64,000 nt of DNA from Fulvimonas soli. GTDB lineage: Bacteria; Pseudomonadota; Gammaproteobacteria; Xanthomonadales; Rhodanobacteraceae. The notes below the pieces were generated by a model that was not told the DNA's origin, did no database searches, and saw only the letters and a program-made list of their open reading frames with translations. The stretch is taken from assembly GCF_003148905.1 (NCBI RefSeq), contig NZ_QGHC01000005.1, forward strand, positions 124,001-188,000, read 5' to 3'. This document shows, in pieces, positions 1 to 64,000 of the stretch. Position 1 is the stretch's first letter, and each line of letters begins with the position of its first letter. The translations under genes and the position numbers were made by a program.

Positions 1-908
1 GCCAGGTCCAGCGCGGTGCCGTGGTCGACCGAGGTGCGGACGAAGGGCAGGCCCAGGGTGAGGTTGACGGTGCGGTCGAAGGCCTCGCTCTTGAGCACCG
101 GCAGCGCCTGGTCGTGGTACATCGCCAGCACCGCGTCGTAGCGCGCGCGCTGCGCGGGCACGAAGGCGGTGTCGGCGGGCAGCGGGCCGAGCAGCTGCAT
201 GCCCTCGGCGCGCAGCCGGTCCAGCAGTGGGACGATGGTGTCGATCTCCTCCCGCCCCAGGTGGCCGCCCTCGCCGGCATGCGGGTTGAGGCCGAGCACG
301 GCGATGCGCGGCCGCGCCAGGCCGAACTTGGCCCCGAGCTCCGCGTGCACGATGCGCAGCGTGCGCTCCAGCGACGCGGCGGTGATCGCCGCCGGCACCG
401 CGGCCAGCGGCAGGTGGGTGGTGGCCAGCGCCACGCGCAGCTCGGGGCTGGCCAGCATCATCACCACCCCGGCGCGCGCGCGCGCGGCGAAGAACTCGGT
501 GTGGCCGCTGAAGCGGATGCCGGCCTCGTTGATCGAGGACTTCTGCAGCGGCGCGGTGACCACCGCGTCGTAGCGGCCGGCCAGGCAGCCGTCGGCGGCC
601 TCGGCGAGGGTGGCGAGCACGTGGGCGGCGTTGCGCGGGTCGGGATGGCCGGGCCGTTCCTCCGCGCCGAGCGGCACGTGATGCACGCGCAGCGCGCCCG
701 GCGCGCGCGCGCGGACGCGCGCGCCGTCGTCGTCGGACAAGGCGACGGCGGCGCCGCAGCGCGCGGCGGCGCGGCGCAGCAGGTCGCGGTCGGTGATCGC
801 CACCAGGTCGGCCGCCAGCGGGCCGGCGGCCAGGCGGATCAGCAGCTCGGGGCCGACGCCCGCCGGCTCCCCCGCGGTGACGGCGAGCCGGGGCAGCGCG
901 GCGTCCAA
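1..908 (-). CDS. pdxA: 4-hydroxythreonine-4-phosphate dehydrogenase PdxA (3' end outside window)
   Basis: Oxidises 4-phosphohydroxy-L-threonine in pyridoxal 5'-phosphate synthesis; cytosolic metal- and NAD-dependent enzyme. The translation opens LAVTAGEPAGVGPELL, the classical PdxA N-terminus. It also has the three metal-ligand histidine contexts, SGHTEFFA, MYHDQALP and TSVDHGTA. About 302 codons are present against a usual length near 330, so the C-terminal residues lie beyond base 1. No ATG is available; TTG at 908 (MDAALPRLAV) is chosen because it places the conserved N-terminus within a few residues. It begins 7 bases after the surA stop, consistent with translation from an lptD-surA-pdxA transcript, an order shared with E. 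coli and xanthomonads. Confidence 0.93.
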   Translation of the reverse strand, partial: MDAALPRLAVTAGEPAGVGPELLIRLAAGPLAADLVAITDRDLLRRAAARCGAAVALSDDDGARVRARAPGALRVHHVPLGAEERPGHPDPRNAAHVLATLAEAADGCLAGRYDAVVTAPLQKSSINEAGIRFSGHTEFFAARARAGVVMMLASPELRVALATTHLPLAAVPAAITAASLERTLRIVHAELGAKFGLARPRIAVLGLNPHAGEGGHLGREEIDTIVPLLDRLRAEGMQLLGPLPADTAFVPAQRARYDAVLAMYHDQALPVLKSEAFDRTVNLTLGLPFVRTSVDHGTALDL

Positions 909-915
909 GCGGGCC

Positions 916-2259
916 TCAGGAGGACTTGCCCGCGTTGCCGGGCTCGCGCAGCTCGGGCACCAGGATGTCGACGTAGGCGTCGGCGCGGAGCTGGCGCAGG
1001 AAGTCGTCGTAGGCCTGCTCGGCCTTGCGGTTGCCGATCGCCTGGCGCGCCTGGTTGCGCTCGATGTCCTCGGTGCGGTCCTGCTGGCGGGTGCCCTCCA
1101 GCTGCAGGATGTGCCAGCCGGCCTCGGTCTGGAACGGCTGCGAGACCTGGCCTTCCTTGAGCTGGCCGACCTGCTGGGCGATCACCGAGCCCCAGTCGTT
1201 CTGGGCGAACCAGCCCATGTCGCCGCCGGCGTTGGCGGTGGTCGGGTCCTTGGAGTAGTCCTTCGCCAGCTTGGCGAAGTCCTCGTGCTTGTTGACGATG
1301 CGGTTGTACAGGTCGCGCGCCTGCTGCTCGGCCTGCGCGGGAGTGACCAGCTCGCTGGGCTTGATCAGGATCTGCCGCGCGTGGAACTCGGTGACCACCT
1401 GGCGGTCCGGCTGGCGCTGGCCGACCAGCTTGAGGATGTGGAAGCCGGTGGGGCCGCGCAGCGCCGGGGTGACGTCGCCCGGCTTCATCGCGGCGACGGT
1501 GTCGGCGAAGGCCGGCGGGATCTCGTCCAGCCGGCGCCAGCCCAGGTCGCCGCCGTCGAGGGCGTCCTGCGCGTCGGAGTAGCGGATCGCCGCGGCGTTG
1601 AAGTCCATGCCGCCCTTGATCGCGTTGAGCGCCTGCTCGGCCTTGGCCTGCGCGGCCTGGATGTCGGCGGCGCCGCCGCCGGCGGGGATGCTGACCTGGA
1701 TGTGCGCCAGGTGCACCTCGCCGGCCTTGTAGGTGGGGCTGGCCAGCAGGTTGTTGATCTCGCTGTCGGTGATGCTCACCGAGTCGCGCACCACGCTGTC
1801 GTGCAGGCGCTGCACCACGAGCTGGTCGGCGAGCTGGGCGCGGAAGGCGGCGAACGAGCCGCCCTGCTGCTCCACCGCGGCGCGCAGCTGGTCCGGCGAC
1901 ATCTGGTTCTGCTGCGCCACGCCGGCCACGGCCTGGTCGACGTCGGCGTCGGCGACGCGGATGCCCTGCTCGTCGGCCTTCTGCACCTGCAGGCGCATCA
2001 GCACCAGGCGGTCGAGCACCTGGCGGCGCAGCACGTCCATCGGCGGCAGCTGGCCGGGGTTGCTGGCGTACTGCTGCTGGATCGAGCGCACGGCGTCGTC
2101 CAGCTCGCTCTGCAGGATCACGTCGTCGTTGACCACCGCCACGATGCGGTCCAGCGAGCGCTCGGACGCGCCCGCGGCCTGCGGCAACAGCTGGGCTTGG
2201 GCGGGCAGGGCGGCGGTCGCGGCCATCGCCAGCAGGATCAGCGCGAGGGGTTGCTTCAT
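916..2259 (-). CDS. surA: Periplasmic chaperone / peptidyl-prolyl isomerase SurA
   Basis: Periplasmic chaperone that escorts unfolded outer-membrane proteins (LptD among its clients) to the BAM complex. The protein is 447 aa, close to the family norm. Residues 1-23 form a signal peptide ending in AQAQ. The N-terminal chaperone module follows (about 35-170, opening RIVAVVNDDVILQSEL). Two parvulin domains come next, at about 181-280 (EVHLAHIQVS) and 295-395 (EFHARQILIKPSE). ATG at 2259 is preferred over the upstream in-frame start because it directly begins the signal peptide. The gene lies 43 bases downstream of lptD and 7 upstream of pdxA. Confidence 0.96.
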   Translation of the reverse strand: MKQPLALILLAMAATAALPAQAQLLPQAAGASERSLDRIVAVVNDDVILQSELDDAVRSIQQQYASNPGQLPPMDVLRRQVLDRLVLMRLQVQKADEQGIRVADADVDQAVAGVAQQNQMSPDQLRAAVEQQGGSFAAFRAQLADQLVVQRLHDSVVRDSVSITDSEINNLLASPTYKAGEVHLAHIQVSIPAGGGAADIQAAQAKAEQALNAIKGGMDFNAAAIRYSDAQDALDGGDLGWRRLDEIPPAFADTVAAMKPGDVTPALRGPTGFHILKLVGQRQPDRQVVTEFHARQILIKPSELVTPAQAEQQARDLYNRIVNKHEDFAKLAKDYSKDPTTANAGGDMGWFAQNDWGSVIAQQVGQLKEGQVSQPFQTEAGWHILQLEGTRQQDRTEDIERNQARQAIGNRKAEQAYDDFLRQLRADAYVDILVPELREPGNAGKSS

Positions 2260-2302
2260 CGGTCTTGTACCTTCGGCCGCCCGACGCGGGCGGCAAGGGA
2301 AG

Positions 2303-4759
2303 TTATTGATATCCGAGGATACCACGGCGCAGGGTGTCCTCGACCTGGCCGTTGAAGGCGCCCAGGCCCTTGAACACCAGCTCGAACATCACCGCGTTGT
2401 TGGTATGCGCCTGGCTCACGGTGTAGTTGTAGCTGTCCACGTAGTGGCGGCCGACCACCCGCACGGCGACGCAGCAGCTCTCGTACTCCACGCCGGCCAG
2501 CGCCTCCACCGTGCGGCGGTCCTTCTCCGAATAGGTCCAGCGCGCCACGGCGCGCCAGCGTTCGGAGATCGGATAGACCGTGGAAGCGTCGTATTGTTCC
2601 AGCTGGCCGCGGCGGTAGCGGTAGGAGAAGTTGACGATGCCGTCGGCGCCGATCCGCCGCTGCAGCTCCAGCACGCCCAGGTCGGACTGGCGGGTGTTGG
2701 GGTCCCACTGGTAGGAGCTGCCCAGGCGCCAGCGGTCGTCGAGCTGCAGGTCCAGCTGGACCACGTAGTTGGAGTGCGACCAGTCGGTGGGCTGCTGGCC
2801 GGTCAGCTGCACCTTCTGCGGGCTGAAGTAGTGGATCTGGCCGATGCTGGCGGACAGCCGCTCCACGCCGTTGTCGTCGAGCAGGCGGGTGGTCAGCGCG
2901 GTGGTGAGGTTGTTGGCGTCCATCTGGCGGTCGGCGCCGGAGAAGCGGTTCGGCGAGAACAGCTGCCAGTAGTCGAACGACATGATGCGGCTGTCGAACA
3001 GCGGCAGGTTGTCCTGGTTGCGGTACGGCACGTACAGGTAGTACAGCCGCGGCTCCAGGGTCTGCGTGTAGGCCTTGCCGAACAGCGAGGTGCCGCGGTC
3101 GAACACCAGCCCGGTGTCCAGGCTGGCGATCGGCAGCGAGCGGCTGGGCGTGCGGTCGTTGAACGGGGAGGCGCCAGCGGCCGGGCCGTAGTAGCCGTAG
3201 CGCTGGTAGTCGCCGTCGAGCTGGTAGGCGGTGTAGCGGTAGGCCAGCTTGGGCCGCACGAACCAGGCCGCGCCGCGGAAGTCGGCGGCCAGGTAGGGGT
3301 ACAGGTCGGCGCGCTCGCCTTCCACGTTGTCGTCCTTGCGGAAGGCCACCGCCTCGGTGTCCATGCCGAACTCCAGCCAGCGCGTCAGCGGCACGTCCAT
3401 GCCGAAGGTGGCGCGCGGCCAGCGCTTGTACTGCTCCACGCTGTCGGGCAGGTAGGGGTCCACGTTCTGGTAGCTGTCCACGCCCAGCGAGGCGTTCCAC
3501 CAGGTGCCGCCGCCGCGCACGTAGGTGCTGGAGGTGAGCATGCTGACCGAGGAGGTGTACAGGTCGTTGCCGAAGTCGTGCAGGTAGTTCTTGTCGGAGG
3601 CGCGGTTGACGCTGGCGCTGAGCGACCACGGCCCCCACAGGCGGGTGGTGTCGGCGAACTTGAGCAGCCAGCGGTCGTCGCCCTTGGTGTTCTGCACCGC
3701 CGGGTCGCCCTCGCGGAAGGTGCCGCGGTCGTTGGGCAGGTACTCGAAGTTGAGCTGGCCGGTGGTGCCCGGGAACAGGTAGCGGAACTCGCCGGCCAGC
3801 ATGTCGCCGCGCGAGGTGTAGACGCGCGGGTCGAGCGTGGCGTCGTAGTTGGGCGCCAGGTTCAGGTAGTAGGGCAGGCTCAGCATCAGCCCGGTGTGGC
3901 TGTTGTGGCCGATCATCGGGTACAGGAAGCCGCTCTTGCGCCGGTCGTCGATCGGGAAGGTGAAGTACGGCAGGTACAGGAACGGCACCCCGGCGAAGCG
4001 CATGGTCGCGCTGCGCGCGGCGCCCACGCCGGTGTCCTTGTCGATCTTCAGGTCCTTCGAGCGCACTTCCCACAGGTGGTGGCCCACGTCGCAGGTGGAA
4101 TAGGTGACCCGGGTGTAGCGGCTGTGCGTGGCGTCGAACTCCTCGCCGCGCGCGGCGGTGCCGTTGCCGTGCGACTGCAGCAGCTGGTAGCGCACGTTCT
4201 CGGCCACGCCGCGGTTGGCGCTGGTGTTGCCCCGCATGCGGTCGGCCGACAGCAGCTGGCCGGCGTCCTGGTAGCGCACGTTGCCGCGCGCGTCGTAGTC
4301 GGTGGTCTGGTCGTTGTAGGTGGCGAAGTCGGCCTGCAGCAGCTGGTCGGCGCGCTCGATGCGCACCTTGTCGGTGAGCCGGTAGAGCGTCTGCTCGGAG
4401 CCGTCCACGTGCACCGCCTTGACGTCGGTGACGGCGGTGTCGCGCAGCGAGCTGTCCTTGGTCAGGGTGGGGTCGTAGAACTCCAGCAGCGCGTTGGGCC
4501 GGCACATCGCGAAGCTGACCGGCCGCGGCGGGCAGCGGAACGCGCCGAGCGGGCAGCTTTCCGCGGTGCCCGCGGCGTTCGTGGAGACGGGGCTGGCGGC
4601 GGACGTCGCCGGTGCCGGGGCGGATGCCGCCGGCGCGGGGGCGTCCTGGTCCTGGCCGGCCAGGGCGGCCGCCGGGGCGGCCAGGGCGAAGGCGGTGGCG
4701 ACGGCCAGCAGGCGCCGGGACGGCAGGCGGAAGGGCAGGGGAAAGAGCGTAGTCGTCAC
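2303..4759 (-). CDS. lptD: LPS-assembly outer-membrane protein LptD
   Basis: Beta-barrel translocon that, with LptE, inserts lipopolysaccharide into the outer leaflet of the outer membrane. The protein is 818 aa with a signal peptide (to about residue 34), an Ala/Pro-rich linker, the OstA-like beta-jellyroll (about 100-220) and a C-terminal barrel. Cysteines at 69, 76 and 86 and the adjacent pair near 761-762 (YESCCVAVR) match the conserved disulfide system that gates LptD maturation. The start is GTG at 4759 without an obvious Shine-Dalgarno sequence. First gene of the lptD-surA-pdxA set; its product is a known SurA client, so the linkage is functional. Confidence 0.95.
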   Translation of the reverse strand: MTTTLFPLPFRLPSRRLLAVATAFALAAPAAALAGQDQDAPAPAASAPAPATSAASPVSTNAAGTAESCPLGAFRCPPRPVSFAMCRPNALLEFYDPTLTKDSSLRDTAVTDVKAVHVDGSEQTLYRLTDKVRIERADQLLQADFATYNDQTTDYDARGNVRYQDAGQLLSADRMRGNTSANRGVAENVRYQLLQSHGNGTAARGEEFDATHSRYTRVTYSTCDVGHHLWEVRSKDLKIDKDTGVGAARSATMRFAGVPFLYLPYFTFPIDDRRKSGFLYPMIGHNSHTGLMLSLPYYLNLAPNYDATLDPRVYTSRGDMLAGEFRYLFPGTTGQLNFEYLPNDRGTFREGDPAVQNTKGDDRWLLKFADTTRLWGPWSLSASVNRASDKNYLHDFGNDLYTSSVSMLTSSTYVRGGGTWWNASLGVDSYQNVDPYLPDSVEQYKRWPRATFGMDVPLTRWLEFGMDTEAVAFRKDDNVEGERADLYPYLAADFRGAAWFVRPKLAYRYTAYQLDGDYQRYGYYGPAAGASPFNDRTPSRSLPIASLDTGLVFDRGTSLFGKAYTQTLEPRLYYLYVPYRNQDNLPLFDSRIMSFDYWQLFSPNRFSGADRQMDANNLTTALTTRLLDDNGVERLSASIGQIHYFSPQKVQLTGQQPTDWSHSNYVVQLDLQLDDRWRLGSSYQWDPNTRQSDLGVLELQRRIGADGIVNFSYRYRRGQLEQYDASTVYPISERWRAVARWTYSEKDRRTVEALAGVEYESCCVAVRVVGRHYVDSYNYTVSQAHTNNAVMFELVFKGLGAFNGQVEDTLRRGILGYQ

Positions 4760-4822
4760 GAGGGCGTTCTACCGGCTGCGAAGGCGGGTAAAACTAGCAG
4801 AAAGCCCCCGCGGCCGGGCGCC

Positions 4823-5743
4823 TCAGCCCATCAGCGCCTCGACGTGCGCCGCCGCCGAGGCGGCCAGCGCGGCGAGGTCGTAGCCGCCTTCCAGCGTGGA
4901 GACCAGCCGCCCGTCCGCATGGGCGTCGGCGAGCCGGACCAGCCGCGCGGTGATCCAGGCGTAGTCCTCGCCGTTCAGCCGCAGGTCGGCCAGCGGGTCG
5001 TCGCGGTGCGCGTCGAAGCCGGCCGAGACCAGCACCAGCTGCGGCCTGAACGCATGCAGCCGCGGCAGCAGCGCGCCCTCCCACAGCTCGCGGAAGGCGT
5101 GGGAGCCCTCGCCCGGCGCCAGCGGCGCGTTGACCACGTTGTCCACGCCGCGCTCGTCCTCGCCGCCGGTGCCGGGATACAGCGGCGACTGGTGGCTGGA
5201 GACGAACAGCACGCGCGGCTCGCGCTCGAAGATCGCCTGCGTGCCGTTGCCGTGGTGCACGTCGAAGTCGGCGATCGCCACGCGCCGCAGCCCGTGCGCG
5301 GCGATCGCGTGCGCGGCGGCCACCGCCACGTTGTTGAACAGGCAGAAGCCCATCGCGCGGTCGGCGGTGGCGTGGTGGCCGGGCGGGCGCACCGCGCAGA
5401 AGGCGCGCACGCCGTGGCCGGCCATCGCCGCGTCCACCGCGGCGACGGCGGCGCCGGCCGCGCGCAGCGCCGCCTCGGCCGAGCCGGGCGACATCAGCGT
5501 GTCCTCGTCCAGGCGCACGGTGCCTTCGGCCGGGGCGAGGCCGAGGATGCGCTCGACGTGCGCGGCGGTGTGCACGCGGCGCAGCTGCTCGGGCGTGGCG
5601 CGCGGCGCCTCGACGCGGTCGAGGGCGGCGAAGCGGTCGCGGTCCAGCGCCCGCAGCACCGCGCGCAGGCGCGCCGGCGTCTCGACGTGGCCTTCGCCAG
5701 GATCGTGCGCGAGGCAGGCGGGGTGGGTGTACAGCCGCAGCAT
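4823..5743 (-). CDS. Histone deacetylase-family zinc hydrolase (acetylpolyamine/acetoin-utilisation type)
   Basis: A 306-aa single-domain member of the arginase/deacetylase fold. Visible active-site signatures are RPPGHHA (His123-His124), the metal-binding stretch DFDVHHGNGTQ (Asp161, His163) and SAGFDAH (third metal ligand near 251), then the C-terminal EGGYD. These predict a Zn-dependent deacylase acting on acetylated small molecules or proteins; bacterial members include acetylpolyamine amidohydrolases and AcuC-like proteins. The substrate cannot be read from sequence. It starts 14 bases after the adenosyltransferase stop and ends 64 bases before lptD, so it may be the last gene of a btuM-adenosyltransferase-hydrolase operon. 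Confidence 0.85.
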   Translation of the reverse strand: MLRLYTHPACLAHDPGEGHVETPARLRAVLRALDRDRFAALDRVEAPRATPEQLRRVHTAAHVERILGLAPAEGTVRLDEDTLMSPGSAEAALRAAGAAVAAVDAAMAGHGVRAFCAVRPPGHHATADRAMGFCLFNNVAVAAAHAIAAHGLRRVAIADFDVHHGNGTQAIFEREPRVLFVSSHQSPLYPGTGGEDERGVDNVVNAPLAPGEGSHAFRELWEGALLPRLHAFRPQLVLVSAGFDAHRDDPLADLRLNGEDYAWITARLVRLADAHADGRLVSTLEGGYDLAALAASAAAHVEALMG

Positions 5744-5756
5744 GCGGGCCGGGCGC

Positions 5757-6323
5757 TCAGCCCTGCGGCTTGCGGCGCCGCTCGTGCTGCCACAGCACCT
5801 CGCCGTGGCCGCTGGCGCGCGCGAGCACGCGGCACAGCACGAACAGCAGGTCGGACAGCCGGTTGAGGTAGCGCTGCGCCTGCGGCCGCACTTCCTCCAC
5901 CCGCGCCAGCGCGATCACCTCGCGCTCGGCGCGGCGGCACACGGTGCGCGCCAGGTGGCAGCAGGCCGCGGCCATGCCGCCGCCGGGCAGGATGAAGTCC
6001 TTCAGCGGCGGCAGCGGCTCGTTGAAGCCGTCCAGCACGCGCTCCAGCCGCTCGACGTCGGCGTCCTGGATCATGCCCATGCCGGGGATGCACAGCTCGC
6101 CGCCCAGGTCGAACAGCTCGTGCTGCACCTGGGTCAGCGCCTCGGCCACGTCGGCCGGCACGCCCGCGCTGGCCAGCACCATGCCGACCGCGCTGTTGAG
6201 CTCGTCCACCGTGCCGTAGGCGGCCACGCGCGGGGAGTCCTTCGGCACGCGCGAGCCGTCGCCCAGGCCGGTGGAGCCGTCGTCGCCGGTGCGGGTGTAG
6301 ATCTTCGAGAGGCGGTTGCCCAT
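5757..6323 (-). CDS. Cob(I)alamin adenosyltransferase, PduO type
   Basis: Transfers the adenosyl group of ATP to cob(I)alamin to form coenzyme B12. The 188-aa protein has the PduO-family N-terminal ATP loop (KIYTRTGDDGSTGLGDGSR) and the helical core with FILPGGG and ARTVCRRAER; this is unrelated in fold to CobA/BtuR. The ATG at 6323 lies 7 bases after the upstream gene's stop, so the two are almost certainly cotranscribed. The neighbour looks like a B12 importer, giving a short import-and-activate pathway. No cobalamin biosynthesis genes are in view, consistent with salvage. Confidence 0.93.
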   Translation of the reverse strand: MGNRLSKIYTRTGDDGSTGLGDGSRVPKDSPRVAAYGTVDELNSAVGMVLASAGVPADVAEALTQVQHELFDLGGELCIPGMGMIQDADVERLERVLDGFNEPLPPLKDFILPGGGMAAACCHLARTVCRRAEREVIALARVEEVRPQAQRYLNRLSDLLFVLCRVLARASGHGEVLWQHERRRKPQG

Positions 6324-6330
6324 CGGCCGC

Positions 6331-6927
6331 TCAGTGCGACAGCGGGCGCGCGCCGGCCTGGCGCAGCGTGCGCGCCAGCAGCGCCGTCGCCACGTGCAGC
6401 ACGGCGCCCAGCGCGACGTACTCGGCGGTGGTCAGCAGGAACGGCAGGTACCAGTCGCCCAGGTTGACGAACCAGGCGGCGAAGCTGCGCGGCGCCGGCA
6501 CGCTGGCGCTCAGCCAGTAGAAGCTGCCGTTGGAGACCAGGTAGCTCGCGCTCTCGCTGACCAGCAGCACCACCGCGGCCAGGCCCAGCGTGGGCAGGCG
6601 CAGGCCGAGCTGGTGCCTGGCCAGCCAGCTGCCGCCCAGCCACAGCGCGCCGTAGGCGGGCAGCAGGAACCAGTAGGCGGCCGAGACGCAGTAGTGCGAC
6701 CAGAAATCCAGCCCGGCGCCGGTGATGACGAGGAAGTCCACCAGCACCGCCAGCGCCATCAGCAGCGGGAAGGCCCAGCGGCCGCTGCCGCGCAGCCAGA
6801 AGCCGGCGAGGAAGAACACCGCCATCGAGGCGTCGGGCAGGGCGTCGAAGTGGTGCAGGCGGGTGACTGCCATCACCAGGGCGAGGGCGGCGAAGATGCC
6901 GAGGCGCTGGGTCTGCGTGGTGGCCAT
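6331..6927 (-). CDS. btuM: BtuM-like vitamin B12 transporter (ECF S-component-like membrane protein)
   Basis: A 198-aa polytopic membrane protein with about six hydrophobic segments and no ATPase partner nearby. Length, topology and motifs (N-terminal TRLHHFDALPDASMA, then SHYCVSAAYWFLLPAYG) fit the ECF S-component-like family that includes BtuM, a B12 importer of Gram-negative bacteria that works without an ECF module. A cysteine falls at residue 80; the characterised Thiobacillus BtuM uses Cys80 to ligate the cobalt of cobalamin. The tight operon with a PduO-type adenosyltransferase (7-base gap) supports the call. AGGGAG stands 7 bases before ATG 6927. The alternative is an uncharacterised DUF6580-type S component. 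The assignment is by motif and context only. Confidence 0.7.
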   Translation of the reverse strand: MATTQTQRLGIFAALALVMAVTRLHHFDALPDASMAVFFLAGFWLRGSGRWAFPLLMALAVLVDFLVITGAGLDFWSHYCVSAAYWFLLPAYGALWLGGSWLARHQLGLRLPTLGLAAVVLLVSESASYLVSNGSFYWLSASVPAPRSFAAWFVNLGDWYLPFLLTTAEYVALGAVLHVATALLARTLRQAGARPLSH

Positions 6928-7030
6928 GGACGGGCTCCCTGGGAAACTGGCGGTGGATCGGGCTGCCCAGTTTAGCCCAACGCCGGCGCGCGCATGCGGC
7001 GGCGGTGCGGCGAGCGCGTATCATCGGCGC

Positions 7031-8272
7031 ATGACTGCCCCCGATTCCCCCCTCGCCGCAGGGGCCGCGAGCGACGCCGGCGTGCTGGTCGTCGGCGGCG
7101 GCCTGGTCGGCGCCAGCCTCGCCATCGCGCTGGACGCGGCCGGCGTGGCCGCCACCCTGGTCGAGGCCGCCGCGCCGCGCGCGGACGCGCAGCCCAGCCA
7201 CGACGAGCGCAACCTCGCGCTGGCCCGCGCCACCGTCAACGGCCTGGCCGCGATCGGCGTGTGGCCGCACGCCGCGGCGAAGGCCACGCCGATCCGCCGC
7301 ATCCACGTCAGCCGCGCCGGCGAGTTCGGCAGCGCGCGGCTGGACGCGCGCGCGGAGGGCGTCGACGCGCTGGGCTGGACGCTGCCCGCGCGCGAGCTGG
7401 GCGCCGCGCTGCTGCGCCGGCTGGACGCCTGCAAGCGGCTGCAGCGGCTTGCGCCCGCGCAGCTGGAGGCGATCGAGCCGCTGCCCGGCGGCTGGCGCGC
7501 GCGCGTCCGCACGGCCGGGGGCGCGCGCGAGCTGCGGACGCCGCTGCTGGTCGGCGCCGACGGCACCGATTCCTTCGTGCGCGCGCGCCTTGGCATCGGC
7601 GCCGACGTGCACGACTACGCGCAGAGCCTGTTCGTCTGCACCGTGACCCCGGAGCGCGCCCACGAGGGGCGCGCCTACGAGCGCTTCGCCGACGGCGGCC
7701 CGGTGGCGCTGCTGCCGCTGGCGGAAGGCCGCTGCGGGCTGGTGCTCACCGTGCCGGCGGACGAGGCCGGGGCGGTGGCGGCGCTGGACGACGCGGCCTT
7801 CCTCGCGCTGGCGCAGCGGCGCTTCGGCTGGCGGCTGGGCCGGCTGTCGCGGCCGGGCCGGCGGCACGCCTACCCGATCCGCCGCGTGGCGGCGCGCGCG
7901 CTGGTCGCGCCGCGCGCCGTGCTGGTGGGCAACGCCGCGCAGACCGTGCACCCGGTCGGCGCGCAGGGCTTCAACCTCGGCCTGCGCGACGCGCTGACCC
8001 TGGCCGAGCTGGTCGCCGCCGCCGCCGATCCCGGCGACGCGGCGCTGCTGGAACGCTACGCCGCGCGCCGCGCGCCGGACCGCGAGGGCACCATGGCGAT
8101 GAGCCATGGCCTGGTCCGCCTGGCCTGCCTGGAACAGCCGCTGCTGGCGCCGCTGCGCTCGCTGGCCCTGCTCGCCTTCGACCGCGTGCCGCCGTTGCGC
8201 CGCGCGCTGGCCCGGCGCGGCATGGGCTTCCGCGGCGCGCCGCCGCGCGCGGTGCTGGAGAAGCTGCCGTGA
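7031..8272 (+). CDS. ubiH: 2-octaprenyl-6-methoxyphenol hydroxylase UbiH
   Basis: FAD-dependent monooxygenase of ubiquinone biosynthesis, acting at the membrane surface. The 413-aa protein has the N-terminal dinucleotide fold (VLVVGGGLVGASLA, about 17-30), the middle DG motif (LLVGADGTDSFVR) and the C-terminal ribityl-binding motif NAAQTVHPVGAQGFNLGLRD. The NAAQT...GFNLG form is the version typical of UbiH rather than UbiI or UbiF. The stop codon overlaps the GTG start of the next hydroxylase (GTGA), so the pair is translationally coupled, resembling E. coli ubiH-ubiI. It is divergent from btuM across about 100 bases. Confidence 0.9.
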   Translation: MTAPDSPLAAGAASDAGVLVVGGGLVGASLAIALDAAGVAATLVEAAAPRADAQPSHDERNLALARATVNGLAAIGVWPHAAAKATPIRRIHVSRAGEFGSARLDARAEGVDALGWTLPARELGAALLRRLDACKRLQRLAPAQLEAIEPLPGGWRARVRTAGGARELRTPLLVGADGTDSFVRARLGIGADVHDYAQSLFVCTVTPERAHEGRAYERFADGGPVALLPLAEGRCGLVLTVPADEAGAVAALDDAAFLALAQRRFGWRLGRLSRPGRRHAYPIRRVAARALVAPRAVLVGNAAQTVHPVGAQGFNLGLRDALTLAELVAAAADPGDAALLERYAARRAPDREGTMAMSHGLVRLACLEQPLLAPLRSLALLAFDRVPPLRRALARRGMGFRGAPPRAVLEKLP

Positions 8273-9474
8273 GCGCGCCGCGCGAGGAGCCCGCGCGCCG
8301 GCGCGGCCCGGCGCTGGACGCGGCGGTGGTCGGCGGCGGCATGGTCGGCGCCGCCGCCGCGCTGGCGCTGGCGCGCGCGGGCTTCGCCGTGGCGCTGCTG
8401 GAGGCGCGCGCGCCGGCGCCGTGGCGCGCGGAGGACGAGGTGGACCTGCGCGTGGTCGGCCTGGCGCCGTCGTCCATCGCTCTGCTCGACGGGCTGGGCG
8501 TCTGGACGTCCATCCGCGACTCGCGCGCCGGCCCCTACGCGCAGATGCACGTGTGGGACGCGGAAAGCGGCGCCGCCATCCATTTCGACGCGGCGGACGA
8601 GGGCCGCGACCTGCTCGGCTGCATCGTCGAGAACAACCTGGTGCAGTGGCGGCTGTGGCAGGCGCTGGAAGGCGCGGGCGTGCAGCGCCTGTGCCCCGCC
8701 GAGGTGGCGCGCTTCGAGGCGCGCGGGGACCGCGTGCAGATCGAGCTGGCCGACGGCGCCGTGCTCGCCGCGCGGCTGCTGGTGGCCGCCGACGGCGCCG
8801 GCTCGCCGCTGCGCGCGCAGGCCGGCATCGCCACCTCGGGCCGCGACTACGGCCAGCGCGCGGTGGTCGCGCACGTGGCGACCGAGCGGCCGCACGGGCG
8901 CACCGCCTGGCAACGCTTCCTGCCCGGTGGGCCGCTGGCCTTCCTGCCGCTGGCCGACGGGCGCAGCTCGATCGTGTGGTCGCTGCCGGACGACGAGGCC
9001 GCGCGCGTGCTGGCGCTGGCCGACGAAGCGTTCCGCGACGCGCTCGGGCTGGCGAGCGACTTCCGCCTCGGCCGCATCGTCGGCACGACGAAGCGCGCCG
9101 CGTTCCCGCTCCGGCTGCAATTGGCCGAACGCTACCAGGCCGAACGCTTCGTGCTGCTGGGCGACGCCGCTCACGCGGTGCATCCGCTGGCCGGGCAGGG
9201 CGTGAACCTGGGGCTGCGCGACGTGGCCGAGCTGCGCGACGTGCTGGCCGGGGCGCGCGCCGCCGGCCGCGACATCGCCGCCGGGCACGTGCTGCGCCGC
9301 TACGCGCGCCGCCGGCGCAGCGCCGACACGCTGGACGCGCGCGGCTTCGACGCGCTGGCGCGCATCTACGCCTGGCAGGCGCCGCCGCTGGTGGCCGCGC
9401 GCGCGCTGGGCGTGCGCCTGCTCGACCGCTGCCTGCCGCTGAAGCGCGCGCTGGCCGCGCACGCGGCGGGATGA
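8269..9474 (+). CDS. ubiI: UbiI/UbiF-type ubiquinone biosynthesis hydroxylase (VisC family)
   Basis: Second FAD monooxygenase of the UbiH/COQ6 family, 401 aa, expected to hydroxylate the C5 (UbiI) or C6 (UbiF) position of the ubiquinone ring. Motifs: AAVVGGGMVGAAAALAL near the N-terminus, LLVAADGAGSPLRAQAGI in the middle, and GDAAHAVHPLAGQGVNLGLRD near the C-terminus. The GTG start at 8269 overlaps the ubiH stop by four bases. Position relative to ubiH favours ubiI, but UbiF and multi-position homologues look alike, so ring-position specificity is unproven. Confidence 0.82.
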   Translation: MSAPREEPARRRGPALDAAVVGGGMVGAAAALALARAGFAVALLEARAPAPWRAEDEVDLRVVGLAPSSIALLDGLGVWTSIRDSRAGPYAQMHVWDAESGAAIHFDAADEGRDLLGCIVENNLVQWRLWQALEGAGVQRLCPAEVARFEARGDRVQIELADGAVLAARLLVAADGAGSPLRAQAGIATSGRDYGQRAVVAHVATERPHGRTAWQRFLPGGPLAFLPLADGRSSIVWSLPDDEAARVLALADEAFRDALGLASDFRLGRIVGTTKRAAFPLRLQLAERYQAERFVLLGDAAHAVHPLAGQGVNLGLRDVAELRDVLAGARAAGRDIAAGHVLRRYARRRRSADTLDARGFDALARIYAWQAPPLVAARALGVRLLDRCLPLKRALAAHAAG

Positions 9475-9495
9475 CCGCGAAGGGGCGAGGGACAA

Positions 9496-9577
9496 GTAGC
9501 GAGGGCGTAGACCCGCCCGCATTCGCGGGCCTTTGGGCCGTGGGCGACGCAGCATGCCATGGTTGCGCCCTCGCTAC
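9496..9577. repeat. Nested inverted repeat (REP-like) downstream of ubiI
   Basis: A perfect 12-bp inverted repeat (GTAGCGAGGGCG at 9496-9507 against CGCCCTCGCTAC at 9566-9577) encloses a second hairpin, GCCCGC-ATTC-GCGGGC. The arrangement can fold into a long cruciform-like structure directly after the ubi operon. It may act as transcript end or be a mobile intergenic repeat. No T-tract follows, so a simple intrinsic terminator is not claimed. Confidence 0.6.
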
Positions 9578-9596
9578 TCACTACGCATCCTGCCGA

Positions 9597-9635
9597 GAAA
9601 CCATAGAGGGAATTTCCCCCCCGGCTTTGCCGGGC
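9597..9635 (+). repeat. Intergenic repeat, copy 1 (AAACCATAGAGGGA...CGGCTTTGCCGGG)
   Basis: The stretch reads AAACCATAGAGGGA, a short palindrome GGGAATTTCCC, then a small hairpin CCCGGC-TTT-GCCGGG. A second copy in the same orientation lies at 10478-10513. The two copies bracket the IS30 and IS1595 remnants. Confidence 0.65.
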
Positions 9636-9637
9636 GC

Positions 9638-10125
9638 GGATTCAACTCTGAAGTGCACCACCCGATCGCGTGAAGAGGCCCAGGCGCGCTAGCCTGCGCC
9701 GCTTCACCGCCAAGTGGAGCAACGATGAACTACACGCACCTGAGCCGAACCGAACGGTATCAGATTGAAGTGCTTTTCGAGGGCGGCTGGTCCGATCGTG
9801 CGATCGCCGAACGGATCGGACGCAGTGCATCGACGGTCGGACGGGAACGCCGACGCAACGCGAAGGCAGACGGCACCTACGAATCGGGTCATGCGCACCG
9901 ATGCCGATGCGTTCGCTTCCTGGCAACGCGGCAGCAACGAGAACCTCAATGGTCTGCTCAGACAATACTTTCCCAAGGGCTGCGATCTTGCCGCGATCAC
10001 CGATCAAGCGCTTCAGCATGTCGCGGACCAGCTCAATCAGCGGCCACGAAAGCGTTTACGCTATCGAACGCCTCAGGTGAGGTTCGAGGCATCCTTCAAA
10101 CGCGGTGCACTTCGCGGTTGAATCC
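9638..10125 (+). mobile_element. Internally deleted IS30-family element with both terminal inverted repeats
   Basis: Terminal repeats of 22 bp match at 19 of 22 positions: GGATTCAACTCTGAAGTGCACC at 9638-9659, and its counterpart at 10104-10125. Between them are only 444 bases, whereas complete IS30-family elements are about 1.1-1.2 kb, so most of the transposase is missing. Both ends are retained, which would let a full-length IS30 transposase mobilise it in trans. The transposase stop codon lies inside the right repeat. Confidence 0.85.
9725..10121 (+). pseudogene. IS30-family transposase, large internal deletion and frame change
   Basis: The N-terminal frame from ATG 9725 encodes the IS30 helix-turn-helix region (MNYTHLSRTERYQIEVLF, then AIAERIGRSASTVGRERRRN). 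At about 9890 the family-like sequence jumps to another frame, with the C-terminal end DADAFASWQRGSNENLNGLL ... RQYFPKG and QLNQRPRKRLRYRTP, stopping at 10121. The intervening catalytic core (roughly 200 residues carrying most of the DDE triad) is absent. The gene cannot make an active transposase. Confidence 0.85.
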
Positions 10126-10246
10126 GCCGTGCCGTACTGCTGCATGAGCTCCACCATCGACAGGCTAGCCTGGAACTGCACTCGATTCATTGCCGTGCGT
10201 GATTGGAAGCGGCCGGCGGGCGAGCGGCCTGCGCGGCTCGCGCCGG

Positions 10247-10465
10247 GTCAACGTACTGCCGGGCAATGCCAAACGCGCGATCAGCGGAAGCTATTACGCC
10301 ATCCACCGGAGCAAGTACGCGCGGCACTATTTGACCGAGGCGGCTTACCGGTTCAACCGGTGGTTCCGCCTGCGCGAGATGCTGCGGTGTCTGACCCGAG
10401 CCATGATGCAATACAAGCCCCATGCGGAGCCGGTCCTGCGGATGGCCAGCAATTTTCATGGATGA
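10247..10465 (+). pseudogene. IS1595-family transposase, C-terminal fragment
   Basis: The reading frame ending at 10465 contains AISGSYYAIHRSKYARHYL followed by TEAAYRFNRWFRLREML. This matches the C-terminal end of ISXO2/IS1595 transposases, where an SGTYH-like stretch precedes a YRFNRR motif. Nothing upstream restores the N-terminal or catalytic part, so it is a relic of about 70 codons. It abuts the deleted IS30. Confidence 0.65.
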
Positions 10466-10477
10466 GGGTCAGGACTA

Positions 10478-10513
10478 AAACCATAGAGGGAGTTCCCACG
10501 GCTTTGCCGGGGG
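10478..10513 (+). repeat. Intergenic repeat, copy 2
   Basis: Second direct copy of the motif at 9597-9635: AAAACCATAGAGGGAGTTCCC, two bases, then CGGCTTTGCCGG. It sits about 40 bases before the dienelactone hydrolase gene and could form part of its leader. Confidence 0.6.
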
Positions 10514-10552
10514 ACGGTTACTCTCTTGCTCCGCCACCCGGAGGAACCCGCC

Positions 10553-11347
10553 ATGCCGACCACCATCGCCCGCACCTGCACCACCCTGTTGCTCTCCCTC
10601 GCCGCCTTCGCCGCGCAGGCGAAGATGGTGCACAAGGCCGTCGAGTGGAGCGACGGCGGCACCACGTTCCATAGCGTGCTGGTCTACGACGACGCGAGCA
10701 CGGCCAAACGCCCGGGCCTGGTGATGGTGCCCAACTGGTACGGCGTCAACGACGCCGCGGTGAAGAAGGCCGAGGGCATCGCCGGCAGGGACTACGTGAT
10801 CCTGGTCACCGACATGTACGGCCAGGCGGTCCGCCCCGCCAACAACGACCAGGCCCAGGCCGCGGTGAAGCCGCTCTACGCCGACCGCGCGCTGATGCGC
10901 AAGCGGGTGAACCTGGCGCTGGCGCAGCTGAAGGCGCAGGCCAGGGACACGCCGGTCGACCTGGCCCGGCTCGCCGCGATTGGCTTCTGCTTCGGCGGCT
11001 CGGCGGTGCTCGACCTCGCCCGCAGCGGCGCCGACGTGGCCGCGGTGGTGTCCTTCCACGGCGCGCTGCAGACCGACGATCCCGCGCTAGCGAAAAACAT
11101 CAAGGCGCGCGTGCTGGCGATGAACGGCGCGGACGACCGGGGCACCATGCCCGACGCCGGCAGGTTCATGGACGAGATGCGCGGCAGCAAGGCCGACTGG
11201 CAGTTCGTGGTGCTGGGCAACGCGGTGCACTGCTTCACCGAGACCGACCAGCACTCGCCCGGCTGCGCCTACGACGAGCGCGCCGCGCAGCGCAGCTACC
11301 GGCTGATGCGCGACTGGCTGCGCGGCGCCTTCGCCGGCACGCCCTGA
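10553..11347 (+). CDS. Exported dienelactone hydrolase-family protein
   Basis: A 264-aa alpha/beta hydrolase with a cleavable signal peptide (MPTTIARTCTTLLLSLAAFAAQA, about 1-23). The catalytic triad of the DLH family is visible: the nucleophile Cys in GFCFGGSAVLD, Asp in NGADDRGTMPDA and His in GNAVHCFTE. The family hydrolyses dienelactone and related esters; exported members are of unknown substrate. A GGAGG site 8 bases before ATG 10553 fixes the start. It lies alone between the IS remnants and a convergent diguanylate cyclase gene. Confidence 0.85.
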   Translation: MPTTIARTCTTLLLSLAAFAAQAKMVHKAVEWSDGGTTFHSVLVYDDASTAKRPGLVMVPNWYGVNDAAVKKAEGIAGRDYVILVTDMYGQAVRPANNDQAQAAVKPLYADRALMRKRVNLALAQLKAQARDTPVDLARLAAIGFCFGGSAVLDLARSGADVAAVVSFHGALQTDDPALAKNIKARVLAMNGADDRGTMPDAGRFMDEMRGSKADWQFVVLGNAVHCFTETDQHSPGCAYDERAAQRSYRLMRDWLRGAFAGTP

Positions 11348-11365
11348 ACCCGGCCGGGCCGCGGC

Positions 11366-14300
11366 CTAGTCGGCCGCGGCCCGCACGGCGTTGCGGCCGG
11401 CGTTCTTGGCGCGGTACAGCGCGGCGTCGGCGCGCGCGATCAGCGACTCCATGCGCTCGCCGCGGCACAGCGTGGCCACGCCGATGCTGGCGGTGAGCCG
11501 CAGCCGGGCGTCGCCGAAGGGCACCTCGGTGGCGGCGATCGCGCGGCGGATCCGCTCGGCGATCAGGCCCGCCTCGTCGAGGCCGGCGCCGGGCAGCATC
11601 AGCAGCAGTTCCTCGCCGCCGTAGCGGCCCAGGCGGTCGACCTCGCGGCAATGGCCGGAGACCATCGCCGCCACCGCGCGCAGCGCGACGTCGCCGGCGA
11701 GGTGGCCGTGGCGGTCGTTGAGCGCCTTGAAGGCGTCCATGTCGAGCATCAGGATCGACAGCGACCCGCCCTGCCGCGCGGCCTGCGCGATCGCCCGCTC
11801 CAGCTGCTCCATCAGCGCGCGGCGGTTGAGCAGCCCGGTCAGCTCGTCGACGTGGGCCAGGCGGTCGAGCCGCTCGTTGGCGCGCTGCAGCTCGCCGGTG
11901 CGCTCCTGCACCAGCCGCGCCAGCTTGGCCGCGCGCCGGCGCAGGTAGCTGGTGCGCAGCAGCACCAGCAGGTACACCGCGGCCAGCGCGAGCAGGGCGA
12001 GCGCGGCGCGCACCCAGGCGCGCTCGTACCAGCGCAGCGCGATCGACAGCGGGATCGCCGTCTCCACCGTGCGCGCGTGCAGGCCCGGGATCGCCGCGCG
12101 CAGCCGCAGGCGGTAGTCGCCGCCGGGCAGGTTGGTGTACTTGGTCGACGGCGGCTGGCCGGGGTCGATCGGCAGCCACTGCTCGTCGAAGCCTTCCAGC
12201 CGGTAGCTGTAGCGCACGTCCTCCGTCGCGGTGTAGTCGAGCAGGGCGAAGGCGATGCGCAGCGAGCGCGCGCCCGCCGGCACGCGCAGCGGGCGGTCCG
12301 CGCGCGGCAGCTGCGCGAACGGCAGGCGCCGCATGTCGACCGACACGCTGGTGACGGCCAGCGGCACGGCCGGCTGCTGCGGGCGCGTTTCCGGCACGGG
12401 CTCGATCACGGTCAGGCCGTCCAGGCCGCCGAACAGCAGCTCGCCGCCGGGCCCGAGCGTCGCCGTGCGGTGGTTGTAGAAGCGGGCGTCGAGGCCGTCG
12501 CGCTCGCCCAGCGTGACGACGCCGCGGCTGGCCGGGTCGTAGATGGCCAGGCCGTTGGCGGTGGCGGTCCAGAGGCGGCCGCGGCGGTCGGCCAGCACGG
12601 CGGCGACGTTGTCGCTGCCCAGGCCGTCGCTGCCGTGCACGGTGCGGAAGCGGTAGCCGTCCGGCCCCGGCGCGGCGGCGGTCGAGGCCAGGCCGCCGTA
12701 GGTGCCCACCCAGATCCGCCCGCCGGAGGGCACGATCGAGCCGACGTAGTTCTGCGGCAGGCTGGCCGGGTCGCCGGCGACGTGCACCAGGTTGTCGAAG
12801 CCCTCGCCCTGCGGGCGCAGGATGCTGATGCCGCCGGTGGTGGCGATCCAGGCGTTGCCGTCGGGCAGGGTGGCGATGTTGCGCACCTGGTTGTCGGCCA
12901 GGCTGCGCGGATCGTCGGCGGCGTGCTGGTAGCGCCGCGCGCTGCGGTCGGGCGCGATGCGGAACAGGCCGTCGTAGGTGCCGGCCAGCAGGTCGCCGCG
13001 CCAGGCGCGCAGCGCCAGGATCGGGCGCTGGTCCAGCTCGGCCGTCACCGGGTACGGGCGCACCTCCAGCGTGCCGGGGTCGATCGTCACCAGCCCGCGC
13101 GAGCCGGCGACGATGCGGCCGTCGTCCAGCGCGTCGATCGCGCGCACGTCCTGGCCCTGCTGCGTGCCGCCCAGCTGCAGCGTGCGGATGCTGCCGCGCA
13201 CGGGGTCCACCGCGGCGACGCGGCCGCGGTTGAAGCCCAGCCAGACGATGCCGCGCCGGTCCGTGTACACGCTGCGCACGTTCTCGTCGATGCCGGCGTT
13301 GTCGGCGCCGAAGATCGCCGCGCCGTCCAGCGTGTGGACGATGGAGTGGCGCGTGTCGCAGCGCGAGGCGTCCGACTCGGTGGCGGCCCACAGGCCGTCG
13401 GAGCGGTCCAGGAACAGCGCGCGCACGATGTTGCCGCCGAGCGAGCCGGGCCGCGCCTTGTCGTGGCGCAGCAGGGCGGCGTCGCCGCGCGCCGGGTCGT
13501 AGACGGCGATGCCGACGCCGTCGGTGGCGATCCAGATGCGGCCGTCCGGCGTCGCCAGGATGTCGCGCACGGTGCGGTGCGCGATCGCCGGGTCGGCCCC
13601 GCCCAGGCCGGCGGGCACGCGCGCGCGGCCATGCGCGTCGATCAGCGCCACGCCGGCGGCGCCGCTGCCCACCCACAGGTTGCCGGCGCGGTCCTGCCGG
13701 ATCGCCCACACGTCGCTCCCGAGCACCGCGCGCGCGGCCGCGTCGTCGGGCAGGTAGCGCTGGAAGCGCGCGGCGTCGCGGCGGCGCACGTACAGGCCGC
13801 GGTTGCCGCCGACCCAGAGGTTGCCGTCGCGGTCCTCCAGCACGGCGAAGACGCCGGCGTCGTCCTGGCGCGGCAGGCCGGCGTCGCCGGGCAGCCGGCG
13901 CAGGGTGCGCAGGTCGGCGTCGAGGTGGCTGACGCCGCTCTGGCCGGCGATCCAGAAGCCGCCGGCATGGTCCGGCGCCAGCGCCATCACGCGCGTGCCG
14001 GTGCCGCGCGAGGACGAGCTGTCGTAGTAAGCGAAGCGGTTCTCGCGCGGGTCGAAGCGGGCCAGGCCGCCGCTGGAGGTGCCCACCAGCAGGCTGCCGT
14101 CCGGCGCCGCCTGCAGGGCGCGGATGTAGTTGTCCGGCGGCCCCTCGCCCGGCGCGGCGGACTGCCGGAACACCTCGGCGCGGTAGCCGTCGTAGCGCAC
14201 CAGGCCGCCGAAGGTGCCCACCCACAGCAGGCCGTCGCGGTCCTGCGCGAAGGCGGTGGTGGTGGCGTGCGGCAGGCCCTGCCGGATGGTGAAGTGCTGG

Positions 14301-14431
14301 AAGGCGACGCTGCTCCAGCGCGCCCAGGCCGAGGGGGCGGGGCCGGCCGCCGCGGCCGCGCCGAGCAGCAGGCCGAGCAGGGCGGCGGCGGCGCGGGCCA
14401 GGCGGCGCGGACCCCGCGCGTTCCGCGCCAT
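11366..14431 (-). CDS. Propeller-sensor diguanylate cyclase (Reg_prop / Y_Y_Y / TM / GGDEF)
   Basis: A protein of about 1021 aa. After a signal peptide (residues 1-30, Leu/Ala-rich) come many two-component-regulator propeller repeats, seen as recurring DRDGLLWVGTFGGL-type blades such as DRDGNLWVGGNRGLY and DRRGIVWLGFNRGR, likely forming two seven-bladed propellers. A Y_Y_Y Ig-like domain (LDYTATEDVRYSYRLEGFD) follows, then one transmembrane helix (VRAALALLALAAVYLLVLL). The cytoplasmic GGDEF domain has active site RYGGEELLLMLPG. The GGEEL signature is compatible with c-di-GMP synthesis. The sensor is expected to be periplasmic; ligand unknown. ATG 14431 is chosen because it begins the signal peptide; ATG 14488 is possible. 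Confidence 0.9.
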   Translation of the reverse strand: MARNARGPRRLARAAAALLGLLLGAAAAAGPAPSAWARWSSVAFQHFTIRQGLPHATTTAFAQDRDGLLWVGTFGGLVRYDGYRAEVFRQSAAPGEGPPDNYIRALQAAPDGSLLVGTSSGGLARFDPRENRFAYYDSSSSRGTGTRVMALAPDHAGGFWIAGQSGVSHLDADLRTLRRLPGDAGLPRQDDAGVFAVLEDRDGNLWVGGNRGLYVRRRDAARFQRYLPDDAAARAVLGSDVWAIRQDRAGNLWVGSGAAGVALIDAHGRARVPAGLGGADPAIAHRTVRDILATPDGRIWIATDGVGIAVYDPARGDAALLRHDKARPGSLGGNIVRALFLDRSDGLWAATESDASRCDTRHSIVHTLDGAAIFGADNAGIDENVRSVYTDRRGIVWLGFNRGRVAAVDPVRGSIRTLQLGGTQQGQDVRAIDALDDGRIVAGSRGLVTIDPGTLEVRPYPVTAELDQRPILALRAWRGDLLAGTYDGLFRIAPDRSARRYQHAADDPRSLADNQVRNIATLPDGNAWIATTGGISILRPQGEGFDNLVHVAGDPASLPQNYVGSIVPSGGRIWVGTYGGLASTAAAPGPDGYRFRTVHGSDGLGSDNVAAVLADRRGRLWTATANGLAIYDPASRGVVTLGERDGLDARFYNHRTATLGPGGELLFGGLDGLTVIEPVPETRPQQPAVPLAVTSVSVDMRRLPFAQLPRADRPLRVPAGARSLRIAFALLDYTATEDVRYSYRLEGFDEQWLPIDPGQPPSTKYTNLPGGDYRLRLRAAIPGLHARTVETAIPLSIALRWYERAWVRAALALLALAAVYLLVLLRTSYLRRRAAKLARLVQERTGELQRANERLDRLAHVDELTGLLNRRALMEQLERAIAQAARQGGSLSILMLDMDAFKALNDRHGHLAGDVALRAVAAMVSGHCREVDRLGRYGGEELLLMLPGAGLDEAGLIAERIRRAIAATEVPFGDARLRLTASIGVATLCRGERMESLIARADAALYRAKNAGRNAVRAAAD

Positions 14432-14580
14432 GGCGGCAGGAGCATCGCCGGGCCGGCCGGATGGCGCTTGGCGGAGCCGGGCGGTCATCGCGGCGCCGGC
14501 TAGCCCGCCGATCCGCCCGCGCGCGCGGCGCGCGGGCGCGGAGCCTGTCCGGGGCGGGCGGGAAGGCTCATGCGGCGCCC

Positions 14581-15576
14581 TCAGGCGGTGCGTTCCACCG
14601 CGTAGTCGGCCAGGGTGCGCAGCGCCTCGCGGTGCGGCGAGGGCGCCAGCGCGACCAGCGCCTCGCGCGCGGCGCGGGCGTGCTGGCGCGCCCGCTCGTG
14701 CGTGCGCTCCAGCGCGCCGGAGTCGCGGATGGCGGCGACGATGCGGTCGAGCGAGTCCAGCCCGCCGCGCTCGATGGCGTGGCGCAGCGAGCGCTTCTGC
14801 TCCTCGCTGGCGCTCTGCAGCGCGTAGATCAGCGGCAGCGTGGGCTTGCCCTCGGCGAGGTCGTCGCCGATGTTCTTGCCCAGCGTGTCGGCGTCGCTGA
14901 CGTAGTCGAGCAGGTCGTCGGCGATCTGGAAGGCGTAGCCCAGCTCCATGCCGTAGCGGCGCAGCGCGGCCTGCTGCCCGGCGGGCAGGCCGCCGAGCAG
15001 GCCGCCGAGCTCGGTGGCGGCGGCGAACAGCACCGCGGTCTTGCGCTCGATCACCGCCAGGTAGGCGGCCTCGTCCACGTCGGCGTTGCCGATGTTGAGC
15101 AGCTGCAGCACCTCGCCCTCGGCGATGGTGTTGGTGGTGTCGGCCAGGATGCGCATGATGCGCATGTCGTCCAGCTCGACCATCAGCTGGAACGAGCGCG
15201 AGTAGAGGAAGTCGCCCACCAGCACGCTGGCCGCGTTGCCCCACAGCGCGTTGGCGGTCTTGCGGCCGCGGCGCAGGTCCGACTCGTCCACCACGTCGTC
15301 GTGCAGCAGGGTGGAGGTGTGGATGAACTCGATGATCGCGGCCAGCTTGAGGTGCTGCTCGCCGCGGTAGCCGGCCGCGCCGGCGGCCAGCACGTGCAGC
15401 ATCGGGCGCAGCCGCTTGCCGCCGCCGGCGACGATGTGCTCGGCGATCTGGTTGATCAGCACCACGTCGGAGGCCAGCCGGCCGCGGATCAGCGCGTCCA
15501 CCCGCTGCATGTCGGCCGCGGCGAGGGCGCGCACGCGCTGGAAGTCGTCGGTGGGGCTCAGGGCGTCGGCGTGCAT
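14581..15576 (-). CDS. ispB: Octaprenyl-diphosphate synthase IspB
   Basis: Long-chain trans-prenyltransferase that makes the ubiquinone side chain from farnesyl diphosphate and IPP. The 331-aa protein carries both Asp-rich motifs: LLHDDVVDESD (first DDxxD) and QIADDLLDYVSD (second). GGGKRLRPML binds the homoallylic substrate. The start ATG at 15576 gives MHADALSP; an upstream in-frame start would add 34 poorly conserved residues. Product chain length (octaprenyl) is assumed from the family. Functionally linked to the ubi hydroxylases at 7.0-9.5 kb. Confidence 0.93.
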   Translation of the reverse strand: MHADALSPTDDFQRVRALAAADMQRVDALIRGRLASDVVLINQIAEHIVAGGGKRLRPMLHVLAAGAAGYRGEQHLKLAAIIEFIHTSTLLHDDVVDESDLRRGRKTANALWGNAASVLVGDFLYSRSFQLMVELDDMRIMRILADTTNTIAEGEVLQLLNIGNADVDEAAYLAVIERKTAVLFAAATELGGLLGGLPAGQQAALRRYGMELGYAFQIADDLLDYVSDADTLGKNIGDDLAEGKPTLPLIYALQSASEEQKRSLRHAIERGGLDSLDRIVAAIRDSGALERTHERARQHARAAREALVALAPSPHREALRTLADYAVERTA

Positions 15577-15710
15577 GGAATCGGGGCGGGAAGCGGAGGG
15601 CGTTCGTCCAGGCCAAGTATAGGGTGCGGCGGCCCCAGGCGTCCCGGCGCGGCCGCCGCGCGGCCATCGGCGCGGCAAGCCGCCGCAACCGGCCGGCGCG
15701 GAATGCTCCG

Positions 15711-15716
15711 TATAAT
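15711..15716 (+). promoter_or_regulatory. Sigma-70 -10 hexamer for the MFS gene
   Basis: A perfect TATAAT stands 33 bases before the preferred GTG start at 15749 in an otherwise GC-rich region. The -35 position (about 15688-15693) is poor. Its location argues against translation starting at the GTG at 15719, which would lie upstream of the expected transcript start. Confidence 0.55.
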
Positions 15717-15748
15717 CGGTGCATCCTTACGTCCCCGCGGTATTCCCG

Positions 15749-16963
15749 GTGAGCAAGTTCTCCAGCCTCGAGCGGCGCAGCGCGCTGGCCCTGGCCTGCG
15801 TGATCAGCCTGCGCCTGTTCGGGCTGTTCCTGGTGATGCCGGTGTTCTCGCTGTACGCGCGGCGCATGCCGGACGCGACGCCGCTGCTGATCGGCCTGGC
15901 GCTGGGCGTGTACGGGCTCGGCCAGGTGCTGCTGCAGATCCCGCTGGGCCTCCTGTCCGACCGCATCGGGCGCAAGCCGGCGATCACCCTGGGCCTGCTG
16001 GTGTTCGCCGCCGGCGGGCTGGTCGCCGCGCTGTCGCACACCCTGGCCGGGATCGTGCTGGGCCGCGCGCTGCAGGGCATGGGCGCGGTGGCCGGGGCCG
16101 GCACCGCGCTGGCCGCCGACCTCACCCGCGAGGAGCACCGCGGCAAGACCATGGGCATCATCGGCGTGTCGATCGGCGTGGCCTTCCTGCTCGCCCTGGT
16201 CCTGGGCCCGCCGCTGGAGGTGGTCGGCGGCCTGTCCGGCCTGTTCGCCGCGACCTCGGCGCTGGCGCTGGCCTCGCTGCTGCTGCTGTGGCTGGCGGTG
16301 CCCACGCCCGCGCGTCCCCGGGCGCCCGCCGCGGCGGGCCTGCGCCAGGTGCTGGCGATGCTGCGCGACGGCCGCCTGCTGGTGCTCAACGGCTCGGTGT
16401 TCTTCCTGCACCTGCTGCTGACGGCGAGCTTCGTCGGCCTGCCGCTGCTGCTGGCCGAGCGCCTGCGCCTGCCGGTGGGCCGGCACTGGGAGCTGTACCT
16501 GCCGGCGATGACCATCGCCGCCTTCGTGATGGGCGCCTGCCTGCACCGCATGAAGGAGCTGCAGCAGAGCCTGCGCATCGTCGCCGTCTGCGTGGCGGCG
16601 ATCGGGCTGTCGCTGCTGGGCTTCGCGCTGTCGGGCGCGCACCTGGCCCTGCTGGGCGTGGCCGCCACCGTCTTCTTCTCCGCCTTCAACCTGCTGGAGG
16701 CGGCGCTGCCCAGCCTGGTCTCGCGGCTGGCGCCGCCGGCGCTGCGCGGCGCGGCGATGGGCGCGTACTCGACCAGCCAGTTCGTCGGCGCCTTCGTCGG
16801 CGGCGCGGTCGGCGGCGTGGCGCTGGGGCGGCTGGGCACCGAGGGCGTGTTCCTGTGCGCCGCCGCGCTGACCGTGCCGTGGCTGCCGCTGGTGCTGGCC
16901 GGCGCGCGGCGGATCGCCGGGCGCAGCCATCCGGCGGTGGCGGCGGACGCGCAGCGCGCCTGA
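15749..16963 (+). CDS. Major facilitator superfamily transporter (YajR-like)
   Basis: A 404-aa inner-membrane permease with 12 predicted helices and no long C-terminal extension. The motif-A region is clear (GLLSDRIGRKPAI). GVYGLGQVLLQIPLG in helix 2 and GRALQGMGAVAGAGTALAAD in helix 4 resemble the YajR/drug:H+ antiporter branch. The substrate is unknown. GTG at 15749 (MSKFSSLERR) is preferred because of the upstream TATAAT. In pseudomonads and xanthomonads a related MFS gene usually precedes ssb; here a DedA-rhodanese gene lies between. Confidence 0.82.
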   Translation: MSKFSSLERRSALALACVISLRLFGLFLVMPVFSLYARRMPDATPLLIGLALGVYGLGQVLLQIPLGLLSDRIGRKPAITLGLLVFAAGGLVAALSHTLAGIVLGRALQGMGAVAGAGTALAADLTREEHRGKTMGIIGVSIGVAFLLALVLGPPLEVVGGLSGLFAATSALALASLLLLWLAVPTPARPRAPAAAGLRQVLAMLRDGRLLVLNGSVFFLHLLLTASFVGLPLLLAERLRLPVGRHWELYLPAMTIAAFVMGACLHRMKELQQSLRIVAVCVAAIGLSLLGFALSGAHLALLGVAATVFFSAFNLLEAALPSLVSRLAPPALRGAAMGAYSTSQFVGAFVGGAVGGVALGRLGTEGVFLCAAALTVPWLPLVLAGARRIAGRSHPAVAADAQRA

Positions 16964-17069
16964 GTCCCGGCCGTCCGCCTCGCCGGGAGCCCGCGGTCCA
17001 TGCGCGCAAATTGCAATCGGCTCCGGCCGCCCCAATCATCCGCGCCATCGTCCCGCGGGCAAATCGCGC

Positions 17070-18038
17070 ATGGCCCAGGAAATCGTCCTGCTGATCGGGG
17101 AATACGGCCTGCTGGTGGTGTTCCTCAACGTGCTGGTCGAACAGGCCGGCCTGCCGGTGCCGGCCGTGCCGACGCTGGTGGTGGCCGGCGCGCTGGCCGC
17201 CAACGGCCAGCTGCCGCCCGCGGGCGTGCTGGCGATGGCGCTGGGCGGCTGCCTGCTCGCCGACTTCGCCTGGTACGCGGCGGGCCGGCGCTTCGGCCAC
17301 GGCGTGACGCGCGCGCTGTGCCGCATCTCGCTCTCGCCCGATTCCTGCGTGCGGCAGTCCGAGCTGCGCTTCCAGCGCTGGCGCGGGCAGGTGCTGCTGG
17401 TGGCGAAGTTCGTGCCGGGCCTGTCCACCGTGGCGCCGCCGCTGGTCGGCGCGATGGGGCTCGGGCCCGGCGCCTTCGTGCTGCTCGACGGCGCCGGCTC
17501 GCTGCTGTGGGCCGGCCTGGCGGTGGCGCTGGGCTATGCGTTCTCGCGCCAGATCGACCGCGTGCTGGACGCGCTGGAAAGCGCCGGCACGCTGGCGCTG
17601 GGGCTGCTGGGCGCGCTGCTGGCCGCGTACATCCTGCTCAAGTGGTGGCAGCGCTGGCGGCTGCTGCGCTCGCTGCGGATGGCGCGGATCAGCGTGGAGG
17701 AACTGGGCCGGGCGCTGGCCGCCGGCGAGGCGCCGGTGGTGGTGGACGTGCGCACCGCGGCGGCGCGCGCGCTCGACGGGCGGGTCATCCCCGGCGCGCT
17801 GCTGCTGGACCTGGACGACCTGGAGCCGGTCCTGCGCGCGGTGCCGCCGGAGCGCGAGCTGGTGCTGTACTGCAACTGCCCGAACGAGATCTCGGCGGCG
17901 CGGGTGGCGCAGCGGCTGATCGAGCATGGCTACCGGCGCGTGCGCCCGCTGCTGGGCGGCCTGGACGCCTGGGACGCGGCCGGGCTGGCGCTGGAGCGCG
18001 TGGCCGCGGAGGAACCGGCGGCCGGCCCGGCGGCCTGA
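17070..18038 (+). CDS. DedA-family membrane protein with C-terminal rhodanese domain
   Basis: A 322-aa fusion. Residues 1-200 form a DedA/VTT-type membrane domain (LVEQAGLPVPAVPTLVVAGA, LLVAKFVPGLSTVAPPLVG), a fold linked to polyprenyl-phosphate or phospholipid flipping. Residues about 215-310 form a rhodanese-like domain (EAPVVVDVRTAAARALDG, then LVLYCNCPNEISAARVA with the putative catalytic Cys in the YCNCP loop and GGLDAW). Such fusions are known in proteobacteria but their role is not established. It lies between the MFS gene and ssb on the same strand. Confidence 0.85.
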   Translation: MAQEIVLLIGEYGLLVVFLNVLVEQAGLPVPAVPTLVVAGALAANGQLPPAGVLAMALGGCLLADFAWYAAGRRFGHGVTRALCRISLSPDSCVRQSELRFQRWRGQVLLVAKFVPGLSTVAPPLVGAMGLGPGAFVLLDGAGSLLWAGLAVALGYAFSRQIDRVLDALESAGTLALGLLGALLAAYILLKWWQRWRLLRSLRMARISVEELGRALAAGEAPVVVDVRTAAARALDGRVIPGALLLDLDDLEPVLRAVPPERELVLYCNCPNEISAARVAQRLIEHGYRRVRPLLGGLDAWDAAGLALERVAAEEPAAGPAA

Positions 18039-18113
18039 CGGCCGACCGGCCGGCGCGGCCGGCCCCTACGCCGGGACCCGCCGCCCGGCCATCGCGCCGG
18101 CGGGCGGCACGGG

Positions 18114-18119
18114 TATGAT
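18114..18119 (+). promoter_or_regulatory. Possible -10 box of ssb
   Basis: TATGAT at 18114-18119 lies 73 bases before the ssb start. The -35 region is not recognisable, so the site rests on the hexamer alone. Confidence 0.35.
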
Positions 18120-18191
18120 AGCCGGCACATCCAACCACTCCGGCCGCGACCGCCCGCTGATTCGCCGCCGGCTCCAACGAGGAAGAACCCC

Positions 18192-18704
18192 ATGGCACGC
18201 GGCGTCAACAAAGTCATCATCGTCGGCAACCTGGGCGCGGACCCGGAAACCCGCTACACCGGCAGCGGCACCGCCATCACCAGCCTGCGCATCGCCACTT
18301 CCGAGCAGTGGACCGACAAGCAGAGCGGCGAGCGCCAGGAGCGCACCGAATGGCACCGCGTGAAGCTGTTCGGCAAGCTGGCCGAGATCGCCGGCGAGTA
18401 CCTGAAGAAGGGCCGCCAGGTCTACATCGAGGGCTCGCTGCGCACCGACAAGTACACCGACAAGGACGGCATCGAGCGCTACAGCACCGACATCATCGCC
18501 AGCGACATGCAGATGCTCGGCGGCCCGGGCGGCGAGGGCGGCGGCATGGGCGGTGGCGGCGGCTACCGCGAGCGCCCGCAGGGCGCGCCGCGCGCCCAGG
18601 GCGGCGGCCAATCGCGCGGCGGCAACGACTACGGCCAGCCGCGCCCGGCGGCCCCGGCGCCGGCCGAGAATCCCAGCTTCGACGACGACGACATCCCGTT
18701 CTAG
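18192..18704 (+). CDS. ssb: Single-stranded DNA-binding protein
   Basis: Coats single-stranded DNA in replication, recombination and repair. The 170-aa protein has an N-terminal OB fold ([50 protein letters not shown]), a Gly/Arg/Gln-rich flexible linker (about 115-160) and the acidic C-terminal tip DDDDIPF that recruits partner proteins. The ATG is preceded by GAGGAAG within the normal window. An intrinsic terminator follows. Confidence 0.97.
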
Positions 18705-18743
18705 CCGGCGCACGCGCCGGAGCGCCCGGATGTGAAGGCCAGG

Positions 18744-18771
18744 AGCCCCTGCCGGTCGGGGGCTTCTTTTT
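18744..18771 (+). terminator. Intrinsic terminator after ssb
   Basis: Stem AGCCCC (18744-18749) pairs with GGGGCT (18759-18764), followed by TCTTTTT. It lies 40 bases past the ssb stop. Confidence 0.8.
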
Positions 18772-19068
18772 GCCCGCGGGACGCGCATTGCCGTCGAGGC
18801 CGGGGCCGGTGGGAGCCCGGCCGGATTGAAGAAAAAAAGCGCGTGGATGCGCCTGGCCCCGATGCGGAGCCAGCCCGGCGCGATCCGCGGCCAGCCGGGT
18901 TCCGCACTGCCGCCGCGCGCTGCCCGGCAGCGGCGCCGGAAGCCGGGTGCCCCGGCGCCGCCGCGCGCCTTGGCGCGGCCTTGACGCGACGCCTGCTTCC
19001 ATGGCCATTTTGCGTGCCGAGGTGTCGTATGCTCCATCGCGCCGCGCGCGACGAGCCCAAGGTCATGC
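18772..19068. other. Gene-free stretch between ssb and the histidine kinase
   Basis: About 300 bases without a convincing gene. It is less GC-biased by codon position than its flanks. TATGCT at 19028-19033 could be a -10 box for the kinase gene but lacks a matching -35. No repeat or RNA gene is recognised. Confidence 0.5.
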
Positions 19069-20904
19069 ATGTCCGATCGTAGCCCCCGCCGAGTCTCCGC
19101 CCTGGTCAGCCGACTGCGCGGCTGGAGCCTGTTGCGCTGGCGGGTGCTCGGGCTGCTTTCGGCCATGCTGGTGATCGTGGCGCTGCCCTACCTGGTGACC
19201 CGCGCCAGCACCGAGGACGCGCTCGAGGCGGACACCTGGGTGACCCATTCGGCCGAGGTCAAGTCGCTGGCCTACCAGATCGCCTTCGAGATCCGCGACA
19301 GCGAGTCCGCCATGTACCGGATGCTCGACGGCGACAACGACCCGGCGGTGCGCGACCGCGTCGAGTTCGGCGCCAGCGACACGCCGCTGCTGTTCCGGCG
19401 GCTGCACGAGATGAGCGCGGACAACAAGGCCCAGCAGCCGGCGATCGACGCCCTGGGCGTGGTGGTCAACGGCCGCCTGGCGCTGATGAAGCAGGCGCTG
19501 CTGCGCTACGCCAAGGGCGACCGCGCCGGCGCCGACGCCGCGCTGCGCGACTCGGGCACGCTGTTCAAGCTGGACGAGCTGATCCGCGCCATCGTGGACA
19601 ACGAGGACGCCGTGCTGCGGCAGCGGCGCGCCAACGCGCAGATGCGCTCGTTCCGCAACGACGTGGTGCTGGCGATCACCGCGCTGGCGCAGGCGCTGCT
19701 GCTGGGCATCATCGTGCTGGTGTCCGAGTGGCAGATCGGCCGGCGCATCAGGGCCGAGGCGCGCGAGAACCGCGCGATCCAGCGCGCGCTGATGATCCTG
19801 CAGGCGGTGCGCGAGCCGATCGCGCTGCTGGACGAGCAGATGCGCACGCTGCTGGTGAACACCGCCTTCAGCGAGCTGTACGGCCTGCCGCAGCGGGAGA
19901 AGCGGCCGCTCAAGCTGCTGCAGGACGTGGGCGAGGGCGCCTGGTCCGACAGCGGCCTGCTGCAGCGCCTGCACGACGTGCTGCTGCACGACCGCGAGCT
20001 GTGGGACTACGAGATCAAGCAGCGCACCGTGGACGGCATGGAGCGCCACGTGCTGGTCAACGCGCGCCGGCTGGAGCAGGACGACGGCGAGGCGCCGGTG
20101 CTGCTGCTCACCGTCAGCGACATCACCGCGCGCGCGCTGGTGGAGCACCAGGTGAAGGAGCTCAACCGCCAGCTGGAGGGCAAGGTGGAGCAGATCTCCG
20201 ACGCCAACCGCGAGCTGGAGGCCTTCAGCTACTCGGTCTCGCACGACCTGCGCGCGCCGCTGCGCCACATCGCCGGCTTCGCCGGCAAGCTGGAGCGGCA
20301 CCTGGGCGAGGGCGTGGACGAGACCGCGCGGCACTACCTGGACGTGATCCGCGACGCCTCCAAGCGCATGGCCGAGCTGATCGACGAGCTGCTGGTGTTC
20401 TCGCGGCTGGGCCGCGGCGCGCTGCGCCTGCAGACGGTGGACATGCAGACCCTGGCGGACGAGGCGCGCGCGCTGGCCGAGTCGGAGGCCGCCGGCCGCC
20501 GCATCGTGTGGAAGATCGCCCCGCTGCCGGTGGTGGTGGGCGACGAGAACATGCTGCGCACGGTGTGGCAGAACCTGCTCGGCAACGCGGTGAAGTACAC
20601 CGGCCAGCGCGAGGTCGCGCGCATCACCGTGGAGGTGCGGCGCGGCAGCGACGGCGGCTACACCTTCAGCGTGGCCGACAACGGCGTCGGCTTCGACATG
20701 GAGTACGCCGACAAGCTGTTCGGCGTGTTCCAGCGCCTGCACAAGGCGTCGGAATTCCCCGGGCACGGCATCGGCCTGGCCAACGTGCGGCGTATCATCG
20801 CGCGCCACGGCGGCCGGGTCTGGGCCGAGGCGGCGCCCGACCAGGGCGCCACCTTCTACTTCTACCTGCCGCCTGCCGACCAGACCGGCAGGGGCGCGAA
20901 CTGA
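19069..20904 (+). CDS. Membrane sensor histidine kinase (CHASE3-like / PAS / HisKA / HATPase)
   Basis: A 611-aa kinase. Helix 1 (about 25-45) and helix 2 (about 205-225) flank a helical periplasmic region resembling CHASE3. A PAS-like domain (about 240-355; PIALLDEQMRTLLVNTAF) and a short coiled coil follow. The phytochrome-type H box is FSYSVSHDLRAPLRHI with His392, and the ATPase domain carries WQNLLGNAVKYT, VADNGVGFDM and GHGIGLANVRRI. No receiver domain is attached. The next gene, 32 bases on, encodes a lone receiver, the arrangement seen for phytochrome-like kinases and Rcp1 regulators. The signal is unknown; no bilin-binding GAF domain is present. Confidence 0.9.
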   Translation: MSDRSPRRVSALVSRLRGWSLLRWRVLGLLSAMLVIVALPYLVTRASTEDALEADTWVTHSAEVKSLAYQIAFEIRDSESAMYRMLDGDNDPAVRDRVEFGASDTPLLFRRLHEMSADNKAQQPAIDALGVVVNGRLALMKQALLRYAKGDRAGADAALRDSGTLFKLDELIRAIVDNEDAVLRQRRANAQMRSFRNDVVLAITALAQALLLGIIVLVSEWQIGRRIRAEARENRAIQRALMILQAVREPIALLDEQMRTLLVNTAFSELYGLPQREKRPLKLLQDVGEGAWSDSGLLQRLHDVLLHDRELWDYEIKQRTVDGMERHVLVNARRLEQDDGEAPVLLLTVSDITARALVEHQVKELNRQLEGKVEQISDANRELEAFSYSVSHDLRAPLRHIAGFAGKLERHLGEGVDETARHYLDVIRDASKRMAELIDELLVFSRLGRGALRLQTVDMQTLADEARALAESEAAGRRIVWKIAPLPVVVGDENMLRTVWQNLLGNAVKYTGQREVARITVEVRRGSDGGYTFSVADNGVGFDMEYADKLFGVFQRLHKASEFPGHGIGLANVRRIIARHGGRVWAEAAPDQGATFYFYLPPADQTGRGAN

Positions 20905-20936
20905 AACCCACACAGAGGCGCGAGCCAGGACACTGC

Positions 20937-21383
20937 ATGAAGCACCGAGACATTCGCACCATCCTGCTGGTCGAGGACAGCCCGGCCGATGCGGAGATGA
21001 CCATGGACGCGCTGCGCGAGGCCAAGCTGGCCAACCCGGTGGTGCACGTGGAGGACGGCGTCGACTGCCTGGACTACCTGTACTGCCGCGGCGCCTGGGC
21101 CGGGCGCGAGCCGGTCCACCCGACGGTGGTGCTGCTGGACATCAAGATGCCGCGCATGAGCGGGCTGGACGTGCTCACCCGGATGCGTGACGACGAGAAC
21201 CTCCGGCGCATCCCGGTGGTGATCCTGTCCTCCTCGCGCGAGGAGCGCGACCTGGCGCGCAGCTGGGACCTGGGCGCCAACGCCTACGTGATCAAGCCGG
21301 TGGACGTGGCGCAGTTCTTCGACGCGGTGCGCACGCTCGGCCAGTTCTGGGCGGTGCTCAACCAGGCGCCGGACGGCGACTGA
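20937..21383 (+). CDS. Single-domain response regulator (Rcp1/CheY-like)
   Basis: 148 aa comprising only a receiver domain: acidic pocket ILLVEDSPAD, phospho-acceptor Asp68 in VVLLDIKMPRMSG, VVILSSSREERD, and the conserved Lys in NAYVIKPVD. The long beta3-alpha3 segment and final helix are typical of Rcp1-type regulators that pair with phytochrome-like kinases. With no output domain it probably relays phosphate or acts by protein contact. It sits between the membrane kinase and the REC-kinase-REC gene, likely in one transcript. Confidence 0.9.
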   Translation: MKHRDIRTILLVEDSPADAEMTMDALREAKLANPVVHVEDGVDCLDYLYCRGAWAGREPVHPTVVLLDIKMPRMSGLDVLTRMRDDENLRRIPVVILSSSREERDLARSWDLGANAYVIKPVDVAQFFDAVRTLGQFWAVLNQAPDGD

Positions 21384-21438
21384 GCATGCGCGCGACGATG
21401 GTGCCCGGCGGCGGCCCGATGCGGAATCCGGGGGGAAC

Positions 21439-23001
21439 ATGGCGAAAAGGCCGGTAGTCCCGTCCCCGGCGGTGCGCGTGCTGCAGGTGGAGGACAGCGC
21501 GCTGGACGCCGAGCTGGTGCTGGACGAGCTGAAGGCGGACGGCATCGCCTGCGAGGCGCGGGTGGTCGACGACGAGGCCGGCTTCGTCGCCGCGCTGCAG
21601 GAGTTCCGGCCGCACATCGTGCTGTCCGACCTCAGCCTGCCGGGCTTCTCCGGCCAGCGCGCGCTGGAGCTGCTGCGCCAGCACGACGAGGAGATCCCCT
21701 TCATCTTCGTCTCGGCCACGCTGGGCGAGGAGGCGGCGATCCAGGCGCTGCGCAACGGCGCCACCGACTACATCCTCAAGCAGAACCCGGCGCGGCTGGC
21801 CAGCGCGGTGCGCCGCGCGCTGGCCGAGGCGGCCGCCGAGCGCGCGCGCCGCCGCGCCGAGGCCGAGCTGATCCGCGCGCAGCGCTTCGAGAGCCTGGCG
21901 ATGCTCGCCAGCGGGCTGAGCCACGACCTGCGCAACCTGCTGCAGCCGCTGCTGCTGGCCGGCGAAAGCCTGCAGGACTACCAGGACGACCCGCGGCTGG
22001 CGCGGCTGGGCGCGCTGGTGCGCGACTGCGGGCGGCGCGGCCTGCAGATGGTGCAGTCGATGCTCTCCTTCGCGCGCGGGGCGCGCCGCGCCGAGCGGGT
22101 GCGCCTGGGCGCGCTGCTCGACGCGCTGGAGCTGCTGCTGCAGGGCAGCGTGCCGCGCGCGGTGAACATGGCGATCCAGGCCGAGAACCCCGAGCTGGCC
22201 TTCGAGGGCAACCACACCGAGCTGCAGCAGTGCCTGCTCAACCTCTGCCTCAACGCGCTGCAGGCGATGCCGCAGGGCGGGCGGCTGGAGGTGAGCAGCG
22301 GGCAGATCGACCTGGGCGCCGACTTCTTCCTGCCGGAGGAGCCGTGCCGGCCCGGCCGCTACCTGCGCCTGACCGTGGCCGACAACGGCACCGGCATGGA
22401 CGAGGCCACGCTGCAGCGGCTGTTCGAGCCGTTCTTCACCACCAAGGAGACCGGCACCGGCCTGGGCCTGCTGTCCTGCAAGCGCATCGTCGCCAACCAC
22501 GGCGGCGTGATGCGCGTGGAGAGCGAGCAGGGCAAGGGCACCCGCTTCCACCTCTACCTGCCGCTGGAGCTGCCGGCGGAGACGCCGGAGGAGGCCGAGG
22601 CCGAGGAGGGCCTGTACGGCGATGCCGAGCGCGTGCTGGTGGTGGTGGAGGAGGCCGCGCTGCTGTCCCTGCTCGGCGACGTGCTGGACAGCTACGGCTA
22701 CCAGCCGCACGGCAGCCAGAGCGGCGCCGAGGCGCTGCAGTGGATCGAGGCGCACGGCCTGCCGGAGCTGGTGGTGCTGGACGCGGACATGAGCCTGCTG
22801 ACCGGCGTGCGCACGCTGGCGGCGCTGCTCGAGCGCGGCTACACCCGCGGCGTGCTGCTGCTGGCCCGTCCCGAGGCACCGCCGGACCTGGACGAGCTGC
22901 CCCCGCTGGAACACCTGTACGTGGTGGACAAGCCGGTGTCCGCGCGCACGCTGCTGCGCTACGTGCGCAAGGCGTTGCAGGAGACGCGCGGGCGCTCGTG
23001 A
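21439..23001 (+). CDS. Soluble hybrid histidine kinase (REC / HisKA / HATPase / REC-like)
   Basis: 520 aa without membrane segments. The N-terminal receiver (about 14-130) has [12 protein letters not shown] and Asp64 in [12 protein letters not shown] coiled-coil linker leads to the H box [16 protein letters not shown] (His162) and an ATPase domain ([34 protein letters not shown]). A second receiver-like domain (about 395-515) has a Glu-Glu pair in place of the usual acidic Asp pair, Asp448 in VVLDADMS and Lys in VVDKPVS, so it may be only weakly phosphorylated. It is a candidate downstream node of the relay begun by the two preceding genes. Confidence 0.88.
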
Positions 23002-23042
23002 GGGGCGGTTGCGGGCGCGGGTGGGGGCTGAGGGATGAAGGG

Positions 23043-23106
23043 ATCGCGGCCGGAGGCCACTCCCACCGCCTGCCGCAAGCCTGTGGGAGCGGCCTCCGGC
23101 CGCGAT
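23043..23106. repeat. REPIN-like inverted pair of REP sequences
   Basis: Two 24-bp arms (23043-23066 and 23083-23106) are inverted copies with one mismatch; the right arm reads GTGGGAGCGGCCTCCGGCCG then CGAT. Each arm itself folds as a short hairpin. The pair sits between the convergent kinase and pilR genes. A single matching copy occurs at 61878-61902. Confidence 0.8.
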
Positions 23107-23139
23107 GGCCCCCGGCCCGGCCGGACCGGCGGGGCCGCC

Positions 23140-24528
23140 TCAGTCGATGCCGAGCTTCTTCAGCTTGTAGCGCAGCGCGCGGAAGGTGATGCCGAGCTTC
23201 CGCGCCGCGGCGGTCTTGTTGTAGCGCGACTCTTCCAGCGCCTTGATGATGGCGCTGCGCTCCAGGTTGCTGATGTAGTCGTCCAGCGGCACGCTGCCGG
23301 GAGAAGCCGGCGCCTCGGCGGCGGCCGGCGCCGGGCCGGCGGCGAAGGGCGCCGCGGCCGGCTGGCGCGGCGCGCGCTGCGGCAGCATCAGGTCGGCCGG
23401 GGTGATGGTGTCGCCCTCGCACATCGCCATCGCGCGCTCGAGGATGTTCTCCAGCTCGCGCACGTTGCCGGGGAAGTCGTAGTCGTCCAGCGCCTGCTTC
23501 GCCTCGGCGGTGAGCCGGCCCACCGCGCCGCCGCTCTTGGCGGCGAGCTGGCGCAGGATGTGCTCGGCCAGCAGCGGCACGTCGCCGCGGCGCTCGCGCA
23601 GCGGCGGCACGCGCAGCTCGATCACGTTGATGCGGTAGAACAGGTCCTGGCGGAACTGGCCCTGCTCGACCAGCCCGGCCAGGTTCTTGTGCGTGGCCGA
23701 GAGGATGCGCACGTCCACCGGCACCTCCTCGCGCGCGCCGATCGGGCGCACCGCCTTCTCCTGGATCGCGCGCAGCAGCTTCACCTGCATGTGCAGCGGC
23801 AGCTCGGCCACCTCGTCGAGGAACAGCGTGCCGCCGTGCGCGGCCTGGAACAGGCCCTCCTTGTCGGCGTGCGCGCCGGTGAAGCTGCCCTTGCGGTGGC
23901 CGAAGAACTCGCTCTCCATCAGCTCGGAGGGGATCGCGCCGCAGTTGACCGGCACGAACGGGCCGGCCGAGCGCGGGCCCTGCTCGTGGATCAGCCGCGC
24001 CACCAGCTCCTTGCCCACGCCGGACTCGCCGGCGATGTACACCGGCGCCTGGTTGCGCGCCAGCTTGGCGATGGTGGCGCGCACCTGCTGCATCGCCGGC
24101 GAGTCGCCGACCAGGCGGTCGCCCGCGCGGCCGGCCGCGGCGGCGCCGCTGCGGCGCTCCTCGGCCAGCTTCAGCGCGGTGCGCACCAGCCGGCGCAGCA
24201 TCTGGATGTCCACCGGCTTGGAGACGAAGTCGAAGGCGCCGGCCTTGAGCGCGCTCACCGCGGCGTCCACGTTGCCATAGGCGGTGATCATCGCCACCGG
24301 CGTGTCCGGGTACTGCGCGGCGATCAGCTCGACCACCTCGTGGCCGGTGCCGTCGGGCAGGCGCATGTCGGTGAAGCACAGGTCGAAGCTGCGCTCGGCG
24401 AGCGCGCGGCGCGCCTCGCTGACCGTGCCGACCGCGTGGACGGCCAGGTCCATGCGGCCGAGCGTGATGGTCAGCAGCTCGCGGATGTCGCGCTCGTCGT
24501 CGACGACCAGGACGGTCTGTTGGCTCAT
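23140..24528 (-). CDS. pilR: Type IV pilus sigma-54-dependent response regulator PilR
   Basis: NtrC-family activator of pilin transcription, partner of PilS. The 462-aa protein has a receiver domain (Asp54 in [40 protein letters not shown]). The AAA+ domain carries Walker A GESGVGKE, sigma-54 contact loop GSFTGA and Walker [11 protein letters not shown] Fis-type helix-turn-helix ends the protein ([20 protein letters not shown]). The receiver sequence closely follows Pseudomonas PilR in memory. Its usual neighbour pilS lies 16 kb away at 40615-42294 on the same strand, with a sugar locus in between. It has its own candidate promoter at 24557-24585. Confidence 0.88.
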
Positions 24529-24556
24529 GGTCTCGGGCGATGGTGGATTGCCGGTC

Positions 24557-24585
24557 AGGATACTCGCCGGGCCGGCGGGCGGCAA
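24557..24585 (-). promoter_or_regulatory. Sigma-70-like promoter for pilR
   Basis: Reading the minus strand, TTGCCG (24585-24580) and TATCCT (24562-24557) are separated by exactly 17 bases, ending 28 bases before the pilR ATG. Each hexamer matches consensus at four positions. This could supply pilR expression now that it is separated from pilS. Confidence 0.55.
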
Positions 24586-24619
24586 AGCGCGCCGCGGCGG
24601 GCGTCCCGCCGTCCTCCGT

Positions 24620-25702
24620 TCAGTGGCCCAGGCGGCGGTCGAAGAATTCCGCCATCACGCGGTAGGCCTGCCGCGACTCGGGCAGCTCCGGGTCGGAGAA
24701 GAACGAGTGCCACATGCCCTCCCACACGTGCAGCTCGGCCGGCACGCCGGCCTGCGTGAGCAGCGCCTGGCTGCGCACCACCGAGCTCAGCGCCATGTCG
24801 CGCGTGCCGCTGATCAGCAGGACGGGCGGGAACTTCGCCAGCAGCGCGGGCGAGCGGCCCGGCTGCACCATCGGGTCGTCCGGGTCGGCGCCGCGGAAGT
24901 AGGGCAGGTCGGCCAGCCGCAGCGGCCGCGCCGGCACGCCCTGGCCGTTGAGCAGCGGCGCGACGTAGGCGGAGTCGCCGTCCAGCGTGACCAGCGAACC
25001 GCAGAAGGTGCCGATCGCGCCCGGCGCCGGCAGGCCGTCGCGCAGGATGCGCGCGGTCGCCTCGGCGGTGAGGATGCCGCCGGCCGAGCAGCCGTAGATG
25101 CCGATCTGGCCGGGCGCGTGCGTCTTGAGCAGCTCGCGGTAGACCGCCTCCACGTCCTCGCTGGCGGCGGGGAACACGTGCTCCGGGCCCTGCCGGTAGT
25201 CCAGGCTGATCACCTCGATGCGGCCCAGCGCGGCGACCGGGATCGACTCCACCAGGCCGCCGCTGTGCGCGCCCCACAGGAAGGCGCCGCCGTGCAGGTT
25301 CAGCAGCACGCGGCGGCGGTTGGCCGGCGCCACGCCCTGCGCCGGCCGCACCACGTCGGCGCGCACGCCGGCGATGCTCTCGCTGCGGATGTCTACCGCG
25401 AACAGCCTGCGCATGCGCGCGACGCGGTCGCCGTTCATGCGGTCGTAGAAGGCGCGGCTCGGCCCGATCGCGGTGATCGGCGGCGCCTTGGCGCCCTCGG
25501 CGAGCATCTTCGGGAAGAACGCGCGCGCCTCGGGCGAGGCGAGGGCGGAATAGGGCAGCGCGGCGGCGGGCGCGGCGATGCTGCCGTCGGGCTTCACGGC
25601 CGGCGCCGCGTTCTCGGCGGCGCGTCCGGTGGCCGGCAGGGCGAGGCCGGCGCAGAGCGCCAGCGCGGCGAGCGGGCGGGAGAGGCGGATGGTGGCGTGC
25701 AT
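24620..25702 (-). CDS. Exported alpha/beta hydrolase of the hormone-sensitive-lipase (HSL) type
   Basis: A 360-aa esterase-like protein with a signal peptide (residues 1-28, ending ATGRAAE). HSL-family signatures: oxyanion-hole motif LLNLHGGAFLWGA, nucleophile elbow IGIYGCSAGGILTAE, Asp in SGTRDMALS and His in EGMWHSFFSDPELPES. It is likely a carboxylesterase, perhaps removing acyl groups from the glycoside handled by the neighbouring locus, but the substrate is not deducible. It is the last gene of a same-strand run from the GH65-HAD gene at 39.3 kb; 43 bases separate it from the upstream GH65 gene. Confidence 0.82.
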   Translation of the reverse strand: MHATIRLSRPLAALALCAGLALPATGRAAENAAPAVKPDGSIAAPAAALPYSALASPEARAFFPKMLAEGAKAPPITAIGPSRAFYDRMNGDRVARMRRLFAVDIRSESIAGVRADVVRPAQGVAPANRRRVLLNLHGGAFLWGAHSGGLVESIPVAALGRIEVISLDYRQGPEHVFPAASEDVEAVYRELLKTHAPGQIGIYGCSAGGILTAEATARILRDGLPAPGAIGTFCGSLVTLDGDSAYVAPLLNGQGVPARPLRLADLPYFRGADPDDPMVQPGRSPALLAKFPPVLLISGTRDMALSSVVRSQALLTQAGVPAELHVWEGMWHSFFSDPELPESRQAYRVMAEFFDRRLGH

Positions 25703-25745
25703 GGTGACCTCCGGGGCGATGGAAGGCGACGGCGGATGCCGGCGC

Positions 25746-28004
25746 TCATTCGGCGGTGCGGGACAGCACCGCGCGGCCGTCGGCGCCGCGGCGCACGGCG
25801 ATGTCGTAGTGCCGGCCGCGGAGCGCGACGTGGCGCAGCGTGAAGCCGCGCCACGCCGGCGGCAGCAGCGGCGGGTAGGCCTGCGCCAGGCCGGACTCGG
25901 CCAGGCGCAGGCCGGTGAAGCCGAACACGATGTTCTGCAGCAGGCCGCCGGCGGCGGTGAGGAAATAGCCGGTGTTGTTGTTCGCGGTCTCGGTGCGCAC
26001 GTCGAACGGCGGCTGCAGCACGCGCGCGGTGAGGTTGCGCCGGAACCAGTCGCCGGCCTGCGCGGCGTCGCCCATCGCCGCGGCGGCGATCGACAGCGGC
26101 GCCAGGCCCATGCTGTTGGGGTCGCGGCTCGAACGGGTGATCCCCCGCAGCGCGTAGTCGTAGTCGCGGCGGCGCAGGCCGGGGTCCATCGGCAGGTCCA
26201 GCGACGGGTAGGCCAGCAGCGGCAGCGAGCTGCCGCCCCAGGTGTCCTGGTCGTGCGGCACGGCGGGGTCGAACTCCAGGTGGTGCCCGGCGCGCTCGTC
26301 GAAGGGGACGTACAGGCCGTCGGCCACCTCGGTCCAGCGCGGGTCGGCTTGCTCGCCCAGCACCGCGGCCGCGCGCGCGGCGATCCGCAAGGCCTTGCGC
26401 GCGGCGACGTTGGTGAAGGTGTCGTTGGGCACGTCGTTGTAGTCCTCGTCCACCGAGGTGACGTGGAGGATCTCGTAGCGCCGTCGCTCCGGCACGCGGG
26501 CGGCGCGGCTGGCCCAGAAGTCGGCCACCGCGCGGATCACCGGCCAGCCGTGCGCGCGCAGCCAGTCGCGGTCGCCGCTGGCGAGCCAGTACTGCCACTG
26601 CGCGATGGCGATGTCGGCGTTGACGTGGATCTCGCGCTCGCCCAGCACGTAGGCGAAGTGCGGCGTCTGCTCGGTGCCGGCGGCCGGGTCGGCCTCCCAC
26701 GGGTACATCGCGCCGCGCAGGCCGCGCGCGCGGGCGCGCGCCTGCGCGGCCGGCAGCGTGCGGCTGCGGAAGTCGGCCAGCGACTTGGCGCGCTCGGGGT
26801 GCAGCAGCAGCAGCGCGGGCAGCACCCAGGCGTCGCTGTCCCAGAACACGTGGCCGGCGTAGCCGGGGGTGAGGCCGCAGGCACCCGCCGGCAGCGCCGC
26901 GTCCGGCGCGGTGTTGGCCAGCAGGTAGTACAGGTCCGCGTGCACCACGCGCTGCGCCTGCGGGTCGCCGTCGATGCGCACGTCGGCGCGCCACAGGTCG
27001 GCCCATGCCGCCTCGTGCGCCGCGCGCAGGCGGGCGAAGCCGCGATCGCGCGCGGCGCGGGCCAGCGCGAGGTCGGCTTGGGCGTCGCCGCCCCAGCCCT
27101 CGCGCGAGGCGGCGACGAACTTGGCGAAGGCGTAGGTGCGGCCCTTGCGCACGCGCGCCCTGAGGTCGAGCGCCAGGCGGTAGTCGCTGCGGCGCACCCT
27201 GGCAGCGGCGATCTCCAGGCCCGTGGGCACGGCGATCGCGGCGGCCTCGGCCATCGCCGCGCCGCGCTCGGCGCGGCCGTCCAGCCACAGCGTGAGGTCG
27301 CGCGCGTCGCCGCCGGCGGCGCGCACGTGCACGTCGCCGTGGTACCACAGCGGCGCGCGGTCCGGCGTGGCGGGCGGCAGCGGCTCCAGCTTCAGGCCGT
27401 GCGCCGCCACCGCCTCCTGCATCTGGTCGCCGGTGAGGCGCGCCAGCGGGAAGCGCGGCTGCTGCGGCGCCCACAGGTCGAACACGAAGGACAGCTCCAC
27501 CTCGCCGTCGAACTCCGGGGTGATCGACAGCTGCGTGGCGGCCAGGTGCGGGTCGGCCTGGCTGACCAGCGAGACCACCTCGACGCGGGTGTCGCGGCCG
27601 TGGTCGCGGTAGCGGTAGCGGGTGGCGAGGGTGGCGCCGTGCAGGTCGAGGTCCTGGCGGTAGTCCTCGAACACGGCGGGCGAGAGCGGCACCTGGTTGA
27701 GCCAGAAATGGCCGGCGGCCGAGCTGCCGGCGCTGTAGTCGATCTGGCTCCAGCCGGGCACCGCGGCGGGGCGCGCGATGTCGCCCTCGGCGTAGTCCAT
27801 CAGCGCGGCCATGTAGGCGAGGTTGCCCTCGGTGCCGCGCGGGCCGGTGAAGGTGGAGAGGTGGCCGTTGGCGAGCTGGCCGGGGAAGTAGCGGGCGAAG
27901 TCCTGCGCGGTCGCGGTGAGCGTGAAGCCCGGGTCGTCCGCGGCCAGCGCGGGCGCGAGGGGCAGGGCCAGGCAGAGCAGGAGCAGCGGGCGGAGGGCGT
28001 TCAT
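25746..28004 (-). CDS. Exported GH65-family alpha-glucoside hydrolase (paralogue 1)
   Basis: 752 aa with a signal peptide (MNALRPLLLLCLALPLAPALA). The rest is one GH65-type protein: N-terminal beta-sandwich, (alpha/alpha)6 barrel (GYAGHVFWDSDAWVLPALLL, VNADIAIAQWQYWLASGD) and a small C-terminal domain. Candidate catalytic acid is Glu520 (VTSVDEDYNDVPNDTFTN) and base Glu672 (VRTETANNNTGYF). A second Glu in that position is a hydrolase trait; phosphorylases instead have a phosphate-binding Ser/Thr loop. Exported GH65 hydrolases such as the Flavobacterium kojibiose hydrolase and animal PGGHG are the closest functional models recalled. Specificity is unproven. It resembles the second exported GH65 at 29975-32218, indicating duplication. 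Confidence 0.85.
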   Translation of the reverse strand: MNALRPLLLLCLALPLAPALAADDPGFTLTATAQDFARYFPGQLANGHLSTFTGPRGTEGNLAYMAALMDYAEGDIARPAAVPGWSQIDYSAGSSAAGHFWLNQVPLSPAVFEDYRQDLDLHGATLATRYRYRDHGRDTRVEVVSLVSQADPHLAATQLSITPEFDGEVELSFVFDLWAPQQPRFPLARLTGDQMQEAVAAHGLKLEPLPPATPDRAPLWYHGDVHVRAAGGDARDLTLWLDGRAERGAAMAEAAAIAVPTGLEIAAARVRRSDYRLALDLRARVRKGRTYAFAKFVAASREGWGGDAQADLALARAARDRGFARLRAAHEAAWADLWRADVRIDGDPQAQRVVHADLYYLLANTAPDAALPAGACGLTPGYAGHVFWDSDAWVLPALLLLHPERAKSLADFRSRTLPAAQARARARGLRGAMYPWEADPAAGTEQTPHFAYVLGEREIHVNADIAIAQWQYWLASGDRDWLRAHGWPVIRAVADFWASRAARVPERRRYEILHVTSVDEDYNDVPNDTFTNVAARKALRIAARAAAVLGEQADPRWTEVADGLYVPFDERAGHHLEFDPAVPHDQDTWGGSSLPLLAYPSLDLPMDPGLRRRDYDYALRGITRSSRDPNSMGLAPLSIAAAAMGDAAQAGDWFRRNLTARVLQPPFDVRTETANNNTGYFLTAAGGLLQNIVFGFTGLRLAESGLAQAYPPLLPPAWRGFTLRHVALRGRHYDIAVRRGADGRAVLSRTAE

Positions 28005-28056
28005 GCGCGTACCTCGCGGTGGGCTGGCTGGCGTGGCGCGTGCGTCATCGCCGGGA

Positions 28057-28075
28057 TCGCGGCCTTCGGCCGCGA
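28057..28075. repeat. Perfect short hairpin between oxygenase-like and GH65 genes
   Basis: TCGCGGCC-TTC-GGCCGCGA is a perfect 8-bp stem with 3-base loop in the 79-base gap between two minus-strand genes. It resembles the head of the REP sequence at 23083-23106 but lacks the GTGGGA part and any T-tract. Confidence 0.5.
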
Positions 28076-28083
28076 AGAACCGT

Positions 28084-29895
28084 TCAAGGCGCGGGAACGA
28101 CATCGAATGCCACCGTGAGCCGCGCCTCGTCGCTGGCGAAGGGCGCGGTACCGTGCCAGAGGTAGGAAGGGAACAGCACCAGCATCCCCGGCGCGGGCCG
28201 CACGCGGTATTCGGCGGGCAGCGCGGGCCGGGTGAGGATGCCGGGCGCGCCGAAGCCCAGGCTGCCTTCCTCGCCGCGCGGGTCGAGGTCGCCGGGCAGC
28301 GCGACGTAGCAGGCCGAGGAGATCCAGCCGCGCGGGTGCACGTGGCTGGCGTGGTAGCCCGCGCGGCGCAGCCGTACCGACCAGCTGCCGTTGATGCGGT
28401 AGCCGCCGCGGTTGCGCCGGCGCAGCGGGTCGTCGCCGCGGCCGATGTGCTCCAGGTAGCGCCGGATCGGCGCGTCGAAGGCGCGGAACAGCGCGCGGAG
28501 CGCCGGGTCGTCGCTGCGCGCCAGGTCGGCGGTGGTCTCGGTGCCGTGGCGCAGCGACTGGAACAGCAGCGGGTGGCCGTGCGGGTCGTGCAGGCGCTCC
28601 AGGCTGCGCCGCAGGTCGGCGAGGAAGGCGGCGAGGTCGGTCCACGGCGCCGGCGCCTCCAGCCGCTGCGGCAACACCAGCCGCTCGTAGTCGTACAGCT
28701 CGCGGTAGCGCGCGTCGCCGAGCAGCCGCCAGGCGGTGGCCTGCAGCGCGATCAGATACTGGTCGTCGGGCGCGGCGGCGCGCAGCGCCTCGCAGTGCGG
28801 CAGCGCCGCCCGCGCGTCGCCCGCGCCGAGCAGCGCGGCGGCGAGCAGGCTACGCGCGGCCGCATGGGCCGGCGCCAGGCGCAGCGCGCGCTCGGCCAGC
28901 GGCAGGGCGAGCGCCGGGTCGAAGTCGAGCGCGGCCAGGCCCGCGCGCACCAGCAGCGCGGGCGGCGCCTGCGGCCGCGCGGCGCGCCCGGCGAGGCAGG
29001 CATAGGCGCCGCGCGGGTCGCCGGCGCCCTGCAGGATGGCGGCCTTGGCGGCCCGCAGCGCGTCGTCGTCGGGGAAGGCGCGCAGCGCCTCGTCCAGCGC
29101 CGCGGTGGCCTGCGCGGCGTCGCCGCTGCGCATCCACACCAGCCGGGCCAGGTGGTCGTGCGCCTCCACTCGCCGCGGCTCCAGGCGCAGGCAGGCGCGC
29201 AGCGCCTCCTCGGCGCGCGCGTATTCGCCTTGCGCGACCAGGCTGCGTGCCTGCACCTGGTGCAGCGCCGCGCAGCGCCGGCCGCGCGCGAGCGCCTGTC
29301 CGGCGAGGCGCGCGGCCTCGGCGGGCTGCTGCGCGGCGTCCAGCGCGATCGCCAGCGCCTCCGCCGCCGCGGCGTCGTCCGGCGCTTCCTCGGCGCGCCG
29401 GCGGTGCACCGCCAGCGCCTCGCCGAGCCGGCCCAGGGCCGCCGCCGCGGCCACGTGCTGGGCGGCCAGCTCGGCGTCGGGCGGGCCGGCCGCGCACAGC
29501 GGCGCGGCGACGGCGTAGGCCTCGGCCGGGCGCTGCGTGTCGTTGCAGTGGCGCGCCAGCACCAGCGCCGCGCGCGGGTAGCGCGGCGCCGCGCGGCGCA
29601 GCAGCGGCTCGGCCTCCTCCGCGCGGCCCCAGGCCAGCAGCAGCTCGCCGAGCGCGGCCACGCTCGGCGCCCAGCCGGGATCGAGCGCGACGGCGCGGCG
29701 CAGCAGCCGTTCCGCGTCCTCGGGATCGCCGAGCGCCTGCGCGACGCCGGCGAGCAGGCGCAGCGCCTCGACGAAGTCCGGATGTTCCTGCACGAGTGCC
29801 GCCAGCCGCTCGCGCGCGGCGCGGAAATCGCCGGCCCGCAGCAGCGCGTCGATCCGCCGCATGGCGTCGAGCAGGGCGGGCGACGGCGCGGCCAT
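28084..29895 (-). CDS. TPR-repeat protein with C-terminal putative 2OG-Fe(II) oxygenase domain
   Basis: 603 aa, no signal peptide. Residues about 10-400 are tandem TPR-like helical repeats (for example DPEDAERLLRRAVALDPGWA, GEYARAEEALRACLRLEPRR). The C-terminal 200 residues match the putative 2OG-Fe(II) oxygenase fold often found in TonB-receptor sugar loci: SHVHPRGWISSACYV with His518 and His520, and PSYLWHGTAPF with His581, then a basic residue in DEARLTVAF. The usual HxD is HxH here, so metal chemistry may differ. The substrate is unknown. It lies between the two exported GH65 genes. The GTG at 29904 is an alternative start. Confidence 0.72.
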   Translation of the reverse strand: MAAPSPALLDAMRRIDALLRAGDFRAARERLAALVQEHPDFVEALRLLAGVAQALGDPEDAERLLRRAVALDPGWAPSVAALGELLLAWGRAEEAEPLLRRAAPRYPRAALVLARHCNDTQRPAEAYAVAAPLCAAGPPDAELAAQHVAAAAALGRLGEALAVHRRRAEEAPDDAAAAEALAIALDAAQQPAEAARLAGQALARGRRCAALHQVQARSLVAQGEYARAEEALRACLRLEPRRVEAHDHLARLVWMRSGDAAQATAALDEALRAFPDDDALRAAKAAILQGAGDPRGAYACLAGRAARPQAPPALLVRAGLAALDFDPALALPLAERALRLAPAHAAARSLLAAALLGAGDARAALPHCEALRAAAPDDQYLIALQATAWRLLGDARYRELYDYERLVLPQRLEAPAPWTDLAAFLADLRRSLERLHDPHGHPLLFQSLRHGTETTADLARSDDPALRALFRAFDAPIRRYLEHIGRGDDPLRRRNRGGYRINGSWSVRLRRAGYHASHVHPRGWISSACYVALPGDLDPRGEEGSLGFGAPGILTRPALPAEYRVRPAPGMLVLFPSYLWHGTAPFASDEARLTVAFDVVPAP

Positions 29896-29974
29896 CGGCG
29901 TCACCGCGCGGCGCGGTGCCCGCGCGCGCCGGCCGTGGCCGGCGGCGGGAAGCGGCCGGGCCGGGCCGCGGCCA

Positions 29975-32218
29975 TCACAGCGCCCTGCGCGTCAGCCGGG
30001 CCTGGCCGTCCGCGCCGCGTTCCACCGCGATGTCGTAGCGCCGGCCGCGGAAGCTGACGCCCTTGAGCGTGAGCCGCCGCCAGCCCGGCGGCAGCACCGG
30101 CGCGTAGGCCTCGCGCAGGCCGTCGTCGTCGATGCGCAGGCCGGTGAGGCCGTAGACGAAGCTCTGCACGAAGCCGGCCGAGGTGGAGAGGATGTAGCCG
30201 GCGTTGTTGGCCACCGTCTCGGTGCGCACGTTGAACGGGGCCTTCAGGAAGCCCGGCAGGTTGCGCCGGATCCACTCGCCCGCGGCCCTGGCGTCGCCCA
30301 GCTCGGCGGCGCCCACGGCCAGCATCACCATCATCATCTCGTTGGGGTCGTCGCCGTGCTCCTTCAGCTCGTGCAGCTGGAACTCGAAGTCGTTGCGGCG
30401 CACCTGCGGCGACATCGGCAGGTCCAGGTTGGGATACATCAGCCAGATCAGCGAGGAGCCCATCCAGGTGATCTTGTCGTGCGGCACCGAGGCGTCGAAG
30501 TCGAGGTGCCGCTGCGCCTTGGGGTCGAAGGGGATGTACATCTTGGCCGCGATCTCGCCCCACTTCGGGTCGGGCGCGGCGCCGACCTGCCCGGCGGCCT
30601 TCACCGCGATCTGCAGCGCCTTGCGCGCGGCGGCGTTGGTGAAGGAGTCGTTCGGCACGTCGTTGTAGGCCTCGTCGGGCGAGGTGACGTGGTGGATCTC
30701 GTAGCGGTCGTGCGCGGCGTCGTAGCTGACGCGGCTGGCCCAGAACTCGGCGATGCCGCGGATCACCGGCCAGCCGTGCTCCTTCAGCCAGGCCTCGTCG
30801 CCGCTGGCGAGCCAGTACTGCCACTGCGCGATGGCGATGTCGGCGTTGACGTGGATCTCGCGGTACACCTCGTAGGCGAAGTGCGGCGTGTGGTCCACGC
30901 CGGTCTCCGGGTCGGCCTCCCACGGGTACATCAGGCCGGCGGCGCCGTACTGCCGCGCGCGCTCGCGCGCCGGCTGCATGGTGCGGCTGCGGAACATCAC
31001 GATCGGCCTGGCGCGCTCCGGGTGCAGCAGCAGCAGCGCGGGGAACACCCACGAGTCGGAATCCCAGAAGGCGTGGCCGGCGTAGCCGGGCGTCAGCGCG
31101 CAGGCGCCCATCGGCCAGGCGGTGCCGACGGTGGTGTTGGACAGCAGGTAGTACAGGTCCGAGTGCAGCGCCTTCTGCACCTGCGGGTCGCCCTCGACCA
31201 CGATGTCGCTGCGCCACAGCGCGTGCCAGGCCTCGCGGTGGCGGGCGAGCAGCGCGTCGAAGCCGGTGCGCCGCGCCTGCTCGGCCAGCGCGCGGTCGGC
31301 GCGCGCGTCGCCGCCCCAGCCCTCGCGCGAGGCGGCGACGTACTTGGTGAAGGCGTAGGTGCGGCCCTTCTCGAACTTCACCGTGAGGTTGAGCGAGAGC
31401 CGGTACGGGGTCTTCTCCAGCTCGGCCTTCTCGACCTTGAGCCCCGCGGGCAGGCCGACGGCGGCGGCCAGCGCCATCGCCGGGCCGCCCTGGGCGCGGC
31501 CGTCCAGCCACAGGGTCAGCGCCCCGGCGTCGCCGTCGGCGGCCGCCACGCGCACGTAGCCGGGGTACCACACCGGCGCGCGGTCGGGGATCGGCACCGG
31601 CTTGTTGTCCAGCGTCTGCCCGCTGGCGATCACCGCGGCGATCATCTCCTCGCCGGTCATCCTGGCGATCGGGAAGCGCGGCTGGTACTCGCTCCACAGG
31701 CGGATCGGGAAGGTGACCTGCGCCTCGCCGTCGAACTGCGGGGTGAGCGCGATGCGCGTGGCGGCGAGGTGGCCGTCGGCCTGGCTGACGAAGGTGGCGA
31801 CCTCCACGTCGGTGGCCTTGTTGGCGTAGGCGAAGCGGTAGCGCGTGGTCAGCGTGCCGTCGTGCATGTCCAGCGTCTGGCGGTAGTCCCGGAAGATGTG
31901 CGGCGCCACCCGCGTGGCGTTGAGCCAGCCGCCGCCGGGGTTGTAGTCGATCTCGCTCCAGCCGGGGATCGCCGCCGGGCGCGCGATGTCGTCCCTGGCG
32001 TAGTCCATCAGCGCGACCATGTAGGCGCGGTTGCCCTCGGTGCCGCGCACCGAGGTCATGGTGGAGAAGTAGCCGTTGGCGAGGTAGCTCGGGAAATAGC
32101 GGTCGAAGTCCGCCGCGGTGGCGGTGAGCAGGAAGCTCGGGTCGGTGGCCGCCGCCGCGGGGCCGGCGGCGGCGAGCAGGGCGAGGGCGGCGAGCAGGCG
32201 GCGTGGCAGCGTGGACAT
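29975..32218 (-). CDS. Exported GH65-family alpha-glucoside hydrolase (paralogue 2)
   Basis: 747 aa with a signal peptide (MSTLPRRLLAALALLAAAGP then AAAA). Architecture and motifs parallel the 25746-28004 gene: GYAGHAFWDSDSWVFPALLL, VNADIAIAQWQYWLASGDE, putative acid Glu516 in VTSPDEAYNDVPNDSFTN and putative base Glu667 in VRTETVANNAGYI. A periplasmic exo-acting alpha-glucosidase is inferred; linkage preference (for example alpha-1,2 or alpha-1,3) is unknown. It starts 29 bases after the permease stop. Two related but clearly diverged copies in one locus suggest complementary specificities. Confidence 0.85.
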   Translation of the reverse strand: MSTLPRRLLAALALLAAAGPAAAATDPSFLLTATAADFDRYFPSYLANGYFSTMTSVRGTEGNRAYMVALMDYARDDIARPAAIPGWSEIDYNPGGGWLNATRVAPHIFRDYRQTLDMHDGTLTTRYRFAYANKATDVEVATFVSQADGHLAATRIALTPQFDGEAQVTFPIRLWSEYQPRFPIARMTGEEMIAAVIASGQTLDNKPVPIPDRAPVWYPGYVRVAAADGDAGALTLWLDGRAQGGPAMALAAAVGLPAGLKVEKAELEKTPYRLSLNLTVKFEKGRTYAFTKYVAASREGWGGDARADRALAEQARRTGFDALLARHREAWHALWRSDIVVEGDPQVQKALHSDLYYLLSNTTVGTAWPMGACALTPGYAGHAFWDSDSWVFPALLLLHPERARPIVMFRSRTMQPARERARQYGAAGLMYPWEADPETGVDHTPHFAYEVYREIHVNADIAIAQWQYWLASGDEAWLKEHGWPVIRGIAEFWASRVSYDAAHDRYEIHHVTSPDEAYNDVPNDSFTNAAARKALQIAVKAAGQVGAAPDPKWGEIAAKMYIPFDPKAQRHLDFDASVPHDKITWMGSSLIWLMYPNLDLPMSPQVRRNDFEFQLHELKEHGDDPNEMMMVMLAVGAAELGDARAAGEWIRRNLPGFLKAPFNVRTETVANNAGYILSTSAGFVQSFVYGLTGLRIDDDGLREAYAPVLPPGWRRLTLKGVSFRGRRYDIAVERGADGQARLTRRAL

Positions 32219-32247
32219 GGCGACTCCGTGGGGGCGGCCGCGCCGCG

Positions 32248-33513
32248 CTACTCCGCGGCGGCGCCCGCCGCCACCGGCGCGACGGCGCCGGCGCGGTCGG
32301 ACTCGCGGCGGAAGAAGAACAGCGTGACCAGGATCAGCGTCATCGGCAGCAGCGAGAAATAGAAGGCGTGGATGCCGCCGGCGCGGGCGAACACCAGCGC
32401 GGTGATGCGCGAGCCCAGCGTGCCGCCCAGCGCCGAGAAGATCACGATCAGCCCGGTCATCGCCGCGTGCGCGGGCTTGGGCAGCGCGCCCAGCGCCACC
32501 GAGTTGATCACCGGGTAGATCGGCGCCATCAGCAGGCCGATCAGCGGGATCAGGTAGGCCGCCGCCGGCGCGTCGAGCCAGCCGGCGCCGGCCGGCGCGG
32601 CCGCGTGGCGGGCCAGCGGCAGCGCCAGCACGATCAGCGCGGCCATGCCCAGCACGCACAGGTTGAGCAGGCGGTGCCAGTGCAGGCGGCGCAGCACCTG
32701 GCCGGCCAGCAGGCGGCCGGCCGCGGTGGCGCCGGCGAGCATGCTGGCGAGCTGGATGCTGACCGCGTTGGGCAGGTGCAGGATCTCGTTGTTGAAGGTG
32801 GGCAGCCAGGTGCCGAAGCTCTGCTCGATCAGCACGTAGAGGAAGGCCGAGAGCAGGAACACGTACACCAGCGGGCGCAGGAACAGCGCGCGCATCTGCA
32901 GCAGCGAGCCGACCATCGAGCCCATGCCGTCCTCGCGCGCGGCCGACTCGTCCATCGGCGAGGCGGCGAGCAGGCCGATCACCAGCGCGCAGACGCCGGC
33001 GAGCAGCCAGTACACGCGCAGCCACGACGGGTTGGCCGGGTCGGCGTGGTCGACGAAGGCGCTGAACAGCCAGCCGCCGGCCAGCACGCCGAGCATGAAC
33101 AGGCCCTCGATGGTGTTGGTCAGCCGGGTGTGCCCGGCCTTGTCGGCGGTGAGCAGGCCGATGGAGGAGTACACCGCCACCTTGGCCAGCGCGAAGGAGA
33201 CGCCGATGCAGGCGAACAGGAATTCGGCGGTGTGGAAGCCGGGGCGCAGCGGCATCAGCGTGCACGCCGCGCCGACGATGGCCAGCGCCAGCATCATCGC
33301 GCGGCGGTAGCCGAGGAGCGGCAGGAACGAGGCGACCAGGAACGAGGTGACGGCGATCGGCAGGTCCTTGAACAGCTCCAGCAGGCTGGCCCGCGGCTTG
33401 TCCACGCCGAAGGCGTGGATCGACTGCAGGATCACCGTGCCCACGCTGTTGAGCAGCACGGCGAACACCATGTAGATCAGGGCCAGCGCGACGATCATGC
33501 GGAGTCGGTTCAC
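32248..33513 (-). CDS. MFS sugar permease (FHS family-like)
   Basis: A 421-aa inner-membrane transporter with 12 hydrophobic segments. Features such as NSVGTVILQSIHAFGVDKPRA in the N-terminal half, and IPLIGLLMAPIYPVINSVAL with GLIVIFSALGGTLGSRI in the C-terminal half, fit the fucose/glucose/galactose H+ symporter (FHS) group. It is expected to carry the mono- or disaccharide released in the periplasm into the cytosol for the GH65 phosphorylase. GTG 33513 is chosen because GAGG lies just upstream; ATG 33498 is possible. A strong hairpin separates it from the receptor gene. Confidence 0.8.
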   Translation of the reverse strand: MNRLRMIVALALIYMVFAVLLNSVGTVILQSIHAFGVDKPRASLLELFKDLPIAVTSFLVASFLPLLGYRRAMMLALAIVGAACTLMPLRPGFHTAEFLFACIGVSFALAKVAVYSSIGLLTADKAGHTRLTNTIEGLFMLGVLAGGWLFSAFVDHADPANPSWLRVYWLLAGVCALVIGLLAASPMDESAAREDGMGSMVGSLLQMRALFLRPLVYVFLLSAFLYVLIEQSFGTWLPTFNNEILHLPNAVSIQLASMLAGATAAGRLLAGQVLRRLHWHRLLNLCVLGMAALIVLALPLARHAAAPAGAGWLDAPAAAYLIPLIGLLMAPIYPVINSVALGALPKPAHAAMTGLIVIFSALGGTLGSRITALVFARAGGIHAFYFSLLPMTLILVTLFFFRRESDRAGAVAPVAAGAAAE

Positions 33514-33540
33514 GGGCGCCTCGGCGGTGGATCGGACAAA

Positions 33541-33573
33541 GAGGGCCCGGACCGTCGGGTGGCGGTCCGGGCC
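33541..33573 (-). terminator. Strong hairpin between receptor and permease genes (attenuator-like)
   Basis: A perfect 11-bp stem (GGCCCGGACCG at 33544-33554 with its complement at 33563-33573, 8-base loop). Read on the minus strand it is followed by CTCTTTGTCC. The tail is weakly T-rich, so it may partly terminate or stabilise the upstream receptor mRNA, giving more receptor than permease. Confidence 0.55.
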
Positions 33574-33602
33574 GGCCGGCCTGCGGGGAGAGGAACCGCA
33601 GG

Positions 33603-36158
33603 TCAGAACTTGTACTTCACCTGGAAGTTGACTTCACGCCCTTCCAGCGGGCGGGCCAGGATCACGCCGTTGGTGCCCGCGGCGGTGCCGAAGATGCGCG
33701 AGTTGCTCTCGGTCAGGCCCAGCTCGTTGGTCATGTTGGTGCCCTGCAGGCGCAGCTCCCAGCTGTCCAGCACGTCCGCCACCACGCCGAAGTCCCAGGT
33801 GTTGTAGGTGCCCAGCTGCTGCAGGCCGGACTGGTCCTGCGTGTGCGGGCCCACGTGGGTGTAGGTGACGAAGGCCAGGATGTCGCCCCACGAGAACGGG
33901 AACTTGTAGCTGGGCGTCAGCATGTAGCGGAAGCGCGGCTGGCGCTGCAGGCGCACGCCGTTGATGCTGGCGCAGGCGGTCTCGCCGGTGACCAGGTTGG
34001 TGTACGGCAGGCAGGACTCGTTGTGCGAGTAGTGGCCGTCGAGGTAGTTGGCCACCACCTGGATGCGCAGGTTCTCGGTCGGGGTGACCGCGCCGGTCAG
34101 GTTGATGCCCTTGGAGTCCGAGCCGTACAGGCGCGGCGAGCCGACCGGCGTGCCGGCGCCGTCGGTGGGCTGGAACAGCAGGCCGTCGAACTGCTTGTGG
34201 TAGGCGCTGATGTCCGCGTACAGGTACTGCGACTGGTACTTGAAGCCGCCCTCGAAGTTGAAGACGCGCTGCATCGGCGCGGTGTTGTCCGAGGGCTGGC
34301 CGCGGATGCCGTTGTCGAAGTCGGGGAAGTGCGCGCCCTTGTTGACGCGGACGTACACGCTCATGTTGTCGGCCAGCTCGTAGTTCACGCCGAAGGTCCA
34401 CGAGGGATGGCTCTTGTCGTACTTGGTGTGCGTGAACGTGCCGTTGCAGGTGGACACGGCGTTGTTGTACAGCGTGTACGGGTTGCCGTCCGTGTCGACG
34501 TTGGAGGTGTTGCACACGGTGGTGGAGGCGTTCTGGTTCTCGATGCGGCCGGACAGGTCGAACAGCCACGGCCCGACGCGCCAGATGTCGGACAGGTAGA
34601 ACGCCTTGTTGGTGGCGGTGCCGTGGTTGGTGATGTTGAAGGTGCCGTTGTCGAGCAGGCCCTGGCCGTCGGTCAGGTAGTAGGTCTGGCCACCGTCGAC
34701 GTAGCTGACCTGGATCGGCCGCGCGTGCGGCGTGTTGGTCATCAGCATCTGGTTGCCCAGCGCCCACTTGTCGTCCTCGGTGTAGTGCGCCAGGTAGATG
34801 CCGGCGGTCAGCGTGTTGCCGTCGAAGATCTCCTTGCTGAGGCGGAAGTCGTTGTTGACGTTCTTCAGGTGCTTGTGGATGAACCACCAGCCCTGGTGGA
34901 TCACGCTCTGGTTGGGGTCCACCGCGCCGCCGCCCTTGACGTAGGTGGCGGTGGCCGAGCCGGCCGGCAGCTCGAAGCCGCCCTGGTCCTTCGGCACGGT
35001 GTACAGCTCGTCGTACAGGCTGGCCGGGTTGGTGCCCGAGAACAGCGCGTTGGTGTTCATGTCGCCGCCGTCGAACAGGAACTTGTCCGAGAGGTTCCAG
35101 CCGTCGCCCAGGTCGTAGTCGAAGTTGCCGCCGAAGAAGCCCATCTTGGCGCCGCGGCCGTTGGCCAGGTTGGCGTCGGTGCCGCCGCCGGGGTAGCCGG
35201 CCAGGTGCACGTGCTGGATCTCCTTGCCGTAGTAGGTGTCCTTCAGCGGGTCGAAGCCCGGGTACGGATGGAAGTCGTCGGTGCCGGACTGGATCAGCGG
35301 GATCGGCGTGATGAACTGGTTGCGGTCGTTGAGGTAGCGCCCGTACAGCGTCATCGTGCCGTTGTCGCTGTCGTGGCTCAGCGTGGCGGTGAACTGGCCG
35401 CCCTTGTCGGCGGCGAACTGCGGGTCGCGCACGCCGTCGGAGTCGCGGTAGAAGCCGCCGATGCTGCCGTACCAGTTGTTGGCGATCGGGAAGCCGAGGA
35501 AGCCGTCGACGCGGCGCAGGTTCTCGTTGCCGTAGGTGACGCCGATGCTGCCGGAGGGCTTGTCGGTGCCGGTCTTGAGCATGTAGTTCTCGGTGGCGCC
35601 GATCTGGCCGTCGGCGAACACCACCGACGGGCCGCCCTGCACGATCTCCACGCGGTCGATGGTGTCGTCCAGGCGGAACATCGAGGTCTGCTCGAAGAAC
35701 GACAGCGAGGGCATGCCGTACAGCGGCGAGCCCATCAGCTGCACCGTGTTGAACGGCGCGTCGCCGCCGCCGGGGAAGCCGGCGATCTCGATGTTGGCGC
35801 CGGTCTGGCCGCCGGTGGATTCCGGCCACAGGCCCGGCGAGATCTTCAGGAGGTCCGCCGTGCTCTTGGGGTTGGCCATCTTGATCTGCTCGGAGGTCGC
35901 GGTGACCACCGAGTAGCTGGTGTCGATCTTCTTCAGGCCGCCGGTGGCGGTGTTGCCGGTCACCACCACCTGCTCCAGGTTCTTGGCGCTTTCGGGATTG
36001 GCCTGCTGCTGCTGCGCCGGCGTCCTCTTCGCCGGCGGCGGCTGGGTCTTCTGCGCGTCCTGCGCCGGGGCGGCGTCCTGGGCCATCGCGGCGCCGCAGA
36101 ACAGGACGGCGGCGATCGCCGCCGACAGGGTCAACCGGGTCAGCTGCTTGGTCTTCAT
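33603..36158 (-). CDS. TonB-dependent outer-membrane receptor
   Basis: 851 aa. Signal peptide (residues 1-26, ending CGAAMAQ), a Gln/Pro-rich linker, then a plug domain beginning with the TonB-box-like LEQVVVTGNT and continuing DTIDRVEIVQGGPSVVFADG. A 22-strand-type barrel ends in FQVKYKF with terminal aromatic residue. No N-terminal STN signalling domain is present, so it is a transporter rather than a transducer. In this locus it should import an alpha-glucosylated compound into the periplasm. GGGGAG lies upstream of ATG 36158. The gap to the upstream GH65-HAD gene is 79 bases. Confidence 0.9.
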   Translation of the reverse strand: MKTKQLTRLTLSAAIAAVLFCGAAMAQDAAPAQDAQKTQPPPAKRTPAQQQQANPESAKNLEQVVVTGNTATGGLKKIDTSYSVVTATSEQIKMANPKSTADLLKISPGLWPESTGGQTGANIEIAGFPGGGDAPFNTVQLMGSPLYGMPSLSFFEQTSMFRLDDTIDRVEIVQGGPSVVFADGQIGATENYMLKTGTDKPSGSIGVTYGNENLRRVDGFLGFPIANNWYGSIGGFYRDSDGVRDPQFAADKGGQFTATLSHDSDNGTMTLYGRYLNDRNQFITPIPLIQSGTDDFHPYPGFDPLKDTYYGKEIQHVHLAGYPGGGTDANLANGRGAKMGFFGGNFDYDLGDGWNLSDKFLFDGGDMNTNALFSGTNPASLYDELYTVPKDQGGFELPAGSATATYVKGGGAVDPNQSVIHQGWWFIHKHLKNVNNDFRLSKEIFDGNTLTAGIYLAHYTEDDKWALGNQMLMTNTPHARPIQVSYVDGGQTYYLTDGQGLLDNGTFNITNHGTATNKAFYLSDIWRVGPWLFDLSGRIENQNASTTVCNTSNVDTDGNPYTLYNNAVSTCNGTFTHTKYDKSHPSWTFGVNYELADNMSVYVRVNKGAHFPDFDNGIRGQPSDNTAPMQRVFNFEGGFKYQSQYLYADISAYHKQFDGLLFQPTDGAGTPVGSPRLYGSDSKGINLTGAVTPTENLRIQVVANYLDGHYSHNESCLPYTNLVTGETACASINGVRLQRQPRFRYMLTPSYKFPFSWGDILAFVTYTHVGPHTQDQSGLQQLGTYNTWDFGVVADVLDSWELRLQGTNMTNELGLTESNSRIFGTAAGTNGVILARPLEGREVNFQVKYKF

Positions 36159-36237
36159 TTCCGTCACTCCCCACCAGTCGAGATAGTTTTGTGTCGTAGC
36201 CGTTTTCGATCGGCGGACCGGGCCGGCCCGCCTTCTT

Positions 36238-39200
36238 TCAGACTGCAATGAAGCTGCCGATGTCGAACGCGGCGACGCTCGGCAGCAGCACGTCCGCGTC
36301 GGCCAGGGCCGGAGCCCGGCCCACCCCGACGGCCGTCATGCCCGCCGCGCGCAGGGCGGCGATGCCGGCCGCGGCGTCCTCCACGCCGAGGCATTCCTCC
36401 GGGGCCACGCCCAGGCCGCTCGCCGCGGCCAGGAAGATCTCCGGGTCGGGCTTGGAGCGCGCGATCCGGTTCGCGTCGACCACGTGGTCGAACAGCCCGG
36501 CGATGCCCAGCCGCTCCAGCAGCAGCGGGGCGTTGCGGCTGGCCGAGGCCAGCCCGGTCTTGAGGCCGGCGCGGCGCACCGCCTCGATCGCCTCGCGCGC
36601 GCCGGGCAGGAGGTCGCCGGGGCCGAAGCGCTGGATCTGCTCGCGGTAGTAGTCGTTCTTGCGCGCGGCCAGCTCCTCCTTCTCGGCCTCGCTGTAGGCG
36701 CGCGGCGCGCGCTCCAGCAGGATCTCCAGCGAGCCGCGGCGGTCCACGCCCTTCATCCGCTCGCCCACCGCCTCGTCGAACGGCACGCCGAGCTGCACGG
36801 CCAGCCGCCGCCAGGCGGCGTGGTGCACCACCGCGGTGTCGGCGATCACCCCGTCGAGGTCGAAGATCACCGCCCGGATCGGCCGCGGCAGGCGGTAGAC
36901 CGCGGCCTCGCGGCCGCCGTGCGGCAGCTCGAGCGCCTGCCCGGCGCGCAGCCGCTGCGGCCGGCCGCCGTGCAGGAAGGCCAGCCCGTCGCCGGCGGCC
37001 AGCTCGTAGCGCACGCCGCGCGCGTCCACCTGCACGCGCAGGCGCGCGTCGCGCCAGCGCAGGCCGAAGCGGTAGCCGCGCCAGGCCGCCGGCAGGCGCG
37101 GGTCGAGCGAGGGCAGGCCGCCGACCACGCGCAGCCCGCCGAAGCCCCAGGTCAGCGCCAGCCAGCTGCCGGCCATCGCGGCCATGTGCACGCCGTGGGC
37201 GGCGTTGCCGTGCAGGTCGTCCAGGTCCACCCGCAGGGTGTCCAGGAAATAGCGCCAGGCCTTGTCGTCCAGCCCCACCTCGGCGGCCATCACGCTGAAG
37301 GTGGAGGCCGACAGGGTGGAGTCGTGCACCGTCACGCCTTCGTAGTAGTCGAAGTTGCGCCGCTTGCCGGCGCGGTCCACCGACTCGCCGGCCAGCATCA
37401 GCGCGAGCAGGGTGTCGGCCTGCTTGCACACCTGGTAGCGGTAGAGGGTCAGCGGGTGCAGGCGCAGCAGCAGCGGGCGCTTGCCCTCGCCGCCCGCGTG
37501 CGCGGGCAGGCGCGGCTTGTCGAGGAAGCCGTCGTCCTGCGGGAAGATGCCGAGCGCGCCGTCCACCGGCAGGTGCATCGCGTCCGCCGCGCGCCGCCAG
37601 TCGTCGATCTCGCGCGGGTGCAGGTCCAGGCGCGCGGCCAGCGCCGCGTAGGCCGCCGGCTCGGCCTGCGCCATCCAGTCCGCCACCGCCGCCGCGTCGC
37701 GCAGGTGCCGCTGCGCCATGCGGTTGGTGTAGTGGTTGTTGTCGACGAGCGCCGAGTACTCGTCCGGGCCGGTCACCGCGTGGATGCAGAAGGCGCCGCC
37801 GCGGCGCGGGCTGAAGTGGCCGACGTCGAGCCAGATGCGCGCGGTCTCGAACAGCATCTCGGCGCCGCGGTCGCGCAGGAAGGCGTGGTCGCCGCTGGCG
37901 TCCACGTACAGCCGGATCGCCCAGGCCACCGCGGCGTTGATGTGGTACTGCGCCGAGCCGCTGGGGAAGTAGGCCGAGCACTCGTCGCCGCCGATGGTGC
38001 GCCAGGCGTACAGCGCGCCGCGCCCGTGGTTCATCTCGCGCGCGTGCGCGCGGGCGCGGTCGAGCGTGCGGTAGCGGTACTCCAGCATGTTGCGCGCCAG
38101 CGCCGGCGCCACGTTGACCAGCGCCGGCAGCATGAACACCTCGGCGTCCCAGAAGTAGTGGCCCTCGTAGCCCTCGCCGGTGAGCCCCTTGGCGGCGGCG
38201 CTGCCGTGGCCGTCGCGCGAGCAGGACTGGAACACGTGGAACAGGTTGAAGCGCAGCGCCTGCTCGGCCGCCGGATCGCCGTCGATGGCGAGGTCGGCGT
38301 GCTCCCACAGCGGCGCCAGCGCGCGGCGCTGGCCGTCCAGCAGCGCGTCGTAGCCGGCGGCGGCGGCGCGCCCGAGGCTGCGCGCGGCGCGGTCGAGCAG
38401 CGCCGCGTCGGGCTCCTCGCCGTGCGGGCGGCTCCAGGCGTAGGCGACGAACTTCTCCAGCACCAGCGACCGGCCCGGCGCCAGCGTGCCGTCGTAGGCC
38501 TGCAGCACGCCGTGGGTGCTGCGCCCGGCGTAGCGGGGCGCGAGCGAGGGCGCGTGGCGGTGGCGCTGCGCGCAGACCACGCGGATGCCGCTGCGCGCGG
38601 TCTGCTGGCGCAGCCAGGCCAGACGCTCGTCGGCGGCCGCGTCCTGCGTGCTGAAGCCGCCGTCGACGCGGACGCCGATGCGCGGGTCGGCGCCCTGCTC
38701 GGCGGCGTCGCGGGCGGTGTCGATGGAGGATTCCAGGGTGACCGGCCCGGCGTAGTCCACCGAGTGCACCTCGTAGCGGATCGCCAGCAGGCCGGGATCG
38801 TCGAGCGAGACGATGCGCTCGGCGCGGATCTCCAGCGTGGCCCCGTCCGGCGAGCGCCAGCGCAGGCGGCGGCGGTAGCAGCCCTCGCGCAGGTCCAGCC
38901 GCCGCTCGAAGTCCAGCCATTCGCCCTCGGCCAGGCGCAGCGGCGCGTCGCCCAGGCGCAGCTCGATGCGGGTGGCGTCGGCGACCGGGATGCGCGTGTC
39001 GGTATGGCTGGCGAAGCCGGGGAAGCGCTCGTGGTACTCGATCGGCGTGCGCTCCCAGGCGGCGGCGAGGAAGCTGCCCTGGCTGGGGCTGGGGTCCTCC
39101 TCCAGGCCGCCGCGCACGCCGAGCGCGCCGTTGGCCAGCGCGAACAGGCTCTCGTCCTGCGCGAAGCCGGCCGGCGCGGTGCCGCGGCGGACGATCGACC

Positions 39201-39333
39201 ACGGGTCGACCGCGGCGGCCGGCTCCGGCGCGCAGCCTGCTTCTGCCGCCGGCATGCGGGCCGGCGCCGCCACGTGCTTGTCCAACGGATTCCCCCCGAG
39301 AATCAGGATGTTTTCTCTGTTTCCGTCAGGCAT
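36238..39333 (-). CDS. GH65 glycoside phosphorylase fused to beta-phosphoglucomutase-like HAD domain
   Basis: About 1031 aa, cytoplasmic. Residues to about 810 form a GH65 phosphorylase: barrel motifs GYEGHYFWDAEVFMLPALVN, general acid Glu525 in VTGPDEYSALVDNNHYTN, and the phosphate-loop segment VHDSTLSASTFSVMAAEVG that takes the place of the hydrolases' base. Residues about 815-1030 are a HAD domain like beta-phosphoglucomutase (VIFDLDGVIADTAVVH, KTGLASASRN, SKPDPEIFL, GVEDAAAG). Predicted two-step reaction: disaccharide + Pi to beta-Glc-1-P, then Glc-6-P. Acceptor specificity (kojibiose, trehalose, nigerose or other) is open. Start uncertain: ATG 39333 lacks a Shine-Dalgarno, while TTG 39285 has GGGGGG 6 bases upstream. 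Confidence 0.88.
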   Translation of the reverse strand: MPDGNRENILILGGNPLDKHVAAPARMPAAEAGCAPEPAAAVDPWSIVRRGTAPAGFAQDESLFALANGALGVRGGLEEDPSPSQGSFLAAAWERTPIEYHERFPGFASHTDTRIPVADATRIELRLGDAPLRLAEGEWLDFERRLDLREGCYRRRLRWRSPDGATLEIRAERIVSLDDPGLLAIRYEVHSVDYAGPVTLESSIDTARDAAEQGADPRIGVRVDGGFSTQDAAADERLAWLRQQTARSGIRVVCAQRHRHAPSLAPRYAGRSTHGVLQAYDGTLAPGRSLVLEKFVAYAWSRPHGEEPDAALLDRAARSLGRAAAAGYDALLDGQRRALAPLWEHADLAIDGDPAAEQALRFNLFHVFQSCSRDGHGSAAAKGLTGEGYEGHYFWDAEVFMLPALVNVAPALARNMLEYRYRTLDRARAHAREMNHGRGALYAWRTIGGDECSAYFPSGSAQYHINAAVAWAIRLYVDASGDHAFLRDRGAEMLFETARIWLDVGHFSPRRGGAFCIHAVTGPDEYSALVDNNHYTNRMAQRHLRDAAAVADWMAQAEPAAYAALAARLDLHPREIDDWRRAADAMHLPVDGALGIFPQDDGFLDKPRLPAHAGGEGKRPLLLRLHPLTLYRYQVCKQADTLLALMLAGESVDRAGKRRNFDYYEGVTVHDSTLSASTFSVMAAEVGLDDKAWRYFLDTLRVDLDDLHGNAAHGVHMAAMAGSWLALTWGFGGLRVVGGLPSLDPRLPAAWRGYRFGLRWRDARLRVQVDARGVRYELAAGDGLAFLHGGRPQRLRAGQALELPHGGREAAVYRLPRPIRAVIFDLDGVIADTAVVHHAAWRRLAVQLGVPFDEAVGERMKGVDRRGSLEILLERAPRAYSEAEKEELAARKNDYYREQIQRFGPGDLLPGAREAIEAVRRAGLKTGLASASRNAPLLLERLGIAGLFDHVVDANRIARSKPDPEIFLAAASGLGVAPEECLGVEDAAAGIAALRAAGMTAVGVGRAPALADADVLLPSVAAFDIGSFIAV

Positions 39334-39376
39334 GGCGGATACCGGCGCCGTTCGGATGGGGCGCGAGCATTGCAGC

Positions 39377-39410
39377 AATTGTTATCGATATCAAGATATC
39401 GATAACAATT
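39377..39410. promoter_or_regulatory. Perfect 34-bp palindrome, probable LacI-family operator
   Basis: Arm AATTGTTATCGATATC (39377-39392), two-base spacer AA, and its exact complement (39395-39410). Each arm contains a CG-centred ATCGAT core of the type bound by LacI-family dimers; the two CG centres are 14 bp apart, so two overlapping operators are possible. It is AT-rich inside very GC-rich DNA and lies in the divergent region between the lacI-type gene and the GH65-HAD gene, positioned to block the sugar-locus promoter. Confidence 0.82.
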
Positions 39411-39617
39411 CGTGTGGCGCGCGTTCACGGAGCCCGGCGGCGGCCCTGCCGCCGCCGGGCCGCCGCGGCGCCGGCCTTCCGGCGGGCCAGGCGCGGAAGG
39501 GCGGGCGCCGGCCGGCCGGGGTTAGACGCCGGGGCGCCAAACCGACACACTTGCCCGGGCGCCGCGGCCCGGCCGCGCCGGCGCCGTTCCGTCCCCACGC
39601 AGCCACGAGGCCCGCTT

Positions 39618-40640
39618 TTGAGTCGCTCCCGCCCAGACAAGCAGCAACGCGCCGGCGCGGCCTCGAACCCGAACATGACCATGGCCGACCTGGCGCGGCT
39701 GGCCGGGGTCTCGAAGATCACCGTGTCGCGCGCGCTGGCCGACAGCCCGCTGGTCAACCCGCAGACCCGCGGGCGCATCCAGGAGCTGGCGCGCGAGCAC
39801 GGCTACAAGCTCAACGTGAGCGCGCGCAACCTGCGCCTGCGCCGCAGCCACACGGTGGCGGTGATCGTCGAGATGAAGCCGACCAGCGACCGCACCATGC
39901 TCGACCCGTACCCGCTGACCCTGCTCGGCGGCATCTCGCAGGAGCTCACCGCGGCCGGCTACAGCGTGCTGCTGACCACCCGCCAGGGCGCCAGCGCGGC
40001 GGCGGTGCAGGCGGCGGACGGGCTGATCCTGCTCGGCCAGGGCGCGCGCCAGGACGCGGTGCGCCGCTTCGACAAGCTGGGCCTGCCGATGGTGGTGTGG
40101 GGCGCGCAGGGCGGGTCCGACGCGCACGTGGTGATCGGCAGCGACAACCGCCTGGGCGGCGCGCTGGTGGCCGGGCACTTCATCCGGCTGGGCCGCCGGC
40201 TGCCGGTGTTCGTGGGCAATCCCAGCCACCCGGAGATCTACGAGCGGCTCAGCGGCTTCGTCGACGCGCTGGCCGAGCACGGGGTGAAGCCGCTGCTGAT
40301 CCGCCGCGACGAGTTCACCCTGGCCTCCGGCACCGACGCGGTGCACTCGCTGGCCGCGCGCAAGGTGCCGTTCGACGCGCTGTTCGCCTGCAACGACCTG
40401 TTGGCGATGGGCGCGATCCGCGCCCTGCAGGGTCTGGGCCGCGAGGTGCCCGGCGACGTGGCGGTGGTGGGCTACGACGACATGCCGCTGGCGGCGAGCT
40501 TCCTGCCGCCGCTGAGCTCGGTGCACCAGGACTGGCAGGAGGGCGGCGTGCGGCTGGCGCGGAAGATGCTGGCGCTGATCCGCGGCGAGCCGGCGCGCTC
40601 GGAGATGCTGCCGGTCAGCCTGGTCGTTCGCTCCACCTGA
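39618..40640 (+). CDS. LacI-family transcriptional regulator of the alpha-glucoside locus
   Basis: About 340 aa. The helix-turn-helix is TMADLARLAGVSKITVSRAL followed by the hinge helix (NVSARNLRLRRS). The effector-binding domain shows the GntR/GalR-like fold (VIGSDNRLGGALVAGHFIRL; ALFACNDLLAMGAIRAL; VAVVGYDDMPLAASFLPP). It is expected to repress the divergent GH65-HAD-receptor operon through the palindrome at 39377-39410 and be released by a sugar. TTG 39618 is preceded by GAGG; ATG 39675 is an alternative that places the helix-turn-helix at the extreme N-terminus. The 3' end overlaps the convergent pilS gene by 26 bases. Confidence 0.88.
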   Translation: MSRSRPDKQQRAGAASNPNMTMADLARLAGVSKITVSRALADSPLVNPQTRGRIQELAREHGYKLNVSARNLRLRRSHTVAVIVEMKPTSDRTMLDPYPLTLLGGISQELTAAGYSVLLTTRQGASAAAVQAADGLILLGQGARQDAVRRFDKLGLPMVVWGAQGGSDAHVVIGSDNRLGGALVAGHFIRLGRRLPVFVGNPSHPEIYERLSGFVDALAEHGVKPLLIRRDEFTLASGTDAVHSLAARKVPFDALFACNDLLAMGAIRALQGLGREVPGDVAVVGYDDMPLAASFLPPLSSVHQDWQEGGVRLARKMLALIRGEPARSEMLPVSLVVRST

Positions 40641-42294
40641 GCGGGTCGCCGGCGTCGGCTTCCTCGCCGGCCACGCGCGCCATCTGCGCGGGGGTGAGGG
40701 TGAGCCGGAAGCAGCTGCCGCCGCCGGCCACGCGCACGTACTCCAGCGAGGCCTGGTTGGCCTCGGCCATCTGCCGCGCCAGGTACAGCCCCAGCCCGGT
40801 GCCGTACTCGTGGGTGGTGTAGAACGGCTCGAAGATCTGCGCGGCCACCTTGGGCGCGATGCCGGGGCCGCGGTCGATCACCTCCAGGATCGGCACGCCG
40901 TGCTCGCCGTGGCGCACCACCACCATCACCCGCGCCGGCTCGCCGGGCAGGCGGCCGTAGCGCAGCGCGTTCTGCACCAGGTTCCACACCACCTGCTGCA
41001 GCTGCTGCGGGTCGGCCAGCGCCGCCACCGGCACGTGGCCGTTGGCGATCACGCGCAGCGAGTCGTTGCCCAGGTCGTTGCCGAGCTTGTAGTCCTCGAC
41101 GAAGGCGTGCGCCCAGCGGCCCAGGTCCAGCGTCTCCGGGCGCGAGCGCTCGCGCCGCGACAGCTGCAGGATGTTCTCGATGATCTCGTTGAGCCGCACG
41201 CAGTGGTTGTTGATGATCTCCACCATGCGCTCGTCGCTGGGGCTGAGGTCGCGCGACTCGGCCAGCAGCTGCGCCGAGTAGCGGATCGCTGCCAGCGGGT
41301 TGCGGATCTCGTGCGCGATCGAGGCCGACAGCCGGCCCAGCGAGGACAGCGTCAGCTCCTCCGCGCGGCGCGAGACCAGCGAGGTGTCGTCGAGGAAGAT
41401 CAGCACCAGCGAGTCGTCGTTGGGCGCCAGCCGCGAGAAGCGCGGCACCACCTCGGGCACGCCGTCGGCGAGCTGGGTGGCGGTCTCGTCCAGCTTGCCG
41501 GAGGTGATCCAGTGGTACAGCCGGCGCGACAGCTCCGGCGCCAGCCGGCCCAGGTCGCGCTGGTCGGCCGGCGGGCTGCCCAGCAGCATCCAGGCCGACT
41601 CGTTCATCTGGTGGATGCGGTTGGCGTCGTCCACCAGCAGCACGCCGGTCTTCATGCGGCGGATGATCAGCTCGTTGACCTGCGCCAGGTTGGCCAGGTC
41701 CACGCCGCGCTGCTCGGCCAGCGCCTCGGTGGCGCGCAGCTGGCGGCCGAGCACGTGGCACAGCGTGGTGCTGGCGAAGTAGGCCAGGCCGAACAGGCCC
41801 GACTCGAGCAGCTCGTGCGAGTCGTCCGCGCCGCGCGGGTCCACCAGGGTGTGCGCCAGCATGCCCAGCGTGGCCAGCGCGGCGAAGAAGCACGACAGCC
41901 TGAGCGGCAGCAGCAGCGCGCCGGCGGACAGGTTCACCGCCAGCATCATCGCGATGCCGATGCGCGCGTCGTGCATCGCGCTGGCCGCCAGCACGGCGGC
42001 GCCGATGTCCGCCACCAGGCTGGCCGACACCACCAGCTTGGCCCGCGGCATCAGGCTGCGGGTGAGCAGCAGCAGGACCAGCGCGAACAGCAGGTAGAGC
42101 AGGGTGAGCCCGTGCGCGAAGTCCGGCCGGGTCAGCTTGGGCCACTCCAGCCCCGGCGGGCTGAAGGCCAGGCCCAGGTAGACCAGCGCCTGGGCCATGC
42201 GGAAGTAGTTGAGGAAGTACAGCTCGTGGCGGACGGCCGCGGGCATCGGCGCCGGGCGATGGCCGGAAGGGTTGGAGGCAGCGCTGTTGGCCAC
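40615..42294 (-). CDS. pilS: Type IV pilus sensor histidine kinase PilS
   Basis: 559-aa kinase with an N-terminal bundle of about six transmembrane helices (residues 25-195), a PAS-like domain (about 215-310; MKTGVLLVDDANRIHQMNES), H box LSASIAHEIRNPLAAIRYSA (His328) and an ATPase domain (WNLVQNALRYGR, VIDRGPGIAP, FFEPFYTT-like FEPFYTTHEYGTGLGL). This six-helix PAS kinase, divergent from sucCD, matches the PilS position in xanthomonads, where PilR normally follows directly. Here pilR is 16 kb downstream. GTG 42294 is chosen: GGAG lies upstream and a TATACT promoter precedes it. The 3' end overlaps the lacI-type gene. Confidence 0.85.
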   Translation of the reverse strand: MANSAASNPSGHRPAPMPAAVRHELYFLNYFRMAQALVYLGLAFSPPGLEWPKLTRPDFAHGLTLLYLLFALVLLLLTRSLMPRAKLVVSASLVADIGAAVLAASAMHDARIGIAMMLAVNLSAGALLLPLRLSCFFAALATLGMLAHTLVDPRGADDSHELLESGLFGLAYFASTTLCHVLGRQLRATEALAEQRGVDLANLAQVNELIIRRMKTGVLLVDDANRIHQMNESAWMLLGSPPADQRDLGRLAPELSRRLYHWITSGKLDETATQLADGVPEVVPRFSRLAPNDDSLVLIFLDDTSLVSRRAEELTLSSLGRLSASIAHEIRNPLAAIRYSAQLLAESRDLSPSDERMVEIINNHCVRLNEIIENILQLSRRERSRPETLDLGRWAHAFVEDYKLGNDLGNDSLRVIANGHVPVAALADPQQLQQVVWNLVQNALRYGRLPGEPARVMVVVRHGEHGVPILEVIDRGPGIAPKVAAQIFEPFYTTHEYGTGLGLYLARQMAEANQASLEYVRVAGGGSCFRLTLTPAQMARVAGEEADAGDPLRWSERPG

Positions 42295-42325
42295 GGACTG
42301 GGCTCTCCACGGCGGGATCGGGCCC

Positions 42326-42331
42326 AGTATA
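42326..42331 (-). promoter_or_regulatory. Possible -10 box for pilS
   Basis: TATACT on the minus strand, 31 bases before the GTG start of pilS; five of six positions match consensus. No convincing -35. The rest of the 281-base pilS-sucC gap shows no clear sucC promoter by eye. Confidence 0.45.
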
Positions 42332-42575
42332 GACAGCCGCGCGGCGCCCGCCATCGGGGCCGGAACGCGGCGTTCCCGGCCGCTCCCCTTTCCAACGAAG
42401 GCCGCTTCCGCGAAAATAGGCGGCCGTATTGCGCGGTTTCTGCCATGCACGGTCATGGCGGCGGCGCACTGCACGCCGGCAGCGCGTCCCGGACCGCCGT
42501 CCGACTCCCTCCGCCCACGCACGGTTCCCTACTCGCGTGCGGCTGTCACGTTCTCCCGTTCACTCGAGGTATCGA

Positions 42576-43736
42576 ATGAATTTCCACGAGTACCAGGCCA
42601 AAGAGCTGTTCGCGCAGTACGGCATCGCCGTGCCGCCGGGCAAGGTCGCCAATTCCCCCGACGCCGCCGTCGACGCCGCCAAGGCGCTGGGCGGCAGCCA
42701 GTGGATGGTCAAGGCGCAGATCCACGCAGGCGGCCGCGGCAAGGCCGGCGGCGTGAAGTTCTGCAAGAGCTTCGACGAGGTGCGCGAGGCCGCCAAGGGC
42801 ATGCTCGGCACCCGCATGGCGACCTACCAGTCGGCCGGCCGCGCGCTGCCGGTGAACCTGGTGCTGGTCACCGACGCCACCGACATCGCCAAGGAGCTGT
42901 ACCTGTCGGTGCTGGTCGACCGCGACGCCAAGGCGGTCACCTTCATCGCCTCGCAGCACGGCGGCATGGACATCGAGCAGGTCGCCAGGGAGACGCCGGA
43001 GGACATCCACACCATCGTGGTGGACTTCGTCGAGGGCCTGCAGCCCTACCAGTGCCGCCAGCTCGGCTTCGCGATGGGGCTCAACGCCAAGCAGGTGGCG
43101 CAGCTGACCAAGATCATGCTGGGCCTGTACAAGCTGTTCAACGAGAAGGACCTCTCGCTGGTCGAGCTGAACCCGCTGGCCATCCTCGAGGACGGCAACC
43201 TCGCCGCGCTCGACGGCAAGGTCAACTCCGACGACAACGCCGACTTCCGCCATCCCGAGCTGGTCGCCATGCGCGACCTCACCCAGGAGGACGCCGCCGA
43301 GGCGGCCGCGGTGCAGCACAACCTCAACTACGTGACCATGGACGGCAACATCGGCTGCATGGTCAACGGCGCGGGCCTGGCGATGGCCACCATGGACGTG
43401 ATCAAGCTGGCGGGCGGCGAGCCGGCCAACTTCCTCGACGTGGGCGGCGGCGCCACCAAGGAGCGCGTCACCGAGGCGTTCAAGCTGATCCTCTCCTCCG
43501 ACAAGGTGAAGGCCATCCTGGTCAACATCTTCGGCGGCATCGTGCGCTGCGACCTGATCGCCGAGGGCATCATCGCCGCGGTGAAGGAAGTGGGCCTGAC
43601 CATCCCGGTGGTGGTGCGCCTGCAGGGCACCAACGTGGAGCAGGGCCGCGCGCTGCTGGCCAACTCCGGCCTGGCGATCACGCCGGCCGACGATCTCAAC
43701 GACGCGGCGCAGAAGGCCGTGGCCGCCGCGAAGTGA
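42576..43736 (+). CDS. sucC: Succinyl-CoA synthetase beta subunit (ADP-forming)
   Basis: TCA-cycle enzyme subunit binding nucleotide and succinate; pairs with SucD. The 386-aa protein has the ATP-grasp N-terminus ([20 protein letters not shown]), [19 protein letters not shown], and the C-terminal CoA-ligase region ([37 protein letters not shown]). GAGG lies 7 bases before ATG 42576. sucD follows after 14 bases with its own GAGGAG site. Divergent from pilS, an order kept in xanthomonads. Confidence 0.97.
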
Positions 43737-43750
43737 GGAGCGAATAAGAC

Positions 43751-44626
43751 ATGAGCGTTCTGGTCAACAAGAACACCAAGGTCCTCGTGCAGGGCTTCAC
43801 CGGCCAGCAGGGCACCTTCCACGCGCAGCAGGCGCTGGACTACGGCACCAAGGTCGTCGGCGGCGTCACCCCGGGCAAGGGCGGCAGCGAGCACATCGGC
43901 CTGCCGGTCTTCAACAGCGTGGCGGAAGCGGTCGACGAGACCGGCGCCGACGCCTCGGTCATCTTCGTGCCGCCGCCGTTCGCGGCCGACTCCATCCTGG
44001 AGGCCATCGACGCCGGCATCCGCGTGATCGTGGCGATCACCGAGGGCATCCCGGTGCTGGACATGCTGCGCGTGAAGAACGTGCTGGCGCAGCACCCGGA
44101 GACCGTGCTGATCGGCCCGAACTGCCCCGGCATCATCACCCCGGGCGAGTGCAAGATCGGCATCATGCCGGGCCACATCCACCAGCCGGGCAAGGTCGGC
44201 ATCGTGTCGCGCTCGGGCACGCTCACCTACGAAGCCGTGTTCCAGACCACCAACGAGGGCCTGGGCCAGTCCACCTGCATCGGCATCGGCGGCGACCCGA
44301 TCAACGGCCTGAACTTCATCGACTGCCTGAAGCTGTTCCAGGACGATCCGCAGACCGAGGGCATCATCATGGTCGGCGAGATCGGCGGCAGCGCCGAGGA
44401 GGACGCCGCCGAGTTCATCGGCGAGTACGTGAAGAAGCCGGTGGTCTCCTTCATCGCCGGCGCCTCGGCCCCGGCCGGCAAGCGCATGGGCCATGCCGGC
44501 GCGATCATCTCCGGCGGCAAGGGCACCGCGGCGGCGAAGTTCGCCGCGCTGGAGAAGGCGGGCGTCACCACGGTGAAGTCGCCGGCCGACCTCGGCAAGA
44601 CCCTCGCCAAGCTGATGAGGAAGTAA
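43751..44626 (+). CDS. sucD: Succinyl-CoA synthetase alpha subunit
   Basis: Carries the CoA site and the phosphohistidine of succinyl-CoA synthetase. The 291-aa protein begins [20 protein letters not shown] (CoA-binding Rossmann fold). It contains [20 protein letters not shown] and the active-site His in [17 protein letters not shown]. Cotranscribed with sucC; a bidirectional-looking hairpin follows. Confidence 0.97.
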
Positions 44627-44648
44627 GCGCCGGCCGGCGAGCGCAGCG

Positions 44649-44674
44649 AAAGGGCCGCAGCGATGCGGCCCTTT
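44649..44674. terminator. Bidirectional hairpin terminator between sucD and the SDR gene
   Basis: Perfect 10-bp stem AAAGGGCCGC / GCGGCCCTTT with loop AGCGAT. A and T runs on either side of the GC core let it serve both convergent genes (sucD and the SDR gene, which ends at 44687). Confidence 0.75.
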
Positions 44675-44686
44675 CCTTGTGCGCGC

Positions 44687-45436
44687 TCAGATGTTGCCGA
44701 CGCCGCCGTCCACCAGCAGCTCGCTGCCGACCACGAAGCTGGACTCGTCCGAGGCGAGGAACACCGCCGCGGCGGCGATCTCGCGCGGCTCGCCCACGCG
44801 GCCGATCGGCACCAGGGCGGCGATGCGCTCGAGCAGGCCGGCCTGTTCCCCGGCCGGCACGCCGAGCTTGCCGAAGGCCGGCGTATGCACCGGGCCGGGG
44901 CTCAGGCCGTTGACGCGGATGCCGCGCCCGTGCAGCTCGCCCGACAGCGTGCGCGCCAGCGACAGCAGCCCCGCCTTGCTGGCCGCGTAGGCCGCGCTGC
45001 CGGGCAGGCCGATGTGCGCGCTGACCGAGCCGCACAGGATCACCGAGGACGGATCGGCCAGCAGCGGCAGCAGCGCCTGCAGCAGGAAGAACGGCCCCTT
45101 CAGGTTGGTCGCCATCAGCCGGTCGTAGGCGGCCTCGTCCCAGCCCTCGAACGGGCCGTGCGTGACGTCGCCGGCATTGACGAACACGGCGTCGAGCCGG
45201 CCCCATGCGCGCCCCAGCTGCCCGGCCAGCGCGCGCTGCGCGGCGGGGTCGCCGGCGTCGCTGGCGATCGCCAGCACCTCGGGGCCCAGCTGCGCCTGCG
45301 CGGCGGCGAGGCGCTCCGGGTCGCGCCCGGTGATGGCGACGCGGGCGCCCTCGGCCAGGAACTGCCTGGCGGTCTCCAGGCCGATGCCGGTGCTGCCGCC
45401 GGTGATCAGGGTGTGCTTGCCTTGCAGTCGTGCCAT
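44687..45436 (-). CDS. Short-chain dehydrogenase/reductase
   Basis: 249-aa classical SDR: cofactor motif TLITGGSTGIGLETARQF, NAGD (NNAG equivalent, with Val-Asn-Ala-Gly), catalytic Ser in LCGSVSAHIG, YAASK with catalytic Tyr and Lys, and SPGPVHTP. The C-terminus VVGSELLVDGG is typical of glucose-dehydrogenase-like SDRs. The substrate is unknown. It is divergent from an HxlR regulator with a shared 98-base region holding an inverted repeat, a common redox-responsive HxlR/SDR pairing. Confidence 0.88.
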   Translation of the reverse strand: MARLQGKHTLITGGSTGIGLETARQFLAEGARVAITGRDPERLAAAQAQLGPEVLAIASDAGDPAAQRALAGQLGRAWGRLDAVFVNAGDVTHGPFEGWDEAAYDRLMATNLKGPFFLLQALLPLLADPSSVILCGSVSAHIGLPGSAAYAASKAGLLSLARTLSGELHGRGIRVNGLSPGPVHTPAFGKLGVPAGEQAGLLERIAALVPIGRVGEPREIAAAAVFLASDESSFVVGSELLVDGGVGNI

Positions 45437-45480
45437 GGGATGTTCCCGCGCGTGGAGGGAACCCCATGGTTGTCGCATGA

Positions 45481-45513
45481 GTATCCAAAGTATAGTAGGC
45501 ACCGATAGGATAC
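45481..45513. promoter_or_regulatory. Candidate HxlR operator in the SDR/HxlR divergent region
   Basis: GTATCC (45481-45486) and GGATAC (45508-45513) form an inverted repeat over 33 bp, with an additional AGTATAGTA core inside. The A/T-rich stretch between the divergent starts is where an HxlR-family dimer would control both genes. Confidence 0.5.
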
Positions 45514-45534
45514 CGAGAGACGACGAGGTAAGCC

Positions 45535-45924
45535 ATGCGCCGCACCGCCAGTCCCGCCGCCGCCGCGCTCGCCGCGATCCGCTGCTCCGGGCCGGCGGAG
45601 CGCTGCTCGATGGTGCGCTTCGTCGACCTGATCGCCGGCAAGTGGGCGATCCCGATCCTGTACCGGCTGATCCTGATCGGCGAGTCGGTGCGCTTCAGCG
45701 AGCTGCAGCGCGCGGTGGCGCCGATCACGCAGAAGGAGCTGACCCGCCAGCTGCGCGCCTTCGAGGCCAATGGCCTGGTCTCGCGCACGGTCTACCCGGA
45801 GGTGCCGCCGCGGGTGGAGTACCGCATCACCGCGCTGGGCGCCACGCTGCGCGACCCGCTGGCCGGGCTGGCGCAGTGGATGGAGCGCCACGGCGGGCGG
45901 GTGCGCCGCGCCGCTCAGGACTGA
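45535..45924 (+). CDS. HxlR-family transcriptional regulator
   Basis: 129-aa winged helix protein of the HxlR type: RCSMVRFVDLIAGKWAIPIL, FSELQRAVAPITQKELTRQL and the wing YPEVPPRVEYRIT. A cysteine just ahead of the first helix is in the position used by redox-sensing members. It likely controls the divergent SDR gene. The 3' end overlaps the convergent argP-like gene by 10 bases. Confidence 0.88.
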   Translation: MRRTASPAAAALAAIRCSGPAERCSMVRFVDLIAGKWAIPILYRLILIGESVRFSELQRAVAPITQKELTRQLRAFEANGLVSRTVYPEVPPRVEYRITALGATLRDPLAGLAQWMERHGGRVRRAAQD

Positions 45925-46817
45925 GCGCGCGCCGCGCGCAGGCCGCCCTGCGCGGCGGCCGCCCGCAGCGCCGCGGTCAGCTGCGCGAGCGCGGCCGAGC
46001 GGATCGACCAGTGCTGCCAGTACAGCGGCACGTCCAGCCGGCCCGCGCCGATCGCGCGCAGCTCGCCGCGCGCCATCGGCCCGCGCAGCATCGACTCGGG
46101 CGCCATGCCCCAGCCCATGCCCAGCGCCATTGCCTCGAGGAAGGCAGCGGGCGAGGGCAGGTAGTGCCGCGGCGGCGCCAGCCGCGCGCGGGTGATGCGG
46201 CGGATGAAGCGCTCCTGCAGCGCATCCTTGCGGTTGAACACCAGCAGCGGCGCGCGGCCCAGCGAGGCCGCGTCCGGGCCGGCGGGGAAATGGCGCGCGA
46301 CGAAGCCGGGCGAGGCCGCCGGCAGGTAGCGCATCGTGCCCAGGCGGCGCACCGTGCAGCCCTGCACCGGGCGCGCGTCGGCGGTGACCGCGCCCAGCAC
46401 CGTGCCGTCGCGCAGCAGGCGGGCGGAATGGTCCTGGTCCTCCACCCGCACGTCGAACAGCAGGCCGTGCCCGGCGTGCAGGGCGGCCAGCGCGGGCAGG
46501 AACCAGGTGGCCAGCGAATCGGCGTTCACCGCGATGGCGATCGCGCGCGGCCCGCCGGGGGCGCGCGCGACGTCCTGCAGCGCCTCGGCCTCCAGCAGCC
46601 GCATCTGCTGCACGTTGCGCAGCAGCTGGCGCCCGGCCGCGGTGGCCTGGCAGGGCGAGCCGCGCCGCACCAGCACCTGGCCCAGGCGGTCCTCCAGCGC
46701 CCGCACGCGCTGCGAGATCGCCGACGGGGTGAGCGACAGCCGGCGCGCGGCGCCCTCGAAGCTGCCCTCGTCCAGCACGGCGGCGAAGGCGGCCAGTTGC
46801 GGGTGGAGCAGGCTCAT
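45915..46817 (-). CDS. argP: LysR-family regulator ArgP (IciA)-like
   Basis: 300 aa with an N-terminal LysR helix-turn-helix (FAAVLDEGSFEGAARRLSLT, PSAISQRVRALEDRLGQVLV) and a periplasmic-binding-type effector domain (NADSLATWFLPAL; MALGMGWGMAPESML). The reading and the divergent arginine/lysine exporter gene match the ArgP-ArgO (LysG-LysE) system, in which the regulator senses basic amino acids and activates the exporter. Assignment to ArgP rests on motif style and this neighbour. Confidence 0.82.
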   Translation of the reverse strand: MSLLHPQLAAFAAVLDEGSFEGAARRLSLTPSAISQRVRALEDRLGQVLVRRGSPCQATAAGRQLLRNVQQMRLLEAEALQDVARAPGGPRAIAIAVNADSLATWFLPALAALHAGHGLLFDVRVEDQDHSARLLRDGTVLGAVTADARPVQGCTVRRLGTMRYLPAASPGFVARHFPAGPDAASLGRAPLLVFNRKDALQERFIRRITRARLAPPRHYLPSPAAFLEAMALGMGWGMAPESMLRGPMARGELRAIGAGRLDVPLYWQHWSIRSAALAQLTAALRAAAAQGGLRAARAQS

Positions 46818-46939
46818 CGGGCAAGTCCTCGCGGCGGGAGCGGAGCAGGCGGAACACTGGCAGGGCCGCGCTCATCGGGACGAGGAGCGCTCGGGACGCG
46901 GGCCTCCGCAGGGCGGGTGCCCGCCGGCCCGGCGGCAGG

Positions 46940-46990
46940 CCATGTTTAGCAAATCTAAGCCAGCTCAAGGAAATTTAGCTTTTCTGAAGC
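46940..46990. promoter_or_regulatory. AT-rich control region between argP-like gene and argO
   Basis: A short AT-rich island in GC-rich DNA contains TTTAGCAAATCTAA and, about 31 bases later, AAATTTAGCTTTT, a repeated TTTAGC motif. The position suits LysR-type binding for argO activation. No exact dyad is claimed. Confidence 0.4.
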
Positions 46991-47036
46991 GCGCCGACGC
47001 GCCACATTGCGCGCCATCCCGTATCGGAGCGTCGCC

Positions 47037-47642
47037 GTGTCCGCCGCCTATCTCGCCGGCCTCGCCGCCGGCGCCAGCCTGATCGTCGCCATCGGCGCGC
47101 AGAACGCCTTCGTGCTGCGCCAGGGCCTGCGCCGCCAGTACGTGGGCACGGTGGTGGCGCTGTGCGTGCTGGCCGACGTGGCGCTGATCGCGCTCGGCGT
47201 GGCCGGCGCGGGCCTGGCGGTGCGGCGCCACGCCGGCCTGCTGCAGGCGGTGCGCTACGCCGGCGCGGCCTTCCTGGCCGGCTACGGCCTGTTCGCGCTG
47301 CGCCGTGCCTGGCGCGGCGGGCAGGCGCTGGCGCCCGCCGGCGGCGACGCGCCGGACCGCCGCCGCGTGGCGCTGGCCTGCCTGGGCTTCACCCTGCTCA
47401 ACCCGCACGTCTACCTGGACACCGTGGTGCTGCTCGGCAGCCTGTCCACCCGCTACGCCGGCGCCGGCCGCTGGGGCTTCGCCGCCGGCGCGGCCAGCGC
47501 CAGCCTGCTGTGGTTCGCCGCGCTCGGCTACGGCGCGCGGGCGCTGCTGCCGGTGTTCCGCAGCCCGCGCGCGTGGCGCGTGCTGGACGCGCTGGTGGGC
47601 GCGCTCATGCTGGCGCTGGCGGCCGCCCTGCTGCGCGGCTAG
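47037..47642 (+). CDS. argO: Basic amino-acid exporter ArgO (LysE family)
   Basis: 201-aa inner-membrane exporter with about six hydrophobic segments. LysE/ArgO signatures: AAGASLIVAIGAQNAFVLRQ near the N-terminus and LGFTLLNPHVYLDTVVLLGS in the middle. GTG at 47037 (MSAAYLAGL) has GGAG 7 bases upstream and is preferred to the ATG ten codons earlier. Divergent from the argP-like regulator. Confidence 0.88.
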   Translation: MSAAYLAGLAAGASLIVAIGAQNAFVLRQGLRRQYVGTVVALCVLADVALIALGVAGAGLAVRRHAGLLQAVRYAGAAFLAGYGLFALRRAWRGGQALAPAGGDAPDRRRVALACLGFTLLNPHVYLDTVVLLGSLSTRYAGAGRWGFAAGAASASLLWFAALGYGARALLPVFRSPRAWRVLDALVGALMLALAAALLRG

Positions 47643-47722
47643 GCATCCGGGCGGCTCCCGGCGCGGCCGCGGGAGGGCGCTCGGTTATCATGCGCCTCCT
47701 TCCGCCACAGCGATTCCCCGGC

Positions 47723-49354
47723 ATGGCCGTTCTCCGTCTCGCGCTCGCCCAGTTCGACTTCCCGGTCGGCGCCGTCGCCGCCAACGCGCAGAAGGTGCGC
47801 GAGCTGATGCGCGAGGCGCGCGCCGGCGGCGCGGACCTGCTGGTCTGTCCCGAGCTGACCCTGAGCGGCTACCCGCCGGAGGACCTGCTGCTGCGGCCGA
47901 GCTTCCTCGCCGCCTGCCAGCAGGAATTGCAGTCGCTGGCGGCCGACACCGACGGCCTGGCCGCCCTGGTCGGCTTCCCGCACAGCGAAGGCGAGGTGTT
48001 CAACGCCGCCGCGCTGTTGCGCGAGGGCCGCGTGGCGCGGATCGCGCACAAGCAGGCGCTGCCCAACTACGGCGTGTTCGACGACAAGCGCTACTTCCGC
48101 CCCGGCCGCGAGAGCGTGGTGGCGACGCTGGGCGGCGTGCGCGTGGGGCTGCTGATCTGCGAGGACGTCTGGCAGCCCGAGCCGGCCGCCGCGGCCGCCC
48201 GCGCGGGCGCCGAGCTGCTGGTGGTGGTCAACGCCTCGCCGTGGGACGACGCCAAGCAGGCCACGCGCGAGGCGGTGCTCGTCGAGCGTGCGAAGGAGAC
48301 CGGCTGCGCGATCGCCTACCTCAACCTGGTCGGCGGCCAGGACGAGGTGGTGTACGACGGCGGCTCGCTGCTGGTGGACGGCGACGGCACGGTCGCCGCG
48401 CGCGCGCCGGCCTTCGCCGACCTGCTGCTGTGGGCCGAGTTCGACCCGGCCGCGCGCACGCTGCGCGCGCGGGACTGGCCGGCGGCGGCCGCCGCCGCGC
48501 CCGAGGCCACGCTGTACGCCGCGCTGGTGCGCGGCATCCGCGACTACGTGCAGAAGAACGGCTTTCCCGGCGTGCTGCTCGGCCTGTCGGGCGGCATCGA
48601 CTCGGCGCTGACCCTGGCGCTGGCGGTGGACGCGCTGGGCGCGGAGCGCGTCACCGCGGTGATGATGCCCACGCGCTACACCTCCGCGCTGTCGCTGGAC
48701 GGCGCGCGCGGGCAGGCCGAGCGGCTGGGCGTCGAGTACCACGTGATCGACATCGAGCCGACCTTCCAGAGCTTCCTCGCGGCGCTCGCGCCCGCCTTCG
48801 CCGGCAAGGCGCCGGACATCGCCGAGGAGAACCTGCAGTCGCGCACCCGCGGCGCGATGCTGATGGCGCTGTCGAACAAGCACGGGCGCCTGCTGCTCTC
48901 CACCGGCAACAAGAGCGAGATGGCGGTGGGCTACGCCACGCTGTACGGTGACATGTGCGGCGGCTACGCGCCGCTCAAGGACGTGTACAAGACCGCGGTG
49001 TACCGGCTGGCGCGCTGGCGCAACGCCGCGGCTGCCGCGCGCGGCGCGGCGCCGGCGATCCCGCCGGAGGTGATCGAGCGGCCGCCGTCGGCGGAGCTGC
49101 GCGAGAACCAGACCGACCAGGACTCGCTGCCGCCCTACGACGAGCTGGACGCGATCCTCGAACGCTTCATCGAGGGCGAGGAATCGCAGGCCGAGATCGC
49201 CGCGCACGGCTTTCCCGCCGAGACGGTGCGGCGGGTGGCGCGGCTGGTGCTGGCCAACGAGTTCAAGCGGCGGCAGTCGGCGCCGGGGCCGCGCGTGACC
49301 ACGCGCGCGTTCGGGCGCGAGCGGCGGTATCCGATCACTTCGGGCTGGCGCTGA
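47723..49354 (+). CDS. nadE: Glutamine-dependent NAD+ synthetase
   Basis: Makes NAD+ from deamido-NAD+, taking ammonia from glutamine. 543 aa: an N-terminal nitrilase-type glutaminase domain (1-260) with catalytic Glu in LLVCPELTLSGYPPED, Lys in HKQALPNYGVFD and Cys in LLICEDVWQ. The C-terminal synthetase domain (about 270-543) has the P-loop LLGLSGGIDSALTLALA, STGNKSEMAVGYATLYGDM and ENQTDQDSLPPYDELD. ATG 47723 starts MAVLRLALAQFDF. A TATCAT box lies about 35 bases upstream. Confidence 0.95.
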   Translation: MAVLRLALAQFDFPVGAVAANAQKVRELMREARAGGADLLVCPELTLSGYPPEDLLLRPSFLAACQQELQSLAADTDGLAALVGFPHSEGEVFNAAALLREGRVARIAHKQALPNYGVFDDKRYFRPGRESVVATLGGVRVGLLICEDVWQPEPAAAAARAGAELLVVVNASPWDDAKQATREAVLVERAKETGCAIAYLNLVGGQDEVVYDGGSLLVDGDGTVAARAPAFADLLLWAEFDPAARTLRARDWPAAAAAAPEATLYAALVRGIRDYVQKNGFPGVLLGLSGGIDSALTLALAVDALGAERVTAVMMPTRYTSALSLDGARGQAERLGVEYHVIDIEPTFQSFLAALAPAFAGKAPDIAEENLQSRTRGAMLMALSNKHGRLLLSTGNKSEMAVGYATLYGDMCGGYAPLKDVYKTAVYRLARWRNAAAAARGAAPAIPPEVIERPPSAELRENQTDQDSLPPYDELDAILERFIEGEESQAEIAAHGFPAETVRRVARLVLANEFKRRQSAPGPRVTTRAFGRERRYPITSGWR

Positions 49355-49743
49355 AGCCTCGCGGCGCCGGACGGTCGCCGTGGCCTTCGTGCGAGCGAGG
49401 CCGCGTGGCGCCTTCGCTCCTTCTTCGCAGGAAGGGTTCTTCCCAGGGAGGCGACCCTTCGCAAGGATGAAGCGACGCAGCGGCTTTCCTCCTTCCCCCC
49501 TCCGGGGAGAAGGGCGGGACGAGGGGCCGCTCTTGCGGCAGGCTCTCCACCGTGCGAATGATCCGGCGCTTTTGAAGCCGCGTCGTCCCTGGTCGAAACG
49601 CCGTCGCCAGCCCGGCCCTCACCCCCACCCTCTCCCCGGAGGGGAGAGGGAATCCCCGCAAGGGCGAAGCGGTGCCTCGGGCTTCTGCGCCCCTCCTCTC
49701 CGGGGAGAGGGAGCTTCGCAAGGATGGAGCGGCAGGCAGGCTC
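49355..49743. repeat. Gene-free tract of degenerate intergenic repeats
   Basis: No gene is seen. The tract holds a near-direct repeat CTTCGCAAGGATGAAGCG (49457-49474) and CTTCGCAAGGATGGAGCG (49714-49731). It also has several CTCTCC/GGAGAG hairpins such as CTCCCCGGAGGGGAG near 49635-49650 and CCTCTCCGGGGAGAGG near 49695-49710. Such CCCTCTCC-type repeats are typical intergenic clutter in Xanthomonadales. The IS3 element is inserted at its right edge. Confidence 0.65.
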
Positions 49744-49757
49744 TGACCCGTCCTGAT

Positions 49758-50627
49758 TTAGGTTGACACCTGTTGGGACGGTAAAGCGACAGGTTTGTCC
49801 TGCCGGAAGAACGCCCGATGGACCTCATCGGGCGTTCTGTATTTTAGGGACAAGTGAGGTCGCTCGCCGTTGTAGATGGCCACGGATTGTTCAACCATCT
49901 GCCGAGCCTGTCGCAGGTCGCTGGGTCGATGCAGCAGTAGCTCCCCTTTCAAGATGCCGTTGACGCGTTCAGCCAGCGCATTCTGGTAGCAGTCATAGCC
50001 ATCGGTCATCGAGCAGCGGATGCCGTGCTGACGATGCAGTTGCTGATAAGGCTCGGCGCAGTACTGAATGCCGCGGTCGGAGTGGTGGATCAGTGGCAGG
50101 GTGCTTTGCCGCTGCCGCAAGGCCATCTCCAGCGCCTTGCGCACCCCTTCGGTCTGCAGGGTGTCATGCACGTGCCAGCCGACGATCTTGCGCGAGCAGG
50201 CATCGGTGACCAGGCTCAGGTAGACGCACTGCTGCTGGGTCGGCAGGTAGGTGATATCGGCCACCCAGACCTGCTCGGGGCGGTCGATCTTCACCTGCAG
50301 CGGCCCCGGCTTGAGCAGGTTGGGATGCCGGCGGAAGCGGTGATGGCTGTTCGTGGTCTTGTGATATGCCCGCTTGGGTGGCACCAGCAGCCGGGCCCGT
50401 CCGAGCATGCCGAACAGGGCATCGCGCCCCAGCGTGATGCCTTGGGCCTGCCAACGTTCGCGCAGCAGGTGGTGCAGCTTGCGGGTCCCGAGGCGCGGCT
50501 GACGCAGGCGCACCTCCTGGACTTGGCGCACCACGGCTTCGTGCCGGGTGACCCGTGCCCCTTGCCGTTGGCGATCCTGGTAATACGCCTGCCGGCTCCA
50601 GCCCAAGTAACGGCAAGCCTTCGCCAC
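49758..50627 (-). CDS. IS3-family transposase OrfB (DDE catalytic subunit)
   Basis: 289 aa in the listed frame, opening VAKACRYLGWSRQAYYQDRQ; the frame is open further upstream to the frameshift site, so the natural product is OrfAB. The rve integrase core shows the DDE residues in WVADITYLPT, IHHSDRGIQYC and NALAERVNGILKGE. No internal stop or frameshift is visible, so it should be functional. Confidence 0.92.
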   Translation of the reverse strand: MAKACRYLGWSRQAYYQDRQRQGARVTRHEAVVRQVQEVRLRQPRLGTRKLHHLLRERWQAQGITLGRDALFGMLGRARLLVPPKRAYHKTTNSHHRFRRHPNLLKPGPLQVKIDRPEQVWVADITYLPTQQQCVYLSLVTDACSRKIVGWHVHDTLQTEGVRKALEMALRQRQSTLPLIHHSDRGIQYCAEPYQQLHRQHGIRCSMTDGYDCYQNALAERVNGILKGELLLHRPSDLRQARQMVEQSVAIYNGERPHLSLKYRTPDEVHRAFFRQDKPVALPSQQVST

Positions 50628-50629
50628 GC

Positions 50630-51016
50630 TCAGTCCGGGGACGAGCTTTTGCGCGAGGACTTGCCCAAAGGTTTTTTTACGACGCGTACCCCATAGTCCT
50701 GCTTGAGCACGTTGAGCATCGCCTCGAACAGGCGGGCCTTCTCGTTGGCTTCATGCAGTTGGACTTGCAGCGCTTTGATCTGTTGTTCCGGGGTCAGCGG
50801 TCTGGGCTTGGTAGGCATGGGTGTTGATGATGCGTCATCTCGCCAGTCTTGCCGACCGTGCTTGCGGAGCCACACCAGCACAGTCGATCGGCCCTGGACC
50901 CCGTAGCGCTCCTGAGCTTGCTTGTAGGTCAGCTCGCCTTTTTCTACCTGCTCGACCACCGACAGCTTAAAGTCCAGCGTGTAGTCGCGCTGAGTGCGTT
51001 TGATCCTCGAATTCAT
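50630..51016 (-). CDS. IS3-family transposase OrfA
   Basis: 128 aa: helix-turn-helix (DYTLDFKLSVVEQVEKGELT, YKQAQERYGVQGRSTVLVWL) and a C-terminal leucine-zipper-like helix (PEQQIKALQVQLHEANEKAR). Near the end a run of seven A (complement of T at 50672-50678) in phase A-AAA-AAA, reading V-V-K-K-P, is a standard -1 slippery site for OrfAB production. ATG 51016 is preferred over the upstream in-frame start, which lies in the terminal repeat. Confidence 0.9.
   Translation of the reverse strand: MNSRIKRTQRDYTLDFKLSVVEQVEKGELTYKQAQERYGVQGRSTVLVWLRKHGRQDWRDDASSTPMPTKPRPLTPEQQIKALQVQLHEANEKARLFEAMLNVLKQDYGVRVVKKPLGKSSRKSSSPD
50672..50678 (-). promoter_or_regulatory. Programmed -1 frameshift site of the IS3 transposase
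   Basis: Seven consecutive A on the coding strand in the phase A AAA AAA. Slipping back one base joins OrfA to the OrfB frame (continuing K-T-F-G-Q-V-L-A-Q-K), with no stop between. Confidence 0.75.
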
Positions 51017-51073
51017 GAGGGCGCCTTTTCTTGGGTGAAAAGGTGTCAACTCATTTCAGGACGGGTCACTCCC

Positions 51074-51106
51074 AAGAAAAAAGCCGGCGGTTCCCCGCCG
51101 GCTTTT
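51074..51106 (-). terminator. Intrinsic terminator of bamD
   Basis: Perfect 12-bp stem (AAAAGCCGGCGG at 51079-51090, loop TTCC, complement 51095-51106). Read on the minus strand it ends in TTTTTTCTTGG. It sits 22 bases past the bamD stop, and the IS3 element is inserted just beyond. Confidence 0.85.
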
Positions 51107-51128
51107 CCATTCCGCGGAACCCCGCGCC

Positions 51129-51956
51129 TCAGTGGTGCCCCGAGAACGGCACCATCTTGCGCAGCGTGGAGGCGCCGTGCGGCCACTTCGGGTCCTTCAG
51201 GTACGGATGGTCGGGGTAGTTCAGCGCCAGCACCTTGCGCACCTGCTCGGCCTGGTCCTTCTGGTTCAGCGCCAGGTAGCTGCGGGTGAGGATGGCCAGC
51301 GCGTCGGCGGTCTGCGGCGCCTGCTGGTAGTGCTCGATCACGTACTGCGCGCGATCGGCCGAGGCGATGTAGGCCTTGTTGCGCAGGTAGAACTCGGCCA
51401 CGTTGATCTCGAACTGCGCCAGCGTGTTGCGCAGGTAGATCATGCGCTGGCGCGCGTCGGTGGCGTAGGCGCTGTCGGGGAAGCGCCGGGTCAGCTCGGA
51501 GAAGTCGTCGAACGACTGCAGGTTGTAGCCCTGGTCGCGGCGCGACTGCGAGCCCTCGCGCGAGACGAAGCGCTCGATGATGCCCGACGTGCGGTCGAAA
51601 TTGATCAGGCCGCGCAGGTAATAGGCATAATCGACGTGCTTGTGGGTCGGGTAGGTCTTGATGAAGCGGTTGATCGTCGAGGAGGCGTCGTCCGGCTGGT
51701 TGTCCTTGTACTGCGAGTAGGCCAGCTCCAGCTGCGCCTGCTCGTTGTACTCGCCGGACGGGAAGCGCGCGATCAGGCGCTGGAAGGCCTTGGTCGCCGC
51801 GGCGTAGTCGGCATGGGCGAGGTCGTCGTGCGCCTTGGCGTACAGCCTGTCCACCGGCATCGTGTCGATGGTCTCCTTCTTGTGGCGGAACATCGAGCAG
51901 GCGCTCATCGAGACGGCGAGCGCGAGCACGGCGAGCAGTTTGAAGGTAAGGCGCAT
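51129..51956 (-). CDS. bamD: Outer-membrane protein assembly lipoprotein BamD
   Basis: Essential TPR lipoprotein of the BAM complex. 275 aa; lipoprotein signal peptide with lipobox VSMSAC (acylated Cys20), then TPR repeats (RLYAKAHDDLAHADYAAATK, FPSGEYNEQAQLELAYSQYK, FPDSAYATDARQRMIYLRNT). ATG 51956 gives the complete lipoprotein signal. Divergent from rluD, as in many gammaproteobacteria. Confidence 0.96.
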   Translation of the reverse strand: MRLTFKLLAVLALAVSMSACSMFRHKKETIDTMPVDRLYAKAHDDLAHADYAAATKAFQRLIARFPSGEYNEQAQLELAYSQYKDNQPDDASSTINRFIKTYPTHKHVDYAYYLRGLINFDRTSGIIERFVSREGSQSRRDQGYNLQSFDDFSELTRRFPDSAYATDARQRMIYLRNTLAQFEINVAEFYLRNKAYIASADRAQYVIEHYQQAPQTADALAILTRSYLALNQKDQAEQVRKVLALNYPDHPYLKDPKWPHGASTLRKMVPFSGHH

Positions 51957-52014
51957 GGGAAAGGGTTCAGATGTCTGATCGAAAAGGCATGATAGCCGAA
52001 ACCGGGGAGCGGGC

Positions 52015-52977
52015 ATGACCGCGGTCCGCCACGAGGCCGTGGTGCCGCTGTCGGCGGCGGGTCGGAGGTTCGACCAGGCGCTGGCCGAGATGTTCCCGGA
52101 CTACTCGCGCTCGCGCCTGGCCGCGTGGATCAAGGCCGGCGCCGCCACGCTGGACGGCCGCGCCGCGCCGCCGCGCCAGCTGCTGCGCGGCGGCGAGCGG
52201 GTGCGGCTGGAGGCGGAGCTGGAGGCCGAGGTGGACAGCGCGCCGGAGGCGATCGCGCTGTCCGTCGTCCACGAGGACGCGCACCTGCTGGTGCTGGACA
52301 AGCCGGCCGGCCTGGTGGTGCATCCCGGCGCCGGCAACCCGGCCGGCACCCTGCTCAACGCGCTGCTGCACCACGACCCGAAGCTGGCGGAGCTCCCGCG
52401 CGGCGGCATCGTGCACCGGCTGGACAAGGACACCTCCGGCCTGATGGTGGTGGCCCGGACGCTGCCGGCGCACACCGCGCTGGTGGCGATGCTCGCCCGC
52501 CACGCGGTGCAGCGGCAGTACGAGGCGGTGGTGACCGGCACCCTGGTGGCCGGCGGCACCGTCGACGCGCCGATCGGCCGCCATCTGGGCGACCGCCTGC
52601 GCCAGGCGGTGCGCGACGAGGAGGACGGCAAGCGCGCGGTCACCCACTACCGCCTGCGCGAGCGCTTCCGCGCGCACAGCCTGGTCCAGTGCAACCTGGA
52701 GACCGGCCGCACGCACCAGATCCGCGTGCACATGGCGCACATCCACCACCCGCTGGTCGGCGACCCGCTGTACGGCGGCGGGCTGCGCCTGCCGAAGGGC
52801 GCCTCGCCCGCGCTCGTGGCGGCCCTGCGCGGCTTCCGCCGGCAGGCGCTGCACGCGGAGCGGCTGGCCTTCGACCACCCGGTCACCGGCGAGGCGCTGT
52901 CGTTCGCCGCGCCGCGGCCGGCCGACATGGGGCAATTGATCCTGGCGCTGAGGGAGGATGCCGCGTGCGGCGACTGA
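52015..52977 (+). CDS. rluD: 23S rRNA pseudouridine synthase RluD
   Basis: Modifies uridines 1911, 1915 and 1917 of helix 69 in E. coli 23S rRNA. The 320-aa protein has an N-terminal S4-like domain ([20 protein letters not shown]). The catalytic domain carries Asp in [18 protein letters not shown], plus [18 protein letters not shown] and [26 protein letters not shown] precedes ATG 52015. The 3' end overlaps the next gene by 13 bases. Confidence 0.95.
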
Positions 52978-54320
52978 CGGGGGGAGTGCAAGGGTGGCTG
53001 CAGGCCGGCGGCCTGCTGCTGGTGCTGCTGGTCGGCATGTCGTTGCGCCTCGGCACCGCCGAGCGCACCCAGGTGGATCACCCGATCCGCAACGACGCGA
53101 AGGAATACGTCGCCTACGCCTGGAACTGGAAGTACCAGGGCGTCTACTCGGCGGATTTCTCGGCGATCCTGGGGGCGGCGAAGGCGCCGCCGGCGCCCGA
53201 TGCGGTGCGGCCGCCCGGCTACCCGCTGTTCCTGCGCGCCTTCGTGCCGCTCTACCTGGACGGTGCCTTCGTGCAGCGCGTGGTCCGGGCCCAGGCCTGG
53301 GTCGCCGGCCTGACGCTGCTCTGCGCGACGCTGCTGGCGATGGAGCTGCTGGGCGGCTGGACGGGATTGGCGCTCGGCCTGCTGGTCGCGCTGAGCCCGC
53401 ACCTGAGCGTGTACGTCCCGTACCTGCTGAGCGAGACGCTGTTCGGCACGGCGCTGATGCTCGCCATGGCCGCCGCGGTGCTGGCATTGAAGGCCCGCAG
53501 AAGGGGCTGGCGCCTTGCGATGGCGGCGACGGCCGGCGCGCTGTTCGGCGCCGCCTGCCTGATCCGGCCTACGCTCAACCAGTGGGTGCCGGTGCTGCTC
53601 GTGCTGCTGCTGGTGCCCGCGGTGCGCCGGTTCTGGCGCGAGATCGCGGCGCTGGCGCTGGGCTTCGCACTGGCGATGTCGCCGTGGTGGATCCGCAACG
53701 AGACGACCCTGCACCACGCGACCGACGCCGAGAAGATGCTGACCACGCTGCAGCAGGGCAGCTATCCGGACCTGATGTACGAAGGGCGCCCGGAGACGTT
53801 CGGCACCGCCTACAGCTTCGATCCCGCGGCGGCGAAGGCCGCGTCGAGCTGGTCCGGCCTGTTCGCCGACCTGCGCGCGAAGTTCGCCCGGCAGCCCTGG
53901 ACGATGGTCCGCTGGTACCTGTTCGGCAAGATCACCTATTTCTTCGGCTGGGCTTCCCCGGAAGGGTGGGTGGACATCTTCACCTATCCGGTCTTCCGCT
54001 CGCCCTGGCTGACCGATGCGGCCTATCTGCCGATCGCCTCGGCGATGCACGGCATCCATGCGCCGCTGATGATCTTCGGCGTGCTGGGCACCTTGATCGC
54101 CTTCCTGCCGCGCACGCGCCGGCTGTTCGGCGACTACCGCGCCGATGCGTTCCGCTTCCTGGCGCTGCTGCACCTGTTCGTGATCGGCGTGCACGTCGCG
54201 GGCCTGCCGATCGGCCGCTACAGCGTGCCGTTCCGGCCGCTCAGCTTTCTGCTGGCGCTGTTCCTGCTCGCCTGGCTGTTCCGCGCCTACCGCGAGCACC
54301 GGCGGGGAACGCCCGCATGA
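52965..54320 (+). CDS. GT-C-type membrane glycosyltransferase-like protein
   Basis: 451 aa with about ten hydrophobic helices. An acidic residue follows the first helix ([18 protein letters not shown]), then [21 protein letters not shown], a pattern of the ArnT/PMT (GT39/GT83-like) superfamily that transfers sugars from polyprenyl carriers. Donor and acceptor are unknown. GTG 52965 has GGGAGG 7 bases upstream, inside rluD, and the stop overlaps the pgeF ATG (ATGA), so it is translationally coupled at both ends. It separates rluD from pgeF, which are usually adjacent. Base composition is slightly less GC-rich than the flanks. Confidence 0.7.
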
Positions 54321-55075
54321 GCGGCGCCTGGCTCGCGCCCGACTGGCCCGCGCCGGCGCGGGTGCGCGCCGCGGTGAGCACGCGCTTCGGGCCCGGCGTC
54401 TCGGCGCCGCCGTTCGAGCGCTTCAACCTCGGCGCGCGCAACGGCGACGATCCGGCCGCCGTCGCGGCCAACCGCGCCGCGCTGGCGGCGGCGCTCGGCC
54501 TGCCGCGCGCGCCGCACTGGCTGCGCCAGGTGCACGGCGTCGACGTGGCCGAGGTCGACGCGGGCGCCGGCGGGGAGCCCTGCGCCGATGCCGCGGTGAC
54601 CCGCCGCGCGGGCGAGCCGCTGGCGATCCTCACCGCCGACTGCCTGCCGGTGCTGTTCTGCGCCGCCGACGGCGGCGCGGCCGGCGCCGCGCATGCCGGC
54701 TGGCGCGGGCTGGCGGCCGGCGTGCTGGAGGCCACGGTGCGCGCGCTGCGCGTGCCCGGCGTCGAGCTGCTCGCCTGGCTGGGGCCGTGCATCGGCGCGG
54801 CGTCCTACGAGGTGGGCGAGGAGGTGCGCGCGGCCTTCGTCGACGCCGATGCCGGCGCGGCGGCGGCCTTCGCGCCGACCCGGCCCGGGCACTGGCTGTG
54901 CGACCTGGCGCAGCTGGCGCGGCGGCGCCTGCACGCGCTGGACGTGCGGGCGGTGTACGGCGGCGGCTTCGACACCCGCGCCGACGCGCGCTTCTACTCG
55001 TGGCGCCGCGACGGCGCCTCCAGCGGGCGCTTCGCCAGCCTGGTCTGGCTGGAGCCGGAGACGCCGCCGCGCTGA
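54317..55075 (+). CDS. pgeF: Purine nucleoside phosphorylase / peptidoglycan editing factor PgeF
   Basis: YfiH/LACC1-family protein of 252 aa. The metal-site residues are visible: His in HWLRQVHGVDVAEVD, Cys in LTADCLPVLFC and His in AAHAGWRGLAAGV; also LGPCIGAASYEVG and FYSWRRDGASSGR. In E. coli it prevents wrong peptidoglycan precursors, and homologues act on purine nucleosides. Its 3' end overlaps the convergent otsA gene by 82 bases. In E. coli the order is rluD-pgeF-clpB; here other genes intervene on both sides. Confidence 0.93.
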   Translation: MSGAWLAPDWPAPARVRAAVSTRFGPGVSAPPFERFNLGARNGDDPAAVAANRAALAAALGLPRAPHWLRQVHGVDVAEVDAGAGGEPCADAAVTRRAGEPLAILTADCLPVLFCAADGGAAGAAHAGWRGLAAGVLEATVRALRVPGVELLAWLGPCIGAASYEVGEEVRAAFVDADAGAAAAFAPTRPGHWLCDLAQLARRRLHALDVRAVYGGGFDTRADARFYSWRRDGASSGRFASLVWLEPETPPR

Positions 55076-56472
55076 CCGGCGCGCGCGGGGTGCGTGGCGT
55101 ACAGGGCGTCGAGGAAGGCGTCGAGCCAGGAGCCGAGGTCGTGCCGCTCCAGCACGTCCATCATCGCGCGCCAGCGCTTGCGCCGCTCCTGCAGCGGCAT
55201 GGCCAGCGCGCGGGCCAGCGCCTCGGCCACCTCGGTGGTGTCGGCGGGGTTCACCAGCAGCGCGCCGTCCAGCTCCTGCGCCGCGCCGGCAAAGCGCGAG
55301 AGCACCAGCACGCCCGGATCCCTCGGGTCCTGGCAGGCCACGTATTCCTTCGCCACCAGGTTCATGCCGTCGCGCAGCGGGGTGACCAGGCCGACCCGCG
55401 CGGTGCGGTAGTAGCCGCTCAGCACCGCGTGCGGGAAGGACTGGTTGACGTAGCGGATCGGCGCCCAGTCCGGCGTGGCGTACTTGCCGTTGATGTGGCC
55501 GGCCGAGCGCTCCAGCTCGTGGCGCAGGCGGCGGTATTCCGGCACCGCGCCGCGGCTGGGCGGCGCGATCTGCAGGAAGCTCACCTGGCGCTGCAGCGCC
55601 GGCTCGCGCTCGAGCAGCTGCGCGTAGGCCTCGAAGCGCTGCGGCAGGCCCTTGGAATAGTCCAGCCGGTCCACGCCGATGATCAGCGCGCGGCCCTGCA
55701 GGCTGTCCTTGAACTGCTGGATCTCCGGCAGCGCCGCCGCCTCGCGCGCGGCCTGCGCGACCGCCGCGGTGTCGATGCCGATGGGGAACACCCCGGCGCG
55801 GAACGTGCGGCCGTCGGGCGCGCGCAGCAGGCCGCCGGGGCGCAGCGCACCGCCCAGCTCGTGCAGGAAGTAGGTCTCCAGCGCGCGCAGGTCGCGCGCG
55901 GTGTGCAGGCCCACCAGGTCGTAGGCGGCCAGCGCGCCGATCAGCTCGCGGTGGCGCGGCAGGGTGATCAGCAGCTCGGCCGCCGGCAGCGGGATGTGCA
56001 GGAAGAAGCCGATGCGGTTGCGCACGCCCAGCCCGCGCAGCATCGCGGCCAGCGGGATCAGGTGGTAGTCGTGCACCCACACCGTGTCGTCCGGGCGCAG
56101 CATCGCCGCCAGCCGCTCGGCGAACAGCCGGTTCACGCGCAGGTAGCCTTCCAGGTGGCTGCGCCGGTAGTCGACCAGGTCGGGCCGGTAGTGGAACAGC
56201 GGCCACAGCGCGCGGTTGGCGAAGCCGGCGTAGTAGTCGTCGTGGTCGGCGCGGGTGAGGTCGAGCGTGGCGTAGTCGATGCCGCCCTCGTGGCGGTGGT
56301 GCAGCTCGGCCTTCTCGGCGATCTTGCCGCTCCAGCCGAACCACAGGCCGCCGCGCTCGGACAGCGCGGCGCGCATCGCCGAGGCGAGCCCGCCGGTGGC
56401 GATCTGGCGCGGCGTGGCCACGCGGTTGGAGACCACCACCAGCCGCCCGGCGCGGCTCGGGCCGGCGCTCAC
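54994..56472 (-). CDS. otsA: Trehalose-6-phosphate synthase OtsA
   Basis: GT20 enzyme joining UDP-glucose and glucose-6-phosphate. 492 aa; signatures RLVVVSNRVATP at the N-terminus, VWVHDYHLIPL, LIIGVDRLDYSKGLPQRFEA and TPLRDGMNLVAKEYVACQ. The GTG start overlaps the GH15 stop (GTGA). The C-terminal part after YATHPAR, about 27 residues, is read from DNA antisense to the end of pgeF. It has no family counterpart that I recognise, and is probably an extension gained when the operon was inserted. Confidence 0.95.
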   Translation of the reverse strand: MSAGPSRAGRLVVVSNRVATPRQIATGGLASAMRAALSERGGLWFGWSGKIAEKAELHHRHEGGIDYATLDLTRADHDDYYAGFANRALWPLFHYRPDLVDYRRSHLEGYLRVNRLFAERLAAMLRPDDTVWVHDYHLIPLAAMLRGLGVRNRIGFFLHIPLPAAELLITLPRHRELIGALAAYDLVGLHTARDLRALETYFLHELGGALRPGGLLRAPDGRTFRAGVFPIGIDTAAVAQAAREAAALPEIQQFKDSLQGRALIIGVDRLDYSKGLPQRFEAYAQLLEREPALQRQVSFLQIAPPSRGAVPEYRRLRHELERSAGHINGKYATPDWAPIRYVNQSFPHAVLSGYYRTARVGLVTPLRDGMNLVAKEYVACQDPRDPGVLVLSRFAGAAQELDGALLVNPADTTEVAEALARALAMPLQERRKRWRAMMDVLERHDLGSWLDAFLDALYATHPARAGQRGGVSGSSQTRLAKRPLEAPSRRHE

Positions 56473-58274
56473 AGCGCGTCCTCCCAGCGGCGCGACAGGC
56501 GCATCGCGGCCTGGACCAGCCCGACCAGCGAGTAGGTCTGCGGGAAGTTGCCCCAGTGCTCGCCGCTGGCCGGCGCGAGGTCCTCCGACAGCAGGCCCAG
56601 CGCGTTGCGCTGCGCCAGCATGTGCTCGAACATCGCGCGCGCCTCGTCGCGCCGGCCGATCGCCGCCAGCGCCTCGATGTACCAGAAGGTGCAGATGTTG
56701 AAGCTGGTCTCCGGCGCGCCGAAGTCGTCCGGCGCGATGTAGCGGAACAGGTAGTTGCCGCGGCCGAGCTGGCGGCCGATCGCCTCCACCGTGGCGACGT
56801 AGCGCGGGTCCTTCGCCTCGACGAAGCCGATGTCGGCGAGCAGCAGCAGGCTGGCGTCCAGGCGCTCGCCGTCGTAGGCGTCGACGAAGTGGCCGAGCCT
56901 CGCGTTCCACGTGCGCGCCTCGATGCGCGCGTGCAGCGCCACCGCCTCGTCGTGCCAGTGGCGCGCGCGCTCGGCCAGGCCCAGCTCGGTGGCGATGTGG
57001 GCGAGGCGGTCGCAGGCGGCCCAGCACATCGCCGCCGAGTAGGTGTGCACCGCGGCGCGGCCGCGGAACTCCCACAGCCCCGCGTCGGGCTGCTCGGCCA
57101 TGCGCAGCGCCAGCCGGCCCAGCGGCTCGAGCCGGCGGAAGGTGGTCTCGTCGCCCATGCGCTCCAGCCGGTGGTCGAAGAACAGCTGCGCCGAGGCCAG
57201 CACCACCGAGCCGTAGGCGTCGTTCTGGCGCTGCCGCCAGGCGTCGTTGCCGACCCGCACCGGGCCCATCCCGCGGTAGCCGGCCAGCGCCGGCACCTCG
57301 CGCTCGGGCAGCTCGCGCTCGAAGGTGATGCCGAACACCGGGCCGATCTCGTCGTCGTGGTCGCCCACCGCGAGGTTGAACACGTAGCGGATGTACTCCT
57401 CCATCGTGCGCGTGGCGCCCAGCCGGTTGAGCGCGCGCACGGTGAAGGCGGCGTCGCGCAGCCAGCAGTAGCGGTAGTCCCAGTTGCGCGCGGTGCCGGG
57501 GGCCTCGGGGATCGAGGTGGTGAGCGCGGCGACGATCGCGCCGGTGGCCTCGTACTGGCACAGCTTCAGGGTGATCGCGGCGCGGATCACCGCCTCCTGC
57601 CACTCGTAGGGGATCGACAGGTAGCGCACCCAGTCGCGCCAGTACTGCACGGTGCGGTCGAGCATGCGCCGGCAGAACTCGGCGGGGCTCTCGGTGAGCG
57701 TCTCGTCGGGGCCGAACACGAAGTGCGCCGGCCGGTCGAGGCCGAAGGCCAGGCCGCGCTCGACCAGCGGCACCGCCACGTCGCAGGTCAGCCGCTGCAC
57801 CGTGCCGTCGAGCAGGTAGCGCACGTGGTTGCTGCCGGAGGTGGTCTGCGGCGCGCGCGCGCCGTACTCGCACAGCGGGCGCAGCAGCACGCGGATGCGC
57901 GGCGCGCCGCACAGCGGGCGCACCTGCCGCACCAGCATCACCGGATGGTAGAAGCGGCCGTAGGCGCGGTGGCGCGGCGCGAAGTCGGTGATCTCGACGG
58001 CGCCGCCGTGGCGGTCGTACAGCCGGGTCACCAGCACGGCGGTGTTGGGGACGTAGTGCTGCTCGGCGCGCTCGCAGTCCTGCAGCTCGATGGTCCAGTC
58101 GCCGCCGCCCTGGCGCGGCGAGAGCAGCGCGCAGAAGGTGGCGTCGGCGTCGAAGCGCGGCAGGCAGCACCAGACGATGCGCGCGCGGGGGTCGATCAGG
58201 GCGGCGACGCTGCCATTCCCGATCACGCCGAGCTCAAGGCCGGCGTTGCGGGGGGCCTCCGGGGTTTGCGGCAT
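56469..58274 (-). CDS. GH15-family glucoamylase/trehalase-like hydrolase
   Basis: 601 aa, cytoplasmic (no signal peptide). An N-terminal beta-sandwich begins [20 protein letters not shown]. The (alpha/alpha)6 barrel has [36 protein letters not shown], general acid Glu in [17 protein letters not shown] and general base Glu in [22 protein letters not shown]15 members of this bacterial type include glucoamylases and trehalases. Location between otsB and otsA makes trehalase or a trehalose-linked glucosidase plausible, but not proven. It overlaps otsB by 41 bases and otsA by 4. Confidence 0.85.
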
Positions 58275-59070
58275 GTGGCGGGGTTCCTTTCATCAGCGTG
58301 TCCAGCACATCGGACAACCAAGCCTGCACGGCGGCGGGATTAGGCAGCGTGAAGAGCGCATGGCTGGGCGTGCGGCCTCCCACGCGCACGCTCAGGCCGC
58401 GCGCGGCGTTGACCGCGGCGAAGGCGTGCTCGTCGGTGAGGTCGTCGCCCAGGTACACCGGACGGCGGCCGGCGAACGGCGGCGCCGCCAGCAGCTCCGC
58501 CACCGCGCGGCCCTTGTCCATGCCGGCCGGCTTGAACTCCATCACCATGTCGCCCGGCTGCAGCTCGTAGCCGGGCAGCCGCGCGGCCAGCGCCATCGCC
58601 TCGCGGCGCAGCGCCGGCAGCAGCGAGGGCGCGCGGCGGCAATGCAGCGCGGCGGCCACGCCCTTGTCCTCCCAGCGCACCGCCTCGCCCAGGCGCGCGG
58701 CCAGCGCGGCGGTCTCGCGGCGCATGCGGCGCACCTGCGCCGGCTCGATCGACGGCGCCTGCGCGCGGCCTGCGGCATCGTGCCGCTCCAGCCCGTGCAG
58801 GCCGACCAGGGTCCAGGGCGGGTCGCCGAACAGCCGCCCGAGGTCGGCCAGCGCGCGGCCGCTGACCAGGGCGAGCGCGCCGTCCAGCGCGCCGTGCAGC
58901 CCGGCCAGGCGGCGCCGCAGCGCGGGCAGCACGACCACCGCGGTGGGATCGTCGGCGAAGTCCAGGAGGCTGCCGTCGACGTCGAGGAACAGCGCCCAGC
59001 GCTCGCCGGCGCCGGGCAGGGGCGGATGCGGCAGGACGGCCGCGGGCGGGGGGGAGGAACGCGGAGCCAT
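58234..59070 (-). CDS. otsB: Trehalose-6-phosphate phosphatase OtsB
   Basis: HAD-superfamily phosphatase removing phosphate from trehalose-6-phosphate. 278 aa: nucleophile motif [50 protein letters not shown] and the acidic metal loop [16 protein letters not shown]. First gene of the otsB-GH15-otsA operon, divergent from clpB over 129 bases. Trehalose acts as osmoprotectant and heat protectant, so proximity to clpB may reflect stress function. Confidence 0.94.
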
Positions 59071-59117
59071 GCGCGAGACCTTAGCAACCGGCGCGTGAAG
59101 AAGCGTGCGGCGGCCTG

Positions 59118-59145
59118 CTTGAATCGCGGCGCGCCGTCCGCATCT
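59118..59145 (+). promoter_or_regulatory. Sigma-32 (RpoH) heat-shock promoter of clpB
   Basis: CTTGAA (59118-59123), 14-base spacer, then CCGCATCT (59138-59145), close to the RpoH consensus CTTGAA / CCCCATNT. It lies 55 bases before the clpB ATG, the expected distance for a heat-shock gene. Confidence 0.75.
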
Positions 59146-59199
59146 GCTCCGGCAGTGGCGGCCTGCCGCCAAATCCTTTTTCCGGGGGAGACACCCAAC

Positions 59200-61788
<2,589 letters not shown>

Positions 61789-61877
61789 GGCCGGCCGGAC
61801 GCAGGCGCGCGCCGGAGGGCTTCGCCCGGCACGCCGCTTCCGTCCGGCGCGGCAGGCCGTGCCGGGGCAAGCAGGAT

Positions 61878-61902
61878 TGTGGGAGCGGCCTGCGGCCGCG
61901 AC
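61878..61902 (+). repeat. Single REP sequence after clpB
   Basis: TGTGGGAGCGGCCTGCGGCC then GCGAC matches the right arm of the REPIN at 23083-23106 with small changes in the loop. It folds as a GC hairpin in the 189-base gap between clpB and the XRE gene. Confidence 0.75.
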
Positions 61903-61977
61903 GTTCCCGCCGCCGGCCGCCGGTTCCGCGCAGCACGGCCCGGCTGGCCGCAGCCGCGACATCGAACCGCGCCCCGC

Positions 61978-62838
61978 CTACGCGGACACCGGCCCATGCG
62001 CCTCGACCAGCGCCCTGATCCGCTCCGCGTCCCTCGCCGTCGCCGGGTTGTGGATCACCAGCGCGAGGTCGGGCCGGCCGTCGACGGCGAAGGTGGAGTA
62101 TTCCAGCGCGAGCGACCCGGCCTGCGGATGGTCCAGCCGCTTGGTGCCCTCGCCGTGGCTGCGCACGTCGTTGTCGCGCCACATCGCCTCGAACTCGGGG
62201 CTGCTGCGGCACAGCTCCTCCACCAGCGACTTCACCGCCCCGGTGGCGCCGGCGCGCGCCGTGTCCGCGCGGAACGCCGCCACCACGGAGCGGGCGACGC
62301 CCTCCCAGTCGGTCTGCTTGCAGTGGACGCGGCGGTCGCGAAAGATCAGCCGGAGGATGTTGCGCTCGGCCGGCTCCAGCGTGCCGTAGTCGGTCAGCAC
62401 CGCGGCGGCGGCGCGGTTCCAGGCGAGCACGTCCCAGGTGGCGGTCTTGACGAGGGCGGGGATGAACTCCAGCGCGTCGAGCACCCGCTGCAGCCGCGGC
62501 GCGATGCCCTGCACCGCCTGGTAGCGCACCTCCGGCGGCCGGCCCAGCGCGAGCAGGAACAGATGCTCGCGCTCGACTTCCGTCAGCATCAGCGCCCGCG
62601 CGATCCGGTCGAGCACTTCCGGCGAGGGCGCGCCGCCGCGCCCCTGTTCGAGCCAGGTGTACCAGGTGGCGCTGATGTTGGCGCGCTGCGCCACTTCCTC
62701 GCGGCGCAGGCCGGCGGTGCGCCGCCGCGCCGTCGGCAAGCCGAGCGCGGCCGGGTCGAGCCTGGCGCGGCGGTCCTTGAGGTAGGTGCCCAGCGGATTG
62801 TCGTTGGTGCCCGGCATGCGGATCCTGTTAGTCGCCAT
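61978..62838 (-). CDS. XRE-family regulator with MmyB-like ligand-binding domain
   Basis: 286 aa. N-terminal helix-turn-helix (PLGTYLKDRRARLDPAALGL; RRTAGLRREEVAQRANISAT; WYTWLEQGRGGAPSPEVLDR). The C-terminal MmyB-like domain carries ATWDVLAWNRAAAAVLTDYG, RNILRLIFRDRRV and RLDHPQAGSLALEY. Such regulators commonly repress a divergent oxidoreductase gene. Here a SDR-type gene starts 80 bases away on the other strand. ATG 62838 lies next to TATACG-like sequence, implying a short leader. Confidence 0.9.
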   Translation of the reverse strand: MATNRIRMPGTNDNPLGTYLKDRRARLDPAALGLPTARRRTAGLRREEVAQRANISATWYTWLEQGRGGAPSPEVLDRIARALMLTEVEREHLFLLALGRPPEVRYQAVQGIAPRLQRVLDALEFIPALVKTATWDVLAWNRAAAAVLTDYGTLEPAERNILRLIFRDRRVHCKQTDWEGVARSVVAAFRADTARAGATGAVKSLVEELCRSSPEFEAMWRDNDVRSHGEGTKRLDHPQAGSLALEYSTFAVDGRPDLALVIHNPATARDAERIRALVEAHGPVSA

Positions 62839-62843
62839 ACCCG

Positions 62844-62849
62844 TATAAC
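62844..62849 (+). promoter_or_regulatory. Possible -10 box in the XRE/SDR divergent region
   Basis: TATAAC on the plus strand (complement GTTATA) lies in the 80-base gap and could serve the epimerase-like gene; the same bases offer TTATAC-like spacing to the regulator on the other strand. No clear -35 or operator dyad is seen. Confidence 0.35.
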
Positions 62850-62918
62850 GTCACGGCTTCACGCCGATAGCTTGTGCGCCGAAAGTGGTCCGCGTCTACC
62901 ACGGATGCGGAGTGATCC

Positions 62919-63809
62919 ATGCGCGTTTTCGTCACCGGCGCGACGGGGTTCGTCGGTTCGGCCGTCGTCGATGAATTGATCGCCGCAGGGTACGCGGTGC
63001 TCGGCCTCGCGCGCTCGGAGGCCGGCGCGGCCGCACTGGCGGCGAAGGGCGCCGAGGTCCATCGCGGTTCGCTCGAAGACCTCGACAGCCTGCGCCGCGG
63101 CGCGGCGGCCGCCGACGGCGTGGTCCACCTGGCCTTCATCCACGACTTCTCCAGGTTCGCGGAGAACGGGCAGATCGACAGGCGCGCCATCGAGGCGATG
63201 GGCGAGGTGCTGGCCGGTTCGGGCAAGCCGTTCGTGGTCACCTCCGGCACGGGCCTGATCGCGCCGGGACGGCTGGCGACGGAAGACGATCCGGCCCGCG
63301 CCGGCGACGCCATACCCCGCGTGTCCGAGCATGCCGGGCTGGCGTTCGCCGCGCAGGGCGTGAGGGCGATGGCGATGCGCCTGCCGCAGGTGCACGGCGG
63401 CGAGGGCAAGGCCGGCTTCGTCGGCTACCTGTTCGAGATCGCGCGCCAGAAGGGCGTCTGCGCCTACGTCGGCGACGGCGGCAACCGCTGGGCCGCCGCG
63501 CACCGGCTGGACGTCGCGCGCGCGTACCGGCTCGCGCTTGAGAAAGGCGTTGCGGGCGCCAGCTACCACGCCGTCGCCGACGAAGGCGTGCCGCTGCGCG
63601 ACATCGCCGCGGTGTTCTCGCGCCACCTGGGCACGCCGGCGGTTTCGATCGCGCCGGAGGAGGCCGCTGCCCATTTCGGCTGGCTGGCGATGTTCGCGGC
63701 CCTGGACATGCCGGCGTCGAGCGCCCTGACGCAGGCGCGTCTGGGATGGAAGCCGACGCGGGCCGGGCTGCTCGAGGATATCGGGCGGCCGGGCTATTTC
63801 GGGGCGTGA
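62919..63809 (+). CDS. NAD-dependent epimerase/dehydratase-family SDR
   Basis: 296-aa extended/atypical SDR: MRVFVTGATGFVGSAVVDEL cofactor motif, GVVHLAFIHDF, VTSGTGLIAPGR. The usual YxxxK is not evident in the expected place, a trait of NmrA-like or atypical epimerase-family proteins such as those controlled by MmyB-type regulators. The substrate is unknown. It is divergent from the XRE regulator. The last helix (ALTQARLGWKPTRAGLLEDI) is complete before the stop at 63809. Confidence 0.85.
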   Translation: MRVFVTGATGFVGSAVVDELIAAGYAVLGLARSEAGAAALAAKGAEVHRGSLEDLDSLRRGAAAADGVVHLAFIHDFSRFAENGQIDRRAIEAMGEVLAGSGKPFVVTSGTGLIAPGRLATEDDPARAGDAIPRVSEHAGLAFAAQGVRAMAMRLPQVHGGEGKAGFVGYLFEIARQKGVCAYVGDGGNRWAAAHRLDVARAYRLALEKGVAGASYHAVADEGVPLRDIAAVFSRHLGTPAVSIAPEEAAAHFGWLAMFAALDMPASSALTQARLGWKPTRAGLLEDIGRPGYFGA

Positions 63810-64000
63810 GTCGTCCCCGCCGTCCGTGCGCGCTTCGCGCCCGTCCGGCTTTCGCCGGGATGACGGCGAAGTGCGGCACGCGGTGTCCCGGCACCGGCCC
63901 ACGGCGCGGCGCCCATGTTCCGCGCCCCCCTTCCTCTCCCGCTTCGGCTAGACTGTGCCGGCCTGAGGTGACCGCCGGCCAGGCCGGCGGTTGAAACGGG
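63810..64000. other. Gene-free window end with hairpin repeats
   Basis: Contains a common intergenic hairpin, CCGGCTTTCGCCGGGATGAC near 63846-63866. A perfect 21-base palindrome follows (ACCGCCGGCC at 63971-63980 with its complement at 63982-63991). TAGACT at about 63949 could be a -10 box for a gene beyond the window. No coding region is supported. Confidence 0.5.

Follow-up and report, generated by a model that had tools for sequence, protein, structure and literature searches.

LacI-type operators are even palindromes of 16-22 nt with a central CG, and overlapping sites of this family, at a preferred distance of about 13 bp, are described in the main text of PMC4052901 upstream of 110 operons; their geometry is left unexplained there and an interaction of two dimers is doubted. 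The same text lists the overlapping GntR operators upstream of gntKU, which it reports as functional, and the tandem LacI-family sites of RafR and ScrR, which lie at 21-22 bp upstream of sugar genes (PMC4052901). In Escherichia coli MG1655, the two sites at gntK are TGTTACCGATAACA and AGTTACCCGTAACA, with centres 13 bp apart. Outside the family, QacR-type regulators provide a case in which a pair of dimers reads a long palindrome, each from another face of the DNA. QacR belongs to the TetR family, whose DNA-binding domain is unrelated, and can serve as a mechanical analogy only.

The pair of predicted operators that we describe here lies in a 64,000-nucleotide stretch of the Fulvimonas soli genome, which is called the window in the following. 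It falls into the same layout class as the sites of the 110 operons (PMC4052901), with adjacent sites in one upstream region, at 14 bp in all 83 cases found here as against about 13 bp there. It is also comparable to the system of GntR, itself a LacI-family protein, where two overlapping LacI-type operators precede a sugar-acid operon, but gntKU differs in its 13-bp distance, its recognition bases and its gluconate genes. RafR and ScrR likewise have two sites for one regulator, although theirs are two helical turns apart and these are 14 bp apart, a calculated offset of about 120 degrees. The main text of PMC4052901 contains no word starting with 'Xanthomon'. Overlapping pairs of LacI sites have already been described; what is new in the predicted pair is a well conserved 14-bp case with unexplained covariation. 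Together with its relatives it forms a natural series of one regulator, with a near-constant recognition helix, and one promoter, in which the 14-bp pair is found across two families alongside variants with a single core or with cores 19 or 66 bp apart.

The original prediction had singled out a perfect 34-bp palindrome with 16-bp arms and a two-base spacer, which we reproduced at 39377-39410 as AATTGTTATCGATATC AA GATATCGATAACAATT, with a complementarity of 100% between the arms. It is flanked by a LacI-family gene on the plus strand and by a gene for a GH65-β-phosphoglucomutase fusion on the minus strand. The elements in question are:

39377..39410, no strand: 34-bp perfect palindrome, read as a putative composite in which two LacI-type operator cores abut; taken as 20-bp operators, they overlap
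39380..39393, no strand: predicted core of operator 1, TGTTATCGATATCA, centred on the CG at 39386-39387
39394..39407, no strand: predicted core of operator 2, AGATATCGATAACA, centred on the CG at 39400-39401 and abutting operator 1
39618..40640, plus strand: lacI-type regulator gene, with a probable TTG start and a conserved body from about 39675

The palindrome is the longest perfect inverted repeat in the window (spacer up to 8 nt), and when the window was dinucleotide-shuffled 40 times, the maximum arm length was 9 to 14 bp, compared to 16 bp in the real sequence. With a GC content of 0.235, against 0.73 window-wide, it forms an AT-rich island. It is present in a single copy, no further one being found in the window with up to three mismatches allowed. 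The shuffles and the conservation in relatives led us to reject a chance origin, and the strongest argument against chance is that the pair of cores recurs, in 83 of the 86 distinct loci that could be tested (see below). A second perfect inverted repeat, GC-rich and with 13-bp arms and a 3-nt spacer, adjoins the operator pair on the lacI side (39432-39460); its arm length is within the range of the shuffles.

The palindrome is best read as two predicted LacI-type operators, each with a central CG of its own. Two CG-centred cores 14 bp apart had been part of the original prediction, and they are found at 39386-39387 and 39400-39401; their centres are exactly 14 bp apart, and the two 14-bp cores touch without having a base pair in common. 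In the window each core is an imperfect palindrome: the two halves of core 1 disagree at position 3, and those of core 2 at positions 1 and 3. Both are CG-centred, with LacI-like half-sites, and the inner side of operator 2 starts with A, not T, in all 83 loci. The suggestion of a probable LacI operator holds insofar as there is a LacI-family neighbour gene and the cores are centred on CG, but not in the form of a single, over-long operator. We rejected a single long operator because both CG-centred cores are conserved and single cores stand alone in a few loci, whereas the alternative suggestion of side-by-side operators is borne out by the 14-bp spacing, which is kept in relatives.

For the comparison with relatives, we searched with the LacI protein, obtained 98 relatives and took the best 80 of these 98 as named loci, nearly all of which belong to Rhodanobacter, Dyella, Oleiagrimonas, Rudaea and their relatives. 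In searches of open-licence papers, no title or abstract dealt with this operator in these genera. Cores were located singly, the spacing was read off, and pairs were scored only afterwards. Two cores exactly 14 bp apart were found upstream of lacI in 66 of 81 loci (the 80 named ones and the window's own). In 9 further named loci, where GH65 is not beside the lacI upstream region, the pair is upstream of GH65 (L041, L045, L056, L061, L066, L075, L086, L091, L103). Since L051, L059 and L110 cannot be judged, they were left out, and the pair is therefore present in 75 of 78 testable named or own loci. In a sister family, whose LacI proteins are about 60-63% identical, it lies upstream of GH65 and beyond the 3' end of lacI in 8 of nine genomes; the ninth locus (G776) is on the same contig as L106 and was counted once. 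This gives a total of 83 out of 86 distinct testable loci with the pair upstream of a GH65 gene (78 named or own and 8 of the sister family). The absence of the palindrome upstream of orthologous loci, which would have spoken against the original prediction, was thus not what we observed.

In all 83 double-core loci the spacing is 14 bp, while base identities vary among the loci. The 28 bp of the two cores occur in only 31 distinct versions, and 17 of the 28 positions are invariant (66 loci); the loci are related and are thus not independent observations, yet neither are they copies of each other. Perfect arms of at least 16 bp are seen in only part of the loci and reach 20-26 bp in some genomes. 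The three exceptions, which have GH65 but not the pair, are L085, with cores 66 bp apart, and L104 and L106, each with a single core at GH65, indicating that the pair is not indispensable. Across the family, 70 of 197 genomes contain an exact TGNTATCGATANCA, compared to 4 for the reversed control, and some of the matches are away from lacI. A class-wide scan of 369 genomes with the 22-bp centre (up to 3 mismatches), in which the family is represented by only two genomes and the rest of the order by three, matched 10 genomes, namely the window's without any mismatch and 9 more with 3 mismatches; as the reversed control matched 8 genomes, the class-wide matches at 3 mismatches are attributable to chance.

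The gene downstream of the pair encodes a single protein of about 1030 residues, whose best relatives of solved structure are the phosphorylases of maltose and kojibiose, and is followed by further genes of the cluster:

36238..39333, minus strand: target gene, GH65 phosphorylase-like protein fused to β-phosphoglucomutase, with a probable ATG start at 39333
33603..36158, minus strand: TonB-dependent receptor gene, next in the cluster
32248..33513, minus strand: MFS transporter gene, cluster member
29975..32218, minus strand: second GH65 gene, kojibiose-hydrolase-like, below the NCBIfam cut-off
25746..28103, minus strand: third GH65 gene, kojibiose-hydrolase-like, below the NCBIfam cut-off, with a provisional start

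The pair suggests how an uncharacterised GH65 cluster for oligosaccharides may be controlled in the Rhodanobacteraceae and a sister family. Promoter-like boxes are present on the GH65 strand:

39389..39394, minus strand: predicted -35 box TTGATA of the GH65 promoter, which includes the invariant AA/TT spacer
39366..39371, minus strand: predicted -10 box AATGCT, 17 nt from the -35 box, weak

When the loci are oriented with GH65 to the left, the spacer of the palindrome is AA in 83 of 83 (TT on the GH65 strand), so that the -35-like box (TTGATA in 70 loci, TTGACA in 10, TTGTTA in 3) is directed at GH65 every time; the spacer would be asymmetric because it is part of the -35 box. In the -10-like box 17 nt further on, A at position 2 and T at position 6 are each found in 71 of 83 loci. 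A consensus promoter scan returned no promoter here, although the two boxes are kept 17 nt apart across the 83 loci. Of the six -35 bases, operator 1 overlaps five, and it extends over the nearest nine of the 17 bases that separate the two boxes; operator 2 has one -35 base in common, the rest of it being upstream of the box. Transcription would start near 39359, giving a short leader ahead of the probable ATG at 39333.

The predicted pair is part of the putative GH65 promoter and not of lacI. In 17 of the 83 loci it is separate from the region upstream of lacI itself, and its neighbour in these loci is GH65. An MFS gene faces lacI in six loci (L041, L045, L059, L061, L066, L075), and the sequence between the two contains either one core or cores spaced by 19 bp, from which it follows that the 14-bp pair is a property of the GH65 promoter and not of the regulator gene. 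An operator of lacI itself, as the main role of the pair, was rejected as well, since rearranged loci retain the pair at GH65. The divergent region named in the original prediction is accordingly the correct place, between lacI and GH65, but the association is with the GH65 promoter and not with the divergent region as such.

The regulator matches the Pfam families PF00356 (LacI HTH, 49.5 bits) and PF13377 (Peripla_BP, a sugar-sensor domain, 99.3 bits), both above cut-off. Among the curated NCBIfam families, 19 models matched at E ≤0.001, none of them at its cut-off. The probable start at TTG 39618 would place a short basic tail N-terminal to the HTH (39618-39675), and similar tails, variable in sequence, are present in many relatives. 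With one mismatch allowed, TGNTATCGATANCA has no match in the 3.77-Mb genome other than the two cores at this locus, and an exact TGNTANCGNTANCA matches core 1 only, compared to 3 matches per strand for the reversed control pattern. With the patterns used there is one such place in the genome, which makes the regulon look local: the genome scan proposed for its definition recovered both cores, but a wide regulon was not found with TGNTATCGATANCA (≤1 mismatch) or TGNTANCGNTANCA (exact).

We analyzed how the bases of the composite change by sister contrasts on the lacI nucleotide tree (75 loci), numbering positions (j) from the composite dyad. At position 11, the fifth base of the outer half-sites, there were 9 matched double differences and 4 one-sided ones, and at position 14 there were 8 matched, 4 one-sided and one other. 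The bases match across the dyad in 70 of 75 loci at position 11 and in 67 of 75 at position 14, where base frequencies predict 36.9 and 44.1, respectively. Positions 15 and 16 had 0 matched and 19 one-sided differences, positions 2 and 3 had 0 and 16, positions 5 and 8 had 2 matched each (one-sided 8 and 6), and positions 17-20 had 8 matched and 60 one-sided. For positions 11 and 14 together, which were picked post hoc, Fisher tests gave p = 1.6e-6 against 15-16, 9e-6 against 2-3 and 2.8e-7 against 17-20. Symmetry within an operator never exceeded expectation in the 75 loci: the outer half-sites covary with each other, not with their inner partners.

Across the LacI family, base identity at positions 5 and 4 is tied to two residues of the recognition helix, and there are degenerate classes that include both T and A (PMC2978694). 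In all 66 loci compared, the recognition helix is SKIT-(V/I)-SRAL, with V/I as the sole difference (the eight sister-family proteins are outside this comparison). As the helix is constant apart from V/I, T, A and G at position 5 appear to be tolerated, and a change in the recognition helix is unsupported as the driver of the outer half-site changes. The N-terminal tail showed no pattern as a driver in an inspection by eye. The two outer half-sites change jointly, for which there is no simple account, as hairpin formation, a uniform correction of the arms and a changed recognition helix all fail. A modest proposal is that only the outer bases can be tuned freely, the inner ones being partly tied to the -35 box, and that both outer ones are under the same pressure. 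The covariation bears on whether the composite is read as such or as independent operators, a question accessible with short DNA and a single small protein.

We consider it very probable, from comparative sequence evidence, that the GH65-β-phosphoglucomutase promoter carries a composite operator of two LacI-type operators, with abutting 14-bp cores and centres 14 bp apart, at which the regulator represses. The neighbouring LacI-type protein would bind it when an inducer sugar is absent and block RNA polymerase at the head of a cluster for oligosaccharide uptake and breakdown (GH65-β-phosphoglucomutase, TonB receptor, MFS transporter and further GH65 enzymes); a glucose disaccharide or its product would lift the repression. 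Two independent operators would not lead one to expect the covariation of the outer half-sites, which counts against this reading, as do the imperfect symmetry of each core, the weak -10 box, the three loci with GH65 but no pair, and the relatedness of the 83 loci with their 31 versions. Binding by a different regulator is very unlikely. Similar cores are common to many LacI-type proteins, and the neighbour's binding is predicted from sequence, but the motif is found at one place in the genome with the patterns used, between lacI and GH65, and lacI, GH65 and the pair occur together in 83 of 86 testable loci. Further, a 44% identical paralogue in the same genome has no CG-centred core in the 500 nt before its gene, only one repeat with 6-bp arms and a 4-nt spacer.

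Whether two dimers would be present on the composite operator at the same time, or one dimer at either site, is about evenly balanced. Occupancy of one site or the other but never both, a sub-case of the composite operator in which the promoter is simply blocked more often, is plausible, if somewhat short of an even chance. Either operator alone would touch the -35 box, and dimers at about 13 bp are argued to be unable to interact, as their contact zones overlap (PMC4052901). At 14 bp, however, the 14-bp cores have no base pair in common, and a crude geometry, with input dimensions not taken from a structure, places adjacent heads about 32 Å and the dimer cores about 99 Å apart, with no obvious clash; moreover, 83 of 86 loci have the 14-bp spacing even as the bases vary. 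We regard it as a tentative and rather doubtful possibility that the composite is read as one unit by two dimers together, which would flank the -35 box at an angle of about 120 degrees around the helix, the outer half-sites being functionally coupled. To our knowledge, there is no LacI-family structure with such a two-dimer binding mode. If true, this one-unit reading would explain the preferred distance of about 13-14 bp.

Two further explanations concern the symmetry of the palindrome. An RNA or DNA hairpin (attenuator or cruciform) whose complementarity is maintained for its own sake would account for the covariation of the arms at two positions across the dyad and for the perfect arms of 20-26 bp in some genomes, but it is extremely improbable: judging by the conserved promoter-like signals, the GH65 transcript starts only downstream of the palindrome, a search of 39250-39700 gave no terminator-like site, and the complete lack of matched differences at j=15 and 16, and near the loop at j=2 and 3, is unlike a stem. 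Close inverted repeats are also known substrates for template-switch correction, and replication could copy one arm onto the other in a concerted mutation, in which case the operators would be real and their symmetry partly a by-product. Such template switching, which is compatible with the composite operator, is consistent with the excess of matched over one-sided changes at j=11 and 14, with the matched doubles among the mostly one-sided changes at j=17-20, and with the near-invariant recognition helix, which makes the changes look nearly neutral. We nevertheless consider it unlikely, since matched changes would then be expected about as often at j=15-20 and j=2-5, and changes there are mostly one-sided.

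Beyond operator 2, toward lacI, a third core is present in 11 loci (L044, L050, L057, L058, L060, L063, L065, L071, L082, L089, L097), at 41 bp in ten of them and at 39 bp in L050; some of these cores are imperfect. It possibly serves the control of lacI or looping. Agreement of the third core with the outer base (5:1 vs 1:4, p = 0.08, 11 loci including L050, from a hand-compiled table) is suggestive only. In several genomes of one genus (g17), an exact TGTTATCGATAGCA core is found at another locus (G114:C11:719067, G134:C1:4057763, G144:C8:654812 and others), which is perhaps a second target or the site of another LacI regulator.
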